NCBI GenBank assembly: GCA_020832345.1
Contig: JAFIEY010000035.1
Coordinates: 1 to 45,975 of the forward strand
Reading direction: 5' to 3'
Source: Cryomorphaceae bacterium
GTDB lineage: Bacteria; Bacteroidota; Bacteroidia; Flavobacteriales; Schleiferiaceae
DNA: 45,975 nucleotides
Shown: positions 1 to 45,975 of the stretch, one piece after another
Layout: each line of letters starts with the position of its first letter
Numbering within the stretch: the stretch's first letter is position 1
The notes under the pieces: model-generated
The model's input: only the letters and a program-made list of their open reading frames with translations
Databases searched by the model: none
What the model was told of the DNA's origin: nothing
Position numbers and translations under genes: made by a program

Positions 1-304
1 AACCCCCCCCTGACGTCCCACCACCGCACACCGCCCCGCAACCCCCCTCCACCATCCAAACCGCACCCAACCCCAATTCCCGAAACCAACCCCCGACCTC
101 CGACCTCCGACCTCCGACCCGCAAATAACCTCCACCATCCAAACCGCACCCAACCCCAATTCCCGAAAAACAACGATTAAACGATTAAACGATTAAACGA
201 TTAAACGCATAAACGCATAAACGATTAAACCCTTCAAATTACGTCCAAAATCTAAACTTATTTCAATAAAATGTCCAAATTCAAAACTTGAAATCGTACC
301 TGCC
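1..304. repeat. Gene-free, C-rich repeat region at left edge
   Basis: No credible gene lies here. An exact 40-bp direct repeat occupies 46-85 and 129-168. Between the copies is a run of heptamers of the form GACCTCC (about 95-118). After the second copy, 173-228 holds seven tandem 8-bp units, five ACGATTAA and two ACGCATAA. The plus strand is strongly C-rich up to about 165 and then A/T-rich. The DUF418 gene ends at 305 on the minus strand, so this is the space beyond its 3' end. Related octamers occur at the right edge on the other strand. Confidence 0.8.
173..228 (+). repeat. Tandem octamer array ACGNNTAA x7
   Basis: Seven head-to-tail 8-bp units are read directly: four ACGATTAA, two ACGCATAA, one ACGATTAA, followed by ACCC. 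The 8-bp period is not a multiple of three and there is no open frame of note, so it is not coding. It may be a variable-number tandem repeat. Confidence 0.9.
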
Positions 305-1564
305 TCACCTTTTCCTATTCTTTATCCATCTACCGTACGTCATTTGGCGCCATAACCATTCCAGGGGTCCAAATCGGAAATATTTTAACCAGATTTTGCT
401 AAAAATTATCTGGCAAATAAAAACGATAAGAGCAAAGAATAAAACGCCGGACAATCCAAATTTTCCGTAATAACCCAACCCAACACCATAAAAAATTATT
501 ATGGAAATTACGGATTGAAAAAGATAATTGGAAAGCGCAGTTTGACCAACTGGGGCAAATATTTTTAATAATTTGGGGCGGTTCATGACGATCAGGGCAA
601 TTCCGGCCATAAAGCCAAATGCCAAAGGGGTAACGCCTAAAGTAAAAAACAAGTGATCGAGAAAATTCTTAAGGTTTCCGCTAAAATCATTAAATTTAAT
701 TATTGCGAGTAATATGTTGAAAGGTAGCCCGATAGAAATTCCCCAAACCGTTACTTTCCGCAAAAATACTTTATTTTCCAATAAATTGTTTTGCAGAATT
801 TGACGTCCTGCCCACATACCTACTAAAAACAACCCCAGTACTTTAAAAATTCGTCCCTTCATAATGATTAAAGCCAGTCGGTACGCCGGCATAACCACTT
901 GGATTTTTATCCATTGAGAAAAGTCTTCGGTAATAATCCTTGCCGGGTGGGAAAGCCTTGGGATTCCGGTTGATATACTTTCCCGACTGGTAAATTCCAG
1001 CTCACCCGCCCGTTCGTGAACAAAATCAAATAGGGGATAATAGTAATAGGTTTTTGTGGCATACATCAGTAACCAATGAAAAATGGGCAAAAGGAACATG
1101 AGCAGTGCCAATTTTAATAATCGCTCGTCATTCATATTCCTGAACCAAATTAACACCAACCCCATAATTGCATACAAAGTGAGAATGTCGCCTGACCAAA
1201 TAAAGACCAAATGTAGGCCTCCGAAAATCATCAACCCCACCATCCTCCGGGTAAAAAATGGCACAAAATTGCGACTGCTTTTGCGAATATTGCTAAATTG
1301 AACTGCAAAACCAATCCCAAATAAAATGCTGAAGATGTAATAAAACTTTCCATTCACCAGCACGTACAAAATCACTTCCAAGATCCGGTCTAATTTCGCA
1401 CTGGAAAAATCATCTGCAACTTTATCCGGGTAATAGTAAACCCCTGATAGATATTGAATATTGATCAGAAAGATAAACAAAATGGCAATTCCGCGCAGAA
1501 TGTCGAGATATTCAATTCGACTACCGGAGGATACAGGTGCGCTTTTCGTGGTGGTAAAAGGCAT
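305..1564 (-). CDS. DUF418 (YeiB-family) integral membrane protein
   Basis: A 419-residue polytopic membrane protein. The N-terminal segment RIEYLDILRGIAILFIFLIN is typical of the heparan-alpha-glucosaminide N-acetyltransferase/YeiB-like fold. The C-terminus, ending RFGPLEWLWRQMTYGRW, matches the conserved tail of DUF418 proteins. Around nine to ten hydrophobic segments are visible (near residues 25-42, 65-85, 105-125, 130-165, 240-258, 275-292, 310-335, 345-368, 372-395). The family is thought to act in transport or acyl transfer at the inner membrane, but the substrate is unknown. It lies 26 bp downstream of polA on the same strand and may be cotranscribed. Start ATG at 1562-1564. Family call is secure; function is not. 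Confidence 0.85.
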   Translation of the reverse strand: MPFTTTKSAPVSSGSRIEYLDILRGIAILFIFLINIQYLSGVYYYPDKVADDFSSAKLDRILEVILYVLVNGKFYYIFSILFGIGFAVQFSNIRKSSRNFVPFFTRRMVGLMIFGGLHLVFIWSGDILTLYAIMGLVLIWFRNMNDERLLKLALLMFLLPIFHWLLMYATKTYYYYPLFDFVHERAGELEFTSRESISTGIPRLSHPARIITEDFSQWIKIQVVMPAYRLALIIMKGRIFKVLGLFLVGMWAGRQILQNNLLENKVFLRKVTVWGISIGLPFNILLAIIKFNDFSGNLKNFLDHLFFTLGVTPLAFGFMAGIALIVMNRPKLLKIFAPVGQTALSNYLFQSVISIIIFYGVGLGYYGKFGLSGVLFFALIVFICQIIFSKIWLKYFRFGPLEWLWRQMTYGRWIKNRKR

Positions 1565-1590
1565 TTCTCAATTCATAATTTGTAATTGAA

Positions 1591-4383
1591 TTAATGTGCT
1601 TCCAGCCAACTCCCGCCTTCTCCTAAATCAACCTCTAGTTTTACCGAGGTGGAATAGGCGTTTTCCATACAATCTTTTACGAGGGTCTTTAGGGTTTCGA
1701 GCTCGTCTTTATAGGCTTCAAACACCAATTCATCATGTACTTGTAATATGAATCTACTTTTTAATCCCTTTTCATCCATTGACTTGTGGATGCGGGCCAT
1801 AGCGAGTTTTATGATGTCCGCCGCACTGCCCTGAATGGGGGTGTTTACTGCGTTGCGCTCGGCATGTCCGCGAACTACCGGGTTGCGGGAGTTGATGTCG
1901 GGTAATGCCCGCTTGCGCCCTAGAAGGGTGGTGACGTAGCCCTTTTCCCTCGCCAATTCAACCTGCTTGTCCATGTAAGACCGAATACCCGGATAAGTTT
2001 CGAAATACGACTTGATGAGTTCCGCTGCCTCGCTCCGACTGAGGTTGGTTTGTTGGCTTAATCCAAAGGCAGACACGCCGTAAATTATTCCGAAGTTTAC
2101 GGTTTTGGCTTGCCCTCGTTGCTCCCGACTCACTCCGGATAAATCTACATTAAAAATATTGGCTGCCGTAGCGGCATGAATATCCAATCCAGCGGCAAAG
2201 GCATCGCGCATGGACGTATCCCCGCTCATTTCGGCCATCAATCGAAGTTCAATTTGAGAATAATCCGCCGCTAAAATCACGGTGTCTTCGGAACTGGCCA
2301 CAAAGGCTTTTCTCACCAACCGACCCTTTTCTGTGCGAATGGGAATATTTTGCAAATTGGGGTTGGTGCTACTTAATCGTCCGGTTGCAGCAACTGCTTG
2401 ATTAAAAGAGGTATGGATTCGTTTAGTCTGCTTGTTTATCAATTTTGGCAGGGAATCGACATACGTGGATTTTAACTTGCTGAGTTGTCTAAACTCCAGA
2501 ACCAATCGTACAATTTCGTGCTCGCCCGCAAGTTCAGAAAGCACCTCTTCCCCGGTACTGTACTGCCCGGTTTTGGTCTTTTTAGGTTTGCTTACCAATT
2601 TGAGTTTTTCAAACAGAATAACTCCGAGTTGGGCTGGACTGGCCACGTTGAATTTTTCACCGGCAATTTCAATGATTTTCAATTCGGTTTCAGAAATGGT
2701 CTTTTCCAATTCTTTTGATAATTCTGCCAATGCCTTTACGTCGATGTGAACACCATTACGTTCCATATCACATAGAACTTCAACTAGGGGAATATCGACA
2801 TTGTGAAAAACACTTTCGAGCTCGTTTTCCTTGAGTTTTTGTTTTAAAACCTCACTGAGTTGAAAGGTAATATCCGCGTCCTCTCCGGCGTATTCTACTA
2901 GGTCAGCTAGGGGAACATGTTCCATGCTACCTTGATTTTTGCCCTTTTTACCGATAAGACTTTCAATGGATTTTGGTGTATATCCGAGTAAATCCTGAGA
3001 AACTATATCCATGCTATGCCGACCGTCCGGACGGTAAACGTAATGCGCTATCATGGTATCGAAAAATGGCCCATTTACGCGCAAATCGTAATTTTTTAAA
3101 ATGGCCATATCGTACTTTAGGTTATGTGCAATTTTTTCCACTTTATCACTTTCAAAAAATGGACGAAGCAGTTCCAATCTAGCTTTTTTATCAGCCTCAC
3201 TACCTCGAAATGGCACATAATAGGCTTTCCCTTTTTCGTAACTAAAGGCAATTCCGATGAGTTTAGCATCGATGGATACCAATGATGTGGTTTCGGTGTC
3301 AAAACATACCGAAGGGTTGTTATTCAGTACTTTGGTTAATTCTTTAATCCCAGCTTCATCGTCAATACATTGGTAAAAGTGATCGACGGATGTGAGGTCG
3401 GTTTTGGCGCTTTCTTCCGTATTGCTAAACAGGTCGGGAATTGCGGAAGAGGATTTGGGTTTGTCTTCTATTTTTACCGCATCATCACCGCCATTGACAA
3501 ATGTTTCGGCAAATCGACGCCATAATGTTCTGAATTCCAGTTCTTCAAAAAGACTTTTCACTTTTTCCATATCAGGTTCGTCTAAGTGAAAGTCGGTGTG
3601 ATTAAATTTCACAGGCGCGTCTGTCAGGATGGTAGCCAGTTGTTTGGAAAGCAGTGCTTGTTCTTTATTGGCGCGAATTTTCTCGCCCAATTTACCCTTT
3701 ATTTTATCCGCATTTTCCAATACCCCTTCAAGTGTATCGTATTCGGCTAGAAGTTTGGCCGCGGTTTTTTCTCCTACACCCGGAATCCCCGGAATATTAT
3801 CCACGGCATCCCCCATTAGTCCGAGCATATCGATGACCTGATCAATGCGTTGGATGTTCCATTTTTCGCAGACTTCCTTTTCACTCATGACCTCCGGGGC
3901 GCCACCACCGCGTGCAGGTTTGTACATATATACTTTACCCGGTCGAATCAACTGTCCAAAATCTTTGTCGGGCGTCATCATATAAACGATAAAACCCTCG
4001 TCTGAGGCCTGATATGCAAGGGTTCCAATGACATCATCCGCCTCGTAACCCTGGGAAAACATGATGGGAATATTCATGGCCTCCAGTAATTTTTTGATAA
4101 AAGGAACAGCGATCTTGATGCCTTCAGGTGTTTCGTTGCGATTGGCTTTATAGGCTTCAAATGTTTCATGACGGGAGGTGGGACCCTCCACATCAAAAAC
4201 CACGGCAAGATGAGAAGGTTTTTCTCTTTTCATCAAATCCATTAGGGTGGTCGTAAATCCAAAAATTGCCGAAGTATCTAATCCTTTTGAGGAAATCCGC
4301 GGATTTCTTGCAAAGGCAAAATAGGATCGGAATATTAAGGCATAGGCATCCAGTAAGAAAAGCTTGTTGTTGTTGTCGGCCAT
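1591..4383 (-). CDS. polA: DNA polymerase I (5'-3' exo, 3'-5' exo, polymerase)
   Basis: About 930 residues, full length for the family. The N-terminal flap nuclease domain shows FLLDAYALIFRSYFAF, GYEADDVIGTLA, TPDKDFGQL and the helix-hairpin-helix region GDAVDNIPGIPGVGEKTAA. The middle 3'-5' exonuclease keeps its acidic residues (FDTETTSL, NLKYDMAIL, YAGEDADITF), so proofreading should be active, unlike in some bacterial PolA. The polymerase domain has motif A (DYSQIELRLMAEMSGD), motif B (RGQAKTVNFGIIYG) and motif C (LQVHDELVFE). An upstream in-frame ATG at 4455 would add 24 basic residues, but homology begins at MADNNNKLFLLDAY, so I start at 4383. It is divergent from the acetyltransferase at 4464. 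Role: Okazaki-fragment processing and repair synthesis. Confidence 0.97.
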   Translation of the reverse strand: MADNNNKLFLLDAYALIFRSYFAFARNPRISSKGLDTSAIFGFTTTLMDLMKREKPSHLAVVFDVEGPTSRHETFEAYKANRNETPEGIKIAVPFIKKLLEAMNIPIMFSQGYEADDVIGTLAYQASDEGFIVYMMTPDKDFGQLIRPGKVYMYKPARGGGAPEVMSEKEVCEKWNIQRIDQVIDMLGLMGDAVDNIPGIPGVGEKTAAKLLAEYDTLEGVLENADKIKGKLGEKIRANKEQALLSKQLATILTDAPVKFNHTDFHLDEPDMEKVKSLFEELEFRTLWRRFAETFVNGGDDAVKIEDKPKSSSAIPDLFSNTEESAKTDLTSVDHFYQCIDDEAGIKELTKVLNNNPSVCFDTETTSLVSIDAKLIGIAFSYEKGKAYYVPFRGSEADKKARLELLRPFFESDKVEKIAHNLKYDMAILKNYDLRVNGPFFDTMIAHYVYRPDGRHSMDIVSQDLLGYTPKSIESLIGKKGKNQGSMEHVPLADLVEYAGEDADITFQLSEVLKQKLKENELESVFHNVDIPLVEVLCDMERNGVHIDVKALAELSKELEKTISETELKIIEIAGEKFNVASPAQLGVILFEKLKLVSKPKKTKTGQYSTGEEVLSELAGEHEIVRLVLEFRQLSKLKSTYVDSLPKLINKQTKRIHTSFNQAVAATGRLSSTNPNLQNIPIRTEKGRLVRKAFVASSEDTVILAADYSQIELRLMAEMSGDTSMRDAFAAGLDIHAATAANIFNVDLSGVSREQRGQAKTVNFGIIYGVSAFGLSQQTNLSRSEAAELIKSYFETYPGIRSYMDKQVELAREKGYVTTLLGRKRALPDINSRNPVVRGHAERNAVNTPIQGSAADIIKLAMARIHKSMDEKGLKSRFILQVHDELVFEAYKDELETLKTLVKDCMENAYSTSVKLEVDLGEGGSWLEAH

Positions 4384-4463
4384 GGTGAGAAATTTAAAGG
4401 CACGAATATACAAAGGTTGTGCTGCTTTCTGCAAAGCAGTTTTTACTTTAGCCAAAAAAAATC

Positions 4464-4928
4464 ATGCCTCACGATTTGCAATTTACCCGACGTTTTTTTA
4501 CCGACTTATCTCTGATGGAATATCACAGGATATTGGTCTTGCGCTGCGCGGTGTTTGTCGTCGAGCAGGATTGTCCGTACCAAGATGTTGACGAGCGCGA
4601 CCCGGAAAGTCATCACGTATTAGGAACCAACGACAAAGGGGAAGTCATGGCTACGGCTCGCATTGTGCCACCCGGTTTGCGGTACGATGATGTTTCGATT
4701 GGTCGGGTTGTGGTGGACAAAAGGTATCGAAAAACAGGTGCTGGTCAGGATTTGATGCACTTTACCGTTTCGGAAACTTACGCGGTTTATGGTCGGATTC
4801 CCATCCGTATTTCTGCACAAGCCTATTTGGAAAATTTTTATAGAGGTCTCGGTTTTAAACCTACTGGCAAACGATATTTGGAGGATAATATTCCTCATTT
4901 GGAAATGCTAAAAAATCCAGTTGAGTAA
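4464..4928 (+). CDS. ElaA-like GNAT acetyltransferase
   Basis: A 154-residue single-domain GNAT protein. The segment LRCAVFVVEQDCPYQDVDERD is the hallmark of the ElaA subgroup. The acetyl-CoA loop is recognisable around VSIGRVVVDKRYRKTGAGQDLM, and the C-terminal YLENFYRGLGFKPTGKRYLEDNIPH completes the fold. The acceptor substrate of ElaA-type enzymes is not established. The gene starts 80 bp from polA on the opposite strand, and its last 21 bp overlap the 3' end of the convergent aldehyde dehydrogenase gene. Start ATG at 4464; downstream Met codons fall inside the conserved domain. Confidence 0.9.
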   Translation: MPHDLQFTRRFFTDLSLMEYHRILVLRCAVFVVEQDCPYQDVDERDPESHHVLGTNDKGEVMATARIVPPGLRYDDVSIGRVVVDKRYRKTGAGQDLMHFTVSETYAVYGRIPIRISAQAYLENFYRGLGFKPTGKRYLEDNIPHLEMLKNPVE

Positions 4929-6269
4929 TTTTTCTGTCCATTTTTTATATGGAGGATATCGCAGCGGAATATCGATAAGGGTATTGCTGCTGTACACCGA
5001 TTTTTTATGGCTAAAACAGTCGATACTGAACTTTCCGTGATAATTTCCCATGCCACTTTCACCTACGCCGCCAAAGGGCAGTTCGCTATTTGCAAGGTGC
5101 ATAATAACGTCGTTAAAAACCAATCCGCCACTTGAAGTTTCATTTTCAAAACGCCTTTTCACCGAGTTTTTATTGGTAAAAATGTACATGGCTAGGGGTT
5201 TGGGGCGTGCATTGATAAAGTAAATGGCTTCATCAGCATCAGAAACTGGAATGATGGGCAATACGGGGCCAAAAATCTCTTCTTCCATACTGGGATGGTC
5301 TGCCGCTTCTATAATGATAGGACTTGGGGGAATGTAACGATTGGCTGGGTCACATTTGGCTTTGTTTGGCAGCATGGCAGAAATCCTGTCGAAGTGATGG
5401 TTCGAAATAATCCTTCCGTAATCTGAACTTTTTTTAGGGTCACTGCCAAAAAAATCCTCGATGTATTTTTCCAGTAATTTTACAAATTCACGACAATGGC
5501 TTCGGTGAATTAAAACGTAATCGGGTGCAATGCAGGTTTGTCCCGCATTGATGAATTTTCCCCATGCCACACGTTTTGCGGCCAGTTTTAAATTGGCTTT
5601 TTGGTCGATATAGGTTGGACTTTTTCCTCCGAGTTCCAAAGTTACCGGAATAAGATGATCAGCCGCCGCCTTCATCACAATTTTTCCAACTTTGGTGCTT
5701 CCTGTAAAAAAGATGTGATTCCACGGAATTTCCAAAAGCGCTTTGGAAACCTCAATACCACCGGTAACGACGGCAACATGCGACTCGTCAAATGCTTCCC
5801 GAATGATTTTTGCCACAACCTTTTCAGTGGCGGGAGAAAGTTCAGAGGGCTTTACTGTAACGACATTTCCCGCTGCTATAGCCCCCACCAATGGCGCCAT
5901 CACCAATTGAAAGGGGTAATTCCACGGCGCAATGATCAGACTAACACCTAAAGGTTCGGTTATGATCTTACTGCTTCCCGGGCCTGTAATATGGATGGGC
6001 GTGGCAACCTTTTCGGCAGCTGTCCAGGATTCCATATTAAAAATCATATCCTTAATTTCCTTTCGCACATAACCGATTTCCGTCGCAAGGGCCTCAAATG
6101 AAGATTTGTGTAAATCATCATAAAGGGCTTGGGTAATTTCCGCACTGTACCGATCGATGGAAGCGTTTAGTTTTTTGAGTGCTTTTTTCCGAAACGACAA
6201 AGGACGAGTAACTCCACTGTGGAAATATGTCCTTTGTCGATCGAGGTGAGTCTGAAAATTTATTTTCAT
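4908..6269 (-). CDS. Aldehyde dehydrogenase, ALDH3-like class
   Basis: 453 residues, the short length typical of ALDH3/AlkH-type enzymes (others are about 490-500). Visible motifs are EPLGVSLIIAPWNYPFQL (NAD-binding side), FTGSTKVGK, the general-base region TLELGGKSPTYID and the nucleophile region NAGQTCIAPDYVL, with the catalytic Cys in GQTC. The C-terminal SELPFGGVGESGMGNYHGK is also typical. It oxidises fatty or aromatic aldehydes to carboxylic acids with NAD(P). It sits 17 bp downstream of the acyl-CoA dehydrogenase gene on the same strand, so a joint role in lipid or aldehyde catabolism is a reasonable inference. No C-terminal membrane anchor beyond a mildly hydrophobic LLNWIF end. Confidence 0.95.
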   Translation of the reverse strand: MKINFQTHLDRQRTYFHSGVTRPLSFRKKALKKLNASIDRYSAEITQALYDDLHKSSFEALATEIGYVRKEIKDMIFNMESWTAAEKVATPIHITGPGSSKIITEPLGVSLIIAPWNYPFQLVMAPLVGAIAAGNVVTVKPSELSPATEKVVAKIIREAFDESHVAVVTGGIEVSKALLEIPWNHIFFTGSTKVGKIVMKAAADHLIPVTLELGGKSPTYIDQKANLKLAAKRVAWGKFINAGQTCIAPDYVLIHRSHCREFVKLLEKYIEDFFGSDPKKSSDYGRIISNHHFDRISAMLPNKAKCDPANRYIPPSPIIIEAADHPSMEEEIFGPVLPIIPVSDADEAIYFINARPKPLAMYIFTNKNSVKRRFENETSSGGLVFNDVIMHLANSELPFGGVGESGMGNYHGKFSIDCFSHKKSVYSSNTLIDIPLRYPPYKKWTEKLLNWIF

Positions 6270-6286
6270 TCTAGGTTTTTAAAAAA

Positions 6287-8083
6287 TTACCCTTCAAAGT
6301 CGTACCCATTCGCTTCAATTAAATCATCCGCAATAACATCGCGAATTTCTTTGGGATTGATGGGAGATGGATATTTGATGAATCGCTTTAATCCCATGAG
6401 CATAACGCGTTGTTCGTCTCCGCTAGCAAAGCTGTAAATGGCTTCCCTTCCGGCAAAACCGGTGCGCTCCACAGCTTGATACATGGTCAGTTGGGCTTTC
6501 GCAATGGCAACCTTAGCTTCTTTTTCGCCACGAAGTTCCATGATTTTTTTTGCCCGTAACAACGCTGATTCAGCTATGTAGGTTTGAATGACCATATCGG
6601 CGACACTCATCAGAACTTCCTGTTGATCCTCGAGCTCCATACCAAAATGTTCGGCGGCCTTGCCGGAAACCATTAATACTGATTTTTTTAATCCTTCCAA
6701 AATATGGGTTTCCATTGAAAGAGGTTCGGAATAATCGGGTGCATCAAAAGATGGAATTTCCATGAGTTCCTTACCAACCTTCATGGCCGGCCCCATTAGG
6801 TCGAGTTCGCCTTTCATGGCCCTGCGAAGCAACATTCCGACAATCAACATACGATTAATTTCATTGGTTCCTTCGTAAATTCTCGATATTCGAACATCGC
6901 GATAAGCGGCTTCCATAGGCGCATCGGCAGAGAATCCCATGCCACCGTAAATCTGAACCCCTTCATCGGTGACGAAGCTGGAAGCCTCGGATCCGTAAAC
7001 TTTTAAAATAGCACATTCCACGGCAAATTCTTCGACGCCCTGCAAGTGGGCCTTTTGAGGATCCATTTCTTTTTCAAGACGCTTGATGTTATTTTCAATG
7101 TCTTGACCGGCGCGATAACACGCGGCTTCACTGGCAAATGTACGGGCACTCATTTCCGCCAATTTCTGACGAATGGCGCCAAATGAACTGATGGGTTTGT
7201 TGAATTGATGGCGTTCATTGGCATATTTTACGGAAAGGTCAATAACGCGACGATTTGCATCAAGGGTGGCAGCAGCCAGTTTGATTCGACCTACGTTGAG
7301 ACTGTTCATCGCGATTTTAAAACCACCACCCCGCTCACCGAGTAAGTTATCTGCCGGAATTTTGCAGTCGTTGAAAAATACCTGACGAGTAGATGAGGCG
7401 TGGATGCCCATTTTATTTTCCTCTTCGCCAAAACTCATGCCTTCAGTTCCGCGTTCAACGATAAAACCTGTTATGTACTTATCGTCTTCAATTCTTGCAA
7501 AAACAATAAAGACATCGGCAAAACCGGCATTGGAAATCCACATTTTTTGTCCGGTAATGGAATAGTGCTTCCCGTCGTCACTGAGTACAGCTTTTGTTTT
7601 TCCGCTATTGGCATCTGAACCGGCACCGGGTTCGGTAAGACAATATGCACCTGTGTATTCCCCGGAAGCGAGTTTGGGTAAATACTTTTCTTTTTGCGCT
7701 TCGGTACCGTAAAATAAAATAGGTAATGTGCCAATGCCTGTATGTGCACCAAAAGCGGTAGAGAGTGAACCGGAAACACCGGAAAGTCGGTCACAAACCA
7801 GCATCGAGGTGTTGAAGTCCAGTCCCATACCCTGATACTTTTCGGGCACGGCAATACTCAACATGCCCATTTCACCGATTTTTTTCATCAACGATTTCGT
7901 CCATTCGTAATCTTTTTTCTCAAAACGTTCGCGCTGGGGCGCTACTTCCTTATCTATAAATTCCCGACAAGTTGCGGCAATCATTCGCTGCTCTTCACTA
8001 AATGATTCCGGAATAAAAATTTCGTCTGGTGAGAAGTTTTTGATGAGAAATTCGCCACCGCGGAGTTGATTTTCTTTTGACAT
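6287..8083 (-). CDS. Acyl-CoA dehydrogenase, long VLCAD-like form
   Basis: About 598 residues from MSKENQLRGGEFL, longer than the usual 380-residue ACAD. It carries the extra C-terminal helical domain seen in very-long-chain enzymes and their Bacteroidota homologues. Motifs include CLTEPGAGSDANSGKT, KMWISNAGFADVFIVFA (FAD/substrate contacts), VQIYGGMGFSADAPMEAAYRD and RIYEGTNEINRML, where the Glu after RIY is the expected catalytic base. It catalyses the first FAD-dependent step of beta-oxidation. The frame stays open to an ATG at 8143, but that start lies inside an inserted repeat element (8113-8248) and adds residues absent from the family, so 8083 is preferred. An aldehyde dehydrogenase gene follows 17 bp downstream. 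Confidence 0.93.
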   Translation of the reverse strand: MSKENQLRGGEFLIKNFSPDEIFIPESFSEEQRMIAATCREFIDKEVAPQRERFEKKDYEWTKSLMKKIGEMGMLSIAVPEKYQGMGLDFNTSMLVCDRLSGVSGSLSTAFGAHTGIGTLPILFYGTEAQKEKYLPKLASGEYTGAYCLTEPGAGSDANSGKTKAVLSDDGKHYSITGQKMWISNAGFADVFIVFARIEDDKYITGFIVERGTEGMSFGEEENKMGIHASSTRQVFFNDCKIPADNLLGERGGGFKIAMNSLNVGRIKLAAATLDANRRVIDLSVKYANERHQFNKPISSFGAIRQKLAEMSARTFASEAACYRAGQDIENNIKRLEKEMDPQKAHLQGVEEFAVECAILKVYGSEASSFVTDEGVQIYGGMGFSADAPMEAAYRDVRISRIYEGTNEINRMLIVGMLLRRAMKGELDLMGPAMKVGKELMEIPSFDAPDYSEPLSMETHILEGLKKSVLMVSGKAAEHFGMELEDQQEVLMSVADMVIQTYIAESALLRAKKIMELRGEKEAKVAIAKAQLTMYQAVERTGFAGREAIYSFASGDEQRVMLMGLKRFIKYPSPINPKEIRDVIADDLIEANGYDFEG

Positions 8084-8112
8084 GGTTTCGATAATTTTTC
8101 GTTTTAATGTTT

Positions 8113-8248
8113 GAGTCTGCTCTAAAAAGTCCCTTTCTGCCAAAATCTTCCTTGTCGATAGACTTTTGAATTTTCACTAACAGCTGGTTAGCTCCGGCTC
8201 AAAAATCCCCTCGATTTTGATTGAAATCATCCTTTTTAGAGTGGACTC
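8113..8248 (+). mobile_element. MITE-like element, copy A (136 bp)
   Basis: Starts GAGTCTGCTCTAAAAAG and ends with the reverse complement of GAGTCCACTCTAAAAAG, a 17-bp terminal inverted repeat with two mismatches. ATGTTT immediately flanks both ends (8107-8112 and 8249-8254), read as a target-site duplication. No coding capacity of its own. It lies 30 bp upstream of the acyl-CoA dehydrogenase start and contributes an alternative in-frame ATG at 8141-8143. Confidence 0.88.
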
Positions 8249-8254
8249 ATGTTT

Positions 8255-8554
8255 TTTAAGTTTTCAAACAAAGCGGATTTTTTATCAAAACCATAAATGG
8301 CTTCGGAATTTTGACCCCTCTGTTTTAAGACTTCAAATATAAAAAATATTATGCATGCATAGTATTTTTTGTTGAGTTTTTATTAATATTTAACGATTGG
8401 AATTCGTTTAATCAATTTATATTGGGTCAAACTCGATTTAGTTTACGTATTTAAAATTTAATTTGTAATTTAGTGAGCTGAAATTTGATGTGCAAAATGA
8501 AGCTGTTTGTTAATGTTTACGTGGTAATTAAATAGGCGTTTTACTTGATTTTTT
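8255..8554. other. AT-rich divergent intergenic spacer
   Basis: About 300 bp between the repeat element upstream of the acyl-CoA dehydrogenase and the start of the large secreted protein. I see no gene and no clear TAnnTTTG box in either orientation. A 12-bp perfect palindrome TATGCATGCATA sits at 8350-8361 within an A/T-rich stretch. It presumably contains the promoters of both flanking genes. Confidence 0.5.
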
Positions 8555-11500
8555 ATGCATAAATTTTTACTGATCTCTACTTTAGTGTTTTGTTTTCTCA
8601 GGGTACATGCGCATGAGGGTAATCCGGTTTTTATTGCAAATGAAGGGCAATGGGCTGAAGATTATGCATTGCGCACGGAAATGGTTAATGGTCAAATATA
8701 TTTTCATACCAACCGAATTCTCTTCCAGCTGACAGATCCCCGTGTTAAATCTCACATTCACGCGCACCACAAATATCCTGATGATCAGGATGGCTTGGCC
8801 TACTCCATCGATGAAAATGGAAAAATGGTGGTGCCTGAGCACACATATCAGGTGAGTTGGGTAGGTGGCAATAAACGACCTGAGGTAATCGCGGAGCGAA
8901 AACTCAATTATCATCACAATTATTTTATTGGTGTGGATAAGCGCAAATGGAAATCCAAGGTCGGTGTTTACAGAAGAGTACGTTATGCTGGAATTTATTC
9001 CGGGATTGATATGCGTTGGTACGGGGAAAAGGAAACTTTAAAATACGATTTTCGGTTGGATGTAGGAGCTGATCCCGGACTAATTGCAATGAAGTTTGAC
9101 TTCTTAGACTCATTACAGATTATAGATGGAAAATTACACCTATTTACTTCACTGGGGAAAATTGTAGAGCAAAAGCCTTTTGCATATCAGGTAAAAAATG
9201 GTGTTTACATCAAAGTCGATTGTCAATTTGTTTTACAGGACAATATTTTGACTTTTCAATTGGGGAAATACGATCCGGATTACGAATTGGTCATTGACCC
9301 ATCTATTGTTTTTTCATCCTTTACAGGTTCCGTTGCCGATAACTGGGGATTTACCGCTACTTATGATCACGAGGATGCAATGTATGCCGGGGGTATGGTT
9401 TTTAATATGAATTACCCCACCAGTACGGGCGCTTACCAAACGACCTATGGCGGGGGGAACACAGATGTTTCAATTTTCAAATTCAGTCCCGACGGTACCG
9501 CCATGGAGTATTCAACCTTCCTAGGGGGCAATAATTCCGAGCAACCCCATTCCATGATCGTGACCCCGGATAAGGAGTTGGTCGTATTCGGTACGACTTC
9601 ATCATTAAATTTCCCGACTACAACTTCGGCGCATCAAACGACATTTGGCGGAGGGGGTCTTTTTACCTTGCCAGGTTATACCTTTAATAATGGTTCGGAT
9701 ATTTTCATCACCAAATTTGATTCAACCGGTTCAGCACTTTTGGGTTCCACCTTCTATGGAGGCTCCGCCAACGACGGCATCAATTTGGATCTCATTCGCA
9801 ATTATGGCGACTATGCCCGCGGTGAAGTTTTTCTGGATTCGCTGGATAATGTCTATATCGCTTCCATGACCAATTCCGCAAATTTAACATTGCCCAATGC
9901 TGCATTTTCAACTTATGGAGGTGGCTCCGACGCCATTTTACTCAAATTTTCACCCAACCTAAACACCCTTTTATGGGGCACATACTTCGGTGGATTTAAT
10001 CACGATGCAGCCTATAGCGTCCGAATTTATCAACAGCGGGTATATATCGCAGGAGGAACCCTTAGTCCCGATATACCCGTGGATAGTAGTAACCCCGGCT
10101 ACTCCATTACGCATAATGGAAATATCGATGGGTTTATTGCCAGATTCAATATGACGAGTGGCGCTTTTGAAGGCAGTACATATTACGGAACGGGGCAGTA
10201 CGATCAAATATTTTTTATCGATACGGATAGAATGGGTAGCGTTTATGCTTTAGGCCAAACCAAGGGCGTAATCCCCATGTCTTCCGGAAAATACGGACAA
10301 TCAGATGGAAAGCAATTTATCACTAAATTTAATGAAGACCTAACCTCCGTTTTGTGGAACACCAACATAGGAAATAGCAACGGCGATTTGGTTTCACCCT
10401 CGGCATTTGAGGTGGATAATTGTAACGCCATTCTCTTTAGTGCCTGGGGAGGTGTTAGTAACAATCCCTCGCCATTTTTTAATAATCTTGTGCCTGAACA
10501 AAACGGATTTACCAACGGATTACCCGTTACCCCAAACGCCTTCCAATTGAATACAGACGGAAGTGATTTCTATTTTTGTGCTTTGGCTGCAAATGCAACT
10601 GCACTCGAATTTGCAACTTTTTTTGGTGGTACTGCTAATGAACATGTGGATGGAGGCACCAGTCGGTTTAGTCCTAATGGTATTATTTACCAAGCAGTAT
10701 GTGCAGCTTGTGGGGGTGGAACAGGCAATACCTTTCCAACTACGCCCGGTGTTTTTGCCCCAAACCGTCCGTCGAGTACAAACTGTAATAAGGCGGGTAT
10801 TAAAATTGACTTTAACCGATCCGTTGAGGCCAATGCCAATGTCGATATTTCCACCGAATTGGATTCGTTGTGCAATGGTTTTATGGTCAGCTTTGGTAAT
10901 GCCAGCAACAATGCCAATGGATATTTTTGGGATTTTGGCAATGGAGTAACTTCAACGGATTCTGCACCGACCGTGCTTTTTGTGGGCCCCAATGTTTATA
11001 CCGTCATGCTCGTAGCCATGGACACCAATTGCAATCTTTTTGATACTGTGTATTTGCAAGTTCCGGTAGAGAGTTTTATCAACCCCGTCGCGGCGGTAAC
11101 AGTTGATTATAATGATTGTGACCCACAGCGATTTGCGCAATTTAGCATAGATACAACTTTAGCGGATTATATCGAATGGAATTTTGGTGATGGCAGTGGA
11201 GTCATATTTGATTCGGTGCGAGATACAACTCATGTTTACCCGGGACCCGGGGTGTATTCTGGTTATATGGTTGCACATGATTCCATTTGTGGACAAACTG
11301 ATACTGTATTTTTCTCAATAGAATTTATTGATTTGCAATTTGACTTTCCCGAAGTCCGCTTTGAAGCGGAAGAGTGTAAACCATTGAAATTAACGGGAAG
11401 GATGGATATAAGTGGCTTAGAACCCAATCGATATACGGTTGAGTGGTACTATGATGGAAATGTAGCCAGCGGTAGTTTTGTGGAAATGAACTTTTCAAGT

Positions 11501-11857
11501 GGTGGGTTTTTCACAGTGCGCATTGTTGTTTATGATGGCGTTTGTAATACTGAGTATGAAAAGGAATATGATGTAAAAATTGAAGCTTCCGCTGAGGAGT
11601 TGCAAATCCCCAATACATTTACGCCAAACGGAGATGGTAAAAATGATGTATTTACCGTTTTGGGAGATCCATGCATTGAGGACGCTGCTCTGTTTATTTA
11701 CAACCGTTGGGGTCAGGTTATGTTTGAAACCCGACAACCATTTGAGGTTTTTTGGGACGGTTATTTTGAGGGCAACTATGCTTCGCCAGGTGTGTACTAC
11801 TATTTATATGTTCAACAAGAACTGGAATTGAGGGGTACTATTCATTTGTACAGATAG
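8555..11857 (+). CDS. Large secreted protein: DUF7948 / SBBP-type repeats, PKD domains, T9SS type B sorting domain
   Basis: 1100 residues. Residues 1-19 (MHKFLLISTLVFCFLRVHA) form a Sec signal peptide. Residues about 24-250 (FIANEGQWAEDYALRTEM, ending ELVIDPSIVFSSF) match the N-terminal domain common in Bacteroidota proteins with SBBP beta-propeller repeats. About 255-770 holds repeated blades with motifs such as YSTFLGGNNSEQ, GSTFYGGSANDG, WGTYFGGFNHDA and FATFFGGTANEH. Two PKD-like domains follow (FWDFGNGVTS about 795-870; IEWNFGDGSG about 890-960). The last roughly 85 residues (IPNTFTPNGDGKNDVFTV, IYNRWGQVMFE, FWDGYFEGN) are the gliding-motility-type C-terminal domain that directs type IX secretion. 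Inference: a cell-surface or released adhesin. No partner gene is adjacent. Confidence 0.92.
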   Translation: MHKFLLISTLVFCFLRVHAHEGNPVFIANEGQWAEDYALRTEMVNGQIYFHTNRILFQLTDPRVKSHIHAHHKYPDDQDGLAYSIDENGKMVVPEHTYQVSWVGGNKRPEVIAERKLNYHHNYFIGVDKRKWKSKVGVYRRVRYAGIYSGIDMRWYGEKETLKYDFRLDVGADPGLIAMKFDFLDSLQIIDGKLHLFTSLGKIVEQKPFAYQVKNGVYIKVDCQFVLQDNILTFQLGKYDPDYELVIDPSIVFSSFTGSVADNWGFTATYDHEDAMYAGGMVFNMNYPTSTGAYQTTYGGGNTDVSIFKFSPDGTAMEYSTFLGGNNSEQPHSMIVTPDKELVVFGTTSSLNFPTTTSAHQTTFGGGGLFTLPGYTFNNGSDIFITKFDSTGSALLGSTFYGGSANDGINLDLIRNYGDYARGEVFLDSLDNVYIASMTNSANLTLPNAAFSTYGGGSDAILLKFSPNLNTLLWGTYFGGFNHDAAYSVRIYQQRVYIAGGTLSPDIPVDSSNPGYSITHNGNIDGFIARFNMTSGAFEGSTYYGTGQYDQIFFIDTDRMGSVYALGQTKGVIPMSSGKYGQSDGKQFITKFNEDLTSVLWNTNIGNSNGDLVSPSAFEVDNCNAILFSAWGGVSNNPSPFFNNLVPEQNGFTNGLPVTPNAFQLNTDGSDFYFCALAANATALEFATFFGGTANEHVDGGTSRFSPNGIIYQAVCAACGGGTGNTFPTTPGVFAPNRPSSTNCNKAGIKIDFNRSVEANANVDISTELDSLCNGFMVSFGNASNNANGYFWDFGNGVTSTDSAPTVLFVGPNVYTVMLVAMDTNCNLFDTVYLQVPVESFINPVAAVTVDYNDCDPQRFAQFSIDTTLADYIEWNFGDGSGVIFDSVRDTTHVYPGPGVYSGYMVAHDSICGQTDTVFFSIEFIDLQFDFPEVRFEAEECKPLKLTGRMDISGLEPNRYTVEWYYDGNVASGSFVEMNFSSGGFFTVRIVVYDGVCNTEYEKEYDVKIEASAEELQIPNTFTPNGDGKNDVFTVLGDPCIEDAALFIYNRWGQVMFETRQPFEVFWDGYFEGNYASPGVYYYLYVQQELELRGTIHLYR

Positions 11858-11915
11858 GTTTGTTCAATTTTTTTATTGCGAATGTACAGAGCTAAGGTGT
11901 CGGTGGGTAATTGAT

Positions 11916-12935
11916 TCAAATTTCCCATCTCGCAAGGCTTCCCTCATCAAGTTTGCCCGACAAGCCGCGCTGGTGGTTGTACCATCCAACGATCCCAATC
12001 ATTGCCCCATTGTCGGTACAATATGAAAAAGGCGGAATATAGGTTTGTTTGCCATGTTTTTTACCAAAAGATACAATTCGATTCCTGAGTTCGCTATTTG
12101 CGGAAACGCCACCCGCAATGGCGATGTGATCGATTCCGGTCTTCTCAACGGCGCGTTCGAGTTTTTCCATGAGTATATCGACAATGGTAAACTGAATGGA
12201 AGCCGCTAAATCATTTAAATTTTTGGTCACAAAATCGCTGTCTTTTTGCTGGTTATTTTGCACCGTATATAAAAAGGATGTTTTTAATCCACTAAAGCTA
12301 AAATTTAAGTCTGGGATATTTGGCCGTCCAAAGGTGAATGCGTTCGGATTTCCGGATTTAGCATATTTGTCGATTAAGGGGCCACCGGGGTAGGGTAATC
12401 CCATTATTTTTGCGGCTTTGTCAAAGGCTTCACCGGCTGCATCATCTATGGTTTGCCCCAATAATACAAAATCATACGGGCTGTCAACCCTTACGATTTG
12501 AGTATGTCCTCCGGAAACGGTCAGGCATAAAAAGGGAAATTCTGGATTGCGCGAATCCACATTCTCAATCATGTGCGCGAGGATGTGTGCACGCATGTGG
12601 TGTACATCGTAGAGGGGAATGTCGAGACTTTGTGCCATGGATTTAGCAAAAGCGCCGCCCACGAGCAGAGCTCCCAATAATCCCGGACCTTTGGTGTAGG
12701 CAATTCCGTCCAACTGATTTGCAGTAATCCCAGCTTTTTTAAGGGCTTGGTCAATAACGGGCACGATATTTTCTTGATGTGCACGAGAGGCCAACTCAGG
12801 CACTACACCGCCGTATTCACGATGAATGTCCTGATTGGCTGTCACGTTTGACAAAACTCGACGATCAACCAATACGGCTGCCGAAGTATCGTCGCATGAA
12901 GATTCAATGCCTAAGATGTACTTTTGCCCATCCAT
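11916..12935 (-). CDS. tsaD: tRNA N6-adenosine threonylcarbamoyltransferase
   Basis: 339 residues from MDGQKYILGIESSCDDTSAAV. The ASKHA-fold signature IESSCDDTSAA, the metal-binding HHMRAHILAHM, the GGHTQIVRV strand, and the C-terminal GGVSANSELRNR and YCTDNGAMIG are all present. With its partners it transfers threonylcarbamoyl to A37 of ANN-decoding tRNAs. A longer frame runs to 13025, but those residues are not family-like. A TACCTTTG promoter box on this strand at 12983-12990 lies inside that extension, so the transcript would begin after the longer start. It is divergent from tamB. Stop codon is TGA, showing that TGA is used as stop here. Confidence 0.96.
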   Translation of the reverse strand: MDGQKYILGIESSCDDTSAAVLVDRRVLSNVTANQDIHREYGGVVPELASRAHQENIVPVIDQALKKAGITANQLDGIAYTKGPGLLGALLVGGAFAKSMAQSLDIPLYDVHHMRAHILAHMIENVDSRNPEFPFLCLTVSGGHTQIVRVDSPYDFVLLGQTIDDAAGEAFDKAAKIMGLPYPGGPLIDKYAKSGNPNAFTFGRPNIPDLNFSFSGLKTSFLYTVQNNQQKDSDFVTKNLNDLAASIQFTIVDILMEKLERAVEKTGIDHIAIAGGVSANSELRNRIVSFGKKHGKQTYIPPFSYCTDNGAMIGIVGWYNHQRGLSGKLDEGSLARWEI

Positions 12936-12982
12936 TTTATAAGATGTTATTTTTGTAATTCGCTTGTTGACTGTTTGTGTTG

Positions 12983-12990
12983 CAAAGGTA
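12983..12990 (-). promoter_or_regulatory. Bacteroidota -7 box for tsaD
   Basis: TACCTTTG on the minus strand matches TAnnTTTG. It lies about 47 bp upstream of the chosen tsaD ATG. No good -33 TTTG is visible at 19-21 bp. Confidence 0.45.
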
Positions 12991-13033
12991 CAACGGGGTT
13001 TATCACTGATTTTCGAGTAAGCCATATATATCT

Positions 13034-14821
13034 GTGAAGAAGTTTTTTCGGCGCTTTTTGCGCGTAATTTTTGGAACCATATTATTCCTACTCTTGGGGT
13101 TGGGGATTCTTGCTTATTGGCTGAGCTTACCTTCTACCCATACGTATTTGGCCAATAAGGGGATTGAGTGGTTGGAATCAAAGTTTGATGTTTCTGTGCA
13201 AATTGAAACTGCACAGGTTCGCTTGCCCAATTTACTTCAGCTAAAATCCTTGCTGATTTCCGATGAATATCGTGATACGCTTTTCTATGCACCCAATTTT
13301 GAGGTACGTGTGGGGCGATCTACAAAAACCAATATCGTCCTTCGAAAAGTAAACATAGAGGAACCCTATATCCGGATGATGCTTCCAGAGGGTGATACGG
13401 TTAATAATTGGCAGGTTTTTATTCAGAAATTTATACCCAAAACCGATCCCGATACAAATATAATTTTCTCCATTGATAAAGTTGAAATGAGTGGGGTACA
13501 TTTCAAAAAATACCTTTCACCCGAAGAAAGGCAGTTTAACTTCTGGAACAGCCATATCGAACTATCGGGTTTTGTTTATCACAACGGCAGGGTGGATGCG
13601 AATCTTGACAGTATTGCTTTTACAGGTAAACGATTACAACTCAATCACCTTGGAGGAAAATTCAAATATAAAAAGGATAAAGGCGTGTATTTGTCGGATA
13701 TGCATCTGCAAACCGAAAAGTCGGAGATTTTTGCAAATTTAGGCCTGGAGGTTGACAGCAATGCCGATTATAATGACTTTGTCAATCGTGTGCGATTACA
13801 AGCTGAATTTGAAGATGTTAAAGCGTCTTCTCAAGAGTTTATGCGGTTTTTTGATAAATTCCCCAACTTGGACGACTTTGTATTAAGTGGAAAAATTTGG
13901 GGAAAAATAAATGATCTGGAAGGAAGAGATGTTCGCTTCCGGTATGGTGCAAACACCAGTGGTGTAGCGGATCTCACTTTACAAAACATAGCAGAAGAGG
14001 ACATGCTTTTCGCCAATTTTGGTTTAAAGTACTTTCGTAGTAATTACGAGGAGTTTCACCGATTGATGAAAGCGCTTACAGGTGAGGATATATCCTTCAC
14101 CAAACCTTACTTGCCAACCTTCACTTTTGCAGGGGAATTTGTCGGTGATTTAGAATCATTTCGCAGTGTTGGAACATTGCACACGGAAGATGCTACATTG
14201 GATTTGGAGTTGGACTTTGACGCAGTAAATAAGCCGCTTATAAACGCATCGTATAAAGGGCAGGTAAAAGGACGGGGTGTTAATTTGCGAAAAATTTCCG
14301 GAATAGACGATTTTGGAACAGCCGATTTTAATGCCCGTATCGATGGTAAGGGACTGACACTAGATCTTTTCTCCGCAAAAATTAAGGGTGAAGTGAAACG
14401 AGTCGCTTATCAAAATTACAATTATAAAAACATTTCACTGGATGGTCAGTTTGAGGCATTATTTTTTGATGGTCAATTGAAAATTAAAGATCCAAATTTA
14501 GATTTACAATTCGATGGAACCGCTGATTTTACAAAGGAAAACTTTCGCCTAGATTTTATTGCATTAATCAATAATGCAGATATATTTGGACTAGGATTTT
14601 ATGCTGACGACAGTATATACTTGGTTAATGGTGAGGCATTTGTAAACCTTGCGAGGAACGTCGATGGAGAATGGGTTGGAGAGGCTCGATTGTCCGATTG
14701 TTTAATTCAGCGCAGTAGAGGGGTGTATTTCTTTCGGGATATTACCGCTTCTTCTTATGAAAAAGGAAGTCAAAACGTACTCTCTGTTCAAGCTGATTTC
14801 ATAGAGTTTCTCGCCACTTGA
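13034..14821 (+). CDS. tamB: TamB-like translocation/assembly protein, N-terminal part (ends at in-frame TGA)
   Basis: 595 codons from a GTG start. Residues about 8-30 (a run such as FGTILFLLLGLGILAYWL) form one N-terminal inner-membrane helix. After it comes AsmA/TamB-like sequence (THTYLANKGIEWLESKFDVS), then repetitive beta-rich segments expected of the hydrophobic-groove periplasmic bridge. The frame stops at TGA 14819-14821. The next open part (14852-17449) is in exactly the same frame, and the ten codons between read sensibly (RFKIVDLFQS). The two parts therefore look like one 1471-codon gene, normal for Bacteroidota TamB-like proteins, broken by a single nonsense codon. Alone, this product would lack the conserved C-terminal domain. 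It is divergent from tsaD (98 bp between starts). Confidence 0.85.
   Translation: MKKFFRRFLRVIFGTILFLLLGLGILAYWLSLPSTHTYLANKGIEWLESKFDVSVQIETAQVRLPNLLQLKSLLISDEYRDTLFYAPNFEVRVGRSTKTNIVLRKVNIEEPYIRMMLPEGDTVNNWQVFIQKFIPKTDPDTNIIFSIDKVEMSGVHFKKYLSPEERQFNFWNSHIELSGFVYHNGRVDANLDSIAFTGKRLQLNHLGGKFKYKKDKGVYLSDMHLQTEKSEIFANLGLEVDSNADYNDFVNRVRLQAEFEDVKASSQEFMRFFDKFPNLDDFVLSGKIWGKINDLEGRDVRFRYGANTSGVADLTLQNIAEEDMLFANFGLKYFRSNYEEFHRLMKALTGEDISFTKPYLPTFTFAGEFVGDLESFRSVGTLHTEDATLDLELDFDAVNKPLINASYKGQVKGRGVNLRKISGIDDFGTADFNARIDGKGLTLDLFSAKIKGEVKRVAYQNYNYKNISLDGQFEALFFDGQLKIKDPNLDLQFDGTADFTKENFRLDFIALINNADIFGLGFYADDSIYLVNGEAFVNLARNVDGEWVGEARLSDCLIQRSRGVYFFRDITASSYEKGSQNVLSVQADFIEFLAT
14819..14821 (+). other. 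In-frame TGA interrupting tamB
   Basis: Codons read GCC ACT TGA CGT TTT AAA, with the frame open for 595 codons before and 875 after. A GGA to TGA change (Gly to stop) is the simplest one-base explanation. A sequencing error is an alternative. Confidence 0.85.
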
Positions 14822-14851
14822 CGTTTTAAAATTGTAGATTTATTCCAATCA

Positions 14852-17449
14852 TTGAAAATCGCTTTACTACAAAAGAGCTCTTACCATGAATTAGACGAAG
14901 AAGACACAGATGTTGCTTTTTCTTTAGATATGAAATCCGGGGATACCCGTTTACTCACCGATTTGTTTCTACCCGAATTATATCTTAGCCCGGGCACTGA
15001 ACTCATGATTCGACATCGTTTGGACGGAAATAATACACAGATTAAACTTGAAAGCCCTGGGGTTTTATATGGTGATATGGAAGGGAGAAATATTAAAACG
15101 GATGTTGTTCTTGGGGATAATTCTCCATTAAATATTCAGGTAGAAAACTTGAAACTAGGGAAATTTGATTTTCAATCCTTGGCCTTTTATGGCAATCTAC
15201 ACCCGGATTCGCTGCATTTTGATTTTAAACTGGGCATTGATGAAAATGTTGGAGGTATCATTCACTTACGCGGCGATGCGGTACAGGTAGATACCAATAA
15301 ATTGGGGGTTTGGTTTTTACCAACTGATTGGTACATTGGCGAGGGGATTTTTTCCATCGCTTCCGACAACGCCTTTTTTATCAGCAAAGATGGAATTAGT
15401 GTGCAGGATTTTGAAGTAGTTTCCGAGGGCAGAACCATGAAGGTAAATGGTTATGTCTCCAAATCACCTTATGAAATTCTTCGTGTTCAGGTTGAGAATT
15501 TTTCCGTTGACATTTTTAATTTTCTCTTAACCAATTCTGGTTATCAATTGCATGGATTGTTGGAAGGCGAAATCATTTTGAATAGTTTATTGGAAAAACC
15601 TCGTTTTGCCTCCAATCTCAAAATCGATAGTTTATATGTCAATGAAGATTGGTTGGGTAATTTGTTTATTGATTCGGAGTGGTATATCAGCGATATGTTT
15701 ATCGATCTCGATGTTCATCTCGACCGCGGTAGGCTTCGCACACTTGTAATTGAAGGACAATACTTTCCCGATGCAGATGGAGAAAATCTCGACCTGAAAC
15801 TCATCATGGATAGGTTTAGGATTCATCCATTTACGAATTTGCTCACGGCTTTTACCGATAATGTCCGTGGAGTAGCCAGTGGACAGGTGGCAGTAAAAGG
15901 TCGTCTCGCTCGTCCGTATTTCGAAGGTGAGCTGCAAGTGCCCAACCTCGGTTTATCAGTTCCTTACCTAAATACGGATTACAATATCGAAGGTGCGCCA
16001 ATTATTCGATTTTCCGAAAAACAAATTTTTATTCCCCAAGCACAGGTTCGAGATTCAAAAGAAGGTACTTTAGGTACCGTTCGCGCTGATTTAAGGCACG
16101 ACTTTTTTACCGACTGGCAAATTGATGTTCACATAGATGCCGATAGACTTCTATTATTGGACACCGATATTTCTCTCAACGATTACTATTTTGGAAAAGC
16201 ATTTGTCAGTGGGGAAATTGATATTAAAGGACCTACTTCAGATTTGAAAATGCTGATTGATGTCAAAACCAATAGAGGAACTCAATTTTTTATTCCGGTG
16301 GATGGTCCGACAGAAGTCAATCCCATGGGATTTGTTGACTTCGTTGAGCCTGCCAAGGAAAATGAAGAAAAGGAATCGCCTTTCCGGGTGGCCAAAGTTG
16401 AGGATAGTGGTTTGGAACTACAATTTAATATTGATGTTACACCTGATGCGGAGGTCATACTTATTATGGATCAGCGGACGGGAGAAAATATTCGTGGTAA
16501 TGGTCGGGGCAAGCTGAGACTCAATTTAGACCCACAAGGAAATATATCTTTATTTGGAAATTTGGAAATTAACAGGGGAGAGTATCTCTTTACCTTGGGC
16601 GGATTGGTGCGCAAAAGGTTTTTTATTGAACCCGGTGGTAGCATTTCCTTTAATGGAGACCCCTATGAAGCCATGTTAGATTTGTCATCAAAATACGTGA
16701 CCCGAACTTCTCTGAGTGGTGCTGTGGCCGATCCAACCTTGGCCTCGGTGCGAACGGAGGTTAATCTGTATCTACACCTTCAAGGGCCTATGCTCAATCC
16801 CGAAATCAAATTTGATATTAAACTTCCCAATGTAGCGCCCGGCATTCAGGCGGAGGTGGCCGACCGGTTTGCCGACCCCAATAGATTAACCCAACAGGCT
16901 TTTTCACTGTTGGCGCTCAACTCATTTTACGCAGATGATTTAGGCTTGGATGCCCAAGTGGCAGGTGGACTCACCAATACGACTTTTGATGTATTTGCCG
17001 GACAGGTCAACAACTTTCTTTCCCAATACGTAAAAGTGGTAGATATTGCGGTGAATTACACCGGGGAAGGAGCAACCGGTGCAAGTCAGGAGGAGTTTGA
17101 AGTGGCCGTTTCCCGTCGGTTGATGGATGACCGGGTGAGTATAAATGGAGTGGTGGGTGTGCCGCTTGGCGCCAATCAAAACCAACTCGCAGGTGATGTG
17201 GAGGTAGAAGTGATGCTTACGGAGGACGGTCGGGTAAGGGCAAAGGCATTTAACCGATCATATCAGAACAATTTTATTATCGAGCAAACCGGACTATACT
17301 CACAAGGGGTTGGACTTTTTTACCGTACCGATTTTAACCGCAGACGGGAATTGCTTCGGCGTATTTTATTTTTGGAAAAACAGAGACAGGATGAAGAAGC
17401 GGATGAAGAAGCGGATGAAGAAGCGGAAGAAGAAGTTGAGGAAGAGTAG
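14852..17449 (+). CDS. tamB: TamB-like protein, C-terminal part (DUF490 domain)
   Basis: 865 codons if started at TTG 14852, but more probably the second part of the gene beginning at 13034. It consists of beta-strand-rich repeats and a C-terminal TamB/DUF490 domain (RGNGRGKLRLNLDPQGN, EINRGEYLFTLGGLVRKRFF, PMLNPEIKFDIKLPN). The near-C-terminal region, with GLFYRTDFNRRRELLRRI, is typical of the family, which pairs with Omp85-type outer-membrane proteins or moves lipids between membranes. The extreme C-terminus is a run of Asp/Glu/Ala encoded by 12-bp tandem repeats. There is no signal peptide or membrane helix at the TTG start, which argues against an independent protein unless translated by readthrough. 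Confidence 0.85.
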   Translation: MKIALLQKSSYHELDEEDTDVAFSLDMKSGDTRLLTDLFLPELYLSPGTELMIRHRLDGNNTQIKLESPGVLYGDMEGRNIKTDVVLGDNSPLNIQVENLKLGKFDFQSLAFYGNLHPDSLHFDFKLGIDENVGGIIHLRGDAVQVDTNKLGVWFLPTDWYIGEGIFSIASDNAFFISKDGISVQDFEVVSEGRTMKVNGYVSKSPYEILRVQVENFSVDIFNFLLTNSGYQLHGLLEGEIILNSLLEKPRFASNLKIDSLYVNEDWLGNLFIDSEWYISDMFIDLDVHLDRGRLRTLVIEGQYFPDADGENLDLKLIMDRFRIHPFTNLLTAFTDNVRGVASGQVAVKGRLARPYFEGELQVPNLGLSVPYLNTDYNIEGAPIIRFSEKQIFIPQAQVRDSKEGTLGTVRADLRHDFFTDWQIDVHIDADRLLLLDTDISLNDYYFGKAFVSGEIDIKGPTSDLKMLIDVKTNRGTQFFIPVDGPTEVNPMGFVDFVEPAKENEEKESPFRVAKVEDSGLELQFNIDVTPDAEVILIMDQRTGENIRGNGRGKLRLNLDPQGNISLFGNLEINRGEYLFTLGGLVRKRFFIEPGGSISFNGDPYEAMLDLSSKYVTRTSLSGAVADPTLASVRTEVNLYLHLQGPMLNPEIKFDIKLPNVAPGIQAEVADRFADPNRLTQQAFSLLALNSFYADDLGLDAQVAGGLTNTTFDVFAGQVNNFLSQYVKVVDIAVNYTGEGATGASQEEFEVAVSRRLMDDRVSINGVVGVPLGANQNQLAGDVEVEVMLTEDGRVRAKAFNRSYQNNFIIEQTGLYSQGVGLFYRTDFNRRRELLRRILFLEKQRQDEEADEEADEEAEEEVEEE
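17390..17425 (+). repeat. 12-bp tandem repeat in tamB 3' end
   Basis: Three exact copies of GATGAAGAAGCG, each encoding Asp-Glu-Glu-Ala, followed by degenerate Glu codons to the stop. The unit keeps frame, so copy number can change without disrupting the gene. Confidence 0.9.
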
Positions 17450-17477
17450 GAGGTAATGCTAAAATTATTCAATTATT

Positions 17478-17613
17478 GAGTCTGCTCCAAAAAGTCCCTT
17501 TCTGCTAAAACCTTCCTTGTCGTTAGACTTTTGAATCCTCACTAACTGCTGGCTAGCTCCGGTTTAAAAATCCCCTCGATTTTGATAGAAATCATCCTTT
17601 TTGGAGTGGACTC
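17478..17613 (+). mobile_element. MITE-like element, copy B (136 bp)
   Basis: Same orientation and length as copy A (begins GAGTCTGCTCCAAAAAG, ends CTTTTTGGAGTGGACTC). The compensating C/G pair in both arms preserves the inverted repeat. ATTATT flanks both ends (17472-17477 and 17614-17619). The right-hand duplication contains the TAA stop of the lipocalin gene. It lies between the convergent tamB and lipocalin genes. Confidence 0.88.
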
Positions 17614-17614
17614 A

Positions 17615-18142
17615 TTATTTATCTGAACAATCCTGAACCGTCTTTTCTAACATGGTTACGTCAAATCCCTTTTCGGTAAGTTCATTGAGTATGATTTGAT
17701 ATGTATCCTCATCCATTGTTCTCTCCCTCGAAAGAATCCATAAGTATTCCCTGCTTTGGGTTCCAACTAATGCGTATTCGTATTGTTTGCCCAGACCAAT
17801 TATCCAGTAATCACCTTTAAAAGGCCAAAAAAACTGCACTTTTAGTTTGGTGTTTTTGCCGGGGTTTTGCACAAATGCTTTTCCCGTAACGGAAGATGTT
17901 TTGCCGTCAAGGCTATCTTTATTACATTGGTTATACACTTCGATATATCCGTCTTTTGGGGTGTATGTTGCCGATGTACAAAAACAACCCTTTTGAAACC
18001 GCTGGGGAAAACTGGCAATCTCGAACCATGTTCCGGAATATTTTTCTAGATCTACAAAATCGACAGTTTCCAGAGGTGGTTGGTTGGATTTGCAGGCACT
18101 CATGAGTATTGTGATGAGAAGTAGGCGTGAAATTTTATTCAT
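17615..18142 (-). CDS. Lipocalin-family lipoprotein (Blc-like)
   Basis: 175 residues. The N-terminus MNKISRLLLITILMSACKSN has a lipobox (MSAC), so a lipid-anchored protein is predicted. The lipocalin signature DLEKYSGTWFEIASFPQRFQKGC corresponds to the GxW motif. The rest (CTSATYTPKDGYIEVYNQC, FFWPFKGDYWIIGLGKQYEYALVG, YLWILSRERTMDEDTY) matches the bacterial Blc/apolipoprotein D group. Role in the family: binding fatty acids or lysophospholipids at the envelope. The start overlaps the last 8 bp of the rhomboid gene, so the two are probably cotranslated. The stop codon lies in the target duplication of repeat element B. Confidence 0.93.
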   Translation of the reverse strand: MNKISRLLLITILMSACKSNQPPLETVDFVDLEKYSGTWFEIASFPQRFQKGCFCTSATYTPKDGYIEVYNQCNKDSLDGKTSSVTGKAFVQNPGKNTKLKVQFFWPFKGDYWIIGLGKQYEYALVGTQSREYLWILSRERTMDEDTYQIILNELTEKGFDVTMLEKTVQDCSDK

Positions 18143-18893
18143 TGGAGTCTTCTTTTTTTCGGTAAATATAGTTGATTTTCATGTCGTGACCACCCACATT
18201 TGATTTTTCATCTTTTTCTTTTTCTTGCGCCTCTTTTTTTAATTGCTCCTCCGTTTTCCAATAATCTAATTGATCTAGTAGTGCTTCTTCGCCCGGATCC
18301 CATTCGTGACGATTTTTTTTCCAAAAATGCCTTTGAACGTGAATTGGATTGTTGTTTCGCAGCCAAAGCGCGGTAATCAAACCCACAATGCTGCCGGACA
18401 AGTGAGACTCCCAACTGATATGATCCTCGATGGGAAAAACACCCCAAACCAAGCTGCCGTAAAGGAAGGCGACCAAAAGCGAAAGCGCGACGAGTTGGGG
18501 ATGCCCCCGAAAAATGCCCGAGAAAAAAATAAAAAAGGCAAAAGCATAAACCATTCCGCTGGCTCCGATGTGGTAATTAGGTTGTCCGATAAACCAAACT
18601 GCAATACCGGTTGCTACCCAAGCCAACAGGAAAATTTTTCGCGCTGCATCGGGATAAAAGAGCCCGATGCCAACACCGAGAACCAACATGGGAAAGGTAT
18701 TAGAAATCAAATGACTTAAACTACCGTGAAGAAAAGGATGGAAAACGATGCCTCGTAATCCGACCGGGTCGAGGGGCAGAATGCCGAAGGTGTATAAATC
18801 TAAAAACCATTTGGTGTCTATCCAGAACACCAACCACATAATCATGACAAATATCAGGGGCGTGGTCCAGTAATTTTTTTGTTGCGTGGGCAT
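18135..18893 (-). CDS. Rhomboid-family intramembrane serine protease
   Basis: 252 residues with about six hydrophobic segments. The active-site serine is in the GASGMVYAF motif, and the partner histidine is in WESHLSGSIVGLITALW. The early FHPFLHGSLSHLISNTFPML carries the conserved HxxxxHLxxN-like segment of loop 1/TM2. The C-terminal roughly 60 residues are a charged cytosolic tail rich in Lys and Glu. Rhomboids cleave transmembrane substrates within the bilayer; the substrate is unknown. It is the upstream partner of the lipocalin gene (8-bp overlap) and divergent from rarA. Confidence 0.93.
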   Translation of the reverse strand: MPTQQKNYWTTPLIFVMIMWLVFWIDTKWFLDLYTFGILPLDPVGLRGIVFHPFLHGSLSHLISNTFPMLVLGVGIGLFYPDAARKIFLLAWVATGIAVWFIGQPNYHIGASGMVYAFAFFIFFSGIFRGHPQLVALSLLVAFLYGSLVWGVFPIEDHISWESHLSGSIVGLITALWLRNNNPIHVQRHFWKKNRHEWDPGEEALLDQLDYWKTEEQLKKEAQEKEKDEKSNVGGHDMKINYIYRKKEDSNE

Positions 18894-18981
18894 AATCGGT
18901 AAATTTACACTTTTCTGGTTAATCCAGGATAATTGGCATTTTCTCGCAAAGACAATTTACAAAACACGGTTTTGTGTTTTG

Positions 18982-18989
18982 TACATTTG
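18982..18989 (+). promoter_or_regulatory. Bacteroidota -7 box for rarA
   Basis: TACATTTG fits TAnnTTTG and lies 18 bp upstream of the rarA ATG at 19008. It lies inside the longer reading frame that starts at 18933, which supports the shorter start. An imperfect inverted repeat (AAAACAC / GTGTTTT, 18961-18980) is just upstream. Confidence 0.45.
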
Positions 18990-19007
18990 CTCGGCAAAAA
19001 TATTACG

Positions 19008-20282
19008 ATGCATCAAAAACCACTGGCCGAAAGATTGCGCCCCAAAAACCTCTCCGAATTTGTCGGTCAATCCCATTTAATTGGACCGGGAAAGCCGCTT
19101 CGGAATATGATTGACCACGGAACATTACCCTCAATTGTGCTGTGGGGGCCGCCCGGGGTTGGGAAAACCACATTAGCATTCATCCTTTGTCAATCACTCG
19201 ATAGAAAAATTCACCACCTGAGCGCCGTGACAGCAGGGGTTAAAGATATTCGCGCCATTGTGCAAAGTAGTCAGTCGGGCGGACTTTTTGGCGGAAAAGC
19301 ACCTGTCATTTTTATCGACGAAATTCACAGGTTCAACAAAAGCCAACAGGACAGTCTGCTGCACGCGGTGGAAAAAGGCGAGATTGTCCTCATTGGCGCG
19401 ACGACTGAAAACCCGTCTTTTGAACTCAATAATGCCTTGTTGTCCCGCTGTCAGGTTTTTACCCTTGAAGGCTTGGAAGCGGATGATTTGGTCAACATGC
19501 TCAATCGCGCAGTGACGACCGATTCTGTGCTCAAGTCCATCCCGGTTGAACTTAAGGAAACCGAAGCTCTGATTGCATTCGGATTGGGAGATGCAAGAAA
19601 AACTTTAAATAACTTAGAGCTTTTGGTTCACCATCACAGCGGAATTGGTTCATTGATTGTGACGAATGCTTTGGTAGAGGAGGTCTGTCAGCAAAAAGTA
19701 CCCGCTTATGATAAAAATGGAGAAAACCATTACGACATCATTTCAGCATTTATAAAATCTGTTCGCGGAAGTCATGTTCAGGCATCCTTATACTGGTTGG
19801 CCCGTATGCTCAAAGGGGGAGAAGCGCCGGTCTTTATCGCCAGAAGATTACTGATTCTTGCCAGTGAAGATATAGGTTTGGCAAATCCAACTGCTCTGGT
19901 GATGGCCAATGCCACTTTTGATGCTGTTCATAAGCTCGGGATGCCGGAAGCACGCATTCCCCTTTCCCAATGCACCATTTATTTGGCGACCTCTCCCAAG
20001 AGCAACAGTGCGTATATGGCCATAAATAAGGTCATGGCAGAAGCCGATAATACTTTGAATTTACCGGTGCCATTACATCTGCGCAACGCACCTACCCAAT
20101 TGATGAAAAATCTTGGATACGGAAAAGATTATAAATATCCCCACGATTACCCGGGCAATTTTGTGGAACAAACCTATCTCCCTCCAGAAATTGAAGAAAA
20201 AATCTGGTATGAACCGGGTAAAAACGCCAAAGAAGTGACTATGCGTAATACTTCACCCAAAAACCTGAAAAACAAAATGTAG
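19008..20282 (+). CDS. rarA: Replication-associated recombination protein A (RarA/MgsA AAA+ ATPase)
   Basis: 424 residues from MHQKPLAERLRPKNLSEFVG. Walker A is GPPGVGKT (residues 47-54). Walker B is VIFIDEIHRFNKSQQD. Sensor 1 is GATTENPSFELNNALLSRC. The C-terminal tetramerisation region is recognised by YDIISAFIKSVRGS, DPNA-like GGEAPVFIARRLLILASEDIGLANP and LPVPLHLRNAPTQLMK. It acts at stalled replication forks. The frame extends 25 codons upstream, but a promoter box lies within that extension. Divergent from the rhomboid gene. Confidence 0.96.
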   Translation: MHQKPLAERLRPKNLSEFVGQSHLIGPGKPLRNMIDHGTLPSIVLWGPPGVGKTTLAFILCQSLDRKIHHLSAVTAGVKDIRAIVQSSQSGGLFGGKAPVIFIDEIHRFNKSQQDSLLHAVEKGEIVLIGATTENPSFELNNALLSRCQVFTLEGLEADDLVNMLNRAVTTDSVLKSIPVELKETEALIAFGLGDARKTLNNLELLVHHHSGIGSLIVTNALVEEVCQQKVPAYDKNGENHYDIISAFIKSVRGSHVQASLYWLARMLKGGEAPVFIARRLLILASEDIGLANPTALVMANATFDAVHKLGMPEARIPLSQCTIYLATSPKSNSAYMAINKVMAEADNTLNLPVPLHLRNAPTQLMKNLGYGKDYKYPHDYPGNFVEQTYLPPEIEEKIWYEPGKNAKEVTMRNTSPKNLKNKM

Positions 20283-20385
20283 CTATTTTTTTAACTTTTA
20301 AAGTATTGTTAATACGTCGATGATTTTAACATAAATTCGCTAATATATTGTTACTTTGCAACCGAAAAGTAAAACCGAAAAGTGA

Positions 20386-21795
20386 ATGAAGTCGTATCGT
20401 CGTTTTTTCCTGCTTATTGCCTTAGCTACTGTAGGTGTTCTGACGTTACAGATCTTACTTATTTTGGGTTCACAAACATTGTATGAGGAGGGGTTTAACC
20501 GCGATGTTTCTGATGCGATAACCAAGGTATCGTATCAGTTGGAATATGATCATGCCCGACAAATGATTAAGAAGTTCGACGACTCGTCGAGTACTGATTA
20601 CCCCAGTCGATCGGGAAAAAGAATCAAACACGATTCTGACCGGAACTTCTTCGAGCAAGCCTTGGTCATGAGACGTTTGAGTCGTTTGGATTCTGTGGTA
20701 ATAGATGAACAAGACCGGGAATCCCTCAGAGAAGAGCAGCAACTAGAGAAGCGCATCAATATGCGTGAAATTGATTCTCTCCTCAAGCGCGAATTTTCCC
20801 AAAAAGCCCTGCCACGACAGTTTGAGTTTGGCATCGTAGAACGCGATAAACTCACAAATTTTCACACCCTGGATTTTGAATTTGAAAAAGCAAAATCCCA
20901 ATTTCGAACTTTGCTTTTTCGACACGACTATTATCCGCCCAGTCGAACTTGGCTGTACGTCTATTTTCCCAATAAAGATAGATTTGTTTTAAGGCGATTA
21001 CTTATCGTGTTGGGACTGAGTTTATTGTTGATGGGCGTATTGGTTTACGCCATGCTTTATACCATTCGACAATTGATACAGCAAAAACAAATTAATACGG
21101 TGAAAACTGATTTCATCAATAATATGACCCACGAGTTTAAAACGCCTATTGCTACTATTTCGCTAGCAGTAGATGCTTTATCCAACGAAAAAATTTCCTG
21201 TGATCAGGAAAGAATAAAGTATTATGCCAATCTCATTCGTCAGGAAAACCGCCGTATGAACGCCCAGGTAGAACAAGTACTCAGACTGGCCTTGATGGAT
21301 AAACAAGGCGTGCGATTGGAAAAAGAAGCCGTGGATATTCATCAATTGATAGAAAAAGCCATTAACCATCTTCGACTGCAAGTTGAAACCAGAGGTGGGG
21401 AATTGGTGACCCAATTTGAAGCCAAAGACAGCATGGTAGAAGTAGATCCTGAGCAAATTCTCACGGTCTTCATCAATCTAATTGATAATGCCAATAAATA
21501 TTCGCCAAACGAACCAAAGATTACCGTGCATACTTTTAACAAAGGTGACAAAGTAATTGTACAGGTTTCGGATACAGGAGTGGGTATGACAAAAGATATG
21601 ATCAACAAGGTTTTCGAACGGTTTTTTAGACAAACCACCGGAGACCTTCACGATATAAAAGGACACGGGCTTGGACTTAGCTATGCACGCGAGATCATCA
21701 CGCTTCATCAGGGTGATATCTCTGTTGAAAGCAAGCCCGGAGAAGGAAGCGTGTTTAGCGTAGCACTTCCCTATCTGGAAGAGGAAACCATTTAA
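20386..21795 (+). CDS. Sensor histidine kinase, RprX-like
   Basis: 469 residues. One transmembrane helix lies at about 7-28 and a second at about 203-226, enclosing a roughly 170-residue periplasmic sensor region with no domain I can name. The HisKA motif NNMTHEFKTPIATIS has the phospho-accepting His at residue 249. The ATPase domain has NLIDNANKYSP (N box), DTGVGM (G1) and GHGLGLSYA (G2). No HAMP domain is evident between TM2 and HisKA. It is 21 bp upstream of its cognate response regulator. A near-consensus -7 sequence, TTACTTTG, is at 20351-20358. Similar to the RprX/RprY pairs of Bacteroidota; the stimulus is unknown. Confidence 0.93.
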   Translation: MKSYRRFFLLIALATVGVLTLQILLILGSQTLYEEGFNRDVSDAITKVSYQLEYDHARQMIKKFDDSSSTDYPSRSGKRIKHDSDRNFFEQALVMRRLSRLDSVVIDEQDRESLREEQQLEKRINMREIDSLLKREFSQKALPRQFEFGIVERDKLTNFHTLDFEFEKAKSQFRTLLFRHDYYPPSRTWLYVYFPNKDRFVLRRLLIVLGLSLLLMGVLVYAMLYTIRQLIQQKQINTVKTDFINNMTHEFKTPIATISLAVDALSNEKISCDQERIKYYANLIRQENRRMNAQVEQVLRLALMDKQGVRLEKEAVDIHQLIEKAINHLRLQVETRGGELVTQFEAKDSMVEVDPEQILTVFINLIDNANKYSPNEPKITVHTFNKGDKVIVQVSDTGVGMTKDMINKVFERFFRQTTGDLHDIKGHGLGLSYAREIITLHQGDISVESKPGEGSVFSVALPYLEEETI

Positions 21796-21816
21796 TAACG
21801 TAAAAACTCGACAACC

Positions 21817-22515
21817 ATGGAAGAAAAACTGAATGTTTTACTAGTAGAAGATGATCCGAATTTCGGATTGATCCTTCGCGATTACCTAACAATAAAAGGT
21901 TATGAAGTAACCCTTTCTCGTGATGGGATACACGGCCTCAATGACTTTAAAAGCAACGATTTTGCCCTCTGCATCCTTGATGTAATGATGCCGCGTAAAG
22001 ACGGTTATAGTCTGGCCAAACAAATCAAGGAAATCAATCCTCAAATGCCCATTATCTTCCTTACCGCCAAGTCGTTGAAGGAAGACATGATCAAAGGATA
22101 TGAGGCTGGTGCAGATGATTATATCATCAAACCATTTGATTCCGAAGTTTTGGAATTGAAAATCCAGGCCATTCTCAATCGTCAAAGTCATGTAGGTAAG
22201 AAAGAGGATATTCCCGAAGAAATGGAAATTGGGAAATTCAAGCTCAATACCCAATTGCGAATTATGGAAAAAGACGGTGATGAGCGCAAGCTTTCTCCTA
22301 AGGAAAATGCACTGCTTATTCTTTTGGCACTAAACATGAACCGTTTGGTGACGCGCAAAGATGCACTGTTGAAAATCTGGAAAGAGGATAACTACTTCAC
22401 AGCCCGTTCAATGGACGTGTATTTGGCTAAACTCCGCAAATACATTGCACCGGATCCCAATCTGGAAATCGTGAATATTCACGGTGAAGGATTTAGACTG
22501 GTCAACCGGGGATAA
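21817..22515 (+). CDS. OmpR/RprY-like response regulator
   Basis: 232 residues. The receiver domain has the acidic pair EDD (residues 11-13), phospho-acceptor Asp55 in CILDVMMPRKDG, the Thr of FLTAKS, and Lys in DDYIIKPF. The C-terminal winged-helix output domain (LSPKENALLILLALNMNRLVTRKDALLKIW, RSMDVYLAKLRKYI, NIHGEGFRLV) places it in the OmpR class of transcription factors. Its kinase lies directly upstream. It is followed 23 bp later by repeat element C and then by a strong inverted repeat that may terminate the operon. Confidence 0.95.
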   Translation: MEEKLNVLLVEDDPNFGLILRDYLTIKGYEVTLSRDGIHGLNDFKSNDFALCILDVMMPRKDGYSLAKQIKEINPQMPIIFLTAKSLKEDMIKGYEAGADDYIIKPFDSEVLELKIQAILNRQSHVGKKEDIPEEMEIGKFKLNTQLRIMEKDGDERKLSPKENALLILLALNMNRLVTRKDALLKIWKEDNYFTARSMDVYLAKLRKYIAPDPNLEIVNIHGEGFRLVNRG

Positions 22516-22538
22516 ACACCCGATTTATTTCAATAATG

Positions 22539-22680
22539 GATTCCACTTCAAAAAGGATGATTTTAATCAAAATCGACGCGGAGAGGAATTTTGATCCGTA
22601 GCTAACTATCTGTTAGTGAGTGTTCAAAAATCTACCGACAAGGAAGATTTTGACAGAAAGGGACTTTTTGGAGCAGACTC
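22539..22680 (-). mobile_element. MITE-like element, copy C (142 bp)
   Basis: Opposite orientation to copies A and B and the most diverged copy (left end GATTCCACTTCAAAAAG, right end CTTTTTGGAGCAGACTC). Flanks are ATAATG (left, 22533-22538) and ATAATT (right, 22681-22686), a 6-bp duplication with one mismatch. It lies between the response regulator and guaA. Confidence 0.82.
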
Positions 22681-22691
22681 ATAATTTTTTT

Positions 22692-22733
22692 ATGCTTTCA
22701 GGCGATTATATTTCCATAACCGCCTGAAAGCAT
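22692..22733 (+). terminator. 13-bp perfect inverted repeat before guaA; likely terminator of the two-component operon
   Basis: Left arm ATGCTTTCAGGCG (22692-22704), 16-nt loop, right arm CGCCTGAAAGCAT (22721-22733), followed by TTTTATCTTT. A stem plus T-rich tract suits an intrinsic terminator for the response-regulator transcript. The right arm ends two bases before the guaA -7 box, so it also covers the place where the -33 element should be. A regulatory role is possible. Confidence 0.65.
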
Positions 22734-22735
22734 TT

Positions 22736-22743
22736 TATCTTTG
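22736..22743 (+). promoter_or_regulatory. Bacteroidota -7 box for guaA
   Basis: TATCTTTG fits TAnnTTTG and ends only 4 bp before the guaA ATG (22748). If used, transcription would begin at or next to the start codon, giving a leaderless message. Confidence 0.5.
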
Positions 22744-22747
22744 CCGC

Positions 22748-24277
22748 ATGCAAGAAACCATCCTCATTATCGATTTCGGCTCGCAATATACCCAGTTGAT
22801 TGCTCGCCGTTTGCGTGAACTTAATGTGTTTTGTGAAATTCAACCCTTCAACAACGTTCGCGTAGAAGACAAAAACATTAAAGGTTATATCCTTTCCGGA
22901 TCTCCACATTCGGTATTGGAAACCAACGCTCCACAACCTCCGGGATTTGTGTTAGATTCTAAAGTTCCGCTCCTCGGGGTTTGTTATGGTGCGCAATTTT
23001 TGGCGCATCGCGCCGGCGGCATCGTAGAAAAATCCGACGTGCGTGAATACGGACGGGCCAATTTAAGTGAGGTTGATCTGAAGCATCCTTTGATGCAAAA
23101 TGTACCGGTGGGCGCCCAGGTTTGGATGTCCCACGGTGATACCATTAAAAAATTGCCCGAAAATTATAAAATAATCGCCAGTACTGAAGATGTAGAAGTT
23201 GCAGCATTTCAAATCGGGAATCAATCGACTTTTGGAATCCAATTTCACCCGGAAGTATATCACTCCACCCACGGCATGGAATTGCTTCGAAATTTTGTTG
23301 TCAATATTTGCAAGTGTACTTGCGACTGGACGCCCTCAGCTTTTGTGGAAGAAACTGTGGAAAATCTAAAGGAAACCATTGGTGATAAAAAGGTGGTTAT
23401 GGGTCTCTCCGGCGGTGTGGACTCCACTGTTGCTGCGGTATTGCTCGATCGTGCCATTGGAAAAAATCTTTATTGCATTTTTGTCAACAACGGATTGTTG
23501 CGCAAAGATGAATTTGCCCTTGTACTTGAACAGTATAAACACATGGGATTAAACGTCAAAGGCGTTGATGCTGCTGATCGTTTTCTCGATGAACTCGAAG
23601 GTGTATCCGAACCGGAAGCCAAACGCAAAATTATCGGTCGGGTGTTTATCGAGGTTTTTGACGATGAAGCTCATCAAGTACAAGGTGTGGATTTTCTGGG
23701 ACAAGGCACCATTTACCCGGATGTAATCGAATCCGTTTCATCCGGTGGTCCATCAGTAACCATTAAATCACATCACAATGTGGGCGGACTTCCCGACTTT
23801 ATGAAATTACAAGTGGTTGAACCCTTGCGAATGCTCTTTAAAGACGAAGTTCGTCGGGTAGGGGCATCTCTAGGTATTTCTCCGCAATTGCTCGGTCGGC
23901 ATCCCTTTCCCGGTCCGGGGCTGGCCATTCGTATTTTGGGCGACATCACCCGCGAAAAGGTTCGCATTTTACAGGAGGTAGATCATATATTTGTTCAAGG
24001 CTTGCGAGAGGAAAACCTTTACGATAAAGTCTGGCAGGCCGGAGCCATATTACTCCCCGTTCAATCTGTAGGCGTGATGGGGGATGAACGTACATACGAA
24101 AATGTTGTGGCCCTAAGGGCAGTAGAATCTACCGATGGCATGACAGCCGATTGGGTGCATTTGCCATATTCATTTCTGGCAAAAACTTCTAATAGAATCA
24201 TCAATCGGGTAAAAGGTGTAAATCGGGTTGTGTATGATATAAGCTCAAAACCGCCGGCAACCATTGAGTGGGAATAA
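22748..24277 (+). CDS. guaA: GMP synthase (glutamine-hydrolysing)
   Basis: 509 residues, full length. The N-terminal class I amidotransferase domain has nucleophile Cys79 in [10 protein letters not shown] and the His/Glu pair in [10 protein letters not shown]. The ATP-pyrophosphatase domain has the P-loop [13 protein letters not shown]. The C-terminal dimerisation domain ends KPPATIEWE, as in the family. It converts XMP to GMP using glutamine and ATP, the last step of guanine nucleotide synthesis. No guaB is nearby. The start ATG lies immediately after a promoter box. A bidirectional terminator separates it from convergent tyrS. Confidence 0.98.
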
Positions 24278-24281
24278 AACT

Positions 24282-24320
24282 AAAAAAAGCGCGATACATT
24301 TTTGTGTCGCGCTTTTTTTT
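24282..24320. terminator. Bidirectional intrinsic terminator between guaA and tyrS
   Basis: A-tract, stem AAGCGCGA / TCGCGCTT with a 12-nt loop, then a T-tract. The A-tract on the left and T-tract on the right make it usable from both strands, as expected between convergent genes. Confidence 0.9.
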
Positions 24321-24342
24321 AATTGAAAAAACTGAATACGGT

Positions 24343-25617
24343 TTATTCCACTTTAATTAAAAAGTAATTTTTCTTTCCCCGCTGAATGACCAAATAATGT
24401 TGGTGAATTAAATCATTTTTTCCCAAGGGGGTATCCTCTTGAACTTTTTCTTTATTCACCTGAATGGCGTTGGCTTTTAGCATTTTACGCGCTTCAGATT
24501 TGCTGGGTAAAATATTGGTATGCACAGCCAAAACTTCAACAATGCCTTCGCTTAAAGCCTCATGGGAAATGGTATATGAGGGCACACTTTGCAGGACTTC
24601 CAATAATAAATCACTGGATAAACCGACCAAATCAGACTTTGAAGATTTGCCAAATAGCACTTGTGATGCGGTAATGGCCTGCTGCAAGTCGGCTTCGGAG
24701 TGCACCCGTTCGGTCATTTCTTCCGCTAAGGCTTTTTGCATAATACGAAGATGAGGCGCTTCGAGGTGTTGAGCTTTTAACCCTTCAATGGTTTCGCGGT
24801 TTTTCAAAGAAAAAATGGGCATAAAATTGATTACATCCTCGTCTGAAACATTGATCCAAAACTGGTAAAATGCGTAAGGTGACGTTTTGTTGCGATCGAG
24901 CCAGATGTTTCCTCCTTCGGATTTACCAAACTTGGAACCATCTGCCTTTTTGATTAATGGGGCAGTTAGTGCAAAAGCGTCACCGGCGCCCACCCTTCTG
25001 ATAAGCTCTGTTCCGGTGGTAATGTTTCCCCACTGATCGCTGCCGCCAAATTGTAATTTGCAATTTTTAGTGCGGAGCAAATGTAAAAAGTCGTAACCCT
25101 GAATCAGTTGGTAGCTAAATTCTGTAAACGATATCCCTGTTTCCATACGGTTTTTTACCGAATCTTTTGCCATCATGTAATTGATGGTGATGTGTTTGCC
25201 TACGTCCCGAATAAAGTCGAGAAAATTGATGTCCTTAAACCAGTCATAGTTGTTGACAACTTCTGCTTTGTTGTTTCCTTCCGTAAAATTGAGGAATTTT
25301 TGCAGTTGTTTTTTTTGGCAAGACAAGTTGTGCTCGATGGTTTCAGCATCGAGGAGTTGACGTTCTTTGGTTTTTCCAGAGGGATCTCCCACTCGACCAG
25401 TGGCACCACCCACCAGCACTAGTGGTTTGTGTCCACAGCGCTGAAAATGGGTTAATAGCATAACCGGAACTAAGTTCCCTATGTGCAATGAATCAGCTGT
25501 AGGATCAAAGCCCACATATCCAACCGTGGATTCTTTGCCGAGTTGTTCCTCAGTACCCGGGGTCATGTCGTGCAACATACCCCGCCAACGCAATTCTTCT
25601 ACGAAATTTCTGATCAT
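24343..25617 (-). CDS. tyrS: Tyrosyl-tRNA synthetase
   Basis: 424 residues. The class I HIGH-like motif appears as [11 protein letters not shown] within [15 protein letters not shown]. The KMSKS-equivalent is [13 protein letters not shown], a KFGKS form seen in bacterial TyrRS. The tyrosine-binding segment [11 protein letters not shown] and [18 protein letters not shown] are present. An S4-like C-terminal domain ([23 protein letters not shown]) finishes the protein. It charges tRNA-Tyr. Its ATG overlaps the TGA of the upstream alpha/beta hydrolase gene (ATGA), so the two are translationally coupled. Confidence 0.98.
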
Positions 25618-26441
25618 TCCCTTGTTTTTTGTGCGTGCAAAACTACGTGATGCTTACTGTCTTTCCAAAATCGCTTTAAGATATCTGCCGTTTTCTTTGG
25701 CATTTCCCAGGGCCCCATGTGGGCAGTGTTTTGCCATATACCGGTGACTGAATGGGCTGCCATTTGTTCCTCGGTATCAGCAATCGAAATTACGGTATCA
25801 GTTTTTCCACCGATAAATAAAATGGGGTAGGGGGCAAAATGAAGAATTGCCTCTCGATCTTTTCGGATTTTCATACCCTCCAAACTTGCTGCTATTTGGC
25901 CTGCTGGTATTTCGGCGGCTCGTTTTTTTAGGGTTTCGATAGAGGCTAAATTGTTTTTTCTAGCTTTTTCAGAAAATAAAAGTGGAATGGCGTGTGCGGT
26001 AAAGCCTTTGTGGTCTCGCTTGACCAAGGCAATGGCGCGCTCGCGGTCGGCGCGTTTGGATTTGCTGTCCGGTCGAGAGGTACTGTGAATCATGGATAGA
26101 CTTCTCAGGGCATCCGGGAATTTTTCTGCAAATGCTATGGAAACGTAACCACCCATACTATGCCCGGCCAGGTGTATTTTTTTTACCCGCTCATTGTTGA
26201 TAACGGCAAAAACAGCCTCGGCCATTTCCTCCATGTGGTAAATATATCCAAGTCCCTCCGATTGTCCATGACCAAACAAGTCGATACAGATTATTTTAAA
26301 AGTTTTGGGCAGGTATTTTTTGGTGAGGGTCCACATTCTGGCATCTTCGAGAAAACCGTGCAGTAGCACTACAGCCTCTCCTTTTCCCTGTGTGGTATAG
26401 TGAATTTTTACACCTTTATACGTGATGAATTTGTGGATCAT
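25614..26441 (-). CDS. Alpha/beta hydrolase
   Basis: 275 residues from [19 protein letters not shown]. The oxyanion strand [14 protein letters not shown] and nucleophile elbow [19 protein letters not shown] (Ser in GHSMGG) are clear. An Asp of the triad is expected in [14 protein letters not shown], and the His in [13 protein letters not shown]. The substrate cannot be inferred; esterase or C-C hydrolase families share this fold. The frame opens five codons earlier at 26456, but the family start fits 26441 better. It is the first gene of a pair with tyrS (4-bp overlap). Confidence 0.92.
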
Positions 26442-26484
26442 TGCGGGGGGTAACATTTTGTGACAAAGTTCGGATATAAATCAA

Positions 26485-26513
26485 AAAAACCGCAAATTTT
26501 CGTTGCGGTTTTT
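26485..26513 (-). terminator. Intrinsic terminator after the LPP20-like lipoprotein gene
   Basis: Perfect 11-bp stem AAAAACCGCAA / TTGCGGTTTTT with a 7-nt loop and flanking A/T tracts, 50 bp beyond the stop of the minus-strand gene at 26563. It also separates that gene from the hydrolase-tyrS operon. Confidence 0.88.
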
Positions 26514-26562
26514 ATCGTCAAATGTGAATTAGAACAATGGGGTAACTAAATTTCCCGGATCA

Positions 26563-27120
26563 TTATTCAGCTTCGTTTTCAAGGTACTCCATGAGTTCGA
26601 GGAAAGCGTTGCGGTCTATGTCGTTCCAGTCGCGACGGGCTTCAGCCAATCTTCGCATGTGCCGGTACATGTGTTTTTTGCGAATTTCCAAAGCGGTATA
26701 GGTTTGAAAACGGCCATCGTCCAGGCGGAAGGTTCGTTCTCCAATGGAGCGAATATCGGTAATGGTTTGGTTAACGACTTCCCGGGACAGGACTTCGTAG
26801 CGCTCCATAAATTCACCTGCATTGGCGATTCCTTTTTCTTGGACATACTCGTCGGCAACGGTCCGCATGGTGGACGAAACCAATCCGGCTAAATTGGATT
26901 TGGCATTGGTCATAGAGCGACGTTTGGACACGTTGGCATCTTGAGAAATGGCTTGTCCGGTTGCGCGGAAATATCTGTTGTTGGATTGAAATTTTCTTCC
27001 GTCAAAGGGGCCGGTTACTTCCTCGCCTGGTCCTTTAAAGCTTTTACAGCTGGTGGCGAGTGTTCCGGAGAAAACCATTCCAAAAAATAACAATACAATG
27101 GGGAAAATTTTTCGGGTCAT
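26563..27120 (-). CDS. Lipoprotein, LPP20-like
   Basis: 185 residues. The N-terminus MTRKIFPIVLLFFGMVFSGTLATSC is a lipoprotein signal peptide with the acylated Cys at about residue 25. The mature part contains FRATGQAISQDANVSKRRSMTNAKSNLAGLV, an alpha-helical segment with regularly spaced Ala. This resembles LPP20-type lipoproteins, where a beta strand (..RATG.A) precedes a helix of Ala-rich repeats. The C-terminus is charged (RRLAEARRDWNDIDRNAFLELMEYLENEAE). Function is unknown; assignment to the family is by eye only. It is a single gene, with its own promoter and terminator visible. Confidence 0.8.
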   Translation of the reverse strand: MTRKIFPIVLLFFGMVFSGTLATSCKSFKGPGEEVTGPFDGRKFQSNNRYFRATGQAISQDANVSKRRSMTNAKSNLAGLVSSTMRTVADEYVQEKGIANAGEFMERYEVLSREVVNQTITDIRSIGERTFRLDDGRFQTYTALEIRKKHMYRHMRRLAEARRDWNDIDRNAFLELMEYLENEAE

Positions 27121-27145
27121 AACGTCAATGTGTTAATGTTGCGGA

Positions 27146-27175
27146 CAAAAGTAAACAATAAATCTATTGAGCCAA
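27146..27175 (-). promoter_or_regulatory. Promoter of the LPP20-like lipoprotein gene
   Basis: Minus-strand TACTTTTG at 27146-27153 (TAnnTTTG) with TTG at 27173-27175 separated by 19 bp, matching the Bacteroidota -33/-7 arrangement. The start codon follows about 26 bp later. Confidence 0.6.
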
Positions 27176-27186
27176 GTTTTGTGCCA

Positions 27187-27221
27187 AAAGTTTCTCGACC
27201 AAGTTTTGACCGAGAAACTTT
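27187..27221. other. Perfect 11-bp inverted repeat beside element D
   Basis: AAAGTTTCTCG (27187-27197) and CGAGAAACTTT (27211-27221) enclose a 13-nt loop. A 10-bp direct repeat, CCAAGTTTTG, occurs in and before the loop (27172-27181, 27199-27208). It lacks a good T-tract, so it is at best a weak terminator for lpdA. Element D begins directly after it. Confidence 0.6.
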
Positions 27222-27346
27222 GAGTCCACTCTAAAAAGGATGATTTCAATCAAAATCGAGGGGATTTTTGAACCGGAGCAAGTGAGGATTCAAAAGTCTA
27301 TAGACAAGGAAGATTTTGGCAGAAAGGGACTTTTTAGAACAGACTC
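27222..27346 (-). mobile_element. MITE-like element, copy D (125 bp)
   Basis: Begins GAGTCCACTCTAAAAAG and ends CTTTTTAGAACAGACTC. Relative to copy A (reverse complement) it has an 11-bp internal deletion in the central palindromic part. ACTTT flanks both sides (27217-27221, 27347-27351), one base shorter than the 6-bp duplications of the other copies. It lies downstream of lpdA. Confidence 0.85.
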
Positions 27347-27435
27347 ACTTTAATTTTTAGGGTGAATTGAGAACAATGTCCTTTTATTTTATGAGATGCA
27401 ATAAATTTCAAAACGCACAATTCACTAAAACACCT

Positions 27436-28824
27436 TTAAAGGTGAATCACTTCATCGTAAGCTGCGGCTGCGGCTTCCATCACGGCCTCACTCATGGTTG
27501 GGTGAGGATGTACAGATTTAATGATCTCCATGCCCGTGGTTTCCAATTTGCGCGCAACAACTGCTTCCGCAATCATTTCGGTTACATTGGCACCAATCAT
27601 GTGAGCACCGAGTAATTCGCCGTATTTGGCATCAAAAATCAATTTAACAAAACCATCCTTGTGTCCGGCAGCACTGGCTTTTCCACTAGCTGAGAATGGG
27701 AATTTACCCACTTTGACCTCGTATCCTTTTTCAACAGCAGCTTTTTCTGTGTAACCCACGGATGCAATTTCCGGTGAACAATAGGTACAACCGGGAATGT
27801 TGTTATAGTCCAAAGGAGCGGGTTTGTGGCCGGCAATTTTTTCCACACAGATAATACCCTCAGCTGAAGCAACGTGTGCCAAAGCCTGTCCGGGTGTACA
27901 GTCGCCAATGGCGTAATAACCCTCTACATTGGTTTTATAGAATTCGTCCACGGCAATTTTTCCCTTTTCGGTTTTAATGCCCACGGTTTCCAACCCAATG
28001 TTTTCGATGTTGGCCACAATGCCTGCAGCGGAAAGAACGACATCACATTCGATTTTTTCTACCCCTTTTTTGGTTTTCACCGAAACCACACAACCACTGC
28101 CAGATGTATCCACTCCGGTTACCTCAGCGCTGGTCATGATTTTTATGCCGGTTTTTTTGAACGATCGTTCCAATTGCTTGCTCACTTCTTCGTCCTCAAC
28201 CGGAACAATTCTATCCATGTATTCAACAATGGTCACCTCCGTGCCCATGGCATTGTAGAAATATGAAAACTCTACACCAATGGCACCGGAACCAACAACG
28301 ACCATCTTCTTGGGTTGTTTTTCCAATGACATCGCCTTTCTGTAACCGATGATTTTTTTTCCATCTTGCTTAAGTGCCGGGAGTTCACGACTTCTGGCTC
28401 CGGTGGCAATGATGATGTTTTTGGCACTATACTCTGTGGTTTTACCCTTTTCATCAGTAACCGAAACTTTTTTTCCCTTCAATACTTTCCCTGTACCGTT
28501 GAGTACGTCAATTTTGTTTTTCTTCATCAAAAATTGAACGCCGCCACTCATTCCGTTGGCAACATCACGGGAACGTTTAACGACCTTGCCGAAATCGTGT
28601 TTCGCATCTTTGACTTCAATACCGTAATCTGCGGCGTGGTTTATATATTCAAAAACGTTGGCTGATTTTAACAAGGCCTTGGTGGGAATACAACCCCAGT
28701 TTAGGCAAACACCGCCAAGACTTTCTTTTTCAACGATTGCTGTTTTTAGTCCCAACTGAGAAGCGCGAATGGCTGCAACATATCCTCCGGGGCCGGATCC
28801 TACTATGATAAGGTCGTAATTCAT
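27436..28824 (-). CDS. lpdA: Dihydrolipoyl dehydrogenase (E3)
   Basis: 462 residues. The FAD-binding GSGPGGYVAAIRASQLG and redox-active disulfide GGVCLNWGCIPTK (Cys40/Cys45) open the protein. NAD-binding VVVGSGAIGVEFSYFYNAMG and the FAD strand YAIGDCTPGQALAHVASAEG follow. The C-terminal active-site His-Glu is in SVHPHPTMSEAVMEAA. It reoxidises dihydrolipoamide in 2-oxoacid dehydrogenase complexes and would serve, among others, the fused E1 at 36836. A 14-bp palindrome, CACCTTTAAAGGTG (27431-27444), includes its stop codon. A near-consensus -7 box is on the minus strand at 28865-28872. Confidence 0.97.
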   Translation of the reverse strand: MNYDLIIVGSGPGGYVAAIRASQLGLKTAIVEKESLGGVCLNWGCIPTKALLKSANVFEYINHAADYGIEVKDAKHDFGKVVKRSRDVANGMSGGVQFLMKKNKIDVLNGTGKVLKGKKVSVTDEKGKTTEYSAKNIIIATGARSRELPALKQDGKKIIGYRKAMSLEKQPKKMVVVGSGAIGVEFSYFYNAMGTEVTIVEYMDRIVPVEDEEVSKQLERSFKKTGIKIMTSAEVTGVDTSGSGCVVSVKTKKGVEKIECDVVLSAAGIVANIENIGLETVGIKTEKGKIAVDEFYKTNVEGYYAIGDCTPGQALAHVASAEGIICVEKIAGHKPAPLDYNNIPGCTYCSPEIASVGYTEKAAVEKGYEVKVGKFPFSASGKASAAGHKDGFVKLIFDAKYGELLGAHMIGANVTEMIAEAVVARKLETTGMEIIKSVHPHPTMSEAVMEAAAAAYDEVIHL

Positions 28825-28906
28825 GTGAAATATGATTAAGAATTGATATCTGATGTTTAGGCTGCGAAATTAAGGCATAAATTTAGGATTTGAGTAGTGA
28901 CTATGC

Positions 28907-29284
28907 TCAAACTAATGCCACACAGGAAATTTCCACTTTCGCGCCTGCGGGTAAAGCCTTTACGGCAACGGTTTCACGAGCGGGATGGTGATCCTTAAAG
29001 TATTTGGCATACACTTCATTAACGGCAACAAAATCGTTCATATCGGTTAAAAAAATGCCGCACTTTACCACTCGATTAAAATTCGTTCCGGCCTTTTCCA
29101 AAACCGCCTGTAAATTTTTTAAAACTTGTTCGGCTTCATCGGTTACACTGCCGGAAATGAATTTTCCCGTTTGCGGATTTATGGCAACTTGACCAGAACA
29201 GTACAACCACTCATTGGCTTGAATGGCCTGATTATAAGGACCGATGGGCGTTGGAGCGTTTTTGGTTTTGATGATTTTTATCAT
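28907..29284 (-). CDS. ridA: RidA-family enamine/imine deaminase
   Basis: 125 residues, the normal family length. The signature IGPYNQAIQANEWLYCSGQVAINPQTG begins the protein. The C-terminal HHPARETVAVKALPAGAKVEISCVAL contains the key Arg expected to bind the carboxylate of the substrate. RidA proteins hydrolyse reactive 2-aminoacrylate and related enamines made by PLP enzymes, forming trimers in the cytosol. It is divergent from the pabA-like gene, with about 100 bp between starts. Confidence 0.95.
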   Translation of the reverse strand: MIKIIKTKNAPTPIGPYNQAIQANEWLYCSGQVAINPQTGKFISGSVTDEAEQVLKNLQAVLEKAGTNFNRVVKCGIFLTDMNDFVAVNEVYAKYFKDHHPARETVAVKALPAGAKVEISCVALV

Positions 29285-29344
29285 TTTTCTTTTTGTTTCA
29301 AAAGTAATGTTTCAAAAGTACATCCGCCAAAAGTCTCGGGGGTT

Positions 29345-29352
29345 TATTTTTG
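29345..29352 (+). promoter_or_regulatory. Bacteroidota -7 box for the pabA-like gene
   Basis: TATTTTTG matches TAnnTTTG, 32 bp upstream of the proposed TTG start at 29385. No convincing -33 element is seen. Because it lies inside the longer open frame (from 29244), it supports the shorter protein. Confidence 0.4.
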
Positions 29353-29384
29353 CCTCACCGAGCAGAAATTTAATACCCTCCATT

Positions 29385-29945
29385 TTGGCCATTTTATTAT
29401 TCGACAACCACGATTCTTTTACTTATAATCTGCAACATTATCTGGAAGCCGAGGGCCAAAGGGTAGAGGTGGTGAAAAATGATGGATTTATCCCTGAAAA
29501 AGCGCTGGAATATTCACACCTTATCATTTCACCTGGACCGGGGCTGCCTGCCGAAAGCGGTTGTTTGATGGATTTGTTGGCGGTAGCATACGGACGTATC
29601 CCCATGCTGGGCGTGTGCATGGGAATGCAGGCCATGGCCGAACACTGTGGGTTTTCTCTATACAATATGTCTATTCCCATGCACGGGATTTCACGTAATA
29701 TCCGACATTTGGGGACGGCACTTTTTGGTGGAATAAAAAATCCAACATCGGTGGGATTATATCACTCGTGGGCAGTCGGTGAAGCAAAAAAATCCGGTTG
29801 GGTATTTTCTGCACATACGGAGGAAGGTGTTGTCATGGCCATGGAAAATGCCGAAAAACGCGCTTATGGGGTGCAATTTCACCCCGAAAGTATAATGACA
29901 GAAGACGGGAGACAGCTCATTCGCAATTTTTTGCATATCGTTTGA
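29385..29945 (+). CDS. pabA: Glutamine amidotransferase, PabA/TrpG type
   Basis: 186 residues from a TTG start. The frame stays open upstream to 29244, but conservation starts at ILLFDNHDSFTYNL, and no ATG lies near it. The oxyanion segment ISPGPGLPAESG, nucleophile Cys78 in LGVCMGMQAMAEHCG, and His/Glu in VQFHPESIMTEDG define a class I amidotransferase. It provides ammonia to aminodeoxychorismate synthase or anthranilate synthase. No pabB or trpE is adjacent, so the two cannot be told apart here. The MHGISR segment resembles the chorismate-enzyme partner loop. Divergent from ridA. Confidence 0.88.
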   Translation: MAILLFDNHDSFTYNLQHYLEAEGQRVEVVKNDGFIPEKALEYSHLIISPGPGLPAESGCLMDLLAVAYGRIPMLGVCMGMQAMAEHCGFSLYNMSIPMHGISRNIRHLGTALFGGIKNPTSVGLYHSWAVGEAKKSGWVFSAHTEEGVVMAMENAEKRAYGVQFHPESIMTEDGRQLIRNFLHIV

Positions 29946-29973
29946 CGGTCAACCCATGAAGGTCGTACTTTTG
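29941..29973 (+). promoter_or_regulatory. Promoter upstream of the methyltransferase gene
   Basis: TTTG at 29941-29944, 21-bp spacer, TACTTTTG at 29966-29973: one of the best -33/-7 pairs in the window. It overlaps the end of the pabA-like gene. The message would have a leader of about 165 nt in which repeat element E (30017-30070) is embedded. Confidence 0.6.
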
Positions 29974-30016
29974 CCGCGCAAAAAAATGCACCAAATACGA
30001 AACTGATTTTAAGGTT

Positions 30017-30070
30017 GAGTCCACCTAAAAAGGAAGATTTTGGCAGAAAGGGACTTTTTAGAGCAGACTC
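30017..30070 (-). mobile_element. MITE-like element, copy E (54 bp, internally deleted)
   Basis: Begins GAGTCCACCTAAAAAGG and ends CTTTTTAGAGCAGACTC. Nearly the whole interior is missing; it could fold into one hairpin. AAGGTT flanks both ends (30011-30016 and 30071-30076). It lies in the predicted leader of the methyltransferase gene. Confidence 0.85.
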
Positions 30071-30144
30071 AAGGTTTAAAAGTGTATTGAATTTTCACAA
30101 AACCCTTCTAGCTACAGGAAAACAGTTTTGATAAAAAGATTTTT

Positions 30145-30915
30145 ATGATTAGTTCCATATTTCGCTTTGTCCTTAAAGTTATACCGCGTCCCTGGCTCAT
30201 TCGCTTGAGTTACCCGGCAAAGGCTGTTTTGCCATTACTTTTGCGTGGAAACCGTTACGTCGATCCCATTGATGGTAAGGGTTACCGAAAGTTTTTGCCC
30301 TACGGATATGGCGACCGACAACGACCCAATGTTTTGGCGCCGGGTTCTCTCAGTTTAGAACGCCACCGTTTATTGTGGCTTTACCTCAAGCGCCACACGG
30401 ATTTTTTTACCGCCCCGAAAAAAATGTTGCACGTAGCGCCCGAACAATGTTTTTATAAGCGGTTTAGGAAAATGAAAAATCTCAATTATGTCACTGCCGA
30501 TTTGGAATCACCCCTGGCCGATTTGAAATTTGATCTGCACGATATCCCTTTACCAAACGATACCTATGATGTTATTTTTTGCCATCATGTATTGGAGCAT
30601 GTTCAGGACGACTTACAATGTATGCGGGAGCTATGTAGGGTTCTGAAACCCGGCGGAATGGCCATCATGCAAGTGCCTCAGGATATTTCCCGTGAAAAGA
30701 CATTTTCGGATCCTAGCATTACTGATGAGGCCGAGCGAATTCGGCTTTTTGGTCAATATGACCATGTACGGGTTTATGGATTGGATTATCCGGATAGACT
30801 TCGCGAGGCCGGATTTGAAGTGAAAGAATACCGTTTTGAAAATGATATTTCACCCGAGGAGGCAGAAAAATATCGGTTGATGGTGGGGGAAAGGCTTTAT
30901 GTTTTGACGAAATGA
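30145..30915 (+). CDS. Class I SAM-dependent methyltransferase
   Basis: 256 residues. The N-terminal roughly 80 residues are basic (KVIPRPWLIRLSYPAKAVLPLLLRGNRYVDP), followed by a Rossmann methyltransferase domain. Motif I is unusual: KMLHVAPEQCFYKRFRKM in place of a GxGxG loop. Later motifs are normal: YVTADLESPLADLKFDLHDIPLP, YDVIFCHHVLEHVQDD and LKPGGMAIMQVPQD. The substrate is unknown; similar proteins in Bacteroidota sit in varied contexts. The gene is bracketed by two nearly identical short repeat elements (E and F) in the same orientation. Confidence 0.88.
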   Translation: MISSIFRFVLKVIPRPWLIRLSYPAKAVLPLLLRGNRYVDPIDGKGYRKFLPYGYGDRQRPNVLAPGSLSLERHRLLWLYLKRHTDFFTAPKKMLHVAPEQCFYKRFRKMKNLNYVTADLESPLADLKFDLHDIPLPNDTYDVIFCHHVLEHVQDDLQCMRELCRVLKPGGMAIMQVPQDISREKTFSDPSITDEAERIRLFGQYDHVRVYGLDYPDRLREAGFEVKEYRFENDISPEEAEKYRLMVGERLYVLTK

Positions 30916-30992
30916 AATTTTTGAAAATGACCGAACGCTTTTTAGGTTGGCATACGTTCAGGTAGCCGCAGCGCATAGAGTTTTTAAAGAAT

Positions 30993-31047
30993 GAGTCCAC
31001 TCTAAAAAGGAAGATTTTGGCAGAAAGGGACTTTTTAGAGCAGACTC
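30993..31047 (-). mobile_element. MITE-like element, copy F (55 bp, internally deleted)
   Basis: Identical to copy E except for one extra T near the left end (GAGTCCACTCTAAAAAGG). AAGAAT flanks both ends (30987-30992 and 31048-31053), different from the flanks of E, so it is a separate insertion. It lies between the methyltransferase and hutH. Confidence 0.87.
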
Positions 31048-31118
31048 AAGAATTCAATATCCATTTAACGGCCTACTCCCAACTTAGAAAAACGTTTCGA
31101 CATCCTACAAGCCTGTAT

Positions 31119-31126
31119 TACCTTTG
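31119..31126 (+). promoter_or_regulatory. Bacteroidota -7 box for hutH
   Basis: TACCTTTG, with TTTC at 31095-31098 (20-bp spacer) as a possible -33. It ends 15 bp before the hutH ATG, implying a very short leader, and it excludes the in-frame TTG at 31124 as start. Confidence 0.5.
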
Positions 31127-31141
31127 CGCAAACCAATTTTT

Positions 31142-32668
31142 ATGAGCATTCTGAACCTAGGACCAAATATTGCACTGCATCCCCAAGATTTGGCACCTGC
31201 ACTTCAAAAACCCGTTCGTGTTAATCTGTCAAATGAGGCATTGGAAGCCGTTGTTAAAGGCAGGAATTTTCTGGAAAATGCCATTGAAAAGTCAATTTAT
31301 CCTATTTACGGAATCAACACAGGTTTCGGTTCGCTTTGCAATGTGGAGGTGGGGAAATCAGAATTGGCCCAGTTGCAGGAAAACCTCGTAACTTCCCATG
31401 CATGTGGTATGGGAGAGGAAATTGAACCCGAATTGGTTCGCATAATGCTCATCCTTAAAATTCAGTCTCTGGCCTACGGACATTCCGGTATTCGGTTGGA
31501 AACCATACAACAGTTGGTGCATTTTGTCAATCACGATATTTTGCCCGTGGTTTATGAATCCGGTAGTTTGGGCGCTTCCGGTGACTTGGCACCTTTAGCG
31601 CATATTTCACTTGCACTTATGGGCAAAGGTGATGTTTGGTATAAAGGGAAAAGGATAAAAGCAGAAATTGCCTTGCAAAAATGTGGATTGTCACCTATTG
31701 GTCTGGCGGCAAAAGAAGGTTTAGCACTGCTAAACGGAACCCAGTTTATGTCGGCCTATTTGACAGCCGGCGCTGTATTGGCCGCTCGACTATTGTACCA
31801 ATCAGATTTGATTGCGGCCCTTTCGTTGGAAGCTTTTGACGGTCGCCCGGAACCTTTTACCGAAGCGGTTCATCGGGTGCGACCTCACGCAGGACAACTT
31901 TTTACCGCAGCCAGAATCCGCCAAATGTTGGAGGGAAGTTCGCGAATTTCTCAACCAAAAAAACACGTTCAGGATCCGTATTCCTTTAGGTGTATTCCGC
32001 AGGTACACGGCGCCAGTAAAGATACGTTGAGATTTGCACTACAAACATTGATTGTCGAGATCAATGCCGTAACCGACAATCCCACGCTTTTTCCCGATGA
32101 GGATATGATTATTTCAGCGGGAAATTTCCACGGGCAACCTTTGGCACTGGCACTGGATTATTTGTCCATTGCCATGGCAGAAATAGGGAATATTTCCGAA
32201 CGACGCACCTTCCTGTTAAACAGCGGACAAAGAAATCTTCCTGCTTTCTTAACCCCCAGTCCGGGACTAAATTCGGGAATGATGATTGCCCAATATACCG
32301 CCGCATCTTTGGTGAGTAAAAACAAACAACTTTGTACCCCCGCATCTGTAGATTCAATTGTGAGCAGTAACGGACAGGAAGATCATGTAAGTATGGGCGC
32401 AAATGCCGCAGTAAAAATGCTCGATGTTCTGGACAATGTAGAGGCGGTTCTCGCAGTTGAGTTGGTAAATGCTGCTCAGGCCATGCCGTTTTCAAAAGTG
32501 CAAACTTCCCCGTTTTTATCCGATTTTTACCGCGAGTTTTCCCAACATGTACCTTTTATGGAAAAGGATGGGATTCTTTACGAACGATTACATACTGCGC
32601 AATCCTTTTTACGATCAATGACCATTTCTCCGGAATTGCTTTGGGAGGGCTTTAGCGAAAATCCTTAA
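31142..32668 (+). CDS. hutH: Histidine ammonia-lyase
   Basis: 508 residues. The Ala145-Ser146-Gly147 triad in GSLGASGDLAPLAH cyclises to the MIO cofactor. The early YGINTGFGSL carries the conserved catalytic Tyr. The substrate-selectivity dipeptide is Ser-His (NLVTSHACGMG), as in histidine lyases, rather than the HL/FL of tyrosine or phenylalanine lyases. NQEDHVSM-like SNGQEDHVSMGANAA supports HutH. It deaminates histidine to urocanate. No hutU, hutI or hutG is in the window, so the pathway is either dispersed or absent. The DUF2520 gene begins 5 bp after the stop. Confidence 0.93.
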   Translation: MSILNLGPNIALHPQDLAPALQKPVRVNLSNEALEAVVKGRNFLENAIEKSIYPIYGINTGFGSLCNVEVGKSELAQLQENLVTSHACGMGEEIEPELVRIMLILKIQSLAYGHSGIRLETIQQLVHFVNHDILPVVYESGSLGASGDLAPLAHISLALMGKGDVWYKGKRIKAEIALQKCGLSPIGLAAKEGLALLNGTQFMSAYLTAGAVLAARLLYQSDLIAALSLEAFDGRPEPFTEAVHRVRPHAGQLFTAARIRQMLEGSSRISQPKKHVQDPYSFRCIPQVHGASKDTLRFALQTLIVEINAVTDNPTLFPDEDMIISAGNFHGQPLALALDYLSIAMAEIGNISERRTFLLNSGQRNLPAFLTPSPGLNSGMMIAQYTAASLVSKNKQLCTPASVDSIVSSNGQEDHVSMGANAAVKMLDVLDNVEAVLAVELVNAAQAMPFSKVQTSPFLSDFYREFSQHVPFMEKDGILYERLHTAQSFLRSMTISPELLWEGFSENP

Positions 32669-32673
32669 ATTGT

Positions 32674-33414
32674 ATGTGGCAAAAATATTTCGTAGTGGGA
32701 AGCGGAAATGTAGCCTGGCACTTGGTTAGGTGGTTGCGTCTTCACGGAAGAGATGTTTTTGTTAAAGGTAGGAATCACCAGGCCGTTTCGTCCATTTGTC
32801 AAAATTTTGGTGCGGTTTCGGTAGAGGTAATTCCCGATGATTTATTTCATATTGTATTTTACGCCGTCCGCGATGACGCCGTTCAACAAGTAAGCGGACA
32901 AAATAATTTTCAAAAAGCAACAGAAGTTCACCTTTCCGGAACATTGCCGATGCATGTTTTAAACGGATCAAAACGGGGTGTCATGTGGCCTATGGCATCT
33001 TTGGTAAAGTTTCAAAATCAAGAACTAACGGATATTCCCTGGGTGTTGCAAGGCGAATTAAACTGGTCGGATATTTTACCTATGAAAAAAACAACAACGG
33101 TGGATGAAGACTTAATTCGCAGAAAAATGCACCTTTCTGCCGTGGTGTTAAACAACTTTGTGTACCGTTTGGGCGTTCTTACAAGTAGGTTTTTAGAAAG
33201 GCAAAATTTAGAACCATTTGAACATATTTTGAAACAAACTACGACAATGTTGGTATCTGAAGCTTCTGCTAAAAACCAAACAGGGCCGGCAGCCAGGGGT
33301 GATTACAAAACCATTGAAACCCATTTGGCCATGCTGGAAAATCATTGTGAATTAAAGGAAATATATCAACAATTAAGTGCGGGAATCGCTAAATCGTATG
33401 AAGAGAAATTATAA
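32674..33414 (+). CDS. Rossmann-like/DUF2520 oxidoreductase
   Basis: 246 residues. The N-terminal nucleotide-binding motif VVGSGNVAWHLVRWL is a GxGNxxxxL pattern of NADP-binding proteins. HLSGTLPMHVL and GVMWPMASLV follow, matching DUF2520 proteins that resemble pyrroline-5-carboxylate reductase and F420-dependent NADP reductases. The C-terminal helical domain (VVLNNFVYRLGVLTSRFLE, GPAARGDYKTIETHLAML) is typical. The reaction is unknown. It opens a five-gene cluster; the next gene begins inside its 3' end. This order (DUF2520, KdsC-like, UbiA-like, Maf) recurs in Bacteroidota in my recollection. Confidence 0.88.
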   Translation: MWQKYFVVGSGNVAWHLVRWLRLHGRDVFVKGRNHQAVSSICQNFGAVSVEVIPDDLFHIVFYAVRDDAVQQVSGQNNFQKATEVHLSGTLPMHVLNGSKRGVMWPMASLVKFQNQELTDIPWVLQGELNWSDILPMKKTTTVDEDLIRRKMHLSAVVLNNFVYRLGVLTSRFLERQNLEPFEHILKQTTTMLVSEASAKNQTGPAARGDYKTIETHLAMLENHCELKEIYQQLSAGIAKSYEEKL

Positions 33415-33922
33415 ACAAATTCTTCCGGAAATAAGTAGTTTGCTTTTGGATGTAGATGGTGTGCTCACCGACGGTCATGTTTATTTTACTGAGGATGGAA
33501 AGGCCAGAAGAAAGCTTTTTACAAAAGATAGTTTTGCCATTCAATTGGCCATAAAAAACGGATTGCGCATTGGCATCATAACCGGTGGAAGTGCCTCCGG
33601 ATTGGTGGAAGCCTTTAAGGCTCTGGGCATGGTCGATATTTATGTAAATGCTTCTGATAAATTGGATGCATTTCAAGATTTTGTTTCCATTTACGAACTC
33701 AATCCGAAAACCATTGCCTATATGGGGGATGATTTACCGGACTACTCAGTTATGCAGCGCGTCGGTTTGGCTGCTTGTCCGGCAGATGCTTCGCCTTATA
33801 TTCGCGAACGGGTAAATTACATTTCACCACAAAATGGTGGGGCAGGAGCAGTTCGCGATTTTATTGAGCAATGGCTCAGAGTTAAAGGTTTTTTAGATAA
33901 ACCCGGAGACTGGACGTGGTAA
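33398..33922 (+). CDS. kdsC: KdsC-like HAD phosphatase (3-deoxy-D-manno-octulosonate 8-phosphate phosphatase)
   Basis: 174 residues from MKRNYKQILPEISSLLLDVD. HAD motif I is LLLDVDGVLTDG with the nucleophile Asp. Motif II lies in IGIITGG (Thr), and motif IV in YMGDDLPDYSVM. The small size and lack of a cap domain match KdsC tetramers, which remove phosphate from KDO-8-P for lipopolysaccharide. Other C0-type HAD phosphatases cannot be excluded. It overlaps the DUF2520 gene by 17 bp; an ATG seven codons earlier (33377) is possible but less likely. Confidence 0.88.
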   Translation: MKRNYKQILPEISSLLLDVDGVLTDGHVYFTEDGKARRKLFTKDSFAIQLAIKNGLRIGIITGGSASGLVEAFKALGMVDIYVNASDKLDAFQDFVSIYELNPKTIAYMGDDLPDYSVMQRVGLAACPADASPYIRERVNYISPQNGGAGAVRDFIEQWLRVKGFLDKPGDWTW

Positions 33923-33945
33923 AAAATCATCAAAGAAGTCTTGTT

Positions 33946-34860
33946 ATGCAAATATGGTTAAAAACGCTAAGATGGAAAAATCTCCTGATAGCTGTGGTTT
34001 TGCTTTTGGCTTTTAGGTTAGGTATCAATGGTGCATTGTCGTTTCCCTCTGCGCTGCCAAATTGGGCTTTTGTCCTTGCCGTTTTATCTTCCTTATTGCT
34101 TATGGCCGGCGGATATTTGGTCAACGATATTTACGATAGAGAAGCGGATCGGGTAAACCGACCCGAGCGGGGTAAAATTTTCACCCTGTATTCAGTTGAC
34201 TTTCTCTATAAAGTTTCACTATGGTTGATGGGGGGCGGTATTTTAATTGGTGGTTTTTTGGCCATTTATATAGATAAAATGCTGTATATCGCATTTCCAA
34301 TGATCACGGCACTTTTGCTCTATCAATATGCATCTCAACTTAAAAAACAAGCATTGGTAGGCAATCTAGTGATTTCGCTCCTCAGCGGACTCATTGTTAT
34401 TTCCCTATTGGCGTTTGATGTCCTTCCTTCCCTTGAATCTGATGAAACCATCAAAGAAAATTTTCAGGGTATGGTGTATATTTACCTGATTTTTGCAAGC
34501 TTTTCATTTTTCATTACCTTTATTCGGGAGTTGTTAAAAGATATTGAGGATATAAAAGGTGACAGAAGGGCTGGGTATAAAACATTGCCTATTTTGTGGG
34601 GAGAGCGACCGGTACGTTTTATATGCTTTCTTTTGTTATTGGTCTTTTTGGTCTTTTTTGCCCAATTTACCAGAATGATGCTCTTTGAAAGAAACACCTT
34701 TTGGATATTTGTGTTGGGCATAGTCATATTAAGCGGTTGGGTCACTTGGCTTATTAGACCTGGAGCCAGAACTGTAAACTACCGACTTTCACAAAATATA
34801 CTCAAGGGTTTGATGTTGTACGGAATTTTACTTTTACCGGTGATTTCTATGTTGTCGTAA
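33946..34860 (+). CDS. UbiA-family prenyltransferase (geranylgeranylglycerol-phosphate geranylgeranyltransferase-like)
   Basis: 304 residues with about eight to nine membrane helices. The two Asp-rich motifs are NDIYDREADRVNRPERG (first, near residue 58) and DIEDIKGDRRAGYKTLPI (second, near residue 195), which hold Mg-pyrophosphate. Sequences like this in Bacteroidota are annotated as geranylgeranylglycerol-phosphate transferases, but the acceptor could also be a quinone or chlorin precursor, so I leave the substrate open. The frame is open from a GTG at 33916, overlapping kdsC; the ATG at 33946 gives a more family-like start. Located in the maf/cinA cluster. Confidence 0.87.
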   Translation: MQIWLKTLRWKNLLIAVVLLLAFRLGINGALSFPSALPNWAFVLAVLSSLLLMAGGYLVNDIYDREADRVNRPERGKIFTLYSVDFLYKVSLWLMGGGILIGGFLAIYIDKMLYIAFPMITALLLYQYASQLKKQALVGNLVISLLSGLIVISLLAFDVLPSLESDETIKENFQGMVYIYLIFASFSFFITFIRELLKDIEDIKGDRRAGYKTLPILWGERPVRFICFLLLLVFLVFFAQFTRMMLFERNTFWIFVLGIVILSGWVTWLIRPGARTVNYRLSQNILKGLMLYGILLLPVISMLS

Positions 34861-34907
34861 TATGGATAATCCATTTATATTCAAAAAAATATAGTAGCAG
34901 AAGCTTT

Positions 34908-35501
34908 ATGATCTCTACAGATTTTAAAATAGTTTTGGCATCCAACTCACCGCGAAGGCATCAGCTATTGCGGGAAATGGGTATAGCGTTTACCGTGGTT
35001 CAACATCGAGCCGAGGAGGTTTATCCCGCCGGTATAAGCGGATCAGAAATCGTTTGCTTTTTGTCAGAAAAAAAGGCTGCGAGTGTTATAGATGAATTGG
35101 CCGACGATCAAATTCTCATTACTTCGGATACCATAGTTTGGTTTGAAGGAAAACCCATGGAAAAACCGGCAAATAAAAATGAGTCCCGGGAGATGTTGAC
35201 GGCCCTATCCGGAAATAAACACACCGTTTACAGTGGTGTTACCCTTATGAACAAAATACATCATAAAACCTTCTGGGTGGAAACAGAAGTGTATTTTGAC
35301 GATATATCAGAAGATGAAGTGGATTATTATATAGACCATTTTAAACCTTTTGATAAGGCAGGAAGCTACGGTATGCAAGATTGGCTGGGTATGGTTAAGG
35401 TTCGTAAAATTACCGGATCTTATACCAATGTGGTGGGGCTTCCAACTGCCCAATTGTATCAAAATCTCAAAGAATTTATTCAAACATGCAAGCAGAAGTA
35501 A
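34908..35501 (+). CDS. maf: Maf-like nucleotide pyrophosphatase
   Basis: 197 residues. The N-terminal phosphate-binding LASNSPRRHQLLREMG is the Maf signature. Further motifs are AEEVYPAG, ITSDTIVWFEGKPMEKP and the C-terminal FDKAGSYGMQDWLGMVKVRKITGSYTNVVGLP. The D...GSYG...Q pattern corresponds to the dTTP/UTP-hydrolysing subgroup (YhdE type). It removes noncanonical or modified NTPs. Its last 16 bp overlap the start of cinA. Confidence 0.94.
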   Translation: MISTDFKIVLASNSPRRHQLLREMGIAFTVVQHRAEEVYPAGISGSEIVCFLSEKKAASVIDELADDQILITSDTIVWFEGKPMEKPANKNESREMLTALSGNKHTVYSGVTLMNKIHHKTFWVETEVYFDDISEDEVDYYIDHFKPFDKAGSYGMQDWLGMVKVRKITGSYTNVVGLPTAQLYQNLKEFIQTCKQK

Positions 35502-36751
35502 TAACCATTGGCGACGAAATTTTAATCGGTCAAATTGTGGATACCAATTCCGCATGGTTGGGTAAATTACTCAACAATGAAGGTATAGATATTCACCAAA
35601 TCCGCAGCATTCGAGATACATCCGATGATATTGGACATGCGCTTAAGAGTCTTCATCCCGAAACAGAATTGGTCGTTTTTACTGGAGGATTAGGGCCTAC
35701 GCGTGACGATAAAACCAAACAAACCCTCGCAGATTATTTCGGGGTTTCCTTAACACACCATCCCGAAGTAGAGCGTCATATCGAACAATTATTTTCTCGA
35801 TTTAATCGCGAGGTCAATAAATTTAATCGCTCTCAGGCTTGGTTGCCGGCGAATTGCATTCCTTTATTTAATGAAAAAGGTACTGCACCCGGAATGATGT
35901 TTCGTGAAAATGGGTTGTTGATTTTTTCACTTCCCGGTGTTCCTTACGAAATGAAACACCTGATGGAGGACCGCGTAATTCCCTTAATTCGCGAAAAAAT
36001 GACCATTCATCAAGAAATGGTGCATCGGACTTTACTTACGCAGGGTGTGCCGGAAAGTATTTTGGCGGATAAACTTCAGGAATTTGAAGATCAATTGCCG
36101 CCCGATATAAAGTTGGCTTACTTGCCATCTCCCGGTAGGGTGAGACTTCGACTAAGTGGAAAGGCGCCAAAAGGAAATGAAATAAAATCTCGGGTAGAAG
36201 GCCAGTTTGCTGTGTTACACAGGGCTTTGGCGGAAATCGTGTACGGAGAAGGCGATGAGGAAATGGAAGAAATTGTGGGCAGTCTTCTGCGAGAAAAAGG
36301 AAAAACTATTGGGGTGGCAGAAAGTTGTACCGGTGGATATATTTCACATTTAATTACTCGAGTACCCGGTTGCTCTGATTATTTTCGTGGTAGCCTGGTC
36401 ACCTACGCCTACGACCTGAAGGAAAATCTGCTCAATGTGCCAAATGATATTTTATTGTCGGAGGGTGCAGTCAGTCAACCGGTGGTCATTCAGATGGCCA
36501 AACGAGCGGCGGAAGTTTTAAACGTTGATTATGCCATTTCAACATCCGGAATTGCCGGACCCGGAGGCGCCACAGATGAAAAACCTGTGGGATTGGTTTG
36601 GATTGGCATTCGTACTCCCGAATCAGTAAAGGCATATCAGTTTCAGTTCAACGGTGATCGTGAACGAATTATTCGAAAAGCCTCCCTGATGGCCCTCGAT
36701 ATTTTGCGTAGGGCACTGGTTGGAAAAAGCGAATTTGTACGGACGTATTGA
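35486..36751 (+). CDS. cinA: CinA-family protein (MoCF domain + nicotinamide-nucleotide amidase domain)
   Basis: 421 residues in two domains. Residues 1-170 are MoCF/MogA-like (ITIGDEILIGQIVDTNSAWLG, VVFTGGLGPTRDDKTKQTLA, SLPGVPYEMKHLM). A linker follows, then the C-terminal CinA domain from about residue 255 (GKTIGVAESCTGGYISHLITRVPGCSDYFRGSLVTYA and STSGIAGPGGATDEKPVGLVWIG). Family members hydrolyse ADP-ribose and deamidate NMN in pyridine-nucleotide salvage; a competence role is known only in some bacteria. It is the last gene of the cluster starting at 32674. Confidence 0.95.
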   Translation: MQAEVITIGDEILIGQIVDTNSAWLGKLLNNEGIDIHQIRSIRDTSDDIGHALKSLHPETELVVFTGGLGPTRDDKTKQTLADYFGVSLTHHPEVERHIEQLFSRFNREVNKFNRSQAWLPANCIPLFNEKGTAPGMMFRENGLLIFSLPGVPYEMKHLMEDRVIPLIREKMTIHQEMVHRTLLTQGVPESILADKLQEFEDQLPPDIKLAYLPSPGRVRLRLSGKAPKGNEIKSRVEGQFAVLHRALAEIVYGEGDEEMEEIVGSLLREKGKTIGVAESCTGGYISHLITRVPGCSDYFRGSLVTYAYDLKENLLNVPNDILLSEGAVSQPVVIQMAKRAAEVLNVDYAISTSGIAGPGGATDEKPVGLVWIGIRTPESVKAYQFQFNGDRERIIRKASLMALDILRRALVGKSEFVRTY

Positions 36752-36785
36752 AAGATTGGAAATCGTATTTTAAGCAACCCGTTGT

Positions 36786-36793
36786 TACCTTTG
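36786..36793 (+). promoter_or_regulatory. Bacteroidota -7 box for the fused E1 gene
   Basis: TACCTTTG matches TAnnTTTG and lies 43 bp upstream of the ATG at 36836. A TTGG at 36756-36759 is too far (26 bp) to be a good -33 element. Confidence 0.42.
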
Positions 36794-36835
36794 TCGCCAT
36801 AAACCCAAAAAAAATCTGCATACGCGGAATGTAGC

Positions 36836-38833
36836 ATGGAAAACACCACACCAAATATTTCCTTTAGTCGGGAGGGATTCGAGGATTCAGAATTGTTAGA
36901 TTTATATCGTGCCATTGTTAAACCAAGACTCATTGAGGAAAAAATGCTCATTGCGCTTCGGCAGGGTAAAATCTCAAAATGGTTTTCGGGAATGGGGCAG
37001 GAGGCTATTTCTGTAGGTACCACCATGGCCATGTTGCCCGAAGAACACATTTTGACCATGCACCGAAATTTGGGGGTTTTTACCGCGAGGGATATTTCAC
37101 TTTACAAGCTTTTTTCTCAATTTCAAGGTAAACCCACCGGCTATACCAAGGGCCGGGATCGCTCTTTTCACTTTGGCGCACCCGAGCTCAACATTGTGGG
37201 CATGATCAGTCACCTAGGGCAGCAGCTCGGCGTTGCAGATGGTATCGCCTTGGCCAACAAGCTAAAAGAACTTCCCTATGTTACTTTGGTTTTTTCCGGA
37301 GATGGCGGCGCCAGTGAAGGAGATTTTCACGAGGCATTAAACGTTGCCGCTGTATGGCAATTGCCGGTCATTTTTGTTGTAGAGAACAACCAGTGGGGAC
37401 TGTCCACACCAAGTAATGAGCAATTTAGATGTGCACAGTTTGTCGATAAAGGGATTGGCTACGGTATTGAATCCGAACGTATTGATGGAAATAACATATT
37501 AGAAGTATATGAAACCACACGGTATTGGTCGGAAAAAATTAGAAAACACCCCCAACCGGTTTTATTAGAATGTGTGACTTTCAGAATTCGAGGACACGAG
37601 GAGGCCAGTGGCACCAAATACTATCCTGAAGGCTTGATTGAAAAATGGAAATCTTATGATCCGGTGGATAACTACCGGGCATTTTTAATGAGAGAGGGAT
37701 TGCTTTCCAAATCATTAGATGATAAAATTCACAAGGAAATATCTACCGAAATAATAGAAACACTGCAACAGGCATTGGAAACGCCCGATGTGGAATTTGA
37801 TGCTGAAGTTGAAATATCAGATATTTACGCCGTGCATGAACAACCATTAACACCAGCTGGTGAAGTAATGGAAAATAAGCGATTGGTGGATGCCATATCC
37901 GATGGACTCAGGGAGAGTATGCGTGCGAATCCCAATTTGGTCATTATGGGGCAGGATGTTGCGGAATACGGTGGCGTATTCAAGATTACCGACGGATTTG
38001 TAAATGAATTTGGCAAACCCAGGGTAAGAAATACGCCCCTTTGTGAATCGGCCATTATTGGTTCCGGTTTGGGACTTTCTGTTCGGGGTATGAAGAGCGT
38101 TATCGAAATGCAGTTTGCAGATTTTGTAACGGAAGGATTTACCCAAATCGTAAATAACCTGGCCAAAGTACACTATAGATGGGGACAAAATGCAGATGTA
38201 GTAATACGTATGCCTACCGGTGCCGGGGTTCAAGCCGGACCATTTCACAGTCAGAGTAATGAGGCTTGGTTTACCCATACGCCCGGGTTGAAGGTCGTAT
38301 ATCCCGCTTTTCCGGCTGATGCCAAAGGCTTGCTCATTCGCAGCATTGAAGATCCCAATCCGGTTATGTTTTTTGAACACAAAGCACTTTATCGATCATT
38401 ATATGCCGAGGTGCCTGAAGGGTATTATTCACTGCCTATCGGAAAGGCAGCACTTGTAAATACTGGAGAAGTTGCCAGCATCATCACCTACGGAATGGGC
38501 GTGCATTGGGCACTGGAATGGCAAAAAGCCAATCCTGATACCCGGGTTGATATAGTGGATTTGCGTACCCTAATGCCGCTAGACGAGGAAACCATTTTTG
38601 CATCTGTCCGGAAAACGGGTAGGGTGTTGGTTCTTCACGAGGATTGTTTGACAGGTGGATTCGGCGGCGAAATATCAGCTCGAATTTCCGAGATGTGTTT
38701 TCAGCAGCTCGACGCACCGGTGATGCGATTGGGAAGTATGGATACACCGGTTCCTTTTGCCGGCACATTGGAAAAAGGCTTTTTGGCCAATGCGTACTTG
38801 GGGGAAAAAATGCGTTCCTTGTTGGATTACTGA
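36836..38833 (+). CDS. 2-oxoacid dehydrogenase E1, fused alpha and beta subunits
   Basis: 665 residues. The E1 alpha half (about 1-330) has the thiamine-diphosphate motif GDGGASEGDFHEALN ... VENNQWGLSTP and the segment RDRSFHFGAPELN. The E1 beta half (about 345-665) shows GQDVAEYGGVFKITDGF, NTPLCESAIIGSGLGLSVRGMKSVIEMQFADF and the C-terminal VLVLHEDCLTGGFGGEISA. Most bacteria encode the halves separately; the fusion is common in Bacteroidota. The likely substrate is branched-chain or another 2-oxo acid, by resemblance to 2-oxoisovalerate dehydrogenase. The E2 gene is not in the window; lpdA at 27436 can supply E3. Confidence 0.93.
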   Translation: MENTTPNISFSREGFEDSELLDLYRAIVKPRLIEEKMLIALRQGKISKWFSGMGQEAISVGTTMAMLPEEHILTMHRNLGVFTARDISLYKLFSQFQGKPTGYTKGRDRSFHFGAPELNIVGMISHLGQQLGVADGIALANKLKELPYVTLVFSGDGGASEGDFHEALNVAAVWQLPVIFVVENNQWGLSTPSNEQFRCAQFVDKGIGYGIESERIDGNNILEVYETTRYWSEKIRKHPQPVLLECVTFRIRGHEEASGTKYYPEGLIEKWKSYDPVDNYRAFLMREGLLSKSLDDKIHKEISTEIIETLQQALETPDVEFDAEVEISDIYAVHEQPLTPAGEVMENKRLVDAISDGLRESMRANPNLVIMGQDVAEYGGVFKITDGFVNEFGKPRVRNTPLCESAIIGSGLGLSVRGMKSVIEMQFADFVTEGFTQIVNNLAKVHYRWGQNADVVIRMPTGAGVQAGPFHSQSNEAWFTHTPGLKVVYPAFPADAKGLLIRSIEDPNPVMFFEHKALYRSLYAEVPEGYYSLPIGKAALVNTGEVASIITYGMGVHWALEWQKANPDTRVDIVDLRTLMPLDEETIFASVRKTGRVLVLHEDCLTGGFGGEISARISEMCFQQLDAPVMRLGSMDTPVPFAGTLEKGFLANAYLGEKMRSLLDY

Positions 38834-38849
38834 CCTATTGACCAGTAAT

Positions 38850-39599
38850 TTAAACCGAAGAAAAAAGCCAGGCGACAAAAATAGCTGCAATTACCGAGGC
38901 AATTTTCACCAAATTAAATCGGTGATCCTCACTGCTTTCAAACAGAATAGTAGTTGAAATGTGGAGGAAAATACCGGCGACAAAAGCAGTTGCGTAAGTA
39001 TTTATTTGGTGCATTTCGGGTAAGAACTGCCCGAAAATCATACCCAGTGGCGCCATAATGGCAAATAACATCAACAGGGAATAAGTCGTTTTGAGCGTAA
39101 GTTGTCTTTCGCGGAGCAGGGAAAACAACACAATGCCCACGGGAATATGATGCAAAGCAATGCCCCAGAAGAGTTTGTTAGTGACCTCAGGGTTATTGAT
39201 TTGCGTTCCAATGGGGATGCTTTCGATAAAAGCGTGTAAACACAAACTCAACATTGCGGCAAGTGGGATATTGTGTTTGGGGCTTTTGAGTTCTTTATGT
39301 GCGTGTCCGTGTTCCACCCCATGGGAAACCATTTCCAAAATTACCTGAAATAGAAACCCCAGCATGACGAATAAACCCGGGATAGGATTATGATTGTGAC
39401 CGTGTGAATCGTGACCGTGATGATGGTGGTCGTGGGCGAAAATTTCCGGAAGCAAATGCATCATAGCCAGCGCAAGCAGGTATGCACCGCTAAATGAAAG
39501 CATGATCTTAAGACGAAGCCGACTTCCACTGCGAAACCATTTGGCCGCCATGGCACCAATCATTACAGAGGCGATTAGGATAATACTTTTAAATATCAT
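38850..39599 (-). CDS. ZIP-family metal transporter
   Basis: 249 residues with about seven to eight transmembrane helices. Between helices 2 and 3 is a His-rich stretch, HDHHHHGHDSHGHNHN, typical of zinc-sensing or binding loops. The metal-binding helices are visible as LCLHAFIESIPIGTQI (TM4) and ALHHIPVGIVLFSLL (TM5). It probably imports Zn(II) or Fe(II) across the inner membrane. Its ATG overlaps the end of the upstream methyltransferase gene by 4 bp. It converges on the E1 gene with only 16 bp between stops and no separate terminator seen. Confidence 0.92.
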   Translation of the reverse strand: MIFKSIILIASVMIGAMAAKWFRSGSRLRLKIMLSFSGAYLLALAMMHLLPEIFAHDHHHHGHDSHGHNHNPIPGLFVMLGFLFQVILEMVSHGVEHGHAHKELKSPKHNIPLAAMLSLCLHAFIESIPIGTQINNPEVTNKLFWGIALHHIPVGIVLFSLLRERQLTLKTTYSLLMLFAIMAPLGMIFGQFLPEMHQINTYATAFVAGIFLHISTTILFESSEDHRFNLVKIASVIAAIFVAWLFSSV

Positions 39600-40327
39600 T
39601 TGCGGGCTGAAAATATAAAGCGGTTAGACGTATTTTTTGAAAATGGAGAAAGATTGTAATCGCCCCATATTTTTTCTAAGGTAAAACCGCTGGTTAGGAG
39701 CATGGTTTTAAAATTTTCGGGATACAGTAAAGCGACCTGTTCAAAAAACTGATCTTTAAAATCCTCTTTTTGTACGGAAATTTCTTTAATGATTTTCTTG
39801 TCGATGATTTTTTTGCGGATGGAAAAATGTATATCGTCTATTTGTTTTTCTTCACGTTGCCATTCGATATTCTCCAATAAATGCGCATTTAAATAATCAA
39901 AAACAAATATACCTCCGGGTTTTAAGGCTTCAAAAATCCGGTTAAACACCTGCTGGTTTTCTTCTTGTTGGTCGAAATAGCCAAAACTGGTAAAGAGGTT
40001 TAAGGCCATATCATACTTGTTTTGACCCATGTTTTGACGCATGTCGCCAATTTGAAAAAATAAATTCTCACTTTGGTGTTTTCCGGCAAAAATGATATTT
40101 TCCTCTGAAAGATCTATTCCGGTTACGGAGTAGCCCATTTGGTGAAGCTGTCTGGCATGTCTTCCACGACCACAAGCTACATCTAAAATGTGGGAGGTTT
40201 TTGGCAATCTTACCTCACGCATAAGGTTGTCTAAAAATATCCGAGCCTCGTTGAGATCGCGGTGTTTGTAGAGTTTGTGGTAATAGGGGGTATTAAACCA
40301 AGTGGCGAACCATTCTTTTGAATCCAT
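39596..40327 (-). CDS. Class I SAM-dependent methyltransferase
   Basis: 243 residues. Motif I is ILDVACGRGRHARQLHQMGYSVTGIDLSEENI, with the acidic residue after strand 2 (GIDLS). Motif III/post-I segments are IGDMRQNMGQNKYDMALNLFTSFGYF and LKPGGIFVFDYLNAHLL. The N-terminal EWFATWFNTPYYHKLYKHRD is typical of a common family of uncharacterised Bacteroidota methyltransferases. The substrate is unknown. A minus-strand promoter box ends 5 bp before its ATG, so it may have its own leaderless message besides readthrough from the FadL-like gene 23 bp upstream. Confidence 0.92.
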   Translation of the reverse strand: MDSKEWFATWFNTPYYHKLYKHRDLNEARIFLDNLMREVRLPKTSHILDVACGRGRHARQLHQMGYSVTGIDLSEENIIFAGKHQSENLFFQIGDMRQNMGQNKYDMALNLFTSFGYFDQQEENQQVFNRIFEALKPGGIFVFDYLNAHLLENIEWQREEKQIDDIHFSIRKKIIDKKIIKEISVQKEDFKDQFFEQVALLYPENFKTMLLTSGFTLEKIWGDYNLSPFSKNTSNRFIFSARK

Positions 40328-40332
40328 GGTGG

Positions 40333-40361
40333 CAAAAATACATTACAATATTATCGCACAA
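40333..40361 (-). promoter_or_regulatory. Promoter between the FadL-like gene and the methyltransferase gene
   Basis: Minus-strand TATTTTTG at 40333-40340 with TTG at 40359-40361 (18-bp spacer). The box ends only 5 bp from the ATG at 40325-40327. The guaA promoter is placed the same way, with TTTGCC just before the start codon. Confidence 0.5.
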
Positions 40362-41658
40362 GTACTAAGGTTGCCATGAAAATGGTTTGATTTAAATCTG
40401 TGGTAAATGGTCTTTCCGGTGCAAGATTTCCGCGAAAAAACCTGCTTTGTGATGAAGTGTAACTTACCATTCCTAGGTTAATGCCAAATTTATCCCCTTG
40501 GTAACCCAATCCGCCGTGGGTTCCGTTTACGGTATGGGTTCCGTAAATATCCGAATTATATCCTGATGTGGAGAAGGAGTATCCACCGCGAAGGTAGAAG
40601 TTGTTTAACCTGACTTCTATTCCCGTTCTTACTTGGTGAATGACTGCGAGGTTCTCTCGAATATCTTCTTTTATTTCACTTCCGGGAATCTGACTACCAC
40701 CATAATTCCCCATTCTGGGATCCATGATGTCGTAGTCGATGCTGAAAAACCCAAACTTCCCCCATACAAATGCCATTCCTGTATTGAGTCTTCCAGAGGA
40801 GCGCATATTAAAATTGTAAAAGGGATTGGATCCGGATGCCTCTTCCAAATGGTTAATATCGCCACGCGAATTTTGTGAAAAATCAAAGTCTCCAGAAAAT
40901 GCATGAACCCCGGGGGTTTGCACACTTAAGCCCAATCGAAGTTGTGGTATGGGACGAAATATGACCCCAGCCTTCGCATTAATTCCAATGGAATTAATAA
41001 AAACAGTTTCAACGTCGCGAAAATCGCCTAATTCAGTAACCCCATCATTGGCGAGAAGTACGCCTCCATTATCAGAAGTTAAAGTAAGTCTGGAGTAGGG
41101 GATGCCTACACCAAAACCGTAATACCATTTATTGCGCAAGTTTACGCCATAGGATAGATTTATTTCACTGAGGTAGCCCGAAGTTTCTTCATCTAAATAT
41201 TCAAAATATTGTCTGCCGCCTGAGACGTCACGAAAAGTTTCAGCAGTAAATTGTCCGGCAAAACTCGCAAGTTGGGTAAATGAAAAGGCAAAAACCTCAG
41301 TTTTTCCCCGTTCTTCTTTAAGGATTCGGGAAAGACCAAAGTTTCCTAAGGTTAGATTTACATCACTAAAGTCTGCTTGCTCCCCATCAAAGATAGTGGA
41401 TGAGGAAAAACTATTTACACCTAGGCTAAATTCATTGAGTTCATGACGAAAGACACCAGTGCCGGCAGGGTTTATAGCGATTGCACCAAAGTCATTGCCC
41501 AAAGCAGAAAATGCACCCCCCACACCTATACTTCTGGCGGTTCCGGTATTTTGAAATCTGGTAAACATGGCCATCTCGTGGATGGTTTGTCCAATTGAAA
41601 GTAGGGGTAGGGACATCACGGAAAACAACAGCAAAAGTCTCGAAGTCATTTGTTCCAA
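40351..41658 (-). CDS. FadL/OmpP1-type outer-membrane beta-barrel protein
   Basis: 435 residues. The N-terminus has a Sec signal peptide (MTSRLLLLFSVMSLPLLSIGQ, if read from the second Met). The mature start, MFTRFQNTGTARSIGVGGAFSALGNDFGAIAINPAGTGVF, is the classical FadL/OmpP1 plug region (SxGGAFxALGxDxxAxxxNPAG). The rest alternates aromatic and polar residues in beta strands and ends ...IFMATLVLVR, a plausible last strand. In the family these are channels for hydrophobic molecules in the outer membrane. It is the first gene of a minus-strand group with a methyltransferase and the ZIP transporter. Confidence 0.9.
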   Translation of the reverse strand: MEQMTSRLLLLFSVMSLPLLSIGQTIHEMAMFTRFQNTGTARSIGVGGAFSALGNDFGAIAINPAGTGVFRHELNEFSLGVNSFSSSTIFDGEQADFSDVNLTLGNFGLSRILKEERGKTEVFAFSFTQLASFAGQFTAETFRDVSGGRQYFEYLDEETSGYLSEINLSYGVNLRNKWYYGFGVGIPYSRLTLTSDNGGVLLANDGVTELGDFRDVETVFINSIGINAKAGVIFRPIPQLRLGLSVQTPGVHAFSGDFDFSQNSRGDINHLEEASGSNPFYNFNMRSSGRLNTGMAFVWGKFGFFSIDYDIMDPRMGNYGGSQIPGSEIKEDIRENLAVIHQVRTGIEVRLNNFYLRGGYSFSTSGYNSDIYGTHTVNGTHGGLGYQGDKFGINLGMVSYTSSQSRFFRGNLAPERPFTTDLNQTIFMATLVLVR

Positions 41659-41721
41659 TTATTGAATGGGTGTAAAATTATCAGAATGGCAAGCTGGTCG
41701 TAATTGATTTTTCAGAAAGGC

Positions 41722-41751
41722 AAAAAAATCCCCGCCGAATTTGGCGGGGAT
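41722..41751 (-). terminator. Intrinsic terminator of the RS-repeat lipoprotein gene
   Basis: Stem ATCCCCGCC / GGCGGGGAT with a 6-nt loop (41728-41751), followed on the minus strand by a seven-T tract (41728-41722 side). It starts about 6 bp after the stop codon. Confidence 0.9.
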
Positions 41752-41756
41752 GATTT

Positions 41757-43166
41757 TTATCTGCGTCTTCCGCCTCCACCGCGTGCAGGTGAACTGCTTC
41801 GGCTTGGGCTAGAGTAGCTTCTGGAAGGAGCGCTTCTACTTGGAGAAACACTTCTGGAAGGAGCGCTGCTTCTGCTGGGGGTAAAACCTCTGGAAGGCGA
41901 GGCGCTTCGTTGTGGAGTAGCACTTCTGGTAGGTGCGCTACGCGTTGGTGGGTTATAATTGCTTCGCGATGGTGCGCGTTGCATGGTTCCACGTTGGTAG
42001 TTGTTGCTTCTCGAAGGTGAGGCACTCCTAGAGGGTGTTGTTGCTCCTCTTGAGGGTGTTGCACTTCTCGAAGGAGTTGCGCTTCTCGAAGGGGTAGTTC
42101 CTCTTGAGGGGGTTGCACTTCTCGATGGCGTTGCAGACCTTGAAGGTGCAATGCGGTTTGAAGGCATTTGCGAACCTCGTGTGGTCGGAGCACTTCTTCC
42201 TTCCGTTCTTGAAGGTGTATGCATAAAATTGCTACGCTGAACGGCGGCGTTTCTTTGAGAAACGTTAGAGCGCGTAAGGTTGCTGTAGTTAGTAGCGCGA
42301 TCAAAGGAGGTGCCTCGTGTCGCGGCATCTGCACGACTGCTGGTACTGCGCAAGCTGCTTATGCCTTCGTTAGTAGATGTAGATCTTGAACTGCTCGCCA
42401 TTCTATTTCCTCCGGTTCCGGATTGTTGGCTTCTAGAGGTTAAAGAGGAACGGTCGCGGGTTATTCCACCTCCGGTGCTGGGGGTCATGGTTCTGCGAGT
42501 TACTGATGGAGAGCCTGATCCACCTCCGCCACCGTAGTATGGTCTGCCGTGGTTTACAAATCTGCGATCACCGTAGCCCATGCCCATTCCGTAGCCCATG
42601 CCCATTCCAAAACCTTGATGGAAACCCATGTGGTATCCCATTCCCATTCCCATTCCCATTCCGCCCATTCCGTACATCCCCATTCCGTACATCCCCATTG
42701 GGCGCATCATCCATTGATTGTAAAATGGATCATAAAAACCCATACCATAAGGCGACATCCAAGGGTTCATCATCATGGGATTCATCATCATTGGGTTCAT
42801 ACCATAACCAAAACTCATATAACTCATGCCCATGCCCATTCCGTATCCCATACCGAAACTCATACCTGGGCTCATGCCCATACCCATTCCACCACCGCCG
42901 TAGTATCCACCACCACCGCCACCGCGATTGTTGTTGGCATTTCTATTCTGGCTTTTTTCTCTAAACTGTGGATCGTAGTAGTCTTCGTAAACTTCACTTT
43001 GTTCACCGGAACCATCAGCGTGCATGTCCATTGTCCCAACGGGAGGCGCTGTGTATCCGGGATTGTGGTAGATACCATCATCATAATGGTTTTGTGCGAG
43101 GTCTTTTTTAGAGCTGCACCCTATCAACAACAATCCAATCGTCATTATGCTCAATAATTTTTTCAT
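41757..43166 (-). CDS. Lipoprotein with Gly/Met-rich region and Ser/Arg (PSRS) repeats
   Basis: 469 residues, not a family I recognise. The N-terminus [17 protein letters not shown] is a lipoprotein signal peptide with a lipobox (LIGC). Residues about 80-205 form a low-complexity stretch of Gly, Met and Tyr ([16 protein letters not shown], then [12 protein letters not shown] and [12 protein letters not shown]). Residues about 225-335 are Ser/Thr/Arg/Asn-rich. Residues 340-469 contain about fifteen PSR units ([16 protein letters not shown]) and end GGGGRRR. The tail is strongly basic. Frame choice rests on the signal peptide, the clean terminator after the stop, and repeat periodicity in amino acids; overlapping opposite-strand frames are shadows. 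Function unknown; likely disordered and envelope-anchored. Confidence 0.85.
41760..42149 (-). repeat. PSR(S/G)(A/T) repeat-coding region
   Basis: About fifteen imperfect units of 15-21 bp encoding Pro-Ser-Arg-Ser/Gly with Ala/Thr/Ser spacers. Seven occur almost regularly at 18 bp between about 42060 and 42150. Synonymous differences between units suggest an old or selected repeat rather than a recent expansion. Confidence 0.85.
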
Positions 43167-43196
43167 CTCAATCCCTTTTAAAATGGTTATTTCGTG

Positions 43197-43204
43197 TAGC
43201 TTTG
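43197..43204 (+). promoter_or_regulatory. Bacteroidota -7 box for proS
   Basis: TAGCTTTG matches TAnnTTTG, 42 bp upstream of the ATG at 43247. It lies at the start of the longer open frame (43202), which supports the shorter ProS start. Confidence 0.45.
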
Positions 43205-43246
43205 CGGCTGTTTAATAAGTCTCAAACTTTATACCAAAGATACAAC

Positions 43247-44722
43247 ATGGCAAATGTTCTCACAAGCAAAGATAAGGATTACGCACAATGGTACAATGAT
43301 TTGGTCATAAAAGCTGACCTGGCTGAAAATAGTGCTGTTCGTGGATCCATGGTAATCAAGCCCTACGGATATGCAATATGGGAAAAAATGCAAGCTGAAC
43401 TCGATAGGATGTTCAAGGAAACGGGCCACGTAAATGCATATTTTCCGCTTTTTATTCCAAAGTCTTTTTTCTCAAAAGAGGCTGCCCACGTAGAGGGGTT
43501 TGCAAAAGAATGTGCAGTGGTTACGCATTATCGACTGAAAAATGACGAAAACGGTAAAGGCGTTGTAGTCGATCCCGATGCAAAACTGGAAGAAGAACTC
43601 ATCGTTCGTCCTACTTCCGAAACGATTATATGGGATACTTACCGCAAGTGGATACAATCATATCGCGATTTACCATTGCTCATTAATCAATGGGCCAACG
43701 TTGTTCGATGGGAAATGCGCACCCGCTTGTTTCTGAGAACTGCCGAATTCTTATGGCAGGAAGGGCATACCGCTCACGCAACGAGTAAAGAAGCCATTGA
43801 AGAGGCCGAGCGTATGTTGGGGGTTTATGCCGAGTTTCTCGAAAACTTTATGGCCATTCCCGTGCTTCGTGGGGTGAAATCGGAAAGTGAACGATTTGCC
43901 GGTGCCGTGGAAACCTACTGCGTGGAAGCACTCATGCAGGATGGAAAAGCTTTGCAAGCTGGCACATCCCATTATCTGGGTCAAAATTTTGCCAAAGCTT
44001 TTGACGTTAAATTTGCCACCAAAGAAGGAACCAACGAATTTGTGTGGGCAACTTCATGGGGGGTGTCAACGCGACTCATCGGTGCATTGATTATGACACA
44101 CTCGGACAACAACGGTTTGGTGCTGCCGCCTAAGCTCGCACCATATCAGGTGGTCATTGTCCCCATTTATAGGAAAGACGAGGAGTTTGAAAAGGTAAAT
44201 GCAACCGCTTTGGAAATTCAAACGACTTTGCGAAAAGCAGGTATTTCCGTACATTACGACCATCGAGACACTTACAAACCCGGTTGGAAATTCAATGAGT
44301 ACGAACTCAAAGGTGTTCCGGTGAGAATTGCCATTGGTCCAAGAGATTTGGAGAAAAACCAAGTTGAAATGGCCAGAAGGGACACATTAGAAAAGTCTTT
44401 TGTGGGAATCGATGCATTGCCAAATACGGTTTTAGAAGTGTTGGAAAATATGCAAAAATCCCTCTTTGATAAGGCTTTGGAAAGAACCCGTCAAAACACG
44501 TATTCTGTGGATACTTGGGAAGCGTTTCAAGATGCGGTGAAAAATAGAGGTGGATTTATCAAGGCACATTGGGATGGCACTGCGGAAACGGAAAAAATTA
44601 TTAAAGACAAAACCAAAGCAACTATCCGTTGTATCGAACTTGATGCCCCCGATGAAGAAGGACTTTGTGTATTTAGCGGAAAACCGTCAAAACGCAGGGT
44701 GATTTTTGCCAAGGCATATTAG
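43247..44722 (+). CDS. proS: Prolyl-tRNA synthetase, archaeal/eukaryotic-type
   Basis: 491 residues from [20 protein letters not shown]. Class II motifs are visible: [18 protein letters not shown], motif 2 [26 protein letters not shown], and motif 3 [20 protein letters not shown]. There is no roughly 180-residue editing insertion between motifs 2 and 3. It carries the extra C-terminal zinc-type domain ending [18 protein letters not shown], as in the archaeal-type ProRS found in many Bacteroidota. It charges tRNA-Pro. It is divergent from the RS-repeat lipoprotein gene. Confidence 0.97.
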
Positions 44723-44829
44723 TGGTGTGTTAATGCTGTTATTACCGAAGCATTAAAATTATCCAGATACTATATTTACCACTGATTTTCAAAAGTGTTT
44801 GTTGGTTTTTTAATTTGCCTTTTTACCTG

Positions 44830-44837
44830 TATATTTG
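44830..44837 (+). promoter_or_regulatory. Bacteroidota -7 box for the hypothetical gene at 44864
   Basis: TATATTTG matches TAnnTTTG and lies 26 bp upstream of the ATG at 44864. It is inside the longer frame starting at 44795, which favours the shorter protein. Confidence 0.4.
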
Positions 44838-44863
44838 GAAGTCTCAACCAAAACACATTTTCC

Positions 44864-45544
44864 ATGAAAAACACTGAATCCGGTATTTCCTGTAATATTG
44901 AACTTTATAAATTACTTACTGAAAAATCTGCGGCAAAGTTGGCCGTTTTTGAAAAGTTGAAAGTCATATTTCAGGATTGGAAGTTGGTTTTGGAAACCTT
45001 GGCCAAGGAGTTATCCACTGATGTTTGTGGTGCCAATGACAATATTGAAATCGAGTACCACGACATCTCCACTTTTGAAGCCAAGGTTAGGCTCGCGGGT
45101 GATATTTTGTTTTCCTATATGCATACCAATGTTTTTGCATTGGATGATTCACATTATATTCACGGACATTCGCACATTAAAAAAAATCCAAACGACGGAT
45201 TTTTTGGTACTTTAAACATGTATTATTTTCTGGGTGATTCCATAAAATACAACCGAATGAACGACAACGGGATTTTAATCGCCCGCATTATGGTCAATCA
45301 AAAGGGATGTTTTTTCGTAGAGGGTATTAAACCATTTGGGGACATGGAGCGGTTTGATCCCAAACGACCTTTGCAGGATAAATGGTTGAAAAAAATCGCA
45401 GAAACTGCCATTAAAATCATGTTGGAGATCGACCTGACCTTACCGCCCAAGCAACATGCACAACTTATGAGTGTGGCAGATATTCAGTCGGTTCGTCAAG
45501 AATTGCGTTTTAGTACACAGCAGCGATTGGGGTTTAGAAAGTGA
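44864..45544 (+). CDS. Conserved-looking hypothetical protein
   Basis: 226 residues from MKNTESGISCNIELYKLLTE. I do not recognise the family. It appears soluble and cytosolic, with mixed helix and strand. Distinct stretches are CGANDNIEIEYHDISTFEAKVRLAGDILFSYMHTNVF, HYIHGHSHIKKNPNDGFFGTLNMYYFLGDSIKYNR, GCFFVEGIKPFGDMERFDP and a C-terminal helix with KWLKKIAETAIKIMLEID. Aromatic- and Gly-containing motifs suggest a folded enzyme- or sensor-like domain, but no catalytic signature is clear. A longer start at 44795 would add a hydrophobic, signal-like segment (MFVGFLICLFTCIFGSL), but a promoter box lies within it. It is a single gene after proS, followed by the gene-free right edge. Confidence 0.75.
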   Translation: MKNTESGISCNIELYKLLTEKSAAKLAVFEKLKVIFQDWKLVLETLAKELSTDVCGANDNIEIEYHDISTFEAKVRLAGDILFSYMHTNVFALDDSHYIHGHSHIKKNPNDGFFGTLNMYYFLGDSIKYNRMNDNGILIARIMVNQKGCFFVEGIKPFGDMERFDPKRPLQDKWLKKIAETAIKIMLEIDLTLPPKQHAQLMSVADIQSVRQELRFSTQQRLGFRK

Positions 45545-45975
45545 TTTTTTTGTTCAAATTTACGTTTTTGCTAAACGGGACGTTTTTCGGTATTCTTAGA
45601 GGTTTCGTTAGACCGGGAATTATTTGTGCAATGGGGTTGAATGTTTAGGCGTTGAGTCGTTTAGTCGTTTTGAGACCGAACTATTTTCGGTATTCGTGGA
45701 GGTTTTGAGAAACCGGAATCATTTGGTTCGTGGTTTTTTTTGTTCTGTAAACATTAGGGTAATCGGGACGTTTTTAATTGACAGTTGACAATGTGGGCGA
45801 CGAACTTTTTTCGGTATTCGTGGAGGATTCGTATGACTGGGAGTTTTTGTGCAATGGGGGTGAATGTTTAGGCGTTGTTACGTTTAGGTGGTTAGGCGGT
45901 TTGAGACCGAACCTTTTTCGGTATTCGTGGAAGTTTCGTGAAACCGGAACCATTTGGTTCGTGGTCTTTTTTGTT
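45545..45975. repeat. Gene-free repeat region at right edge
   Basis: No gene is visible in this 431-bp stretch. TTTTCGGTATTCNTNGA occurs four times (45584, 45684, 45808, 45915). Two block types alternate. Type a (45583-45681 and 45806-45912) contains TGTGCAATGGGG, GAATGTTTAGGCGTT and ends TTGAGACCGAAC. Type b (45684-45744 and 45914-45975) contains ACCGGAA and CATTTGGTTCGTGGT and ends with a T-run and TGTT. The a+b pair therefore occurs twice, and the second copy runs to the window end. On the minus strand, type a includes octamers of the form ACGNNTAA, like those at the left edge. Confidence 0.8.

Follow-up and report, generated by a model that had tools for sequence, protein, structure and literature searches.

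Results

Organization of the tamB locus

The DNA analyzed here (the window, 45,975 nucleotides of a Cryomorphaceae bacterium draft genome) carries a tamB-like gene on the plus strand that is interrupted by a single in-frame TGA codon. The frame at positions 13034–17446 consists of 595 sense codons, the TGA at 14819–14821 (codon 596) and 875 further sense codons, and it is closed by an ordinary gene end, TAG, at 17447–17449. The pre-stop part (13034–14818) begins with a GTG start codon and encodes a probable inner-membrane anchor, recognized by eye in the translation as hydrophobic residues at about 9–31 (13058–13126), followed by putative AsmA/TamB-like repeats that are assigned by homology. 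The post-stop part (14822–17446) contains no further stop. The initial annotation had described two open parts in one frame, ten codons reading RFKIVDLFQS between the TGA and the next TTG, and a 1471-codon gene broken by one codon only; each point, including the coordinates, agrees with the translation, in which neither part holds another stop. The TTG at 14852–14854 is the first possible restart codon after the stop, a purely mechanical designation from the open reading frame (ORF) list. At the base composition of the window, 875 open codons would follow a stop in the same frame with a probability of approximately 7e-24, and the same-frame openings behind 34 other ORF ends picked from the ORF list span 0–95 codons. 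Therefore, the long opening behind the TGA is not a product of chance.

The two parts differ in how they match known families. The post-stop part contains the Pfam TamB domain (PF04357; 205.3 bits, cut-off 22.4) at its residues 410–838 (16049–17335), which confirms the earlier designation of the gene as TamB-like and places the domain entirely 3' of the stop. The pre-stop part matches DUF748 alone in Pfam, with a score of 18.6 bits that lies below the cut-off of 50, and it is 36–40% identical over nearly its whole length to the homologous N-termini of four congeners. Full-length homologues form one open frame of about 1430–1530 codons, whereas the window gene is broken at codon 596. By length and domain, the window gene would correspond to the single-gene TamB of Bacteroidota (PMC12045153). 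It resembles F. johnsoniae Fjoh_4592 and C. canimorsus TamB in the C-terminal TamB domain and, by eye, in the N-terminal hydrophobic segment, and its 1471 codons are similar in number to the residues of Fjoh_4592, which are numbered up to 1494 in that paper. It differs from both in the in-frame TGA.

A divergent tsaD gene (11916–13025, minus strand; TIGR03723, 408.4 bits, cut-off 296.1) adjoins tamB in the window and in all four congeners. The true start of tsaD probably lies further in because residue 37 is the first one covered by the family match. Two genes from tamB, positions 8555–11857 encode a 1100-residue protein that carries a sorting domain of type IX secretion (type B; TIGR04131, 49.6 bits). 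The source genome contains six matches to the Omp85 family, all free of inner stops, and the Omp85-family search matched no gene on the contig of the window. This arrangement is in keeping with the report that tamB and tamL do not share an operon in Bacteroidota (PMC12045153).

The stop stands at an invariant glycine column and is private to one genome among those examined

Alignment with relatives, a check that the initial annotation had proposed, shows a glycine at the position of the TGA in every one of 29 homologues. These 29 rows are homologues from the same genus, family and order, with G029, G032, G035 and secondary matches left out; the frame is shorter in two of them, G002 and G010, owing to a contig end that is observed in the former and inferred in the latter. 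In 28 rows the glycine is followed by any residue and then by F or Y. The codons on both sides of the TGA fit the alignment, and the neighborhood of the stop is thus not otherwise disturbed.

A wider search covered 88 genomes of the family, including the source genome, and returned a match in 74 of them. Fifty matches besides that of the window cover codon 596. Five of these were flagged at first for a stop and turned out to be ordinary 3' ends, with the stop at 0.998–0.999 of the match or 13–19 codons behind it, so that no inner stop is present in the 50 spanning matches. This number was counted by reading the match table and includes paralogues and distant homologues, and the residue at the site itself was seen only for the 29 aligned homologues. 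Some flagged matches do not reach across codon 596: the stop falls at 0.979–0.989 of the match in G086, G094 and G102, and no stop lies inside the match in G080 and G002:C58. The 100-residue match of G087 contains two stops; it comes from a 3-kb contig in a genome that is 58% complete. The interruption is therefore private to the source genome among those examined. A relative closer than the four congeners was sought and not found, and records very near the source genome may be missing from the set. One further record, L066 (PBR18_bin05), is one of the four congeners, given that its match place and score are those of G002; its contig holds only the last third of tamB. The source genome, at 4.03 Mb, is considerably larger than those of the four congeners (2.3–2.6 Mb; G001–G004), which is a large difference within one genus.

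The post-stop part shows no decay

The part of the gene that would be released from selection by the stop offers 334 possible single-base nonsense changes, none of which is seen. This sets an upper limit of 2.7% (95% limit; about 2.7 per 100 sites) on the neutral change that can have followed a loss of constraint. The TamB domain is 77.8–81.1% identical to those of three full-length congeners, compared with 76.5–87.0% among the congeners themselves. The lesion, if real, is recent, as the initial annotation had supposed: a post-stop part that is conserved at the congener level and free of further stops implies that any loss of function occurred very recently. A dN/dS test would need a closer relative than those found. 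Among the signs of a pseudogene, removal of the main domain is evident, as the TamB domain lies wholly 3' of the stop, whereas relaxed constraint and further decay are not.

The only other match in the draft genome is a paralogue shared with congeners

A search for a second intact tamB, as suggested by the initial annotation, found none in the draft genome. The only other match to the post-stop part is an uninterrupted gene on contig C220 that encodes a longer protein (1620 residues) with a TamB domain. The C220 protein is 36.5–42.8% identical to the long paralogues of three congeners over 1637–1653 aligned columns and 20.6–26.0% identical to the TamB proteins of the congeners. In these three of the four congeners, the long paralogue exists besides a TamB, which is uninterrupted in G001 and G003 and truncated only by contig ends in G002. 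Thus, the C220 gene is the counterpart of a paralogue common to three congeners and not a recent replacement, and replacement of tamB by a second copy was rejected. The C220 gene, and not the window gene, resembles TamB2 of F. johnsoniae (Fjoh_1899) in its TamB domain and similar length. The label TamB2 is tentative, however, because no tamL2-like gene is seen beside the C220 gene.

No sign that TGA is recoded in this genome

Release factor 2 (RF2) is present (462.1 bits, cut-off 370), and TGA terminates 10 of the 34 listed ORFs of the window, with 1–61 open codons behind it. On contig C123 (L091, G000:C123), a release-factor-like gene (232 residues), which we take to be prfH-like, lies beside a gene that by eye looks like rtcB (5337–6035 and 6216–7658, both on the minus strand). 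The release-factor-like gene is uninterrupted because the TAA that was flagged must fall just before its start codon.

The best tRNA-Sec match scores 43.4 bits at the locus of a tRNA-Ser(UGA), below the cut-off of 47, with a model that exceeds this threshold in 5 of 14 control genomes. The best SelB match scores 188.8 bits at a 401-codon ORF, below the cut-off of 242.25, with a model that passes in 2 of 14 control genomes. At least 35 tRNA matches were obtained with Rfam from the 150 of 247 first-look candidates that were scored, and ARAGORN was run on 30 of these loci and on stretches that contain the remaining five. None of the tRNA genes called by ARAGORN has a UCA anticodon; this absence is not proof because the called set is incomplete and contains no tRNA-Ile. 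A weak match on contig C171 (L103; 1624–1694, 40.2 bits), which ARAGORN did not call, is possibly a degenerate tRNA. Taken together, RF2, the ordinary use of TGA as a stop, the sub-threshold tRNA-Sec and SelB matches and the lack of a UCA anticodon in the incomplete tRNA set led us to reject genome-wide recoding, selenocysteine insertion and a suppressor tRNA.

The initial annotation had also pointed to the C behind the TGA as a leaky context that might permit readthrough. This suggestion was not supported. The TGAC context is not special here, as it ends two of the ten listed window ORFs that terminate in TGA. No hairpin or stable RNA structure follows the stop: with z-scores of 0.55, 0.67 and 1.13, the sequence there folds less stably than the average shuffle. 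The searches turned up neither a suppressor nor a selenocysteine apparatus. The features expected of a recoded or read-through gene were not seen: the stop occurs in none of the 29 homologues, the decoding apparatus and a stimulating structure were not found, and RF2 is kept. Readthrough is therefore conceivable only as basal leakiness. A structure predicted without an alignment for 600 residues around the stop had a mean pLDDT of 31.8 and was not used.

In-frame breaks elsewhere in the genome

In-frame stops were surveyed in 383,482 bases, comprising the window and 20 further stretches (about 8% of the source genome). In this sample, 17 in-frame stops are flanked on each side by 150 or more open codons. 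Fifteen of the 16 junctions other than tamB were scanned with Pfam on both sides. Twelve join different families and represent neighboring genes; in the other three, one or both sides match nothing in Pfam, and NCBIfam is also silent on one such pair. No family is cut in two at any of the 15 scanned junctions, and the other two TGA junctions in the sample are neighboring genes. Thus, tamB alone among the sampled junctions was shown to be one gene cut in two, and general pseudogene decay was rejected, with three of the 15 junctions lacking a family call. Genome completeness is rated at 100% and contamination at 0.23%. This rating and the lack of another split gene in approximately 8% of the genome speak against a visibly poor assembly. 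As far as in-frame stops are concerned, the stop in tamB is not explained by recoding, by general decay or by an assembly of visibly poor quality.

Discussion

In Bacteroidota, TamB has been found in all 30 species examined, and its interaction with TamL and its requirement for viability are known from genera other than the present one (PMC12045153). Neither tamB nor tamL could be deleted in F. johnsoniae, whereas tamB2 and tamL2 could, and deletion of tamL and tamB also failed in C. canimorsus (PMC12045153). A fixed null allele is thus unlikely a priori, and the surprise that the initial annotation expressed at such an allele is justified. By analogy with these two species, TamB is probably needed here as well, and the stop is for this reason presumably not fixed.

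What, then, is the TGA in the window? On balance, we lean toward an error in the consensus or assembly, or a rare allele captured by the assembly, and against a working, fixed state of the organism. The stop probably arose through a single base change. A single-base nonsense change would then stand in place of the invariant glycine in the tsaD-linked TamB gene, the sole copy in the draft genome, and the living population would make full-length TamB. What tips the balance somewhat from a real null toward an error or a rare allele is that tamB is conserved in all four congeners, shows no decay and resisted deletion in two related genera. This reading is built on the sequence, and the evidence for essentiality comes from those two other genera only. 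A substantial fraction of raw candidates for in-frame stops is expected to be artefactual; in-frame stops in bacterial genes are reported to be widespread and mostly short-lived, so that a real one would not be exotic (Belinky et al. 2021, PMC7918605). Events of this kind are known, and the window gene shares with the cases of Belinky et al. the single nonsense codon, the otherwise conserved gene and the apparently recent origin; it differs in being seen in one genome only. Among the matches listed in our literature search, no title or abstract opening reports this allele or one of its kind.

A real and very recent null is less likely, although it is the foremost alternative to an error or a rare allele. 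The cell would retain a 595-residue anchored stub devoid of the whole Pfam TamB domain, and either a paralogue or an AsmA-like protein would compensate or the gene would be less needed in this lineage. The commonness of in-frame stops at the scale of polymorphism in bacteria (PMC7918605), the uninterrupted paralogue on C220 and the six Omp85-family matches without inner stops are all compatible with such a loss. However, the C220 paralogue is no new substitute, given that three of four congeners keep it together with TamB, and the presence of TamB2 in F. johnsoniae did not permit deletion of tamB (PMC12045153). Further decay, moreover, is not seen.

Leaky termination is improbable. UGA is described as a leaky stop that is read through as tryptophan in E. 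coli (PMC7918605), and basal readthrough, probably also as tryptophan, would lower the amount of full-length TamB without abolishing it. The full conservation of the gene 3' of the stop and its probable necessity (PMC12045153) would suit this idea. Against it, the inserted residue would replace an invariant glycine, RF2 is present, the stop is followed by no structured element and stands in a context shared with two other ORF ends, and its absence from all homologues seen gives no sign of conserved regulation. A bolder version, in which the TGA is real and fixed and the efficiency of termination determines how much of an essential envelope bridge protein is made by readthrough, has no specific support and is more doubtful again.

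We consider it very improbable that TamB is split here into two separately made parts that act together, the second one initiated at the TTG at 14852 or nearby. Both parts are open and conserved, but the second part lacks an N-terminal membrane segment and, to the eye, an export signal, the nearest start is a TTG ten codons on, no homologue seen is split at that point, and the stop falls within a conserved motif instead of a variable linker. Least credible of all is TGA as a sense codon, either reassigned to glycine or encoding selenocysteine: the column is indeed glycine, the residue encoded by UGA in Gracilibacteria and Absconditabacteria (PMC8629427), and a UCA tRNA could be missed in the incomplete tRNA set, but RF2 is present, TGA closes 10 of the 34 listed ORFs of the window, tRNA-Sec and SelB stay below their cut-offs, no UCA anticodon was called, and this group is not among the bacterial UGA reassignments listed in that paper.

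Should the TGA prove real and fixed, this relative of the flavobacteria would either do without full TamB or obtain it by readthrough, and each outcome would test the generality of the reported essentiality of TamB in Bacteroidota. If, as we judge more likely, the stop reflects an error or a rare allele, its relevance is limited to annotation, where the gene ought not to be entered as a natural loss of TamB.

A tandem array of tRNA-Gly-like genes

Three tandem tRNA-Gly-like genes are located on contig C182 (L096, G000:C182; 4762–4835, 4921–4994 and 5023–5096), and this array is unrelated to the stop in tamB. The predicted fold has an abnormal anticodon arm with a 7-bp stem and a 4-base UUCC loop. 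Two acceptor pairs are changed on both sides between the copies, a level that 108 of 500 shuffles of the three rows also reach. When aligned with four tRNAs of the source genome, the array looks closest by eye to the two tRNA-Gly. In a search of 196 genomes of the order, the array scores 104.5–107.2 bits, whereas the top matches elsewhere do not exceed 67.7 bits; six of those top matches were checked, and each is a tRNA-Gly(GCC). The 35-base core of the array, with up to three mismatches, occurs in the source genome and is absent from the other 87 of the 88 family genomes. A glycosyltransferase gene lies in front of the array, and a FemAB-family gene (5109–6098; 49.6 bits, cut-off 24) lies directly 3' of it. 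Staphylococci use tRNA-Gly and FemX for non-ribosomal glycine transfer; by analogy, the array tRNAs may be dedicated to non-ribosomal transfer of glycine (aminoacyl transfer).
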